37,385 bases of DNA, taken from positions 1 through 37,385 of the forward strand of contig VBEZ01000182.1 in the NCBI GenBank assembly GCA_005882255.1, given 5' to 3'. Every line of letters starts with the position of its first letter. The first letter of the stretch is position 1. This DNA is from Chloroflexota bacterium. GTDB lineage: Bacteria > Chloroflexota > Limnocylindria > P2-11E. A program made the position numbers and the translations under genes. The notes beneath the pieces are model-generated. The model had not been told where the DNA came from. It searched no databases and was given only the letters and a program-made list of their open reading frames with translations. Of this stretch, positions 1 to 37,385 are shown one piece after another.

Positions 1-3000
1 AAGCTGCCGGGTCGCAAGGCCGTCGTGTATCACAACATCACGCCGGCGCGGTACTTCAGCGGCTTCAACCCAGCCGCGGAAAAGTACGCGGAGATCGGGC
101 GGCGGCAGCTGAAGGACCTCGCGAGCCGGGCCGAGCTCGGCATCGCCGACAGCGAGTTCAATCGCCGCGAGCTCGAGGAGCTGGGTTACGCGCGCACCGC
201 GGTCGTCCCGATCATCGTCGACTGGTCGGCGTTCGAGGTGGACCCCGATCCCGTCGTGACGAAGGCGCTTTCGGAGGAGCGCACCACGATCGTAACGGTC
301 GGACAGCTGCTGCCGCACAAGGGGATCCACGACGTGATCGCTGCATTCGCGCGCTACCGCGAGCGCGACCGCGGCGCGCGCCTCTACCTCGTCGGATCGA
401 CCGCGATGTCGGCGCAGTACATCGAGCGCCTGCGCGCCGACGTCGAGCGACTCGGCCTTCGCGACGCGGTCACCTTCACCGGCAGCGTACCGATCGAGTC
501 GCTCGTCGCGTACTACCGCGGCGCGACGGCGCTCCTCACGCTCTCGGAGCACGAGGGCTTCTGCGTGCCGCTCCTCGAGGCGATGCGCAGCGACCTGCCG
601 ATCGTCGCGCACGCCGCCGGTGCGATCCCCGACACGCTCGGCGATGCCGGCCTCCTGCTGAAGGACAAGTCGCCCGAAACTGTGGCGGCCGCGCTCGAGC
701 GCGTCGTTGGCGACCGCGACCTTCGGAAGGATCTCATCGCGAAGGGAGGCGCTCGCCTCGCCGAGTTCACACCCGATCGCGCCGCGGAGCGCCTGCGCGA
801 CGCGCTTGCGCTGGCCCGGTGGGATCTGCCCGAGCGCCGCGCGCATAGGGTCGTGGTCCTCTCGAGCGACCAGCGCTGCGGCATCCACCACTACGCCCTC
901 TCGCTCGCCGACGGCCTGCGCGCCGGCGGCCACGACGTGACGTTCGTCGGCGTTCGCCATCTGGACGCGAAGGACCTCGGCGCGAAGGTCCGTCACATCG
1001 CGAGCGACACCGAGGCCGTCATCGTCGAACACGAGCACGGAATCTTCTCGGACGTGCCCTTCGTCCGCGCGCTCCTCTCCTTCTGGCGGCGGAAGATCCC
1101 GGTCGTCCTCTCGATGCACGAGCTCGAACCCGAGAAATTCCATCACTTCCGGATGATCTCGAGCGCACTGCACTACCGGCCGCGTTACGGCAAGGTCCTC
1201 GAGTTCTTCCGCGCGCCGTGGGTCACTCTTCGCATCGCGAACTGGTTCCTGCGCTACCGCGCGGTGCTCGCGATCACCGGCGCGATCCCGATACACCTCG
1301 CGACGCACTCCGAGCGCTCGGACCGCTGGATCACGCTGCTGAGCAACGATGCCCGGAAGAACGAGCGGTTCCCGCTGGTGCTCGTTCCGCTCGAGGACAC
1401 CACGCTGCCGAAGGACGGCGCCGAGAAGCGTGCGCTGCGCGAGCGGCTCGGTCTGCCGGCCGACAAGTTCGTCTTCGTGTCGCCGGGCTTCTTCTTCCGC
1501 CGCAAGCGCTTCACGCAGGTGATCGCGGCCGCGCCGCGCGACAGCGTCGTCGTGCTCTCCGGCACGCGCTCGGGGAACGAGCCGGAGTACTTCGATGAGG
1601 TGATGGACTACATCAAGGAGCGCGCCTTCACGAACGTCGTCGTGAACACGGATTACGAGACGATGGGGCACTACGTCGCCGCCGCTGACTGCGTCGTCCT
1701 CTACTACGAGGATGTCTTCCAGAGCGCGGTCGCCGCACAGGCGATCTGGGCCGGGCTGCCGTGCATCTTCTCGGAAGCGCGCGGGTTCGAGATCTATCAC
1801 GGGCCTGCAGCGGATGCTGGCGCCCGAGCGCAACGCGGACCGCTACCTGACGCGGATCTCATAGGTGCCACGCACACACAGGCGTCTGTGAGCGACATCC
1901 TCATCGTGGTCCAGCGTTTCGGCGACGAGGTCGTCGGCGGCTCCGAGGGCCACGCGCGCGTCGTCGCGTCGCGCCTCGTCCGCACGCACAACGTCGAGAT
2001 CGCGACCACCACCGCGGCGGATTACTGGACGTGGGCGCCGCACTACCCGGCCGGAACGAGCGAGCTCGACGGCCTGCGCGTCCACCGCTTCCCGGTGGCG
2101 GAGGGCCGCGATCCGGAGTTCAAGACGTTCGAGTCGAAAGTGCTGAACGGCGAGCACACCCTTGGCGATGAGGACGAGTGGCTCCGGCGTCAGGGACCGC
2201 ACTGCCCCGAGCTGCTCGACTTCCTTCACTGGCAGGGCGACGACTACGACGCGGTGCTGTTCTACACGTACATCTACGAGCCGACCGCGCGCGGTGTGCC
2301 GATCGTGCCCGAGCGCGCCGCGCTCATCTCGACCGCGCACGACGAGGCGCCGCTGCGTCTCGCGCCGTACCGTGCGCTGTTCCAGCTGCCGCGAGCGTTC
2401 GGGTTCCTCACGCCCGAGGAGCGCGACCTCGTGCATCGCACCTTCCGCAACGAGCACATCCCGCACGAGACAATCGGCCTGGGTCTCGACGCGCCCGGTG
2501 CGTACGACGTCGCCGCCTTCCGCGCGGCGCACGAGCTCGAGGGCCCGCTCGTCCTGTATCTCGGTCAGGTGAGCCAGGGCAAAGGCTGCGACGAGCTGCT
2601 CGCTGCGTGGGCCGCGCACCGCGCGGACCCGCGCGCGCGTCCTGCGACGCTCGTGCTCGCGGGCACGCTGCGCATGGAGGTGCCCGATCGCCGCGACGTC
2701 GTCGCGCTCGGCCGCATCCCCGAGGCTGAGAAGTACGCCGCGCTCGCGGCGGCCGACGCGCTCGTGCTGCCGTCGCGGTTCGAGAGCCTCGGCATCGTGC
2801 TGCTCGAGTCCTGGCAGGTCGGCACGCCGGTGCTCGTTCGCGCGGACAATCCCGTCACCGCGGGCCAGGTCGCGCGTTCCGGCGGAGGGCTCGCGTACCG
2901 CGACGCCGTCGGCTTCGGCGACGCGCTGGGTCGCGTCGTCGCGGCGCGCGAAGCGCTGGGCGCGGCAGGCCGCGCCTGGGTGGAGCGTGAATCCTCGTGG

Positions 3001-3051
3001 CGGGCGTTCGATGCGCGCCTGGCGCAGCTCGTCGCGCTGACCGCCGCATGA
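1..3051 (+). CDS. Continuous frame of three GT4-like units, 5' truncated (probably two genes joined)
   Basis: The frame is open from base 1 (the residues before the GTG at 25 already look like GT4 sequence), so the gene begins outside the window. Unit 1 (to about residue 270, counted from 25) is a retaining GT4 glycosyltransferase with the E-x7-E signature EGFCVPLLE near residue 177. Unit 2 (about 275-600) opens with a Rossmann-like strand VVVLSSDQRCGIHHYALSLA and has a GT-B-like fold pattern but no clear E-x7-E. Unit 3 is a complete GT4 enzyme that aligns by eye with the next gene. Such enzymes transfer sugars from nucleotide donors at the cytoplasmic face during polysaccharide or glycoprotein assembly. 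The join between units 2 and 3 looks artificial: another frame ends unit 2 cleanly at 1864 and unit 3 has its own GTG at 1888. I therefore think this is two genes. Confidence 0.75.
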   Translation, partial: KLPGRKAVVYHNITPARYFSGFNPAAEKYAEIGRRQLKDLASRAELGIADSEFNRRELEELGYARTAVVPIIVDWSAFEVDPDPVVTKALSEERTTIVTVGQLLPHKGIHDVIAAFARYRERDRGARLYLVGSTAMSAQYIERLRADVERLGLRDAVTFTGSVPIESLVAYYRGATALLTLSEHEGFCVPLLEAMRSDLPIVAHAAGAIPDTLGDAGLLLKDKSPETVAAALERVVGDRDLRKDLIAKGGARLAEFTPDRAAERLRDALALARWDLPERRAHRVVVLSSDQRCGIHHYALSLADGLRAGGHDVTFVGVRHLDAKDLGAKVRHIASDTEAVIVEHEHGIFSDVPFVRALLSFWRRKIPVVLSMHELEPEKFHHFRMISSALHYRPRYGKVLEFFRAPWVTLRIANWFLRYRAVLAITGAIPIHLATHSERSDRWITLLSNDARKNERFPLVLVPLEDTTLPKDGAEKRALRERLGLPADKFVFVSPGFFFRRKRFTQVIAAAPRDSVVVLSGTRSGNEPEYFDEVMDYIKERAFTNVVVNTDYETMGHYVAAADCVVLYYEDVFQSAVAAQAIWAGLPCIFSEARGFEIYHGPAADAGARAQRGPLPDADLIGATHTQASVSDILIVVQRFGDEVVGGSEGHARVVASRLVRTHNVEIATTTAADYWTWAPHYPAGTSELDGLRVHRFPVAEGRDPEFKTFESKVLNGEHTLGDEDEWLRRQGPHCPELLDFLHWQGDDYDAVLFYTYIYEPTARGVPIVPERAALISTAHDEAPLRLAPYRALFQLPRAFGFLTPEERDLVHRTFRNEHIPHETIGLGLDAPGAYDVAAFRAAHELEGPLVLYLGQVSQGKGCDELLAAWAAHRADPRARPATLVLAGTLRMEVPDRRDVVALGRIPEAEKYAALAAADALVLPSRFESLGIVLLESWQVGTPVLVRADNPVTAGQVARSGGGLAYRDAVGFGDALGRVVAAREALGAAGRAWVERESSWRAFDARLAQLVALTAA
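1790..1864 (+). other. Probable frameshift hiding the true end of the first glycosyltransferase
   Basis: Up to about 1800 the frame beginning at base 1 reads sensible GT sequence (GFEIYHG). After it, that frame gives Ala/Arg/Pro-rich text, while the frame one base later reads LQRMLAPERNADRYLTRIS and stops at TAG 1862-1864. This is a typical charged C-terminal helix of a GT-B enzyme. One extra base (or two missing) around 1797-1805 explains both. The next gene would then start at GTG 1888, 23 bases further on. It may be a sequence error or a true mutation; I cannot tell which. Confidence 0.72.
1888..3051 (+). CDS. GT4 glycosyltransferase (probable separate gene inside the longer frame)
   Basis: Starting at GTG 1888 this is a 387-residue GT4 enzyme, the usual family length. 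It begins with the N-terminal Rossmann strand ILIVVQRFGDEVVGGSE and carries the C-terminal E-x7-E signature ESLGIVLLE near residue 299, which binds the donor nucleotide sugar. A conserved block ATTTAADYWTW around residues 35-45 recurs in the next gene, so the two are tandem paralogues. No Shine-Dalgarno sequence is visible before 1888. The stop TGA (3049-3051) overlaps the ATG of the next gene, so they are translated together. The acceptor sugar cannot be predicted from sequence. Confidence 0.72.
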   Translation: MSDILIVVQRFGDEVVGGSEGHARVVASRLVRTHNVEIATTTAADYWTWAPHYPAGTSELDGLRVHRFPVAEGRDPEFKTFESKVLNGEHTLGDEDEWLRRQGPHCPELLDFLHWQGDDYDAVLFYTYIYEPTARGVPIVPERAALISTAHDEAPLRLAPYRALFQLPRAFGFLTPEERDLVHRTFRNEHIPHETIGLGLDAPGAYDVAAFRAAHELEGPLVLYLGQVSQGKGCDELLAAWAAHRADPRARPATLVLAGTLRMEVPDRRDVVALGRIPEAEKYAALAAADALVLPSRFESLGIVLLESWQVGTPVLVRADNPVTAGQVARSGGGLAYRDAVGFGDALGRVVAAREALGAAGRAWVERESSWRAFDARLAQLVALTAA

Positions 3052-4232
3052 CGAATCCGAGCCTGATGATCGTCGTTCAGCGCTACGGCGACATCGCCGG
3101 CGGTGGCGCCGAGCCGCACGCCCGCGCGGTGGCGCAGCGGCTGCGACCGTACTTCAACGTCGAGGTCGCGACGACGACCGCGCGCGACTACTGGACGTGG
3201 TCGAACGAGTTCACGGCGGGCCTGACCGCGGTCGACGGCATCCCGGTGCACCGCTTCGCGGTGGAGCGAGGTCGCTCGCGCGACTTCCGCCTCCGCGAGC
3301 GGCGCGCGTTCTCCGCGACGCACACGCTCGCCGACGAGCGCGCGTTCGTCGAGGCGCAGGGGCCGGTCGCGCCCGACCTGCTCGAGCATGTCCATCGGCG
3401 TGGCCGCCAGGTCGATCACGTGCTGTTCTTCACGTACATCTATTACCCGACGGTGCTCGGCCTGCCGCTCGCGCCGGAGCGCGCGGTCCTGGTGCCGACC
3501 GCTCACGACGAACCCGCGATCCGCCTCGCGATCTACAAGCCGGTGTTCTGTGCGCCGCGGGCGATCGCCTTCAGCACGGTCGAGGAGCGCGCGATGGTGC
3601 ACCGCCTCTTCCAGAACGAGCGAGTGCCGAACGACATCGTCGGCGTGGGCGTCGACGTGCCCGCGGACCGCTCCGCGGAACGTTTCCGTCAGCATTATGC
3701 GATCGAGGGTCCGTACTTCCTGTATGTCGGCCGCATCGTCGAGAGCAAGCAGTGCGGCCAGCTGTTCGATGCGTTCGCGCGCTGGCAGGATTCGCGCGGC
3801 ACGCGCGCGACGCTCGTGCTCATGGGGCACCGCGAGATGCCGGTGCCCGAGCGCGCCGACGTCCGACTCCTCGGCCGCACCTCCGATGAGGACAAGTTCG
3901 ACGCGCTCGCGGGCTGCGTCGCGCTCGTGCAGCCGAGCCTGCTCGAATCGCTCTCGATGATCGCGCTCGAGGCCTGGGCCTGCGGTCGCCCGGTGATCTG
4001 CGACGCGCGCTCCCCGGTGGTGTGGGGGATGACCTACCGGGCCGGCGCGGGCCTCGCATATCGCAGCGCGGCCGAGTTCGCGGAGATCGGCGAGATGCTC
4101 ATCGCTCGTCCGCAGCTCGCGTCGCGTCTCGGAGCGTCGGGCCAGTCGTTCGTCGCGCGAACGTACACCTGGCCCCGCGTGGTCGAGACGTATCTCGATC
4201 TCTTCGCTGAGGTGCGCGCGCGGAACGCGTGA
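3048..4232 (+). CDS. GT4 glycosyltransferase, tandem paralogue
   Basis: A 394-residue GT4 family enzyme. The ATG at 3048 overlaps the previous stop codon (ATGA), which fixes the start. The N-terminus LMIVVQRYGDIAGGGAE and the block ATTTARDYWTW match the preceding enzyme position for position, and the donor-site E-x7-E motif ESLSMIALE lies at residues 300-308. The whole-length similarity with the upstream unit shows a local duplication followed by divergence, so the two probably add related sugars in the same glycan. It is expected to be cytoplasmic or membrane-associated. The operon appears to end here, because the stop abuts the toxin-antitoxin operator. Confidence 0.9.
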   Translation: MTNPSLMIVVQRYGDIAGGGAEPHARAVAQRLRPYFNVEVATTTARDYWTWSNEFTAGLTAVDGIPVHRFAVERGRSRDFRLRERRAFSATHTLADERAFVEAQGPVAPDLLEHVHRRGRQVDHVLFFTYIYYPTVLGLPLAPERAVLVPTAHDEPAIRLAIYKPVFCAPRAIAFSTVEERAMVHRLFQNERVPNDIVGVGVDVPADRSAERFRQHYAIEGPYFLYVGRIVESKQCGQLFDAFARWQDSRGTRATLVLMGHREMPVPERADVRLLGRTSDEDKFDALAGCVALVQPSLLESLSMIALEAWACGRPVICDARSPVVWGMTYRAGAGLAYRSAAEFAEIGEMLIARPQLASRLGASGQSFVARTYTWPRVVETYLDLFAEVRARNA

Positions 4233-4233
4233 G

Positions 4234-4257
4234 CGCATGCACGAACGCATGCATACT
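4234..4257 (+). promoter_or_regulatory. Toxin-antitoxin promoter with two operator-like repeats
   Basis: CGCATGCA occurs twice (4234-4241 and 4246-4253), 12 bases apart, each containing the palindrome GCATGC. The second copy overlaps a -10-like CATACT (4252-4257) that lies 9 bases before the ATG at 4267. Paired palindromes over the promoter are the classic arrangement for autoregulation by a ribbon-helix-helix antitoxin. The binding role is inferred. Confidence 0.55.
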
Positions 4258-4266
4258 GTCTCACAT

Positions 4267-4527
4267 ATGGCTGACAAAGCGAAAGTCGATCTTCAGATCC
4301 GCGGCGTGCCGGTAGGCCTCCAGCGGCGGATCCGCGCGAAGGCCGCCCGCAAGAGCATGTCGATGAGTAAGTACGTGATCCAGATCCTGGAAGACAACAT
4401 CGATGAGCCAAACACGATCAACGACTGGCTCGACGAAGTGACCTCACTGCCACCCGTGCCCGGCTACAAGCCGGGTATGGGGACGGCGGCCGTACGCAGG
4501 ATCCGCGATGCTATCGACCGTGCCTAG
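4267..4527 (+). CDS. FitA/VapB-like ribbon-helix-helix antitoxin
   Basis: An 86-residue protein. Its first half (VDLQIRGVPVGLQRRIRAKA, then SMSMSKYVIQILE) matches the ribbon-helix-helix pattern of FitA-type antitoxins: a DNA-binding beta strand, a helix, a turn and a second helix. The C-terminal half would wrap and inhibit the toxin encoded next door. An in-frame ATG exists at 4237, but 4267 is preferred because the RHH strand then starts at the usual position and because a -10-like hexamer sits 9 bases upstream, which suggests a leaderless transcript. The complex of antitoxin and PIN toxin would be expected to repress its own promoter through the repeats at 4234-4253. Confidence 0.82.
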   Translation: MADKAKVDLQIRGVPVGLQRRIRAKAARKSMSMSKYVIQILEDNIDEPNTINDWLDEVTSLPPVPGYKPGMGTAAVRRIRDAIDRA

Positions 4528-4533
4528 GCGCAC

Positions 4534-4932
4534 CTGATCGTCCTGGACGCGTCCGCCGCGGTCGAGTTGCTGATTGGCCGATCGCGCGCGGCCGCTTCAG
4601 TAGCCGCTGTCCTCAGGAACGAGCTGCCGCGCGTGCCCGTGCACTTCGACGCCGAAGTGTTCGGCGCGATCCGAGGGCTGACGCAGCGGCGAGAGATCAT
4701 CATCGATGACGCCCTCGCCGCGCTATTCCGACTGCGGACTCTCCGCCTGCAGCGGGTCGCGATCGTGCCTCTGGTCGCCGAGGCGTTCGCCGTACGCGAT
4801 CGATTCGCCGCGTACGACGCGTTCTATGCGATCGTTGCGAGACTGAGCAGCGCCACGCTGGTGACCTGTGATCGTGGACTCGCCCGCGCCGCCGACGGGT
4901 ACTGCCAGGTCGACTTCGTCGCGCTGACGTAG
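4534..4932 (+). CDS. PIN-domain ribonuclease toxin (VapC/FitB-like), non-standard start
   Basis: From CTG 4534 this gives 132 residues, the normal PIN toxin length. The frame reads LIVLDASAAVELL, the classic first PIN strand. The four acidic metal ligands are visible: D5 (LDAS), E41 (FDAEVFG), D95 (AYDAFYA) and D113 (TCDRGL). PIN toxins are Mg-dependent endoribonucleases that usually cleave tRNA or rRNA. The first conventional start codon (TTG 4567) would delete D5, and the antitoxin stop TAG at 4525-4527 lies in the same frame directly upstream. The start must therefore be a rare codon such as CTG 4534, or the sequence has an error here. The gene is coupled to the antitoxin with a gap of only 6 bases. 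Confidence 0.82.
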   Translation: MIVLDASAAVELLIGRSRAAASVAAVLRNELPRVPVHFDAEVFGAIRGLTQRREIIIDDALAALFRLRTLRLQRVAIVPLVAEAFAVRDRFAAYDAFYAIVARLSSATLVTCDRGLARAADGYCQVDFVALT

Positions 4933-4937
4933 CGCGC

Positions 4938-5459
4938 TTACTTCGTCATCTGGAAGTCGATGCGCGCGTGGCCGCTGAGCATCCGCGACACCGAATGCTG
5001 CTCGGGGTATCCCGCCTTCACGAAGAAGATCTCGTAGAAGCCTTCGTGCGCGAAGACCGAACCGAGGTCGAGCAGGTACCAGCCGTCACGGTCGGTGCGG
5101 CTCCAGCAGATCGCTCCGGGTTTTCCGGGCGTGATACAGACCTGCTCGACCGGCGCGCCGCTCACCGCGTCGGTCACGCGACCGATCATCGCGAACGTGC
5201 TCGCGTTGGCGAAGAGCTGTTCCGACTTCTTGTCCTCGAGTCGAGTCACGTAATCGCTCGTGGCCTTGTCGCAGGAGACGCCGTTCGCGAGATCCTGCTT
5301 CCACGTCGCGAGGTTCGAGACGTCGGTCGGGGTGAGCCCCGTCACGCGCGTGGGCTCGGGACATCCGGCCGTCGGCGTCGGTGTGGGCGCGACCTGGCTT
5401 TGCGAGCAGGCCGAGAGGACGAAGGCGAGCACCGCGACGAGCACGAGTCTTCGGGACAT
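4938..5459 (-). CDS. Lipoprotein with carboxypeptidase regulatory-like domain
   Basis: A 173-residue exported lipoprotein. The N-terminus has two arginines, a hydrophobic stretch and the lipobox LSAC with the lipidated Cys at residue 18. A Pro/Thr-rich linker follows, then a small helical region, and the last about 80 residues read like a carboxypeptidase regulatory-like beta sandwich (GRVTDAVSGAPVEQVCI, then DRDGWYLLDL). Two further Cys pairs may form disulfides. Its function is unknown; such domains often mediate protein or carbohydrate contacts at the surface. The ATG at 5459 lies back to back with the UPF0182 gene, only 19 bases away. It converges on the PIN toxin gene with a 5-base gap. 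Confidence 0.8.
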   Translation of the reverse strand: MSRRLVLVAVLAFVLSACSQSQVAPTPTPTAGCPEPTRVTGLTPTDVSNLATWKQDLANGVSCDKATSDYVTRLEDKKSEQLFANASTFAMIGRVTDAVSGAPVEQVCITPGKPGAICWSRTDRDGWYLLDLGSVFAHEGFYEIFFVKAGYPEQHSVSRMLSGHARIDFQMTK

Positions 5460-5478
5460 CTCGCCATATGCTGAAGCC
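5460..5478. promoter_or_regulatory. 19-base divergent promoter between lipoprotein and UPF0182 genes
   Basis: The two start codons are only 19 bases apart. The palindrome CATATG (5465-5470) sits between them. On the plus strand, TATGCT (5467-5472) is a good -10 match exactly 6 bases before GTG 5479, as expected for a leaderless transcript. On the minus strand CATATG ends 5 bases before ATG 5459, a weaker match. The -35 element of each promoter would lie inside the other gene. Confidence 0.5.
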
Positions 5479-8355
5479 GTGAGGGACAAGAGGGGGAACG
5501 GCGAGCGCGACTGGGGAAACATCGACTGGTCCAACCTCGATCTCTCGGTGTTCCGGTCGCGCCGGGGCAACGTGCGTCGACCGCCGGCCTCGCGCGGCGT
5601 CGTCATCACGATCGTCATCCTGCTGCTCCTCCTCGTACCGGTGCTACTCCTTCCGCTCAACGAGTTTCTCACCGATCTGCTGTGGTTCCGCAGTCTCGGT
5701 CTCGAGGACGTGTACCTCCGCCGTTACACCGCCGGGTTCTGGGCGTTCGTCGCGTTCTTCCTGATCTTCGTCGTGATCGCCCTGCCGAATCTCTACCTCG
5801 CGCTCCGTCCGCAGGTCCCGCGCGTGGTGGTCGAGCAGGGCCCGCGATCCTCCGCGCTCGCGCAGACGCTGCGCCTCCTCTGGGTGCCCGCCATCCCAGC
5901 GTTCTTCTTCGGACTCGCGGGCGGCGACCAGTGGGACCAGCTGCTCCGCTGGCTCAACGCGGTGCCGTTCGGCGTGTCCGATCCCCTCTTCGGTAGGGAC
6001 GTCGGCTTCTACTTCTTCACGCTGCCGGTCCTCGAGTTCGTGCGCGGCTGGGGGATCGCCGCCGTCCTCGTGATCGCCGCGGGTGTCGTCGCGATCTACG
6101 CGGTGCGCGGTGTGATCAGCGTCGCGACGAGCACGATCACGCGTGCGGACCTTGGCGTCGCCGGCCGGACGGCGCTCGCCCTCGCTCGACCGGCACGCGC
6201 GCATCTCTCCGTGCTCGGCGGTCTCTTTCTGTTGCTCATCGCTACGGGATACGTGCTCGATCAGTACGACCTGCTCTTTCGGACCGAGCGGGTGCTGACC
6301 GGCGCCGGGTTCGCGAGCGTGAACGCGCGCGTCCCCGCGCTGACGATCCTGTCGTTCATCGTCGGCATCGCCGCGCTGGCGTGCTTCGCGAACGCGTTCG
6401 CGCGAACGGTGTGGGTGCTGGCGGGCTCGATCGTGCTGTGGTTCGCCGCGACCGTGCTCATCAACGGCGTGTACCCAGCGGTCGTGCAGAACTACGTCGT
6501 GGCACCCGACGAGCTGAACAAGGAGCGTCCATACATCGAGCGGAACATCGCGGCGACGCGCGCCGCGTACTCGCTCGACAAGATCGAAGAGTCGCTGTTC
6601 AACGTGGCCGACACGCCGAGTCAGTCGGAGGCGACTCGCGAGTTCGCCGACTCGCTGTCGGTGCGGCTCTGGGATTACCACCGCCTGCTCTCGGACTTCG
6701 ATCAGCTGCAGGCGCTGCGGCCGTACTACGACTTCACCGACGTAGATGTCGACCGCTATGCCATCGGTGGCCGCGAGGTGCCCATCATGCTGTCGGCGCG
6801 CGAGCTCAACACCGCGTCCCTGTTGCAGCAAACGTGGGTGAACCGCCACCTGCAGTTCACGCACGGCTTCGGCGCGGTGATGACGCCGGTGGGCGGGGTC
6901 GCGGCCGAGGGCCGTCCGCAGTTCCTGGTGAAGGACATCCCACCGCAGGGCGACCCGAAGATCGACGAGCCGCGCATCTACTACGGCGAGCTGACCAACG
7001 ACTACGTGATCGTGAACAGCGCGGCCGAGGAGTTCGACTACCCGCAGGAGGGCACCGACGCCCGCACGCGTTATTCGGGCAAGGGCGGCGTCGGCATCAG
7101 CTCGCTCTGGGACCGGCTCCTGTTCACGCTGCGCTTCGGCGAGACCAACCTGCTCTTCAGCGACCAGATCCAGTCCGCCAGCCGCATCCTGTTCCACCGC
7201 AACATCTCCGAGCGCGAGAAGCTCATCGCGCCGTTCCTCGAGTACGACAAGGATCCGTATCTCGTCGTCGCGGACGGCAAGCTCTGGTGGATCAACGACG
7301 CATACACCGTCGGAAATCGCTACCCCTACAGCGAGCGCTTCAACGCGCTGGTGCCCGGCGGCACCCGCGTCGCGGACGGTGATCTCAACTACATCCGCAA
7401 CAGCGTGAAGGTCGTCACCAACGCGTACGACGGATCCGTGTCCTACTACGTCGTCGACGAGACCGACCCCGTCGTGCGCAACCTCCGCGCGATCTACCCG
7501 AGCCTGTTCAAGTCGCTGGCCGAGATGCCACAGAGCCTCAAGGACCATCTGCGCTACCCCGAGGATCTCTTCTCGATCCAGGCGAAAACGTTCGCGATCT
7601 ACCACATGACCGATGTCGACAGCTTCTACAACCGGGGTGACGCGTGGCTGATCGCGAACGAGGTGCAGGAGCAGGGTTCGGCGAAGGCGCCGATCGAGCC
7701 GTACTACGTCACGACCCGCCTGCCCGATTCGGATCGCAAGGAGTTCATCCTCTTCGTTCCGATGACGCCGGCCGGTGGTGTGCGCGACAACATGGTCGCG
7801 TGGATCGCGGGGCGCGCGGACGCGCCCGATTACGGCAAGCTGCGGGTGCTCCGCCTCCCGCAGGACCGCCAGATCTCCGGTCCGCTGCAGACCGAGGGTC
7901 GCATCGACGCCGATGCGACGATCAAGCAGCAGCTCAGCCTCCTCTGTCCTCTGGGCGGCGGATCGCAGTGCTTCCGTGGCAATCTCCTCGTGCTCCCCGT
8001 GGGCAACTCATTCGTGTACGTCGAAGGCCTGTTCGTGCAGGCGACGCAGAGCAAGATCCCGGAGCTTCAGCGCGTGATCCTCGCCACCCAGGGCAAGGTG
8101 GTCATGGCCCCGACGTTCCAGGGCGCCCTCGATGCGCTCTTCGGCGCCGGAACCACGCCGACCACGCCGCCACCGCCGCCGGTCACGACGCCGCCGCCGA
8201 CGGCTGGCGTCATCGCCGACCTGGTCAAGGCGGCAAGCGACCATTACCAGCAGGCGCAGGACGCGCTCAAGCGAAGTGACTTTGCCGAGTACGGCCGTCT
8301 CCTGAAGCTCCTCGAGGACGATCTCGCCAAGCTCCGTGCGGCCACGGGCCAATAG
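5479..8355 (+). CDS. UPF0182 family integral membrane protein
   Basis: A 958-residue protein, matching the 900-1000 residues usual for UPF0182 proteins of actinobacteria and Chloroflexota. About seven hydrophobic segments occupy residues 40-340 (for example ITIVILLLLLVPVLLLPL near residue 45). A large soluble part follows, with conserved-looking features such as PHYNFTDVD-like YYDFTDVDVDRYAIGG and a NRYPYSERFN segment. The C-terminus is a Pro/Thr-rich linker and a helical tail. No enzymatic role is established for the family. GTG 5479 is chosen because the charged N-terminus leads directly into the first membrane helix and a -10-like TATGCT lies 6 bases upstream. The reading frame is also open upstream to 5260, but that part overlaps the divergent lipoprotein gene and is not used. 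Confidence 0.9.
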   Translation: MRDKRGNGERDWGNIDWSNLDLSVFRSRRGNVRRPPASRGVVITIVILLLLLVPVLLLPLNEFLTDLLWFRSLGLEDVYLRRYTAGFWAFVAFFLIFVVIALPNLYLALRPQVPRVVVEQGPRSSALAQTLRLLWVPAIPAFFFGLAGGDQWDQLLRWLNAVPFGVSDPLFGRDVGFYFFTLPVLEFVRGWGIAAVLVIAAGVVAIYAVRGVISVATSTITRADLGVAGRTALALARPARAHLSVLGGLFLLLIATGYVLDQYDLLFRTERVLTGAGFASVNARVPALTILSFIVGIAALACFANAFARTVWVLAGSIVLWFAATVLINGVYPAVVQNYVVAPDELNKERPYIERNIAATRAAYSLDKIEESLFNVADTPSQSEATREFADSLSVRLWDYHRLLSDFDQLQALRPYYDFTDVDVDRYAIGGREVPIMLSARELNTASLLQQTWVNRHLQFTHGFGAVMTPVGGVAAEGRPQFLVKDIPPQGDPKIDEPRIYYGELTNDYVIVNSAAEEFDYPQEGTDARTRYSGKGGVGISSLWDRLLFTLRFGETNLLFSDQIQSASRILFHRNISEREKLIAPFLEYDKDPYLVVADGKLWWINDAYTVGNRYPYSERFNALVPGGTRVADGDLNYIRNSVKVVTNAYDGSVSYYVVDETDPVVRNLRAIYPSLFKSLAEMPQSLKDHLRYPEDLFSIQAKTFAIYHMTDVDSFYNRGDAWLIANEVQEQGSAKAPIEPYYVTTRLPDSDRKEFILFVPMTPAGGVRDNMVAWIAGRADAPDYGKLRVLRLPQDRQISGPLQTEGRIDADATIKQQLSLLCPLGGGSQCFRGNLLVLPVGNSFVYVEGLFVQATQSKIPELQRVILATQGKVVMAPTFQGALDALFGAGTTPTTPPPPPVTTPPPTAGVIADLVKAASDHYQQAQDALKRSDFAEYGRLLKLLEDDLAKLRAATGQ

Positions 8356-9478
8356 CGCCGCGGTCCTCGCGGCCCTGGTCCTCGGCCTCTTCTGGTGCGT
8401 CGAGGGCATCGACGTCAACGCGCCGCAGCTCGATCGCGTCGTCCTCCTGCTCGCCGGCCTCGGTCTCGCGTGGGCCGCGCTGCGCGGCACGCCGTTCGTC
8501 GCGGGATCCGCGGCGTACTACGCGGTGCTGGTTGCCGCGTCGGAGCGTCTGCATCGCCAGCCGCTCCCGGACGGGAGCGACGTCATGCGCGCGACGGCGG
8601 AGTCGCTCGACGTCGTGTTCGCGGGCGGCAATCCCTACACGCACGTCCTACAGAGCACGGTCCCGGTCGGTTCGCCGTTCGTATATCCGCCTGGCGAGCT
8701 GGCGTGGTACGCGGTCCCTTATGCCCTCTTCGGCGACATCACGCGCGTCGACACCTGGGCCGGCATCGGCATCGTCGCGGCCATCGCGCTCGCGGGATTG
8801 AGGATCGGTATGGCGAACGTTGCGCTCCCGGCGATGCTCTATGCCTCGTGGGGCGCCGCCGGCTTCCGCGCGATCGACGGGCAGAACGACGTCTCGGGAT
8901 CGCTCCTCGTCGTGCTCGCCATCGTCGCCCTGGTGTTCGCCGACCGTGACGACCGCTGGTCGCGCGGCGCGCTCGTCCTGTCGGCGGTGTGTTTCGGCTG
9001 GGCCATCGCGTTCAAGCAGTTTGCCCTGCTGGTGCTGCCGCCCGTGGTGCGCTATCTCGCGGTACGCGGCGCCGACTGGCGCCGCCATGCGCTCATCGTC
9101 GGCGTCGTCGTCGCGGCCTTCATCTTGCCCTTCTTCGTACGTGATCCGGGCGCCTTCATCGAGAAGCAGATCGCCGCGCTGACCTTCCATGACGAGATCT
9201 GGGGCGCGAACATTCTCAATACGCTCGCGCAGTACGGCGATCCCACGCCGCTCGTAGCGTTGTTCGCGGTGATCTCGCTCGCTGGGACGCTCGGTTTAGT
9301 CGCCCTAGTCGCGCGTTGGCGTGTGCCAACTCTCGGTGCGGCGGCGCTCGCCGGCGCCGGCATCGTGATGGTGCCGCTGCTTCTCGCACGCTGGACGACG
9401 CAGCCGTATTACGTTTACGTAGGCGCGATCGCGGCCTGCGGCGTGGCACTTCTCGCGTCTAGAATTGGTCGCGAATGA
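8336..9478 (+). CDS. Polytopic membrane protein, GT87/DUF2029-like mannosyltransferase candidate
   Basis: A 380-residue protein with roughly nine to ten hydrophobic segments spread over its length. After the first two helices come a loop with GGNPY and a VYPPGELAW motif, features seen in DUF2029/GT87 polyprenyl-phosphate-dependent mannosyltransferases. An Asp-rich first loop (SLDVVFAGG) would be on the outer face. The family moves mannose from a lipid carrier onto cell-envelope glycans, which would fit the sugar-nucleotide genes that follow, but the assignment here rests on general pattern only. The GTG at 8336 lies inside the UPF0182 gene (20-base overlap), and the stop overlaps the next ATG (ATGA), so it is part of a tightly packed operon. 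Confidence 0.65.
   Translation: MRPRANSAAVLAALVLGLFWCVEGIDVNAPQLDRVVLLLAGLGLAWAALRGTPFVAGSAAYYAVLVAASERLHRQPLPDGSDVMRATAESLDVVFAGGNPYTHVLQSTVPVGSPFVYPPGELAWYAVPYALFGDITRVDTWAGIGIVAAIALAGLRIGMANVALPAMLYASWGAAGFRAIDGQNDVSGSLLVVLAIVALVFADRDDRWSRGALVLSAVCFGWAIAFKQFALLVLPPVVRYLAVRGADWRRHALIVGVVVAAFILPFFVRDPGAFIEKQIAALTFHDEIWGANILNTLAQYGDPTPLVALFAVISLAGTLGLVALVARWRVPTLGAAALAGAGIVMVPLLLARWTTQPYYVYVGAIAACGVALLASRIGRE
9460..9465 (+). promoter_or_regulatory. -10-like TAGAAT before the Gfo/Idh gene
   Basis: TAGAAT lies 9 bases before ATG 9475 inside the end of the previous gene. It could drive an internal, near-leaderless transcript of the sugar-nucleotide genes. No convincing -35 is visible. Confidence 0.4.
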
Positions 9479-10512
9479 AGACCCTGCGCGTCGCGGTGAT
9501 CGGCGCGGGGTATTGGGGCCCGAACCTCGTCCGCAACCTCAACGAAGCGCCGGGTGCAGATCCTGTCGCCGTCGCCGATCTCTCGGACGAGCGGCTCGAG
9601 ACCATCCACAAGCGCTTTCCCGCGGTGCGCACTACGAAGGATCACCGCGAGCTGTTCGCGGATCCGTCGATCGACGCCGTGTGCATCGCGACGCCGGTCG
9701 GAACGCACCGGCGGCTCGCCGAGGAGGCGTTCGCGGCAGGCAAGCACGTCTTCGTCGAGAAGCCGATCGCCGGCAGCATCGAGGACTCCGAGGCGATCAT
9801 TCGCGCGAGCGAGCGCGCGCGGAAAACGCTGATGGTCGGCCACACCTTCGTGTACAACCCCGCGGTCGTGAACGTGCGCGAGCGGATCGTACGCGGCGAT
9901 CTCGGGAAGATCTATTACGTCGACAGCCAGCGCGTGAACCTCGGTCTGCACCAGTTCGACATCAACGTGCTCTGGGACCTCGGTCCGCACGATGTCTCGA
10001 TCACGCTGTACTGGCTCGACGAGGAGCCGGAGTGGGTCCAGTCCGTGGGGGCGTGCTACACGCAGTCGGACATCGAGGACGTCGTGTTCCTGACGATGGG
10101 GTTCCCATCCGGCGCGGTCGCCCACGCGCATCTGTCCTGGCTCGCGCCGAGCAAGCTTCGGTCGATGGTGGTGATCGGATCGCATCGCATGGCGGTGTAC
10201 GACGACGTGCAATCGATCGAGAAGGTGAAGATCTACGACCACGGCGTGACCGAGCTGTCCAGTGAGGAGCTGCGGCGCAGCTACCGCTCCGGCGACATCC
10301 GCAGCCCCCACATCGCCGGCACCGAGGCGCTGCAGATGGAGATGCGGCACTTCATCGAGTGCGTCAACACCGGCGCGCGGCCGCGCAGCGACGGTGAGGC
10401 GGGTCTACGCGTGGTCCGTGTGCTGGACGCGGGAATGCGCTCGCTGCGGGCCGGCGGCGCGCGCGTCGCGTACCGCCAGGAGGCCACGGTCCGGGAGCCG
10501 GCGCGGGCGTGA
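9475..10512 (+). CDS. Gfo/Idh/MocA oxidoreductase, WbpB/WlbA-like sugar nucleotide 3-dehydrogenase
   Basis: A 345-residue NAD(P)-dependent oxidoreductase. The N-terminal Rossmann fold shows VIGAGYWGPNLVRNL, and the EKPI motif with the catalytic Lys (K96) follows the usual spacing. The C-terminal half contains VNLGLHQFDINVLWDLGPHD, typical of the subgroup that oxidises the 3-position of UDP-N-acetylhexosamines or their uronic acids. The 3-keto product would be aminated by the DegT enzyme and acetylated by the acyltransferase encoded just downstream; this three-gene set is known from WbpB-WbpE-WbpD pathways. The exact substrate is inferred, since the uronate dehydrogenase (WbpA) is not in the window. 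The stop overlaps the next GTG. Confidence 0.85.
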   Translation: MKTLRVAVIGAGYWGPNLVRNLNEAPGADPVAVADLSDERLETIHKRFPAVRTTKDHRELFADPSIDAVCIATPVGTHRRLAEEAFAAGKHVFVEKPIAGSIEDSEAIIRASERARKTLMVGHTFVYNPAVVNVRERIVRGDLGKIYYVDSQRVNLGLHQFDINVLWDLGPHDVSITLYWLDEEPEWVQSVGACYTQSDIEDVVFLTMGFPSGAVAHAHLSWLAPSKLRSMVVIGSHRMAVYDDVQSIEKVKIYDHGVTELSSEELRRSYRSGDIRSPHIAGTEALQMEMRHFIECVNTGARPRSDGEAGLRVVRVLDAGMRSLRAGGARVAYRQEATVREPARA

Positions 10513-11207
10513 CCTCGCTCGGCGCGATCGTCCATCCAACGGCCGTGGTCGCAGCCAACGTCAGGCTCGGCTCGGGCACCGTGGTGGGCGAGTACGTCGT
10601 GCTCGGCCGCGCGCCTCGTGGTAAGAAGGAGGGCGAGCTGCAGCTCGTGATCGGCCCGGATTCGGTCATCCGCCCGTTCACGACGATCTACGCCGGCACG
10701 ACGATCGGCGCCCGCCTTCAGACCGGGCAGGGCGCATCGATCCGCGAGGACAACGTGATCGGGGACGACGTCTCCGTCGGAACGCACGCGTCGCTCGAGT
10801 TCGGCAATCGCGTCGGCTCGCGCGTGCGCATCCACACCGGGTGTTTCCTCGAGCTCGTCACGATCGAGGATGAGGTGTTCGTCGGGCCGCACGTCGTCTT
10901 CACCGACGATCCGCATCCGCAGTGCCCCGCTTACCTCCAGTGCGTGAAGGGCGCGACCGTGCGCCGTCGCGCGCGCGTGGGGGCGAACAGCACGATCCTT
11001 CCCGGCGTCGAGATCGGCGAGGATGCACTGATCGGGGCAGGTAGCGTGGTGCGGGAACGTCGCATCGCCCCGCGCACGGTGTGGGCGGGCAATCCTGCGA
11101 TCCGGGTGAAGGACGACATCACCGATCTCGCGTGCTTCATCGGCATCTATCCACACGCCTACGCGTGGCTCGAAGAGCCCGCACTGAAAAAGGGAGCCCA
11201 CACATGA
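10509..11207 (+). CDS. Left-handed beta-helix acyltransferase (WbpD/WlbB-like)
   Basis: A 232-residue protein made of hexapeptide repeats with the pattern [LIV]GxxxX, for example LGSGTVVGEYVVLG near the start and IGEDALIGAGSVV near the end. The central loop HVVFTDDPHPQCP resembles the acceptor loop of N-acetyltransferases that act on UDP-3-amino sugars. It probably transfers acetyl from acetyl-CoA to the 3-amino group created by the neighbouring aminotransferase, working as a trimer in the cytoplasm. GTG 10509 overlaps the previous stop (GTGA), and its own stop overlaps the ATG of the aminotransferase (ATGA), so all three enzymes are co-translated. Confidence 0.86.
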   Translation: MTSLGAIVHPTAVVAANVRLGSGTVVGEYVVLGRAPRGKKEGELQLVIGPDSVIRPFTTIYAGTTIGARLQTGQGASIREDNVIGDDVSVGTHASLEFGNRVGSRVRIHTGCFLELVTIEDEVFVGPHVVFTDDPHPQCPAYLQCVKGATVRRRARVGANSTILPGVEIGEDALIGAGSVVRERRIAPRTVWAGNPAIRVKDDITDLACFIGIYPHAYAWLEEPALKKGAHT

Positions 11208-12337
11208 CCGTTGTCACGCAGGAGATCCCCCTCGTCGACCTGAAGGCGCAGTACGCGACGATCCGCGACGAGGTCCGGCAGGCGATTGACGAGGTGCTGG
11301 ACAGCATGCAGCTCACGATCGGACCGAACGTCCGCGCGTTCGACAAGGAGTGGGCCGAGTACTGCGGCACGACGCACGCGATCGGCGTCGGCTCCGGCAC
11401 CGATGCGCTGCAGCTCGCGATCCGCGCCTGCGGCATTTCCTCGGGCGACGAGGTCATCACGGTCTCGCACACGTTCTTCGCCACGGTCGAGGCGATCGTG
11501 TACGCCAATGCGCGTCCGATCCTCGTCGATGTCGACGAACGCTCGATGCTCATGGACATCGCGTCGGTCGCGTCACGCATCACGCCGCGCACGAAGGCGA
11601 TCATCCCCGTGCACCTGTACGGGCGGACCGTCGACCTGAAGCCACTGCGCCAGCTCACGCAGGACCGCGGCATCACGATCATCGAGGACGCCGCGCAGGC
11701 GCACGGCGCGCTGCTCGACGACGGTAAGAAGGCCGGCACAGGCGGCCGCGTGAATTGCTTCTCCTTCTATTGCAGCAAGAACCTCGGCGCGTACGGCGAG
11801 GCCGGAAGCATCACCACGAACGACGAGAGGCTCGCCGACGACCTGCGCGCGCTCCGCGAACACGGCCAATCCACGCGCTACTACCACCCCATCGTCGGCT
11901 ACAACGCGCGGCTCGACGAGATCCAAGCCGCGATCCTGCGCATCAAGCTGCGACGCCTCGATGAGTGGAATGCGCGTCGCCAGACGATCGCCGCGCGCTA
12001 CAACCGGCAGCTCGCCGGTCTCGATGTCATCACGCCGGAGATCCCAAGCGGCGGCCGGCACGTCTTCTACTGCTACGCGATCCGCGTGCCGGGTGGCCGG
12101 CGGGACGCGCTGCGTGCGTATCTCGCCGAGCGCGGCATCGGTACGCAGATCCATTACCCGGTGCCGATCCACATGCAGGAGGCCGCGCAGTTCCTCGGCT
12201 ATCGCAAGGGCGATCTGCCGGTGACCGAGAAGGTCGCGGGCGAAGTGCTGTCGCTGCCGATGTTCGCCGAGCTGAACGACGCTCAGATCGACCGCGTGGC
12301 GACGAGCGTGACCGAGTTCATGCGGAAGAAGGCCTGA
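11204..12337 (+). CDS. DegT/DnrJ/EryC1 PLP-dependent sugar aminotransferase (WbpE-like)
   Basis: A 377-residue, full-length member of the DegT/DnrJ/EryC1 family. The start of the fold, IPLVDLKAQY, and the cofactor residues are intact: D162 in IIEDAAQAHGA pairs with the PLP nitrogen, and K192 in YCSKNLGAYGEAG forms the Schiff base. The enzyme would use glutamate to aminate a 3-keto sugar nucleotide made by the oxidoreductase two genes upstream. ATG 11204 follows a purine-rich AAAGGGAG and overlaps the previous stop. The 3' end overlaps the convergent methyltransferase gene by 20 bases. Confidence 0.92.
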   Translation: MTVVTQEIPLVDLKAQYATIRDEVRQAIDEVLDSMQLTIGPNVRAFDKEWAEYCGTTHAIGVGSGTDALQLAIRACGISSGDEVITVSHTFFATVEAIVYANARPILVDVDERSMLMDIASVASRITPRTKAIIPVHLYGRTVDLKPLRQLTQDRGITIIEDAAQAHGALLDDGKKAGTGGRVNCFSFYCSKNLGAYGEAGSITTNDERLADDLRALREHGQSTRYYHPIVGYNARLDEIQAAILRIKLRRLDEWNARRQTIAARYNRQLAGLDVITPEIPSGGRHVFYCYAIRVPGGRRDALRAYLAERGIGTQIHYPVPIHMQEAAQFLGYRKGDLPVTEKVAGEVLSLPMFAELNDAQIDRVATSVTEFMRKKA

Positions 12338-13103
12338 CCCGCAGGAACGCCGTGAACCAGCGTGATACTTCGCCGGCGTCATCGGCCGCGCCGGCGATCC
12401 GCCGCGCGACGTCGTTGATCTTCGCCTCGTAGTCGGGCTGAGCGGGCGCGACGAGCAGCGGATGCACGACCCTCGCGATGAGGTCGTACAGCCCGTAGCG
12501 ACGGACCTCCACGATCTCGAAATGACGCTCGAGGAACGGCCAGAGCGTCGTCTCGTCGAGGTCGGAGTTGAATTCGACCTCGGGCATGCGGGGCAGCCCC
12601 ATCTTCTCGCGCAGCTGGTTCAGTCCCTCGCGGCCCTGCCGGGTGCCCTCCTGCATCACGAAGTACCCCCCGGGCTTGATCACGCGCGCGATGTGCTCGA
12701 TCGCCCTCTGCTGGTTCTCCCAGGTGGCGAGGTTGATGAGGCACCGCTGCGCGATGGCGACGTCGAAGTGCTTCTCCACGTACGGAAGCGGCTTGAGAAT
12801 GTCCTGGACCTCGAAGGTGATGTTCGGGATGGCTCCGTATTCACGCTTCGCCCGTTCGATCATCGCCTCGGAGTAGTCGATCGCGAGGATGACCTCGGCC
12901 TGCTTCGCGAAGATCGCCGTCGAGTAGCCGTTGCCGCAGCCGACATCGAGGACGAGCTTTCCGGGCGTGATGTAGCGGAGTGCCTCATCGATCTCGAGCA
13001 TCCGCTGGTTGCGGTCGGCCATCGTGACGTACGTTCCCTGGAGCCGATCGTCCTTGGCGCGGCCGTCCCATGTTTCTTTGATCCGTTCGATCGATCTCGA
13101 CAT
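12318..13103 (-). CDS. Class I SAM-dependent methyltransferase
   Basis: A 261-residue methyltransferase. Motif I, LVLDVGCGNGYST near residue 50, binds S-adenosylmethionine; the acidic end of strand 2 (ILAIDYSEAMI) and motif IV (FDVAIAQRCLINL) follow in order. The KPGGYFVMQEGT segment is the usual post-motif strand. The substrate cannot be predicted; its position beside sugar-nucleotide genes hints at a glycan or lipid. ATG 13103 is chosen because GAGGAG lies just 7 bases upstream on the minus strand; a longer frame up to 13166 has no such signal. This is one of the few genes here with a clear ribosome binding site. Confidence 0.85.
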   Translation of the reverse strand: MSRSIERIKETWDGRAKDDRLQGTYVTMADRNQRMLEIDEALRYITPGKLVLDVGCGNGYSTAIFAKQAEVILAIDYSEAMIERAKREYGAIPNITFEVQDILKPLPYVEKHFDVAIAQRCLINLATWENQQRAIEHIARVIKPGGYFVMQEGTRQGREGLNQLREKMGLPRMPEVEFNSDLDETTLWPFLERHFEIVEVRRYGLYDLIARVVHPLLVAPAQPDYEAKINDVARRIAGAADDAGEVSRWFTAFLRVRPSSA

Positions 13104-13192
13104 GCCGGCACTCCTCAGCGCAGCGGGTCGTGCCGCGTACGATACCGGCCGCGGCGGACGCCTCACGCGAGGGCGCCCACCGCAGCCGCGAA

Positions 13193-13348
13193 TTATGTGA
13201 GGTTGTTGCCGATGTTGCTGAAGATGTTCGAGATCTGATCGCGGAGGAAGATCATCGCGACGATGACGGCGATCGCGATGACGGCGATGATGAGCGCGTA
13301 TTCGACGAGACCCTGGCCTTCCTCTTCACGCATGAACTGCTGGACCAT
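13193..13348 (-). CDS. flp: Flp/Fap-type pilin precursor
   Basis: A 51-residue gene. The protein has a short charged leader (MVQQFMREEEG), then the Flp signature G-QGLV-EY, then an unbroken hydrophobic helix (ALIIAVIAIAVIVAMIFL) and a short polar tail ending in NIGNNLT. The prepilin peptidase should cut after Gly11, leaving a 40-residue pilin that assembles into Flp (Tad) pili used for surface attachment. A good ribosome binding site, AAGGAG, sits 6-7 bases before the ATG. No tad/cpa secretion genes occur in the window, so this is an isolated pilin gene. Length and motif are exactly as expected for the family. Confidence 0.9.
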   Translation of the reverse strand: MVQQFMREEEGQGLVEYALIIAVIAIAVIVAMIFLRDQISNIFSNIGNNLT

Positions 13349-13497
13349 GACGGCTCCTTCCCTTCGTTATGACCGTGTGTGAGCCGGCGCGAACCCGGAC
13401 ATGCCCACCTTGGTGAACGAATCATCGACCCCAGGAGGGTCGCTCTATCGGGGGAGATAACGGGCACACCGACGTCGTGTTCGGCCTGCGGCTCGCG

Positions 13498-13503
13498 TAG
13501 GCT
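13498..13503 (+). promoter_or_regulatory. -10-like TAGGCT before the epimerase gene
   Basis: TAGGCT lies 9 bases before ATG 13513. No Shine-Dalgarno sequence is seen, so a leaderless transcript is plausible. The 164-base gap between this gene and the divergent pilin gene also holds a weak inverted repeat CGACCC/GGGTCG (13426-13442) without a T-tract. Confidence 0.4.
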
Positions 13504-13512
13504 GTGGCGCGC

Positions 13513-14484
13513 ATGGGTCTGCTCTCGGGCGCACGCGTCGTCGTGACCGGCGGTGCGGGGAATATCGGATCACACCTCGTCGACGCGGCGCTGGCGGCTG
13601 GCGCGCGTGAGGTCGTAGCGCTGGACGCGCTCGTCCGCGGGGTCCCGGAGAATCTCGCGCACGCGCTCGACACGGGGCGCGCTCGTCTGGTGGAGATCGA
13701 CATCCGCGATCGCGAGGCGGTCCAGGCCAACGTCGCGGGCGCCGACGTCGTGTTCCACAAGGCGGCGCTCCGCTGGACGCGGTGCCAGGAGCATCCGCGC
13801 GAGTGCCAGGAGGTCATGGTCGACGGCACCTTCAACGTGCTCGAGGCCGCGGCGGATGCGAAGGTGTCGCGCCTCGTCCTCGCGTCAAGTGCGCTCGTGT
13901 ACGGCGATCCGATCCGTCTCCCGATCGACGAGGACCATCCGCTGAACGGTCGGACCGTCTACGGCGCGGCGAAGGCCGCGAACGAGCAGCTCGCGCGCGC
14001 GTTCGCGCACCTGCGCGACCTCCCAACGACGGCGCTGCGCTATTTCAACGTGTACGGACCGCGCATGGACCTCCGCTCGAAGTACGTCGAGGTCATGATC
14101 CGCTGGCTCGATCTCCTCGATCAGGGAAAGCCGCTCACGCTGTTCGGCGACGGCTCGGCCTCGGCGGACTTCGTCTACGTCGATGACGTGGTGCGGGCGA
14201 ACATGCTTGCCTGCGAAACGAGCCGGATCGACGCCATCGTCAACGTTTGCAGCGGCGTCGAAACCCGCATGCGCGATCTGGCGGACCTATTGCTCGAGCT
14301 GACCGGCAGCTCCGCGGGGATCGAGTTCAGACCTCAGCCGGCCGGTGGACTGCCGGAGCGACGGTTCGGCGACCCGCGGCGGGCCGAAGACTTGCTCGGG
14401 TTCAGGGCGACGACGACGCTCGCCGACGGGCTCCGGCAGCTCATCGCCTGGCGGCGCGGGACGCTCGCCGGCTCACGCGTGTAG
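13513..14484 (+). CDS. NAD-dependent epimerase/dehydratase (extended SDR, UDP-glucose 4-epimerase-like)
   Basis: A 323-residue extended short-chain dehydrogenase. The NAD-binding VVVTGGAGNIGSHLV is at the N-terminus, the catalytic Y150-x3-K154 in VYGAAK has the expected spacing, and ASSALVYGD supplies the active-site Ser/Thr. RYFNVYGPRMD and FVYVDDVV are further hallmarks of sugar-nucleotide epimerases and dehydratases. It would interconvert a UDP- or dTDP-sugar in the cytoplasm. ATG 13513 gives the standard N-terminus; GTG 13504 in frame would add three residues. A ribosome binding site for the next, broken aminotransferase follows the stop after only a few bases, so the two formed an operon. 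Confidence 0.88.
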   Translation: MGLLSGARVVVTGGAGNIGSHLVDAALAAGAREVVALDALVRGVPENLAHALDTGRARLVEIDIRDREAVQANVAGADVVFHKAALRWTRCQEHPRECQEVMVDGTFNVLEAAADAKVSRLVLASSALVYGDPIRLPIDEDHPLNGRTVYGAAKAANEQLARAFAHLRDLPTTALRYFNVYGPRMDLRSKYVEVMIRWLDLLDQGKPLTLFGDGSASADFVYVDDVVRANMLACETSRIDAIVNVCSGVETRMRDLADLLLELTGSSAGIEFRPQPAGGLPERRFGDPRRAEDLLGFRATTTLADGLRQLIAWRRGTLAGSRV

Positions 14485-14498
14485 TTAAGGAGACCGCC

Positions 14499-15465
14499 GT
14501 GGCGACAGAGACGCGCAGGGTCCGAAGGTCGCCGAGTTCGAGAGGGCGGTCGCGTCGTACGTCGGCGCGAGGCACGGCATCGCGACGACCTCCTGCACGA
14601 CCGGACTGCATCTGGCGCTGGCGAGCATCGGCGTCGGCCGCGGCGACGAGGTCATCGTCCCGTCTTTCACGTTCATCGCTTCGGCGAACGCGGTGCTCTA
14701 CACGGGCGCGGACGTCATCTTCTGCGACATCGACGCACGGACGTTCAACGTCGACCCCAGCGACGTCGAGAAACGGATCACCAAACGCACGAAAGCCATC
14801 CTGCCGATCGACCAGATCGGTCTCGCGTGCGACATCAGCGCGATCAACGACATCGCGAAGAGGCACGGCGTCGAGGTCGTCGAGGATGCCGCGCCGGCTA
14901 TCGGCGAGTCCTTCAACGGACGGAGGGTCGGCTCGAACGCGCATCAGACCGTCTTCTCGTTCCACCCGCGCAAGGTGATCACGACCGGCGAGGGCGGGAT
15001 GATCATGACCGATGACGACGCGCTCGCGGCTCGCGCGCGCAGGCTCCGTGCCCACGGCATGAGCGTGTCCGACCTCGAGCGACACGGCTCGGACCGCGTG
15101 ATCATCGAGGAGTACGACGAGCTTGGGTTCAACTACCGCATGACGGACATCCAGGCCTCGATCGGCCTCGTGCAGCTGCGACGGCTGGACGAGCTGCTCC
15201 GCGTGCGGCGCGCGAAGGCCAAGCGCTACGACTGGATCGCGAGGAGCTCATGACGAAGCTTCTGCACCGCGGGATCGCGACGCGGCGCGGTGTCATGGCG
15301 TCGCACCTCGAGAAGACCTACACCTCGCGCTACGGCCGGGTGAGCCTGCCCGTGACCGAGGAGGCGACGCACGCGACGATGCTCATCCCGCTGTACGCGG
15401 CGATGACCGACGAGGAGCAGACCTACGTGATCGACGCGCTGCGCGAGGAGCTCGGTCCCCGCTAG
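14499..15465 (+). pseudogene. DegT/DnrJ/EryC1 aminotransferase with two internal deletions
   Basis: A good ribosome binding site (AAGGAG, 14487-14492) and GTG 14499 begin a protein MATETRRV, but the family sequence resumes only in another frame with QGPKVAEFERAVASYVGA at about 14516. About 25-30 residues containing the usual N-terminal strand are missing. That second frame then reads well through IVPSFTFIASANAV, VVEDAAPAIGE and the PLP-lysine segment FHPRKVITTGEGG to RYDWIA, and stops at 15253. The C-terminal domain appears in a third frame from about 15245 (ELMTKLLHRGIATRRGVMAS) to the stop at 15465, with roughly 40 residues missing between. The remaining parts are well conserved, so the lesions are recent or are sequence errors. 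An intact paralogue lies at 11204-12337. Confidence 0.8.
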
Positions 15466-16388
15466 CCGAGCGGGATCTCGAGTCGCAGCGGGCCGTCGAC
15501 CCGCAGGACCACGCCCGTGAACGTGACGATCGGCGGGTCGCCAACGGCGGTCGTCAGCGAGAGCGTCTCGCCGGGGGGTCCGCCTTCGGGCAGCCACGCA
15601 AACTTGTCCGGCTGCGCGCCGTACATTCGGGCTGGCTGCATGAAGCGGGGCGACGCTGAGGACGGCATTCGTTGGAGCGCGATGCGTTGTTGATCGACGC
15701 CGGTGGGCTCGGCGCCGAGGACACGGAAGCGATGCTCGCCCAGCTCGAGATCGAGCGGCGCCTCGCGGAGGTCGGCGGTGACCGAGGTGCGGAAGTCGTT
15801 CAGCTCCACGAACGGCACGACCAGCGTCGCGCTCTTCGCATCGCCGCTCGGCGCGTCGAACATGACCAGGAAACGGCTCGAGAAGGACTGCCCGGGTGCG
15901 GCCTGCTGCGGCTCTTGCGACACGAGGCGCCCCACCTCCTCGGCCCGCTTGCCGCGATCGTCCTCGAGCATGATCGGCCGCGAACGCTCGCCGAACACAC
16001 GGTGCATCTCCGCCCGGCGCGAGCGCTGATCCTCATCGCTGGTGTTGAAGAACCGCGCCGAGATGGGAACCGGCGCCGCGACCTGCCTGATCTGCTGAGG
16101 CGCCTCGACCTCGAGCGCGACGACGAGCTCGTCTTCGTCGCGGCTCACAGCGGTCGCGCGCACGATGACGCCGTCGCGTTCGACCCGCGCCCCGAGCGCG
16201 GTCGCATTGACCTCGGCCGGCCCGAGCGTGAACGGCACTCGCCACTCCTGCGGACCGTCAGTGACGCGGAGCTCGGCGGTGTCGGCATCGCCCGGCAGCG
16301 CTGGAAACGTGAGCGCATCGATCGCGCCGATGGAGTGGTAGCCGGCTTGGTAGGAGGCGCGAGTCGGGCGGGCAATTCGCAGGGTCAC
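15462..16388 (-). CDS. Protein of unknown function, main part of a frameshifted gene
   Basis: I do not recognise this protein. It is about 308 residues of mixed beta-strand character (for example RVTDGPQEWRVPFTLGP and ELVVALEVEAPQQI), with no signal peptide or membrane segment in this part. The strand pattern loosely recalls extracellular beta-sandwich domains such as DUF4179 or DUF5643, but that is only an impression. The GTG at 16388 is probably not the true start: the sequence upstream in another frame (to 16587) reads as its N-terminal part. It lies downstream of the gas vesicle-like gene. Its stop TAG overlaps the stop of the aminotransferase remnant on the other strand in a shared CTAG. 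Confidence 0.6.
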   Translation of the reverse strand: MTLRIARPTRASYQAGYHSIGAIDALTFPALPGDADTAELRVTDGPQEWRVPFTLGPAEVNATALGARVERDGVIVRATAVSRDEDELVVALEVEAPQQIRQVAAPVPISARFFNTSDEDQRSRRAEMHRVFGERSRPIMLEDDRGKRAEEVGRLVSQEPQQAAPGQSFSSRFLVMFDAPSGDAKSATLVVPFVELNDFRTSVTADLREAPLDLELGEHRFRVLGAEPTGVDQQRIALQRMPSSASPRFMQPARMYGAQPDKFAWLPEGGPPGETLSLTTAVGDPPIVTFTGVVLRVDGPLRLEIPLG

Positions 16389-16587
16389 CCGTCCGCTCCC
16401 ATTCGATGACGACGTCGGTGCGGTCGGGCGCCGCGGCGACGGCAGACACGCTCAGCTTCGTGCCGCTGGTGCTCGCCTCGGCGCGCTCGCGCTGGGTGCG
16501 GGTTCCCCGCGCACGGAAACCGATCGTTGGAACAAAGATCAGCGGCGTGGTCAGCTTGGATCGAGCTTTTGCGGGTGCCGGCCTCAA
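16389..16587 (-). pseudogene. N-terminal part of the same unknown gene, out of frame
   Basis: From TTG 16587 the frame reads about 66 residues, including TKLSVSAVAAAPDRTDVVIEWERT. After that it turns into Arg/Pro-rich text, while the coherent protein continues in the next frame from 16388 (VTLRIARPTRASYQAG). Removing one G from the GGG near 16388-16390 would join the two into one frame of about 375 residues. The TTG start overlaps the TGA of the gas vesicle-like gene, so the two were translationally coupled. A basic segment with a short hydrophobic run (TTPLIFVPTIGF) lies near the start. Confidence 0.55.
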
Positions 16588-16817
16588 TGCGGCCGGATCG
16601 TAAGGCGACCTTCCTCTCTGCGCGAAACGCCGATCACGTCGGAGTACCGCAGGTACGTCTCGATGGATGCGACCACGACCTTCATCTCGAGTCCGATGAG
16701 GTCGATTCCCGCGAGGGATAGCCGAGCCCAGCCGTCAATGACGATGCCCTTATCGAGGACCCGGTCGAGGACGTCGATCATCGTGCCCCCGTCTCCGGGC
16801 GCCTGTAGGACAGCCAC
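16584..16817 (-). CDS. Gas vesicle structural protein GvpA/GvpJ-like
   Basis: A 77-residue protein. Residues 13-64 match the GvpA family pattern closely: IDVLDRVLDKGIVIDGWARL, then SLAGIDLIGLEMKVVVASIE and TYLRYSDVIG. GvpA forms the ribbed protein shell of gas vesicles. No other gvp gene (gvpF/L, gvpN, gvpK, gvpO) is in the window, so this copy is an orphan; such copies may have another role. GTG 16817 has no usual ribosome binding site. It overlaps the stop of a 12-codon Arg-rich frame (16855-16817, ATG to TAG, junction TAGTG), which could couple its translation. The stop overlaps the TTG of the next gene (TTGA). Confidence 0.85.
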   Translation of the reverse strand: MAVLQAPGDGGTMIDVLDRVLDKGIVIDGWARLSLAGIDLIGLEMKVVVASIETYLRYSDVIGVSRREEGRLTIRPH

Positions 16818-16894
16818 TAGCGGCGATGGCGGAGCCGAGCTCCCCGCTCCTCCATGTTTAGAGTGCGCGCAAGTTGTTTGCCGCCGCTACTCGG

Positions 16895-16930
16895 GTTACC
16901 GGATCGGCGGCTCTGTTACCGAATCGCCGG
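16895..16930. promoter_or_regulatory. Tandem 16-base repeats in the gvpA/collagen-like divergent region
   Basis: GTTACCGGATCGGCGG (16895-16910) is followed after CTCT by GTTACCGAATCGCCGG (16915-16930), 14 of 16 bases alike with a 20-base period, about two helical turns. The pair lies between the divergent starts at 16817 and 17003. This spacing suits two copies of a regulator on one DNA face. No regulator gene is nearby. Confidence 0.45.
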
Positions 16931-17002
16931 GGTCGACCGATCGGGAGAGCTATCGTTCTGCTGGTCGGATGGCGGACGCGTAGCCGCGCCGCCGGGGAGG
17001 GA

Positions 17003-18271
17003 ATGTTGGGGTCTCCTGTTCGTCGGATGTCGTTGCCTGTACGCAAGTTCCTCGGTAGGAATTCTCGAATGGTGATCGCCCTCGCGGTGGTGTTCGTCAT
17101 GTCGACGGCGGGGCTCGCCGGCGCGATCACGACCGGCCTGATCTACGCCTGCGTGAACAACAGCAGCGGCACGATCAAGATCGTGAGCGCCGCATCGCAG
17201 TGCTTGAACAACGAGATACAGCTCGTCTGGAATGGCGAAGGTGTCGCCGGTCCGACCGGCCCGACGGGTGCGACCGGCCCGACCGGCGCGACCGGTGCGA
17301 CCGGCCCGACTGGTCCCAGCGGCGCGAATGGAGTAGCCGGACCGACAGGCGCGACCGGCGTAGCCGGACCAACGGGTCCCAGCGGCGCGAGCGGCGCCAC
17401 CGGACCACAGGGCCCGACCGGTCCCGCCGGCGGCGCTCCGCCGGCTACGCCGCCGCAGCCGTACACCCTGGCGGAAGGGAATGTGTTCCAGCTGGAATTC
17501 GGTGGGGCCACCGACGGTATTCGGCTGAGCCTCGTGGCGGGATGCTTCGACGAGCAGCTTGGCGTGGAGTACGCGGACTGCACCTTCGGCACCTCGCGCG
17601 TCTACCAGCCGCTGATCGACTGGTTCAACGACACCGTCCAGGGCACGAACCTGCGCCGCGATCTCGACCTGTTGGTGGTCAACTTCAATGGCACGGTCGT
17701 GTCACGCACTCACATTGCCAACGGATTCCTGAGCGAATTCAGCGTTTCGGATGTCGACGCCAGCAGCCTTAACGCCGGCCTGTTGACCTTCGTGGTCGTG
17801 CCGGACGCGCTGCAGACTCAGCCGCCTGGTACTCCGCGTAGCCAGAACCTGGCCGCGCAGATCCGTCCCAACCTGTTCGCACTCAGCGTCGATGGCACGG
17901 CGCTCACGGGGACGATCTCGGTTGGTGGAATGCATATGTCCGTGTCGAAGATCCCGTCCGCGAACGGAACGCTTCCCCGCCACCAGTTCGTTCCGGGATC
18001 GGCGACCTTCGACGACCTTGAGATCGCCGTGAGCGGGATCGGCGCGGCGGGCGCCGCGAGCGCGCAGTACCTCGAGGCGTGGGCGAGCAATGTGGCTGGG
18101 GGACAGAACGATCTTCGGGACGCCGAGCTCAGCCTTCGCAACAACGTGCTCGTGGAGATCGCGGCGCTGCACTTCACGGATCTCCTGCCGCTGTCTGCGC
18201 TCGAGCCGTTCCCGGTCGGCGGTCGGCGTTCGATGACGCTCGACCAGGCACACTTCGAGTTCCTTCCCTGA
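17003..18271 (+). CDS. Exported collagen-like protein
   Basis: From ATG 17003 it has 422 residues; ATG 17027 (414 residues) is an alternative. A basic segment (RKFLGRNSR) and hydrophobic stretch ([19 protein letters not shown]) form a signal peptide. [15 protein letters not shown] with a second Cys nearby is a module often found before collagen-like repeats in Chloroflexota and actinobacteria. About 21 Gly-X-Y triplets follow, rich in GPT and GAT. The C-terminal about 270 residues form a globular part; its opening [20 protein letters not shown] and later IGGVHMS-like stretches resemble phage tail-collar or T4-like trimer proteins only faintly, so its role is unknown. It is probably surface displayed. 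GGGGAGG lies only two bases before ATG 17003, too close to be an ideal ribosome site. Confidence 0.85.
17240..17428 (+). repeat. Collagen-like Gly-X-Y coding repeat
   Basis: Sixty-three codons encode 21 uninterrupted Gly-X-Y triplets ([15 protein letters not shown] ...). Threonine dominates the Y position in place of hydroxyproline, as is usual in bacterial collagens. The DNA is a degenerate 9-base repeat, so the copy number may vary between strains. Confidence 0.9.
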
Positions 18272-18302
18272 GCCAGGCGCCGCGCATCGCGTCGAAAACA
18301 AC

Positions 18303-18331
18303 GAGGGCCGCCCGATGGGCGGCCCTCTTTT
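18303..18331. terminator. Bidirectional intrinsic terminator
   Basis: GAGGGCCGCCC (18303-18313) and GGGCGGCCCTC (18317-18327) form a perfect 11-base-pair stem with a GAT loop, followed by TTTT on the plus strand. On the minus strand the A-rich stretch just before the stem (AAAACAAC) becomes a T-rich tail. It separates the convergent collagen-like and GT2 genes; the GT2 stop codon lies right at the T-tract. Confidence 0.93.
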
Positions 18332-19025
18332 AATGTGGGCTTCGGCGCAGCACCTTGTCCCGCGCGACCTGGCCGAGCTGCACGAGGTACTGCATGACCT
18401 CGCGGCGGCCGAACTTCGACTTGCCGAGCTCGCGGTCGCGGAACACGTACGGGATCTCTATGGCTTTCTTGTAGCGCGCCCGTGCCATGACCTCGAACCC
18501 GATCTTGAAGCCGATCGGGTTGAGCCTGACCCCGTCGAGCGCCGACCTGCGTATCGCGAAGAAGCCGGAGGTGCAGTCGCGGATCGGCACGAGCACGTTC
18601 CCGAGCAGACACGCGGCGCGCGAGACGACGCGCCGCCTCAGCGGCCAATCTTCGGTGCCACCGCCGGCGACGTAGCGGCTACCCACCGCGAGATCCGCCC
18701 CCTCTTCGATGGCGAGCGCGAGTCGCGGGACCGCCTCCGGCGGATGCGAGAGGTCCGCGTCCATCACGACCAGGATGTCGCCGCGCGCCTGCGCGAATCC
18801 GGCGAGTACCGCCGATGCGAGCCCGGCTTTGCCGGGGCGGCGCACGACGCGGACGGGATGAACGTCGGCGTACGACTCGGCGAGGTCCGCGGTGCCGTCG
18901 GGCGAGCCGTCATCGACGATGATCAGCTCCCACGTGCTCACGGCTAGCGCCGCAGCGAGGCGCGGCACGAGTTGGCGCAGCGAACCGACTTCGTTGTACG
19001 TGGGAACGACGACCGAGATGAACGT
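18330..19025 (-). CDS. GT2 glycosyltransferase, dolichol-phosphate mannose synthase-like; start unclear
   Basis: The protein is a GT-A fold enzyme of the polyprenyl-phosphate mannose synthase type. Visible parts are the nucleotide-binding strand ISVVVPTYNEVGSL, the VDDGSPDGT motif, the metal-binding DADLSHPPE, and the acceptor motif FRDRELGKSKF. It would move mannose or glucose from a nucleotide sugar to a lipid carrier at the cytoplasmic membrane. No C-terminal membrane domain is present. The first GTG (18968) would remove the VVVPTYNE strand, and an in-frame TAG sits at 19035-19037, so the start must be a rare codon: ACG 19025 (6 bases after a -10-like TAGACT) or ATC 19019. The coordinate given is the ACG; the protein would then be 231 residues. 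Confidence 0.82.
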   Translation of the reverse strand, partial: TFISVVVPTYNEVGSLRQLVPRLAAALAVSTWELIIVDDGSPDGTADLAESYADVHPVRVVRRPGKAGLASAVLAGFAQARGDILVVMDADLSHPPEAVPRLALAIEEGADLAVGSRYVAGGGTEDWPLRRRVVSRAACLLGNVLVPIRDCTSGFFAIRRSALDGVRLNPIGFKIGFEVMARARYKKAIEIPYVFRDRELGKSKFGRREVMQYLVQLGQVARDKVLRRSPH

Positions 19026-19043
19026 CCGGCTAGTCTAGGGTCC
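19026..19043. promoter_or_regulatory. Overlapping divergent -10 elements
   Basis: The sequence TAGTCTA (19031-19037) reads TAGTCT on the plus strand, 7 bases before GTG 19044, and TAGACT on the minus strand, 6 bases before the ACG at 19025. Both fit leaderless spacing. If both promoters are real they share nearly the same bases and cannot be used at once. Confidence 0.5.
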
Positions 19044-20177
19044 GTGCGCGTCACCTTCGATGCGCGCCATCTGCAAACGGTGGCCCGTGTTCGCGGAATC
19101 GGTCGCTACACACGCAACCTGCTCGCGGCATTCGCGCGCATCGCCCCCGACGACGTCGAGTGGACCCTGCTCCGCCTTCGCAACTTCGCGCCCGCGGATC
19201 CGTCGCCGCTGCCGCCGCATCGCGATCTCAGAACGCTGCGCCTGCGGCGGCCGGAGCTCTCGATGCTCGCGATCGATCCCATCCTGTTGTCGGCGGAGCT
19301 CGCCGTCACGCGACCGCGCGTCTACCACTCGACGCAGCTGGGGCTCCCGGCGGTGCGCGCGTGCCGCGCGGTGATCACGATCCACGATCTCGCGCCGCTG
19401 CGCTGGCCGGAGCATTACCTCCGGCTGCCGCATGCGCGCCTCGGTCACGTCTGGGAGTACGCCCTCGCGAGACAAGCCGACGCGGTCATCGCGGTCTCCG
19501 AAGCGACACGGCGCGACATCGTCGAGCTCCTGCGCGTGCCGCCGGAACGCGTGACGGTGATCCCCGAGGCCGTGGACACGGACTTCGCCCCGCCATCGGC
19601 CGACGAAGGCAGGCGTGTCGCGAAAACCTTTGGCGTGCCCGGCCGGTACGTTCTGTATGTCGGCCAGTTCGACCCCCGGAAGAACATGGATGGACTGCTC
19701 GCGGCGTTCGCACGCGCCGCCGCGATCGACGGCGAGCTGCGGCTGGTCATCGTCGGCGACCTCGGCAAGCTGTCGTCGTTCCTCACGCGCGCGCTCGAGC
19801 GCACGCGCGCGCCGCGCGACCGTGTCGTCGTGACGGGCCGCGTGGACGATCCGACGCTGGCGGCGCTGTACGCCGGAGCGGAGTGCCTCCTCCACGCCGC
19901 GCTCCTCGAGGGCTTCGGTCTTACTCCGCTCGAATCACTCGCGGCCGGGACGCCGGTCGTCGGATACCGCGCGGGCGCCGTCGAGGAGGTCGTCGGCGAG
20001 GCGGGCGTGCTGGTCGATCCCGGCGAACCGGACGCGCTGGGTGACGCGCTGGTCGCCTATCTCCGGGACGGGGCACGGCAGCGCGAGCTGCGCGCGAAAG
20101 CCCGTCCGCGAGCCGCGATGTTCTCGTGGGACCGCGCCGCCGCCGACACGCTCGCGGTCTACCGGCGCATCGCCTAG
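19044..20177 (+). CDS. GT4 glycosyltransferase (mannosyltransferase-like)
   Basis: A 377-residue retaining glycosyltransferase. The N-terminal glycine-rich [10 protein letters not shown] follows the first strand. The middle has [10 protein letters not shown] and [13 protein letters not shown], typical of mannosyl- and rhamnosyltransferases of GT4. The donor domain begins [19 protein letters not shown] and ends with the E-x7-E motif EGFGLTPLE, followed by [17 protein letters not shown]. All are intact. It probably adds a hexose to an envelope glycan, in line with the divergent lipid-carrier mannose synthase-like gene, a useful pairing. GTG 19044 is set by the first strand [10 protein letters not shown] and a -10-like hexamer 7 bases upstream; no ribosome binding site is visible. 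Confidence 0.92.
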
Positions 20178-20181
20178 CCCG

Positions 20182-20187
20182 TACAAT
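20182..20187 (+). promoter_or_regulatory. -10-like TACAAT before the parvulin operon
   Basis: TACAAT is the best -10 match in the window and lies 10 bases before GTG 20198, leaving almost no leader. It probably drives the operon 20198-24218. Confidence 0.55.
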
Positions 20188-20197
20188 TAGGTCTCCC

Positions 20198-21550
20198 GTG
20201 GCACGCCGTATCCCTCTTCCACGTCTCACGCAGCGTCAGCGCATGGCGCGGTGGCAGCGCGAGCGTCGCCAGCAGACGATCATCGTGACGCTCTTCTCGG
20301 CGATCCTGTTCTTCGTGCTCGGTCTCGTCGCCTGGGCCGGGACGACGCGTTACTACGACGCCAACCTCAAGCCCGCGATGATGTTCGACGGCCACGCCGT
20401 GTCGCTACGCGAATATCAACGCGAGCTCGCCTACCAGTACGTTCGCTTCTACGTCGACTTCGGCGTTCCGCCCGGCTACGAGAACGATCCGCAGGTACTC
20501 ACGCAGAAGGCGGAATACGAGGGTGTCGCGCTCGACGCGATCGTCGAGGAGGCGATCCTCGACGACGCCGCGCGCTCGGACGGCGTCGCCTTCGACCAGG
20601 CGGCGATCGACGCGAAGTACAACGACGATTTCGGTCAGTACCACCCGCGGCACATCCTCATCACGCCGAAGGGCGACGACACAGCGCTCGCGGATCAGGT
20701 CGCGCTCGCGAAGGCTCGCGCGATCTCCGATCAGCTGAAACAGGACCCGAACGACCAGACCCTCTGGAACCAGCTGGCGGCCACCAACTCGGACGACTCC
20801 AGCAACGCGCAGTCGGGCGGCGATCTCGGCTGGGTGAGCAAGGGGCAGTTCGTCAAGGAGTTCGAAGACGCTGCGAAGGCGCTTCAGATGGGCCAGGTAT
20901 CCGATCCGGTCAAGAGTCAGTTCGGGTACCACATCCTCCAGGTGCTCGAGAAGCGCGGACCCGAGGAGAACGATTTCGTCAAGCGCGCGGTGTCGTACGG
21001 GATCCCGGTCGACGAGATCCGGGCACGCGCGCGCTACGAGCTGCTGCGCGAGGAGTACACGAACCGCGCAAAGGAGCGCAACACGCAGTCTCCCACCGAG
21101 CAGGTGCGCGTGGCGTGGATCCAGGTCGCGACGCCGTATCCGACGGCCGGCGCGGACTTCCAGACCTACGCGGATCAGCTGAAGAAGGTCGCGGACGTCC
21201 AGAAGGCGTTCGACGCCGGAACGGATTTCGCCGAGATCGCGAAGCAGTTCTCTGAGGACAGCGCGACAAAGGACAAGGGCGGCGAGCTCGGCTGGTACGC
21301 GCACGGCATGCTCACGCAGGTCGACCTCGAGTCCGAGATGTTCGCGCTGGACGTCGGCCTCCGCACCGTGCAGCACAGCGATCGCACCAACACGGTCTGG
21401 TACAAGATCCTCGAGAAGGATCCAGGCCGTGCGCTCGACGACGATCAGAAGAAGAAGATCTCCGACAACGCCTACACCTATTGGCTCCAGCAGCAGAAGA
21501 AGGCGCACGGCGTACAGAAGCTGGTGCCCGGGCACGAGCTCGACGGCTGA
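20198..21550 (+). CDS. Membrane-anchored peptidyl-prolyl isomerase with two parvulin domains (SurA/PrsA-like)
   Basis: A 450-residue foldase. After an Arg-rich cytoplasmic segment there is one membrane anchor ([20 protein letters not shown], residues about 27-48), then a SurA_N-like helical part, parvulin domain 1 (about 147-255: [11 protein letters not shown] to LGWVSKGQF and YHILQVLEK) and parvulin domain 2 (about 300-410: WIQVATPYP to [10 protein letters not shown]). The protein would help fold exported proteins outside the membrane, as SurA and PrsA do. Domain 2 lacks the usual final GYHI-type strand and may be chaperone-only. It opens an operon with mazG, rph and rdgB. GTG 20198 is set by the basic N-terminus and a -10-like element close upstream. 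Confidence 0.9.
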
Positions 21551-21563
21551 TCTACCCGGCGCG

Positions 21564-22553
21564 CTGGAGCGGCTCCTCGCGCGTTTTCCCGGCGGCGTCG
21601 ACGTCATCCCCGCGAGCGCGCTCGACCGCCACTCCTTTTCGACCCTCCGCGCCGTCGTGCTCGTCCTCGATGCGCAGCCCGATCTCGCGCTCCTGCGCAA
21701 GCACTACCCGCCCGCGCATCCGCTGACGCTGGTCGGCGACGCGGGCGAGCGTCCTTTGACGCTTGACGCGCTGGCCGCCGCCGACGCGCGCTTCGTCGTG
21801 TTCCCGCCGGTCGATCCCTACGTCGATCTTGCGTCCGTCGCGGCGATCAGCCGCATCGCCGACCGGCTCCGCGCGCCCGACGGCTGCCCGTGGGACCGCG
21901 AGCAGACGCACGCCTCACTGCGCCCGCATCTGCTCGAAGAGGCGTACGAGGCGCTGGAGGCGCTCGATTCCGGCGATCCCGAGCGGCTGCGGGACGAGCT
22001 CGGCGATCTCCTCTTCCAGGTCGCGATCCACGCGCAGCTCGCGTACGAAGAGGGTGCGTTCGACATCGCGGACGTCGCGCGCCGCCTGGGCGAGAAGCTC
22101 GTGCGCCGCCACCCGCACGTCTTCGAAGGCGTCGCGATCGAGGGCGGCGATCTGCTCGCGCAGTGGGAGCGCATCAAGCGCGAAGAGCGCGCGCAAGGGC
22201 CGACGCGATCGAACGGCGAGCGGAGCGTCCTCGGCGGCGTGCCGAAAGACCTGCCCGCGCTGTTCGCGGCCGAGCGGCTGCAGGAGCGCGCGGCTCGCGT
22301 CCGGCTCGTGCCGCCGCGCATCGACCTGCCGGTGGACGTGGACGACCCAGAATTCCTGGGCGAGCTGCTCTTCGATCTCGTCGGCGCCGCGCGTGAGCAG
22401 GGCTTCGACGCGGAGACCGCGCTGCGAGAGGCGAACGAGCGCTTCATGCGGCACGTCGCGCGCGTCGAAGCGCGCTCCGAGGCGGACGGTCGCGCGCTGG
22501 AGTCGTACTCTGCCGACGAGATGCGGCGGCTGTGGGACGAGACCACCGAGTGA
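21564..22553 (+). CDS. mazG: Nucleoside triphosphate pyrophosphohydrolase MazG with N-terminal extension
   Basis: MazG removes pyrophosphate from abnormal or excess NTPs. The core motif EEAYEALEALDS followed by DELGDLLFQVAIH (EExxE...ExxD) binds magnesium; RRHPHVFEG and the second MazG-like helix set (LGELLFDLVGAAREQG) follow, so both halves are present. Ahead of the core lies an about 90-residue domain (from ARFPGGVDVIPAS to TLVGDAG), seen in MazG proteins fused to methylase-like domains, though here it is short. No ATG, GTG or TTG lies between 21429 and about 21654 in this frame. CTG 21564, just after the previous stop, is the best guess; GTG 21429 would overlap the foldase gene by 120 bases. 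The 3' stop overlaps the rph start (GTGA). Confidence 0.85.
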   Translation: MERLLARFPGGVDVIPASALDRHSFSTLRAVVLVLDAQPDLALLRKHYPPAHPLTLVGDAGERPLTLDALAAADARFVVFPPVDPYVDLASVAAISRIADRLRAPDGCPWDREQTHASLRPHLLEEAYEALEALDSGDPERLRDELGDLLFQVAIHAQLAYEEGAFDIADVARRLGEKLVRRHPHVFEGVAIEGGDLLAQWERIKREERAQGPTRSNGERSVLGGVPKDLPALFAAERLQERAARVRLVPPRIDLPVDVDDPEFLGELLFDLVGAAREQGFDAETALREANERFMRHVARVEARSEADGRALESYSADEMRRLWDETTE

Positions 22554-23257
22554 GCAACTTCAAGCGGCCTGACGGTCGCGCGAACGACGCGCTGCGACCG
22601 ATCACGATCGAGGTGGGCGTTTCGAAGTTCGCCGAGGGCTCGGCGCGCGTCTCGTTCGGCGACACGCAGGTGCTCTGCCTCGCGACGCTGCAGGACAGCG
22701 TGCCGCGTCACCTCGAGGGGAAGGACCAGGGCTGGGTGACCGCGGAGTACGCGATGCTGCCTCGTTCGACACCGGAGCGCAGCCAGCGCGAGAGCATCGC
22801 GGGTCGTCCCGGCGGACGGACGTTCGAGATCCAGCGTCTCGTGGGGCGAGCGCTTCGCACCGCCGTCGACCTCAAGGCGCTCGGCTCGCGCAGCGTGATC
22901 GTCGACTGTGAAGTCATCCAGGCCGACGGCGGTACGCGCACCGCGGCGATCACCGGCGGCTACGTCGCGCTCGCGCATGCGGTGCGGAAGGTCACGCCGT
23001 CGCCGCTGCGGCGCAACGTCGCGGCGGTGTCCGCGGGCTTCGTGCGCGGCGAGCTCATGCTCGATCTCGCGTACGCCGAGGACTCGATCGCCGACGCCGA
23101 CGTCAACGTTGTGGCGAACTCCGACGGCCAGCTCATCGAGGTCCAGGGGACGGCGGAGGGCAAGCCGTTCTCGAAGGCGGACTTCGATCAGGTCCTCGAC
23201 CTCGCGCTCCGAGGCATCGTTCAGCTCATCGAGGCGCAGCGCGCCGCGCTGCGGTGA
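22550..23257 (+). CDS. rph: Ribonuclease PH
   Basis: A 235-residue phosphorolytic 3'-to-5' exoribonuclease that trims tRNA precursors. The start RPDGRANDALRPI is the family signature, GDTQVLCLATL and EYAMLPRST follow, and the phosphate-binding region GGRTFEIQRLVGRALRTAVD and the catalytic-core TRTAAITGGYVAL are intact. Length is typical (about 240). GTG 22550 overlaps the mazG stop, and its own TGA overlaps the rdgB GTG, so mazG-rph-rdgB form one translationally coupled unit. The rph-rdgB pairing is common in bacteria and supports both calls. Confidence 0.97.
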   Translation: MSNFKRPDGRANDALRPITIEVGVSKFAEGSARVSFGDTQVLCLATLQDSVPRHLEGKDQGWVTAEYAMLPRSTPERSQRESIAGRPGGRTFEIQRLVGRALRTAVDLKALGSRSVIVDCEVIQADGGTRTAAITGGYVALAHAVRKVTPSPLRRNVAAVSAGFVRGELMLDLAYAEDSIADADVNVVANSDGQLIEVQGTAEGKPFSKADFDQVLDLALRGIVQLIEAQRAALR

Positions 23258-23850
23258 CCGAGCGCCTGCTCATCGGAAGCGGGAATCCCGGGAAGCAGCG
23301 CGAATATCGAGAGCTCCTCGCCGGCCTCGACCTCGAACTCCTGTTGCCGACCGACCTCGTCCCCGTTCCGAGCGAGCCCGCGGAAACGGGCGCCACCTTC
23401 GCGGAGAACGCGTCGCATAAGGCGCGCGCGTACGCGGCTGCCGGCGGTTTGCGCGCGGTCGCGGACGACTCCGGTCTCGAGGTCGATGCGCTCCGCGGTG
23501 CGCCCGGCCTACGCAGTCGCCGCTTCTTCGGCGACGACGCGACCGCGCCCGAACGCAACGAGAAGCTGCTCGCACTGCTCGACGGCGTCGAACAGCGGGG
23601 CGCCCGCTTCGTCTGCGTCACGGCGCTCGCATCGCCCGATGGTCGCGCGCTGCTGTTCGACGGTGAGGTCCGCGGTGAGATCGGGTTCGCGCCGCGCGGC
23701 GAGCAGGGCTTCGGATACGACCCGCTCTTCATCATCGCCGGCGACGGCCGCACGATGGCTGAGCTTCCGGCAGACGAGAAGCACCGCATCTCGCACCGCG
23801 GCCTCGCGGTGGCGAAGCTTCGCGCGTTCCTCGCGGAGGAGCCGCGATGA
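23254..23850 (+). CDS. rdgB: XTP/dITP diphosphatase (RdgB/HAM1)
   Basis: A 198-residue housecleaning enzyme that hydrolyses dITP, XTP and related deaminated purine nucleotides to the monophosphate and so keeps them out of DNA. Family motifs are all present: the start LIGSGNPGKQREY, TFAENASHKARAYA, VADDSGLEVDAL with the catalytic Asp, and FGYDPLF near residue 150, then AELPADEKHRISHRG. The gene overlaps rph at GTGA and the next gene at ATGA. Together with MazG it gives the operon two enzymes that clean the nucleotide pool. Confidence 0.97.
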   Translation: MTERLLIGSGNPGKQREYRELLAGLDLELLLPTDLVPVPSEPAETGATFAENASHKARAYAAAGGLRAVADDSGLEVDALRGAPGLRSRRFFGDDATAPERNEKLLALLDGVEQRGARFVCVTALASPDGRALLFDGEVRGEIGFAPRGEQGFGYDPLFIIAGDGRTMAELPADEKHRISHRGLAVAKLRAFLAEEPR

Positions 23851-24218
23851 TGCGCGCCCGCGTCGTTCATCACAGCGAGTACCTCGCGCTCGCGCTGCTG
23901 CTCGTCGGCGCGGCGATCTGGCAGAAGGATCAGATCACGGCGTGGTTTTGGTTCTGGCTCATCGCGCCGGACCTCTTCGGTCTCGTGCCGGCGTTCTTCT
24001 TCGGCGCCTCGCCCACGAAGGGCTATCTGCCGCCGCGCGCGGTGTGGCTCTACAACCTCTGGCACAACTTCACGCTCCCGGCGGTCCTCTGGATCGCCTT
24101 GCTATTCCTGTTCGCCGGGAATCCGTGGCCGCTGCTGGGCTGGCTGCTGCACATCGCCGCGGATCGCACGCTCGGCTTCGGGCTCCGCGGACCCGACGGA
24201 GGACAAGCGCTCATCTAG
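23847..24218 (+). CDS. DUF4260 family membrane protein
   Basis: A 123-residue, strongly hydrophobic protein with about three to four membrane helices. The segment APDLFGLVPAFFFG, the YNLWHNFTLPAVLW motif and the C-terminal HIAADRTLGFGLR fit the DUF4260 family (conserved Asp, Tyr-Asn-x2-His and Asp-Arg-x-Leu-Gly). The family has no known function. ATG 23847 overlaps the rdgB stop, so it is the last gene of the operon. Its stop lies 3 bases from the stop of the convergent protease gene. Confidence 0.85.
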   Translation: MMRARVVHHSEYLALALLLVGAAIWQKDQITAWFWFWLIAPDLFGLVPAFFFGASPTKGYLPPRAVWLYNLWHNFTLPAVLWIALLFLFAGNPWPLLGWLLHIAADRTLGFGLRGPDGGQALI

Positions 24219-24221
24219 CGC

Positions 24222-27068
24222 CTAGGGGGCCTTCGTCACGCTCCTCGTGATCGTCTGTCCCGTGTTGGACGTGACCGTGAACGTGTACGTGTCCGGAGGC
24301 CAAGACGTTCCGAGCCGGCTCACGTACACGCCGTATTGATCGACGACCTGGAAGCCGCTGCTGTTCGTGAAACCGGTCGCGGCTCCACGTATCGACAGGG
24401 TCACGACCGCGTTCGGCGCGAAGCCATACAGCACGAAGGTCGGGCCATTCGCGCCGGTGCCCGCGGCGCTGTCAGGAGCGAACGCGATACCGGGCGCCGT
24501 AGCGAAGGCGCGGATGCGCGCGAACACGGAGGCCGAGAAGTCCGACGTGACGCGCCTCGGCATCGCCTGATACGCCTGATCGAAGGTGTAGCCGGCGCCG
24601 AGCAATCGCAGGATCTCGATCTCTCCGGCGGTCCCGACCTCGTCACGGAGCAGCTGGACGATCTGCTGTGCTTCGGAGTACTGGTAGTCGACCGCCGGAC
24701 GCTGGCGGGCGTTCCAGGACGCTTGGGACGTCAGCTCAGAGACCGTGAAGAGACGCGAATTCACCGCCATCGAGACCGCTTCGTACTGGTTCAAGACGCG
24801 CAACCAGTCCGAACCAAGCAGCGTGAACTCCTCCAGCCGCGCGGACCCTTCGTTCAGCCATGCCGGGACGGCGGCGTCACCGGCGATCTCGTCGATGATC
24901 ATGTGGGTGAGCTCATGGCGCGCGACGGTGAACGGCCTGGTGTCGTTGCTGCGCGCCCAATCGATGGCGACCTTGCCCTGGTAGTAGACGCCGGCGGTCT
25001 CGAAGCGGCTTTCGACCGTGGGCGCCGAGACAAAGATGGGCGCGATCCCGAGGATCGTCGTCTGCGCGGTGCCGTAGCTGCCATCGGTCGCCATGACATA
25101 CACCTGCGGTCTGGCCGCGAAGCTCCGTGCGTAGTCCTGCTGGATGCGCGAAACGTCGGCGGTGATCTGCGTGCTGATCGTCGCGGCGTCGAATCTCGTG
25201 ATCGTCGTTTCGGCGTAGACATCGGCCGCGCCCGTCGTTCGCACGAGAAACGAGAGACCACCGACGGTCACCGGCGTCGGCGCCTGGACCGTTAACTGGA
25301 TCGTTTCTGACGCGCCGCCGGCGGTAGCGGTGATCGCTCCGACACCGCCCGACGCACCGGCCGTGAAGATCCCGCTCGAGCCGACGCTCCCGAGCGCCGC
25401 CGGCACCACGCTCCACGTCGGGACCACTTGCGGCATCGCTTCGTCGAACTGGTCCTTCACCGTCGCGACGAGCTGCGCCGCCTCATCGGTCCCGATCCGC
25501 AGCGTGGCCGGCGCGAGCGCGACCGCCGTGGGCGCGGGCACCGTGCTGACCGTCGCGGGGAAGCCCTCGTAGATCATCGTGCCGTCGCCGCCCTCGAAGT
25601 TGAGCTCGGTGACGATCGTCGCGATCGTCCCGCCCTGCGCGTCGACGACGACCCCGTATTGCGTGTCGTCCGAAAGGCCCGGCACATTCCGCGGATCGAC
25701 GCGGAGCGCACCGCCACGGCCGAACGGCCCGACTGATTGACGTGCCATCAGCGCGCCATCGGAGAAGCGATACCACCGAAGTGTCGCGCCGGTCGCTCCG
25801 GTCGACTGCACCACGATCGGCGTGCTCCAGCCGCGCGCACCGCCCAGCGTTCGCGTGACGTTCGGCAGATACGCGCGGTTCCCCTGACCGCTCATGCCGA
25901 TGTACCCCATCGCGGCGCCCGCTGCGAGAGTGGCGTCGACGACCGCCAGCGCGCCGCCACTGACGACGACCGAGTATTCGCCCACGGTCATGACCGGATA
26001 TGCCTCAGGATCGAAGTACCACGTCAAGCCGGCCCTGATCGGCGCCGGCGCCGCGATGGTGAACGGGTTTCCACCGCCGAGCCGTTGGAACGTGATCGTC
26101 GGCGTCACGTCACCCGCGCCGCCGTTCTGGATGAGCAGTCCGTTCGCGTACGTTCTCGGCACGACGCCGTCGCGTCGCAGGTACGGCAGGAAGACGTCGC
26201 CGAATGACGGCTGCGGGGTCCCGTTGTAGCTGAAGCCTCGGGGAGCGCTCGTGGTGGGAGCATCGTCGTGCGCGTTCGCGATCACGCCGATCGGCTGCGT
26301 CGACGTGAGCACCACCGAGTAGTAGCGGCCGGCGCGGACCAGGGCCTCGACCGATGGATCGACGAAACGCGATCGGCCCGGGGCGATGGTCCGGTTGAGC
26401 GTCGCGACGGACGCGCCGTCGTAGCTCACGAAGCGTGCCGTCACCACCGCGTCCACCGTGCCGAAGTTCTGCATCACGAACGTCGTGACCCAGCGAGCGT
26501 TGCACGTCGCGTCGGTCTGCGGAACGGCCGAGCACGGGGCCGGCTCCGGCTTCGCGACGAACGGCAGATAGACCGTCGTCGCGCCGGTCGTCAGTCCGTT
26601 GTACGAGAGCGCCTCGGCGCGCGCCGGCGTGCCCAGTCCCTGGTGTTCGTTGACGACCGAGACGACCTCAGAGCCGAACGACTTGACGACGACGGAGAAC
26701 TGCGCGTCGGCGGGCAGGTCGGCATCGTTGTTCGGGTAGTCGGCGAAGCTCGTCGCCGGTGCGAGATCGCTCACCTTCCGGCACGCGACGAGGCCACCAT
26801 CCGAGAAGCGATAGAACGACACCTCGAGCGTGGCCTTCTTGACGCCGACGTTCTGAACGATGAAGGGCGTCACCCAGCCCGACGGCCCGCCGAGCATCTT
26901 CGTGATGTTCGGAAGGAACACCGTCGTCGTTGGCGTTCCCGGCGTGCCGCATGCCGCTGCCGACGCGGTCGGTGCGCCCGTGGTCATCGTTGCCGCGGCG
27001 GCGGGTCGCGCGCTCGCACCGAGAGACAGCGCGAACACATAGACGATCACGGCAGCGAGCTTCCTCAC
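24222..27068 (-). CDS. Large exported metalloprotease (peptidase MA-like gluzincin) with four N-terminal repeats
   Basis: A 948-residue secreted protein. Residues 1-25 are a signal peptide (KLAAVIVYVFALSLGASA, AAA cleavage region). Four divergent about 110-residue beta-rich repeats follow, each opening with a [VA][FY]LP motif and WxTxxxxQNxG-like text (VFLPNITKMLGG, VYLPFVAKPEP, VFLPYLRRDGV, AYLPNVTRTLGG). Then come a BIG2-like domain (about 510-600, ATLRIGTDEAAQLVATVKDQ) and a peptidase MA-like domain with zinc-binding H718-E-L-T-H722 and the third ligand E740 in WLNEGS. A C-terminal beta domain ends the protein. It probably cleaves proteins at the cell surface; the repeats may bind envelope or extracellular material. 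GTG 27068 has a -10-like GATACT 7 bases before it. Confidence 0.88.
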   Translation of the reverse strand: MRKLAAVIVYVFALSLGASARPAAAATMTTGAPTASAAACGTPGTPTTTVFLPNITKMLGGPSGWVTPFIVQNVGVKKATLEVSFYRFSDGGLVACRKVSDLAPATSFADYPNNDADLPADAQFSVVVKSFGSEVVSVVNEHQGLGTPARAEALSYNGLTTGATTVYLPFVAKPEPAPCSAVPQTDATCNARWVTTFVMQNFGTVDAVVTARFVSYDGASVATLNRTIAPGRSRFVDPSVEALVRAGRYYSVVLTSTQPIGVIANAHDDAPTTSAPRGFSYNGTPQPSFGDVFLPYLRRDGVVPRTYANGLLIQNGGAGDVTPTITFQRLGGGNPFTIAAPAPIRAGLTWYFDPEAYPVMTVGEYSVVVSGGALAVVDATLAAGAAMGYIGMSGQGNRAYLPNVTRTLGGARGWSTPIVVQSTGATGATLRWYRFSDGALMARQSVGPFGRGGALRVDPRNVPGLSDDTQYGVVVDAQGGTIATIVTELNFEGGDGTMIYEGFPATVSTVPAPTAVALAPATLRIGTDEAAQLVATVKDQFDEAMPQVVPTWSVVPAALGSVGSSGIFTAGASGGVGAITATAGGASETIQLTVQAPTPVTVGGLSFLVRTTGAADVYAETTITRFDAATISTQITADVSRIQQDYARSFAARPQVYVMATDGSYGTAQTTILGIAPIFVSAPTVESRFETAGVYYQGKVAIDWARSNDTRPFTVARHELTHMIIDEIAGDAAVPAWLNEGSARLEEFTLLGSDWLRVLNQYEAVSMAVNSRLFTVSELTSQASWNARQRPAVDYQYSEAQQIVQLLRDEVGTAGEIEILRLLGAGYTFDQAYQAMPRRVTSDFSASVFARIRAFATAPGIAFAPDSAAGTGANGPTFVLYGFAPNAVVTLSIRGAATGFTNSSGFQVVDQYGVYVSRLGTSWPPDTYTFTVTSNTGQTITRSVTKAP

Positions 27069-27075
27069 GGCAACG

Positions 27076-27081
27076 AGTATC
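27076..27081 (-). promoter_or_regulatory. -10-like GATACT of the protease gene
   Basis: On the minus strand GATACT lies 7 bases before GTG 27068. It resembles the other near-start -10 elements here; no Shine-Dalgarno is present. Confidence 0.4.
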
Positions 27082-27156
27082 GGAGAAGCTTTCGGCGGGT
27101 GGCCATTCCTCTTCGGTTCATCTTTTCGGCGGCCCCGGACGAATGCACCATGCGGG

Positions 27157-27170
27157 AGGACCTAAGTCCT
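27157..27170. promoter_or_regulatory. DevR/DosR-like palindrome AGGACCTAAGTCCT
   Basis: A palindromic site with 5-base arms and a CTAA centre, upstream of the protease gene (about 90 bases before its GTG on the minus strand). It differs from the mycobacterial DosR consensus core GGGACTWWAGTCCC at three of 14 positions. The surrounding 27069-27285 gap holds no gene I can support; GTTCATCT recurs at 27116, 27171 and 27197. The link to the protease is a guess. Confidence 0.35.
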
Positions 27171-27285
27171 GTTCATCTCGCGTCGATGCAGGCCTTGTTC
27201 ATCTAGACGTAGAACGCAGGTCGTCTGCGTGTTGTGTGGAGGCCGTGACTGCTGATAACGATCTGATGTCCGCGCGCTGGGCGGC

Positions 27286-27771
27286 CTAAGCCCTCGCCAA
27301 CAAATCGCGCAGGGCCGCGACATCTCGCGCGTACTCCTCGTCGGGGATCAGCGGCTCGTTCTGCAGGTCGATGCGCATGAAGTGCGGCGGATGGCCCGGC
27401 TCGCCGTCGTTCAGATAGCGCGGCACGACGTGCGTGTGCAGATGCGGGAGCGAATTGCCGAGCATCTCGAAGTTCATCTTGATCGGCTGGTACTGCGTTT
27501 CGATCGCGCGGCCGACGCGAAGGACCTCTTCGAAGTACGCGCTCGCCTCGTCCCTGCTCAGCTCGGTGGGATCCGCGACATGGCGGCCGCGCCAGATGAC
27601 AACGCAGTAGCCTCGCTGTCCGACTTCGTTGCGCACCAGGAACGCGTCGGACACCTTGCCCCTGACGATGCGGACGTTGCCGTGGACCTCGTCGGGGCGT
27701 CCTTCATCGCACATCGGGCAGTTCTTGCCGCGGACGCGCTCGCTCCAGTCCGCCGGCCACCCGCGCTTCAT
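27286..27771 (-). CDS. HIT family hydrolase
   Basis: A 161-residue histidine-triad protein. The hydrolase motif HLHTHV (near residue 112) holds the catalytic His, and CPMC near residue 18 with a nearby His may bind zinc, as in many HIT proteins. HIT proteins cleave AMP or other nucleoside monophosphates from dinucleotides or amino-acyl adenylates. The WRGRHVADPTELSRDE segment is conserved-looking. ATG 27771 overlaps the stop of the upstream kinase gene (ATGA), so it is the second gene of a two-gene operon. The substrate is unknown. Confidence 0.9.
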   Translation of the reverse strand: MKRGWPADWSERVRGKNCPMCDEGRPDEVHGNVRIVRGKVSDAFLVRNEVGQRGYCVVIWRGRHVADPTELSRDEASAYFEEVLRVGRAIETQYQPIKMNFEMLGNSLPHLHTHVVPRYLNDGEPGHPPHFMRIDLQNEPLIPDEEYARDVAALRDLLARA

Positions 27772-28310
27772 CGCTCGGGAACGCTAGCGTCTCGCGTGAA
27801 AGTCACGATCCTCTCGAAATCGGGTTCGTAGCCCTTCGTCGTTTCGACAACGAGACGTGGCGTCCCGATGTCGATCTGGAACACCGAGTCGTCGCCGGTC
27901 CACTCCTCCAGCACGGCACTGTCGATGTGGACGCGGTGTCTGCCGCGCGCGGCGCGCTCCGCGAAGCGCTCTCGACTGACCGGCGTTCGGCAGACGATCA
28001 GGACCGTGGGTGCCAGCGCGGCCAAGGCTCGTAGGGGCGGCTCCGAGATGCCACACCGGAAGTTGCTCTCCAGGATGAGGCCCTGCCCGCCCGCCAGCAC
28101 GTGGTGGGCGACGGTGAACAACACGCTGTATGCCGCGACGCCAAGCTGACGTGACCAATCGAGGTCACCCGTCGGGAACGGCGCCGCGAGCGCCTCCTTG
28201 ATGTCGTCTTTGCTGATCACCGGCAGCTCGAGCGATTCGCCAAGCTCGCGCGCGAGCGTCGTCTTTCCGGTCGCGGGCGCGCCGGCGACGATCACGAGGC
28301 GGCGGCTCAT
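27768..28310 (-). CDS. P-loop NTPase, AAA_33-type small-molecule kinase
   Basis: A 180-residue protein with the Walker A motif GAPATGKT (G10 to T17) right at the N-terminus and the AAA_33-like continuation ELPVISKDDIKEAL. The middle has a Walker B-like strand (LILESNF) and the C-terminal FQIDIGTPRLVVETTKG. Such proteins phosphorylate small molecules or nucleic-acid ends (polynucleotide or antibiotic kinases). It overlaps the HIT gene downstream. ATG 28310 has a -10-like TATCGT 6 bases before it. A similar kinase lies at 36129-36737, but the two share only the P-loop. Confidence 0.85.
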   Translation of the reverse strand: MSRRLVIVAGAPATGKTTLARELGESLELPVISKDDIKEALAAPFPTGDLDWSRQLGVAAYSVLFTVAHHVLAGGQGLILESNFRCGISEPPLRALAALAPTVLIVCRTPVSRERFAERAARGRHRVHIDSAVLEEWTGDDSVFQIDIGTPRLVVETTKGYEPDFERIVTFTRDASVPER

Positions 28311-28316
28311 GGCCCA

Positions 28317-28336
28317 ACGATATGGTGTGAAAGACT
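28317..28336. promoter_or_regulatory. Divergent -10-like elements between kinase and MOSC genes
   Basis: On the minus strand TATCGT (28322-28317) ends 6 bases before ATG 28310. On the plus strand AAGACT (28331-28336) ends 6 bases before GTG 28343, a weaker match. Neither gene has a Shine-Dalgarno sequence. The gap between the two start codons is only 32 bases. Confidence 0.42.
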
Positions 28337-28342
28337 CGTTTC

Positions 28343-29122
28343 GTGAACGTCGCGTGGCTGCACGTCGCGCCCGTCAAAGGACTGCGGATCGAGGAGCGCG
28401 AAAGCGTCGAGCTCGGCCTACACGGTGTCGACGACGATCGCCGTTTCTGCGTCGTTGACGAGACCGGTCGGCTGCTCAATGGCAAGCGGCTCGCGCCGCT
28501 GACGACCATCGCCGCTCGCTTCGACATGCAGACCGGCCACCTCCACCTGCGCATGCCGAATGGATCGTCGGTCGGCGGCACCGTCGCCGTCGGCGAGCCC
28601 ATCACCGTGACGATCTACGGGCACGCTGCGCCCGGTCACCTCGTCGAGGGTGCGTGGGGGGCCGCTCTCAGCGACGAGCTCGGGCGCCCGGTCCGTCTCG
28701 TCCGCTTCGATGGTCCTGGCAACGGCCACGATCGCGCCGACGACGCGGCCGGCGCGACGCTGCTCTCGACCGGATCGCTCGAGCGGCTGCGAGAGGAGGC
28801 GAATTCCGCTGAGCCAGTCGACCCACGACGCTTCCGCATGCTGATCGGCGTGTCGGGCGCGAGCGCGCACGAGGAGGATGCATGGATCGGCCGTCGCGTC
28901 CGCGTCGGCGACGCCATCGTCGTGCCGGCGGGCAACGTCGGCCGCTGCGTCGTCACGACGCGGGATCCCGAGACGGCCGAACCCAGCCTCGACACGCTGG
29001 AGCTGCTCGCGCGCTACCGCACTGGCGTGACGACGACCGAACCGCTCGCTTTCGGTGTCTGGGCACACGTCGAGCGCGCCGGATCCGTCCGTCTCGGCGA
29101 CGTGGTGGAGGTGGATCCGTGA
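28343..29122 (+). CDS. MOSC-domain protein with MOSC N-terminal beta barrel
   Basis: A 259-residue protein. The start AWLHVAPVKGLRIEERESVELG is the MOSC N-terminal domain, and the second half is a MOSC domain with the conserved Cys in VGRCVVTTRDPETAEP, which in relatives such as mARC and the molybdenum cofactor sulfurase C-terminus binds the cofactor or sulfur. The residues RFRMLIGVSGAS precede it. It may act as a molybdenum-dependent reductase of N-hydroxylated compounds or as a sulfur carrier. GTG 28343 follows a weak -10-like hexamer. The stop overlaps the next GTG (GTGA). The second MOSC gene lies two genes on. Confidence 0.87.
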   Translation: MNVAWLHVAPVKGLRIEERESVELGLHGVDDDRRFCVVDETGRLLNGKRLAPLTTIAARFDMQTGHLHLRMPNGSSVGGTVAVGEPITVTIYGHAAPGHLVEGAWGAALSDELGRPVRLVRFDGPGNGHDRADDAAGATLLSTGSLERLREEANSAEPVDPRRFRMLIGVSGASAHEEDAWIGRRVRVGDAIVVPAGNVGRCVVTTRDPETAEPSLDTLELLARYRTGVTTTEPLAFGVWAHVERAGSVRLGDVVEVDP

Positions 29123-29673
29123 GCGATATCACCGTGCGCGCGGTCTCGCCCGACCAACATGAGGCGGTGATGCACTACTTCGACATGGTCGCCTATGCGG
29201 ACAATCCGAACTGGTCTCGCTGCTTCTGCATGGAGAGGCTCGTCGAGAACTACGAGTCGAGCACGAAGCAGCAGAACCGCGCGCGACGCAGCGCGCTGAT
29301 CCTCTCGGCGAAAGCCAACGGACTGGTCGCGTACCGGCTCGGCCGCATCGTCGGCTGGTGTCACGCCGCACCGAAGCTCGAGCTACTGAACGTCGAAGGC
29401 ACGAAAGACCCGAAGGTCGGGGCGATCGTGTGTTTCGTCGTCGCGCCGGACCAGCGCAGACAGGGTGTCGCGACGACGCTGCTCGAGGCAGCGCTGGAGC
29501 ACCTGCGGAAGCGAGGCATGACCGCGGTCGAGGCCTACCCGGTGCTCGGCGAGATCGACACAACGCGCTGGAGCCAGGTGAACTACCTCGGTCCGCTCTC
29601 GATGTATCAAAAGGCGGGTTTCGAGGTCGTCGAGACGAACGACGGCTCAGGCGTCGTTCGACGCACCCTGTAA
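29119..29673 (+). CDS. GNAT family N-acetyltransferase
   Basis: A 184-residue GNAT enzyme. The acetyl-CoA-binding strand and loop VGAIVCFVVAPDQRRQGVAT (Q/R-x-x-G-x-A type) are at about residues 95-115, and ALEHLRKRGMTAVEAYP and MYQKAGFEVV are the usual following elements. The early part contains a CFCME segment, which is unusual and could bind a metal or substrate. The substrate is unknown. It overlaps the MOSC gene and ends with TAA, which is part of the -10-like element of the next gene. Confidence 0.88.
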   Translation: MSDITVRAVSPDQHEAVMHYFDMVAYADNPNWSRCFCMERLVENYESSTKQQNRARRSALILSAKANGLVAYRLGRIVGWCHAAPKLELLNVEGTKDPKVGAIVCFVVAPDQRRQGVATTLLEAALEHLRKRGMTAVEAYPVLGEIDTTRWSQVNYLGPLSMYQKAGFEVVETNDGSGVVRRTL

Positions 29674-29676
29674 TCT
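29671..29676 (+). promoter_or_regulatory. -10-like TAATCT overlapping the GNAT stop codon
   Basis: TAATCT contains the stop codon of the GNAT gene and ends 7 bases before ATG 29684. Such a compact arrangement would give the second MOSC gene its own leaderless transcript. Confidence 0.45.
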
Positions 29677-29683
29677 CGATCCG

Positions 29684-30140
29684 AATGAATGCCCGCATCG
29701 TCGGTCTCCATCTTCACGAGCGTCATGGCGAGCATCCGCGCCCCGTCGCGGAGGTGCTCGGGCGCGTCGGCGGCGGGATCGAAGGCGATTCGCACGCGCA
29801 TCGCGCGAGGCGCGCCGTCGTGATCGTCGACCGCTCCGTGTACGAAGGGCTCGGTCTGCGGCCCGGCGACCTGCGCGAACAGCTGACCGTCGAAGGGCTC
29901 CCGGGCGTGACGACGCTCCCGCCGGGCACCGAGATCCGCGTCGGCGGGATCACGCTCCGCGTGAACGGCGAGGCCGCGCCCTGTACGCACATCGGCGAGC
30001 TGGTCGGCAGCGACGACGCCGTGGCCTTCCAAGCAAGCCTGGCGGGACGACGCGGTGCCGAGTGCACCGTGATCGCCGTCGACGGTCCGGCGCGGATCGG
30101 CGACGGCGTCGAGGTCCTGCCTGCACGCGTGGGCGTCTAG
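29684..30140 (+). CDS. Short MOSC-domain protein
   Basis: A 151-residue stand-alone MOSC domain. The typical GIEGDSHAHRARRAVVIVD and LREQLTVEGL occur, and the conserved Cys in APCTHIGELVG stands where the sulfur- or cofactor-binding Cys is found in short MOSC proteins (compare YiiM-like proteins, and MoaC-fused forms). The function may be molybdenum-cofactor handling or detoxification. The ATG is set by the -10-like TAATCT 7 bases upstream; no ribosome binding site is seen. Confidence 0.85.
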
Positions 30141-30188
30141 CGCCATTTCGCGACCGTCCGGGCGCTGTTCCGCAACCTTCGCTTCCGG

Positions 30189-30194
30189 TACAAA
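30189..30194 (+). promoter_or_regulatory. -10-like TACAAA of the glutamate synthase leader
   Basis: TACAAA lies 8 bases before GTG 30203. Like the other elements in this window, it would start transcription at or very near the GTG and give a leaderless leader peptide. Confidence 0.42.
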
Positions 30195-30202
30195 TTCCGG
30201 CA

Positions 30203-30259
30203 GTGACAAAGGTTCGCTCGTCCGCAGCAGCAGCAACCGCCGCAGGAGGTGGAGGCTGA
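30203..30259 (+). CDS. Candidate attenuator leader peptide MTKVRSSAAAATAAGGGG
   Basis: An 18-codon frame. It contains six Ala codons, four Gly codons at the end, and three hydroxy amino acids. No ribosome binding site is needed because a -10-like TACAAA lies 8 bases before the GTG. Its stop codon TGA (30257-30259) overlaps the end of the 5' arm of the proposed antiterminator, and an intrinsic terminator lies 35 bases further on, directly before the glutamate synthase ribosome binding site. Runs of one amino acid in a short frame before a terminator are the mark of transcription attenuation. It could instead be noncoding; no homologue is recognised. Confidence 0.55.
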   Translation: MTKVRSSAAAATAAGGGG

Positions 30260-30327
30260 GTCGCGTCGACTGAGCGAAACGTCGAGACCGACGAAGCCTC
30301 CCAGGACCGGGGGGCTTTTCTGTTTCT
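30251..30327 (+). promoter_or_regulatory. Attenuator: overlapping antiterminator and terminator hairpins
   Basis: The antiterminator is a long hairpin: GGAGGCT (30251-30257) pairs with AGCCTCC (30295-30301), then a GA/GA internal loop, GTCG (30260-30263) with CGAC (30289-30292), and TCGAC (30266-30270) with GTCGA (30281-30285) around a 10-base loop. The terminator re-uses its 3' arm: AAGCCTCCC (30294-30302) pairs with GGGGGGCTT (30309-30317; one G-T pair), loop AGGACC, then a T-rich tail to 30327. Only one can form at a time. A ribosome finishing the leader peptide would cover the 5' arm and favour termination; a ribosome stalled on the Ala codons would leave it free. Confidence 0.6.
30294..30327 (+). 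terminator. Intrinsic terminator in the glutamate synthase leader
   Basis: Stem AAGCCTCCC/GGGGGGCTT (30294-30302 with 30309-30317) with loop AGGACC, followed by TTTTCTGTTTCT. It ends just before the ribosome binding site AAGGAGG (30328-30334) of glutamate synthase, so it must be conditional for that gene to be expressed from upstream. Confidence 0.75.
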
Positions 30328-30339
30328 AAGGAGGTAGCG

Positions 30340-33300
30340 GTGAGCGACGAGCGCGATGCCTGTGCGCTGGTCGGGGTCGCCCGCAAGGACGGTCGGCCTT
30401 CGCGCGACGTGCTCGACGGCGTCCTCCACGGCATGGCCGCGCTCGCGCACCGCTCCGGTCTGGTCGATGGCGAGGGCGACGGTGCCGGCGTGCTCACCGA
30501 CATCCCGCGAGGCCTCTGGGCGAATGTCCTTCGCCTGTCGGGTGGCGACGCGAGCCTCGTTCGCGGCGCGCGCTTTGCCGTCGGTCATCTCTTCATCCCG
30601 CCGGCCGACGTCGACGCCGATCAGGCCGCCGTGCGTCGCAGCCTGGTGCGTCACGGCGTCGAGATCCTCGTCGAGCGCGAGGGCACCACCGACAGCAGCG
30701 CGCTGGGTCCGCGCGGCCGCACCGAGGAGCCGCGCTTCTGGCAGCTCGCGCTTCTCGCGCCGTCGCGCGACGGTCCCGGCTCGCGCGCGCTCTACGAAGC
30801 CGCGGTCGAGATCGAGCGGCTCACCGCGGCCACGGTCGTGAGCCTGTCGCGCCATACCGCGGTCTACAAGCTGCGCGGCGCCGGCCATCAGCTGCCGCGG
30901 TACTTCGCCGATCTCGGCGACCCACGCTTCGCGACCTCGATGGCGTTCGGCCACAACCGCTACGCCACGAACACGAGCACCAGCTTCGATCGCGTTCAGC
31001 CGTTCGCCTCGTTCGCGCACAACGGCGAGATCAACACCATCGGACGCCTGCGCGAAGAAGCGAAGGCGCTGCGCATCCCGCTCTCGCGTTCAGGCAGCGA
31101 CTCGCAGGACGTCGACGCGGTGCTGCGGGGCATGGTCCTCGGCATGCGCCTCACACCGATCGAGGCGATCGAGCTGCTCTTCCCGCCGATCGTCAACGAG
31201 ATCAAGCGCATGCCCGCGGAGCTGCAGGACCTATACATCCAGGCGCGCGCGGCGTTCGGTCCGTTCGCGCAGGGACCGGCCGCGTTCCTCTCGCGCGTCG
31301 GCGACACGTGTCTCTTCGGCGTCGACGCGCTCGGTCTGCGTCCGCTATGGCACGTCGAGACGCCGGACGAGCACGTCTTCGCGAGCGAGCGCGGATTCGT
31401 CCCGCTCGAGCGATACGTCCGCGATCCGTATCCGCTCGGGCCCGGCGAGCGCGTCGGTCTGCGGCGCACGAGCGCGGGGTGGCGCTTTCTCGACCAGGAC
31501 GCGCTGCGGCGCGCGTTCGTCGCGGACCGCACGGCGCGCGGCGTCACTGTGGATGGCATCCGCGAGCGGATCGAGTGCGGCGGTCCGGAGGAAGAGCTCG
31601 AGAGCGTCCGCCGCCCCGGCGCCCGCCGGGAGCCGACGGCGCGCTGGCAGATCGCGACACCGCCCGACGAGCTCGACGACCCCTCACAGCGACGAGAGCA
31701 CCAGTTCGCGTCGCTCGGCTTCGAAGGGGACGACCTGAAGATGGCGCAGTTCGCGGCGCAGACCGCCAACGAGCCGATCGGCTCGCTCGGCTGGGACGGG
31801 CCGCTCGCGGCGCTGTCGGCCGCGCGCCCGAACCTCGCGGACTACTTGCACGAGACGGTCGCGGTCGTGACCAATCCAGCGATCGACCGCGAGCGTGAGA
31901 TCGAGCACTTCTCGACGCGCGCGCTCCTCGGCCCGCGCCCGCTGCCGCGCGCGGCCTCGACGCGTGGTCGCGATCGTGGGCGCTGGATCGAGCTGCGCAT
32001 GCCGATCCTTCTCGGCGGTCATGCGCCCGAGACCGGCCTACGCGGTGACGATCATCGGGCGCTCGCGCGGAAGCTCGGGACGTGGATCGTCGAGGACGTC
32101 GTCGTGCAGTTCACCGCGGACGGCGCGCGCGTGCCGGTGATCCTCGAGGCGGACCGCGATTGGGAGGAGCACCCACGCGACGCGCTCGCGCGTCTCGGCG
32201 CGCAAGCCTGTCGCGGCGTGCGCGGTGGCGCGACGCTCGTCGTCGTGCAGGACCGCCACGTCGTCGACGAAGGGCGCGCCTGGCTCGATCCGCTCCTCGT
32301 CGTCGCCGCCGCGCACCGCGCGCTGATCACGCAGCCGTCGCGCAACGGCTCGCTGCGGCGCGAGTGCGCGATCGTCGTGTCGGCGGGCAGTCTCCGCAAC
32401 CTCCACGACCTGATGGTCGCGCTCGCTCTGGGCGCCGACGCGGTGAACCCGTACCTGTTGCTCGAGTACGCGCTGTCGCTCGGCGATCCCGATGCGCTGC
32501 CGAACCTCGTCGAGGCCCTGCGCAAGGGAATGGAGAAGGTGATCTCCACCCTCGGTGTGCACGAGATCCGCGGCTACGGCCGGCAGCTCTCCGCGATCGG
32601 CGTCGCGCCCGAGGTCGCGCGGATGCTGGGCCTTACGACGTTCTGCGCGAGTGACGAGAGCGGCCTGTCGTGGGAGCGCATCGGCGTGGACGGCTTCGAT
32701 CGCGCCACGATGCTGCGCGAGCGGCGACCGGCTCGCATCGAGCCGGTGTTCCGCATCTACCCGCGCGTGTGGAAGGCCGGGCTCGCGGTCGCGAACGGCG
32801 AGCAGCCCTACCGGACGTTCGCGGACAAGCTCGAAGAGTTCGAGCGCACCCATCCGGTCTCCGGGGAGCACGACGCGCCCGTCTACATCTCGTCGATGTC
32901 CTTCGGCTCGCAGGGCGAGACCGCGTATCGCGCGTACGCGGAAGCCATGGCGCGCATGGATCTCCTGTGCATCAACGGCGAAGGCGGCGAGCTGCCCGAT
33001 CTCATCGGCAAGTACCCGCGCAATCGTGGCCAGCAGATCGCCTCCGGCCGCTTCGGCGTGTCGGCGCTGCTCGCGAATTCGTCCAACTACCTCGAGATCA
33101 AGATCGGTCAGGGCGCGAAGCCGGGCGAGGGTGGACATCTTCCCGCGAAGAAGGTCTCGGTGAAGGTCGCGCTCGCGCGCAACGCGCGACCGGGCGTCGA
33201 CCTGATCTCGCCCTCGAACAACCACGACATCTACTCGATCGAGGACCTCGCCCAGGTCGTCCACGAGCTGAAGACCGTCAACCCGCGCGCGCGCGTCGCG

Positions 33301-34752
33301 GTGAAGATCCCCGTGACGCCGGACGTCGGCATCATCGCGTGCGGCATCGCGAAATCGGGCGCCGACATCATCACGCTGTCGGGTTATGACGGCGGAACCG
33401 GCGCCGCGCGGCAGCACGCGCTGCGGCGCGCCGGCCTTCCGGCCGAGATCGGCGTCGCCGAGGCGCACCGCGCGCTCGTCGCGAACGGCCTGCGCGACCA
33501 GGTGCAGGTGTGGTGCGACGGCGGGATGAAGAGCGCGCTCGACGTGGCGAAGATGCTGTGCCTCGGCGCGGACCGCGTCGGGTTCGGGACCATGGCGATG
33601 GTCGCGATCGGCTGCACGATCTGCCGCGGCTGCCAGCTCGACACCTGTCACGTCGGCATCGCGACGCAGATCGCCTCGGCGGTCGAGGCGACGGAGCGCG
33701 GCCTCAAGCGTTTCGAGCCGCAGGAATTCGAGCGAGCCGTGACGAACCTCGTGCGCTTCTTCAGCGCGCTGCGCGACGAGCTCGCGCGCATCACCGCGCT
33801 CCTCGGCGTGTCGTCGACGGAGGAGCTCGTTGGCCGCACCGATCTGCTCGCGCAGGCGCGCGGCCTGGACCGCATCGATCTCTCCGGCCTCCTCGCGCCA
33901 GCGGGTCCGGTGCGGCGGGGCGGCCGCGAGCTGCGCGTGCTCGCCGCGGCGGGCGGACCGAGCGTCGAGGCGCACGCCGGCGACGAGTCCGAGGGCCCAC
34001 GGCTCGGCAGCGAGCATCGGTTCGTCGCGACCGCGACCGCGGGTCAGCTCGCGCGGCAGCGCATCGCCGGTGCTGTCGTCACCGAGCTCGCCTCTTCGTT
34101 CGGACAGGGCTCCGTCGCGGGGAACGGCTTCGGCGCGTATTCGACAGACGGCGTTTCGCTCCGCATCGCCGGCGGCGCGCAGGACGGCGCGGCGAAGACC
34201 GCGCTCGGCGGCACCTTCGCCGTGCTCAAGGCGCGCAACGCGAACGGCGACTTCGTCGACGGCTCGGTGGGGAAATGCTTTGGCTACGGCGCGCAGCGCG
34301 GACGCTTCTACGTGCAGGGCGGCGCGGACGCGCGCGCCGGCATCCGACTGTCGGGGGCCGACGTGTTGTTCGGTGGCGACCTCCGCGGCTTCGCGTTCGA
34401 GTACATGACCGGCGGCCGCGCCGTCGTGCTCGGCGATCCGGGTCGTTGGATCTGCTCGGGCATGAGTGGCGGCGTGGTGTTCCTCCGCCACGAGCCCGCG
34501 CGCGGCCTCGACGAGCGCGGCCTGCGCGACCGTTTCGCGAAGGGCGCGAAGGTGAGCCTGCGGCCGCCCGCATCCGACGAGGACCTCGTCGCGCTGCGCG
34601 ATCTCGTCGGCAGCTACGCGACACTGCTGCACGAGAGCGGGCAGACCGAGACCGCTGCGGCGACACGCGCGCTGCTCGACGACGCTGCGACCCATTTCCG
34701 CGTCGTGCGGCCGGGCGCCGACATCGTGGATCAAACGATCTCGACGGAGTGA
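30340..34752 (+). CDS. gltB: Glutamate synthase large subunit (GltB-type)
   Basis: A 1470-residue protein, the normal length for the large subunit. It makes two glutamates from glutamine and 2-oxoglutarate. Domains in order: class II glutaminase from the nucleophile Cys8 (DACALVGV; a 7-residue propeptide is removed) with GDGAGVLTDIP and FAHNGEINTIGRL; a central linking domain; the FMN/2-oxoglutarate domain (about 770-1130) with SPSNNHDIYSIEDL and SGYDGGTGAA; the 3Fe-4S motif C1092-x5-C1098-x4-C1103; and the C-terminal GXGXG beta-helix domain (about 1220-1400). Unusually for this window it has a strong ribosome binding site, AAGGAGG, 5 bases before GTG. No gltD follows, so the electron donor could be a distant small subunit or ferredoxin. 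Confidence 0.97.
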   Translation: MSDERDACALVGVARKDGRPSRDVLDGVLHGMAALAHRSGLVDGEGDGAGVLTDIPRGLWANVLRLSGGDASLVRGARFAVGHLFIPPADVDADQAAVRRSLVRHGVEILVEREGTTDSSALGPRGRTEEPRFWQLALLAPSRDGPGSRALYEAAVEIERLTAATVVSLSRHTAVYKLRGAGHQLPRYFADLGDPRFATSMAFGHNRYATNTSTSFDRVQPFASFAHNGEINTIGRLREEAKALRIPLSRSGSDSQDVDAVLRGMVLGMRLTPIEAIELLFPPIVNEIKRMPAELQDLYIQARAAFGPFAQGPAAFLSRVGDTCLFGVDALGLRPLWHVETPDEHVFASERGFVPLERYVRDPYPLGPGERVGLRRTSAGWRFLDQDALRRAFVADRTARGVTVDGIRERIECGGPEEELESVRRPGARREPTARWQIATPPDELDDPSQRREHQFASLGFEGDDLKMAQFAAQTANEPIGSLGWDGPLAALSAARPNLADYLHETVAVVTNPAIDREREIEHFSTRALLGPRPLPRAASTRGRDRGRWIELRMPILLGGHAPETGLRGDDHRALARKLGTWIVEDVVVQFTADGARVPVILEADRDWEEHPRDALARLGAQACRGVRGGATLVVVQDRHVVDEGRAWLDPLLVVAAAHRALITQPSRNGSLRRECAIVVSAGSLRNLHDLMVALALGADAVNPYLLLEYALSLGDPDALPNLVEALRKGMEKVISTLGVHEIRGYGRQLSAIGVAPEVARMLGLTTFCASDESGLSWERIGVDGFDRATMLRERRPARIEPVFRIYPRVWKAGLAVANGEQPYRTFADKLEEFERTHPVSGEHDAPVYISSMSFGSQGETAYRAYAEAMARMDLLCINGEGGELPDLIGKYPRNRGQQIASGRFGVSALLANSSNYLEIKIGQGAKPGEGGHLPAKKVSVKVALARNARPGVDLISPSNNHDIYSIEDLAQVVHELKTVNPRARVAVKIPVTPDVGIIACGIAKSGADIITLSGYDGGTGAARQHALRRAGLPAEIGVAEAHRALVANGLRDQVQVWCDGGMKSALDVAKMLCLGADRVGFGTMAMVAIGCTICRGCQLDTCHVGIATQIASAVEATERGLKRFEPQEFERAVTNLVRFFSALRDELARITALLGVSSTEELVGRTDLLAQARGLDRIDLSGLLAPAGPVRRGGRELRVLAAAGGPSVEAHAGDESEGPRLGSEHRFVATATAGQLARQRIAGAVVTELASSFGQGSVAGNGFGAYSTDGVSLRIAGGAQDGAAKTALGGTFAVLKARNANGDFVDGSVGKCFGYGAQRGRFYVQGGADARAGIRLSGADVLFGGDLRGFAFEYMTGGRAVVLGDPGRWICSGMSGGVVFLRHEPARGLDERGLRDRFAKGAKVSLRPPASDEDLVALRDLVGSYATLLHESGQTETAAATRALLDDAATHFRVVRPGADIVDQTISTE

Positions 34753-34791
34753 CGGGAACCAACGACGCCGCAGCGCTGTATCAACGGTGAC

Positions 34792-36132
34792 ATGAAGCGG
34801 CACTGGCGCGTCACCGGCCTGGCGCTCGCCTTCCTGCTGGCCGGCTGCGCCGCGCAGGTCGCCGCGCCGCGCGACACCGAGCCGTCACCGTCGGCGTCGG
34901 CGAAGCCTTCGGCGACGAACGCGACGACGGACGTCCTATACATCCAGGGATCCGGAAGCGGTGCCGATGCCCGCATCGCGGTGATCGACGCGCGGACTGG
35001 CACCGTCGTGCGCGAGCTACCGAACGGCGTGCTGTCGCGCGACCGGTCCCAGCTCTATACGACCGAGACCATGAAGGGCGGCACGCAGACGCAGATCCGC
35101 GTGCTCGAGCTGGCGAGCGGCCGCGAGACGCGCTCGTTCACGATCGATGGCTACTTCCACACGCTCTTCGACTACTACGCACCCGTCGGCCCGGCCGGCG
35201 ACGGCAGCTGGCTCGTCCTGACCGGCGACCCGATCAAGCTCGATGACAAGTACGTGACGCGCTACGCCGTCGTGAACACGCTGACGGGAGCGGCGTCGAG
35301 CCTCGAGCTCCGCGGCGACTGGCCATACGAGTTCGTGGCGGTCTCGCCCGATGGCAAGCGCATCTATTTCACCGATCTCTCCGCCTCCTCGCAGCCGGTG
35401 GGGATCCGCGGGTTCGATCTGACGACGCGCACGCTCGCGCCGGCACCGGTGGCCGGGTCCGCCTGGAACAAGTGGCAGGCCGGTGGCTGGCGCAGCGGGA
35501 TCGTCACCTCGGCCGATGGGCGCTGGTCGTACAGCGTCAACACCGGCACGGAGGAGCCATCGTTCATCCTCGCGCTCGATGCCGTCAACGATCGCGCGCA
35601 GCGCATCGAGCTCCCCGCGGATCAGTCGGCCGGTTTCGAGAAGGCGATGCTGTGGTCGCTCGTGCCTTCGAACGACGGCAAGATCCTTTACGCGGTGAAC
35701 CCGGCGATCGGCGCGATCGACGAGATCGCGGTCCCAGCGATGACCGTCCGCCGGACCGCGCACCTCCCGGTCAGTCGCGCCGACAGTGGCGCGCTCGCCG
35801 CGCTGCGGCAGGCCGTGTTCCCCGTGGCCGATGCGAAGCGTCTACTGCGTTCGGGAGCGACGCTCTCGCCGGACGGACGCACGCTCTACGCCGCGGGCGA
35901 GCGCGGGATCGCCGCGATCGACACCGACACGCTCGTGGAGAGCGCGGTCCTCGCCAAGGACGCTAGCTACGACACGCTCGCGCTCTCCCCGGACGGAGAA
36001 CGGATGTACGTGATCACGCCCGACGCCTGGAGCACGATCGCGATCATCCGTACGCGTGACGGCTCGTCGGCAGGTGGATTCCGCCTGCCGTGGTATCCGG
36101 GCGCGATCGTCCGCGTCGATCTCGGCCGCTAG
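34792..36132 (+). CDS. Lipoprotein with beta-propeller (YncE/WD40-like)
   Basis: A 446-residue surface lipoprotein. The signal sequence ends with the lipobox LLAGC (Cys19), then an about 30-residue Ser/Pro/Thr linker. The remainder has repeated blade elements such as VAVSPDGKRIYFTD, TLSPDGRTLYAAGERGIAAID and LALSPDGERMYVIT, typical of YncE-like or WD40-like propellers. Such proteins bind partners or small molecules outside the cell; no catalytic residues stand out. ATG 34792 is preceded by a weak -10-like TATCAA at a spacing of 7. The stop TAG and that of the convergent kinase gene share one CTAG. Confidence 0.85.
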   Translation: MKRHWRVTGLALAFLLAGCAAQVAAPRDTEPSPSASAKPSATNATTDVLYIQGSGSGADARIAVIDARTGTVVRELPNGVLSRDRSQLYTTETMKGGTQTQIRVLELASGRETRSFTIDGYFHTLFDYYAPVGPAGDGSWLVLTGDPIKLDDKYVTRYAVVNTLTGAASSLELRGDWPYEFVAVSPDGKRIYFTDLSASSQPVGIRGFDLTTRTLAPAPVAGSAWNKWQAGGWRSGIVTSADGRWSYSVNTGTEEPSFILALDAVNDRAQRIELPADQSAGFEKAMLWSLVPSNDGKILYAVNPAIGAIDEIAVPAMTVRRTAHLPVSRADSGALAALRQAVFPVADAKRLLRSGATLSPDGRTLYAAGERGIAAIDTDTLVESAVLAKDASYDTLALSPDGERMYVITPDAWSTIAIIRTRDGSSAGGFRLPWYPGAIVRVDLGR

Positions 36133-36737
36133 GACAGCAGCGCCAGCAGCCGATCGAAGACAGCGGCGCCGCTCCGCACTCGGCGAGGACCGATCGCGAG
36201 CAGATCGAGCGTGAGACCGGATTCGGGCAGCCCGAAGCGAACGCGCCCGGGCTCGAGGGCGTCGATCGCGCGGTACCACCGAAGGAGCGAGTCGCGCAAC
36301 AGGACGTGTCGCTCGAAGCCGCGACGCCGGCGCGTCGTATCGGCATCGCGTCGAGCACGCAGTGTCTCTTCCGTGACGTCCGACACGAGGTAGAGATCCG
36401 CGAGGGCGTATTCGCCGGCGCTGAACGCCACGCGCGACGCCTCGCGCTGCAGATCCCACTCCCATTTTGGAACCTGCCCCGACCGCCACAGTGTCCAGAC
36501 GTAATGAAGCTTGAACGGATCGACGTCCACCACCACGAGTCCGTCGCGTCGTTCGCGCTCGAGTACCCGCTTCCACCGATCGACATTCCGTTCCACCCAG
36601 AAATGGGCCTGCGCCTCGGGGTCCTCGGGCACGGTTGCCTGATCCGGCAACTCTTCGAGCAGCGCGTGCGCCCTGCCGTGGGTGCGGCACCACGTCGTCT
36701 TGCCCGCGCCGCTCGGGCCCTCGACGACGACGATCAC
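36129..36737 (-). CDS. P-loop kinase-like protein
   Basis: A 202-residue protein with Walker A GPSGAGKTT at residues 7-15 and an acidic strand VVVDVDPF that may serve as Walker B. The remainder (LWRSGQVPKWEWDL, LYLVSDVTEETLRARR, and ARRDADTTRRRRGFERHV) looks like a lid-bearing kinase; the Arg-rich segment near residue 130-140 would contact phosphate. The substrate is unknown. GTG 36737 is set by the P-loop position and by the -10-like TAGGCT (36750-36745) ending 7 bases before it. The stop TAG overlaps that of the upstream convergent lipoprotein gene. Confidence 0.8.
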   Translation of the reverse strand: MIVVVEGPSGAGKTTWCRTHGRAHALLEELPDQATVPEDPEAQAHFWVERNVDRWKRVLERERRDGLVVVDVDPFKLHYVWTLWRSGQVPKWEWDLQREASRVAFSAGEYALADLYLVSDVTEETLRARRDADTTRRRRGFERHVLLRDSLLRWYRAIDALEPGRVRFGLPESGLTLDLLAIGPRRVRSGAAVFDRLLALLS

Positions 36738-36744
36738 GCGCGGC

Positions 36745-36750
36745 AGCCTA
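36745..36750 (-). promoter_or_regulatory. -10-like TAGGCT of the P-loop kinase gene
   Basis: On the minus strand TAGGCT lies exactly 7 bases before GTG 36737, the same hexamer as before the epimerase gene at 13498. Confidence 0.45.
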
Positions 36751-36844
36751 TCTGCCTCGGACGGGGTAGTACCAACGGAGTCGGCTCTCGGTACCGATTC
36801 GGCTATGGCATCGCCGAGGCCTCCGCCGGAGAGTTCGGGTAGCG

Positions 36845-36863
36845 GCCACCGCGCAGCGGTGGC
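36845..36863. other. Perfect hairpin upstream of the signal peptidase-like gene
   Basis: GCCACCGC and GCGGTGGC form an 8-base-pair stem with a GCA loop. No T-tract follows, so it is unlikely to be a terminator; it lies 7 bases before the GGGGAGG ribosome binding site and might affect its access. Confidence 0.45.
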
Positions 36864-36882
36864 AAGGCAGGGGAGGCGCGCG

Positions 36883-37385
36883 GTGACACGACGGGGGGCC
36901 GATCGTCACGTCCGCTGGATAGCGCACGCGTTCGCGACCGTCGTCGCGCTCGCCGTGACCGCGACCATCGTCGCGCTGTCCTTCGGCCTTCTCGCAGTCC
37001 GCTTCGTGGGACTCGACGCCTACGTCGTTCAAGGCGGACCGACGGAGCCGTCGCTGCCGATCGGCGCGCTCGTGCTGGTCGCGCCGATCCCATCCACTGC
37101 CGTGCGGGTCGGTGATCTCGTGACCATCACACTTCCGGACCGTGTCCTCACGCATCGCGTCGTCGCGATCGAGCAGAACGACGGCCGCGAAGTCTTCATG
37201 CTGCGCGGCGATGCGTCGGCGTCGCCGGATCCGGTGGTCGTTCAGCCTTCGCCGGTCGTCGGCAAGCCGTGGATCGCTATCCCGACGCTCGGGTACGCGG
37301 TCAGCTACGCGGAGGCGTACTCGTCGCCGATCTTCATCGGGCTCATCGTGTGGGTCCTCGTCGTGATCGCGGTGCGCGCGCTTGG
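36883..37385 (+). CDS. Signal peptidase I-like protein (S26B/SipW type) without the catalytic Ser, 3' truncated
   Basis: The gene runs off the right edge, so only 167 residues are seen. A GGGGAGG ribosome binding site lies 6 bases before GTG 36883; an in-frame ATG at 36805 would add 26 residues. After a basic segment there is one membrane helix (VVALAVTATIVALSFGLLAV), and the fold continues with LPIGALVLVAPI, the His-bearing THRVVAI and the Asp-bearing LRGDASASPD, all hallmarks of SipW-type signal peptidases. The usual SGSMEP box reads GGPTEP, so the catalytic Ser is replaced by Pro. A second membrane helix follows (IFIGLIVWVLVVIAV). It may be an inactive homologue, or may use another residue. 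Confidence 0.78.
   Translation, partial: MTRRGADRHVRWIAHAFATVVALAVTATIVALSFGLLAVRFVGLDAYVVQGGPTEPSLPIGALVLVAPIPSTAVRVGDLVTITLPDRVLTHRVVAIEQNDGREVFMLRGDASASPDPVVVQPSPVVGKPWIAIPTLGYAVSYAEAYSSPIFIGLIVWVLVVIAVRAL

Follow-up and report, generated by a model that had tools for sequence, protein, structure and literature searches.

The gene gltB in the window, i.e., the whole stretch of 37,385 nucleotides analyzed here, is preceded by a short leader that we read, at a probability of roughly 0.8, as a ribosome-mediated transcription attenuator tuned by the reading speed of Ala codons, chiefly GCA. The anatomy of the leader, its conservation, its codon bias, a computed switch and sister attenuators together form the basis from which we infer how it would work in the cell.

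Anatomy of the gltB leader

A MOSC-domain gene lies upstream of the leader, its TAG stop separated by 48 bases from a -10-like hexamer. The features of the locus are as follows.

29358-30140: MOSC-domain gene, ending in TAG
30161..30177, + strand: GGCGCTGTTCCGCAACC block in the -35 region, conserved in an alignment of 22 relatives; candidate activator site
30189..30194, + strand: -10-like hexamer TACAAA, 8 nt upstream of the leader GTG (read from the sequence)
30203..30259, + strand: predicted leaderless leader peptide MTKVRSSAAAATAAGGGG, GTG start, 18 sense codons, TGA stop at 30257-30259
30224..30235, + strand: regulatory run GCA GCA GCA GCA (four Ala), from Ala and GCA enrichment
30231..30258, + strand: protector (1:2) hairpin, CAGC/GCUG and CCGCC/GGUGG, from the leader fold
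30251..30257, + strand: antiterminator 5' arm (region 2), GGAGGCT, overlapping the end of the frame as far as the T of its stop codon (folding)
30260..30292, + strand: inner antiterminator stems GUCG/CGAC and UCGAC/GUCGA (folding)
30293..30318, + strand: intrinsic terminator hairpin (regions 3:4; folding and covariation)
30295..30301, + strand: shared arm AGCCUCC (region 3), the partner of either 30251-30257 or the 3' arm of the terminator
30316..30327, + strand: T-tract TTTTCTGTTTCT (read from the sequence)
30328..30335, + strand: gltB Shine-Dalgarno sequence AAGGAGGT (read from the sequence)
30340..34752, + strand: gltB, glutamate synthase large subunit, GTG start (Pfam)

The product of gltB carries all four Pfam domains of the glutamate synthase large subunit (GATase_2, Glu_syn_central, Glu_synthase and GXGXG). 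No Shine-Dalgarno sequence precedes the leader GTG in the window, and the same generally holds for the relatives, in nearly all of which a promoter alignment shows a TAnnnT/TACAMA box about 7-10 nt 5' of the leader start. The leader frame is leaderless if the TACAAA promoter is the one used. Repeats resembling GTCAC-N6-GCAAC, at 30147-30177 of the window and in the same region of the 22 relatives, overlap the -35 region of the gltB promoter. They resemble direct repeats of the OmpR/GlnR type and suggest a putative activator that may also act on this promoter.

A preliminary description of this DNA had reported a leaderless 18-codon frame with six Ala and four Gly codons, and direct reading reproduces all of its coordinates and features: the Ala codons are the four GCA of the run, GCC at 30239 and GCA at 30242. 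The T-tract likewise lies directly 5' of the gltB ribosome-binding site, as described. Folding bears out the two mutually exclusive hairpins proposed to share 30295-30301, along with a 16-pair antiterminator (7+4+5) whose 5' arm reaches the leader stop. In it, GGAGGCT (30251-30257) pairs with AGCCTCC (30295-30301), followed by the GTCG/CGAC and TCGAC/GTCGA stems, with tandem GA/GA mismatches at 30258-59 and 30293-94. The terminator stem (30293-30302 with 30309-30318) encloses the loop AGGACC, is followed by the tail TTTTCTGTTTCT and has a dG of -16.8. The fold of the region beats 196 of 200 shuffles (z -2.4).

Conservation of the leader across the order

A whole-genome search recovered gltB orthologs from the same family, with 61-92% identity over the N-terminal stretch, and one further ortholog from another family of the order. 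Upstream sequence suffices in 24 of these gltB genes, and the leader is present in 23 of them, which supports the proposed leader-peptide attenuation of gltB. Twenty-two leaders, from genomes spanning eight genera and two families, were analyzed in detail; the 23rd lies at a contig end and was found by a covariance model. All 22 keep an in-frame start, a stop and Ala codons, so that the frame passes the comparison with relatives proposed earlier; it is this conservation that raises the arrangement above chance. The frames run from ATG or GTG to the stop over 16-22 codons and contain an Ala run of two to five codons, two leaders having runs of just two. Within the run GCA, GCG, GCC and GCT interchange among relatives, the run being preserved as codons.

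The end of the frame is conserved in another manner. The GGGG C-terminus is confined to the genus of the window, and relatives end in SEDEA, SEDGA, EVRG or EDIA. Although these residues vary by genus, the nucleotides GGAGG..GAGGCY-stop-GTCGCG are preserved, so the end of the frame is accounted for by RNA pairing, with the Gly codons as a by-product. Of the Ala/Gly signal proposed in the preliminary description, glycine is thus ruled out, its run not being conserved whereas the underlying nucleotides are, and alanine stays as the candidate signal, with conserved codons and a GCA bias.

The only relative without a leader is G006, in which gltB starts about 8 nt after a -10-like TAGCGT box and itself seems to be leaderless. 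In G010 (contig C13, 1700-4046) a gltB-type attenuator with the leader MAQVAISSAKSTDAGAPAGGA precedes an rlmN-like gene; the stop of that gene and the start of a distant, 37% identical gltB overlap. This attenuator may have outlived the replacement of its gene. No leader was found before gltB at five loci inspected in other families of the class, where two weak model matches occur besides, nor before the 46% identical gltB of Thermoflexus. The gltB version of the attenuator was seen in the order of the window only, and weaker model matches elsewhere in the phylum are not at gltB. Those matches, two loci in each of two families, are similar attenuators before ilvB (leader MSQPAGVVVLSLISSLIIKGLLPFGRD) and before a methyltransferase-like gene (leader MASFFPTMTTSPAPAGAPRRGAEGRS).

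Codon usage in the Ala run

Ala accounts for 121 of the 377 codons in the 22 leaders (32%), in comparison to 13.8% in the gltB stretches downstream. GCA makes up 63 of these 121 Ala codons (52%) vs 56 of 2168 (2.6%) in the following gltB stretches (odds ratio 41, p 1.6e-55), and only one of the 190 Ala codons in the gltB of the window is GCA. In 37 other leaders of the lineage, most of them branched-chain leaders, GCA is found at only 3 of 82 Ala codons; there, the rare codons CTT (36% vs 6% of Leu) and ATT (19% vs 3% of Ile) are enriched instead. The excess of GCA in gltB leaders and of CTT and ATT in branched-chain leaders indicates that rare codons are enriched where they are predicted to be regulatory. 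According to theory, codon bias in leaders favors whichever codon responds most strongly to supply in its rate of reading, codon rarity by itself not being the rule (PMC1183508). The tRNA genes read in one relative include none for tRNA-Ala(UGC), which is no proof of its absence as this genome is incomplete.

Pairing of the switch arms

The terminator pairs are kept in 93% of alignment cells, and their covariation score was matched by only one of 500 shuffles. The antiterminator pairs are kept in 87% of cells vs 33-47% when the arms are slid, and three of them show changes on both sides. Of the compensatory changes sought in both hairpins, those of the terminator are therefore present, whereas covariation of the antiterminator is not above column shuffles, also in a structure-guided alignment, mainly because its arms hardly vary. 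Swapping arms between relatives weakens both hairpins: own arms pair better than swapped ones in the antiterminator (-23.7 vs -21.8, permutation p 5e-5) and in the terminator (-21.1 vs -18.4, permutation p 5e-5 or below), in a permutation test that ignores the relatedness of the genomes. A longest-helix shuffle of the arm composition is a weak test here, as the arms are G-rich.

Computed switching and proposed mechanism

The comparison of minimum free energy folds with and without a masked 5' arm, suggested in the preliminary description, does not discriminate between the two states. The full-length leader always folds with the terminator, and the same is true of E. coli trpL, which renders equilibrium folding uninformative as a test. 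The switch must consequently be kinetic and act during transcription, as in trpL.

The 22 leaders were folded as nascent transcripts, ending after region 3, with the footprint of the ribosome masked. A ribosome placed on the first or the second Ala codon leaves an expected number of at least four outer antiterminator pairs in 22/22 leaders, and with the ribosome at the stop codon the antiterminator forms in 0/22, a consequence of geometry since the footprint covers the arm. The earlier proposal that stalling favors readthrough and a terminating ribosome favors termination is in line with this outcome. For the window, the expected number of antiterminator pairs is 6.7 and 7.2 with the ribosome on Ala, 0.0 at the stop and 0.0 without a ribosome, the last value because the arm is sequestered in the 1:2 hairpin (30231-30258). 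This protector hairpin is not universal, as 12/22 relatives could still form the antiterminator when no ribosome is present. E. coli trpL, subjected to the same masking, gave the textbook result with the same pattern as the gltB leaders.

In the mechanism that we propose, transcription would start at or just 5' of the GTG and a ribosome would load on the leader immediately. With plentiful Ala-tRNA for GCA, the ribosome would reach the stop and cover region 2 (30251-30257), so that region 3 would pair with region 4 and transcription would end in the T-tract. When this Ala-tRNA runs short, the ribosome would stall on the Ala run and leave region 2 free; the 2:3 antiterminator would then form before region 4 is made, and gltB would be transcribed. 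If no ribosome is present, the 1:2 hairpin would hide region 2 in the genome of the window and favor termination.

Sister attenuators in the same genomes

Related attenuators were sought with a terminator pattern and a covariance model, the genes being named by NCBIfam/Pfam and aspartokinase from its N-terminal sequence. The same genomes contain leaders with Leu/Ile/Val codons and the same anatomy before ilvE, ilvB and related TPP enzymes, leaders with Thr codons before asd and aspartokinase, a Leu/Ile/Pro leader before a PLP aminotransferase, and further attenuators before PucR-type regulators. The Thr and branched-chain codons fit the pathways of their genes, so that Ala is likely to be the signal at gltB. 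Threonine synthase attenuators have leaders with Met, Pro and Ile codons (e.g., MSMSMAS and PPMPIAPMPG), not Thr runs; six such loci belong to the same family. A terminator arm GCCUCCC/GGGAGGC is common to the lineage-wide leaderless set, for which nine loci were recorded. The system that had been described as a candidate undescribed one is accordingly not isolated, and belongs to a lineage-wide set of leaderless leader-peptide attenuators; no published report of this set was found in the literature searched.

Alternative explanations

The Ala run can also be read in another frame. GCAGCAGCA read in the +1 frame gives CAG codons, with QQQQ in the window and in one relative, and glutamine is a substrate of glutamate synthase, which would make glutamine a suitable signal for this glutamine-consuming enzyme. 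However, the +1 frame contains a stop at 30204-30206 and lacks a start ahead of the run, and the start and stop conserved in all 22 leaders belong to the Ala frame. In six genomes synonymous GCG and GCC codons keep Ala and cut the longest +1 Gln run to one. As these changes break the Gln run while Ala stays, we rejected this reading, which we hold to be very improbable. A general sensor of translation stress, resembling the whiB7/wblC uORF, with antibiotics or low GTP causing readthrough and Ala being incidental, would use the same anatomy, since any stall 5' of region 2 should be answered in this way and rare GCA codons may slow ribosomes anyway. The other leaders of the lineage, in contrast, have codons cognate to their own pathways and lack the GCA excess, and Ala codons are kept throughout the order. 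We consider such a sensor unlikely.

A plain weak terminator, or mere spacing of gltB from its promoter, with a frame arising by chance and no regulation, would agree with the terminator found in every equilibrium fold and with the antiterminator covariation not exceeding shuffles. It would leave the frame, codon bias, arm complementarity and position conserved in 22 genomes, as well as the sister attenuators, to coincidence, and appears extremely improbable. The same two hairpins could be used by a ligand-binding riboswitch or a protein-bound leader, the short frame only keeping the region covered by ribosomes. The conserved UAGUCGCG...GCGAC core with its GA mismatches would fit this idea, as would the glutamate-synthase-linked RNA motifs of other lineages (PMC8632094). 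Conservation sits in the switch arms, however, not in a large aptamer, and no Rfam family matches the window at the gathering threshold, the top sub-threshold match being Phe_leader with 20.7 bits vs 55; the gltD motif may not be included in Rfam. Moreover, a ligand or protein would leave Ala and the GCA bias unexplained, and we give this reading hardly any credence.

Discussion

The gltB leader shares with classical attenuators (E. coli trpL; the thr, his, leu and ilv leaders; actinobacterial trp and ilvB, PMC1262725) a short ORF in the leader that contains a run of regulatory codons, hairpins 1:2, 2:3 and 3:4 that compete with one another, a terminator with a T-tract and a stop codon over region 2, and with trpL also the computed behavior under ribosome masking. 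It differs from them in its leaderless start and its Ala codons, in a lineage outside those surveyed in the cited papers, and in that gltB makes glutamate and not the sensed amino acid; it is usual, although not universal, for the regulated enzymes to make the amino acid that is sensed. The whiB7/wblC attenuator of actinobacteria (PMC13236596, PMC11550727, PMC10727445) also combines a uORF with a terminator and an antiterminator. Unlike the gltB leader, it controls a stress regulator and is induced by antibiotics targeting translation; the gene downstream of the leader in the window is gltB and not a WhiB-type regulator. The alanine starvation response is cited as requiring WhiB7, and the mycobacterial whiB7 uORF is the nearest precedent for alanine in the literature searched.

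Leaderless short ORFs with a run of one amino acid are also known from the mycobacterial poly-cysteine sORF attenuators, which control operon expression (Canestrari 2020, cited in PMC13236596). As portrayed in that citation, they differ from the gltB leader in using cysteine and translation attenuation of cysteine genes, with no link to gltB. The gltD motif and glutamine riboswitches (PMC8632094) are likewise cis-regulatory RNAs 5' of glutamate synthase genes. The gltD motif differs in being a structured RNA with a suspected ligand in Selenomonadales/Veillonellales, and the section on it describes no leader peptide. No attenuator of gltB and no biosynthetic attenuator with an Ala run was found in the literature searched, which covered few subscription papers. 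The mechanism is already known, and a gltB gene preceded by an Ala-run leader is new with respect to the literature searched.

Glutamate synthase is a principal route by which nitrogen enters amino acids, and its control is usually ascribed to DNA-binding regulators. Glutamate, the product of GltB, is not alanine, but serves as its amino donor. As alanine is formed by transamination from glutamate, falling Ala-tRNA could signal that glutamate-derived nitrogen is falling too, and we infer that alanine, as the charge of tRNA-Ala, would be the physiological signal. Alanine dehydrogenase was found in 22 of 28 genomes of the family, so alanine need not derive from glutamate alone. The attenuator probably gauges nitrogen supply via the charging of tRNA-Ala. 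We slightly favor the idea that the whole order gauges its nitrogen status by how far a single minor isoacceptor, the tRNA-Ala that reads GCA, is charged. A leader with a run of rare Ala codons would then open nitrogen entry via GltB, and the sensed amino acid would be a sink of the GltB product rather than the product itself.

Across an order of uncultured bacteria, whether gltB is transcribed appears to depend on the translation of an Ala-run peptide. Alanine, through GCA codons, and gltB would thereby join the amino acids and genes served by attenuation. The leaders of this lineage, with rare synonyms enriched only where they would be regulatory, may serve as a natural test of codon-choice theory, and nitrogen assimilation in these bacteria would be tied to tRNA charging.
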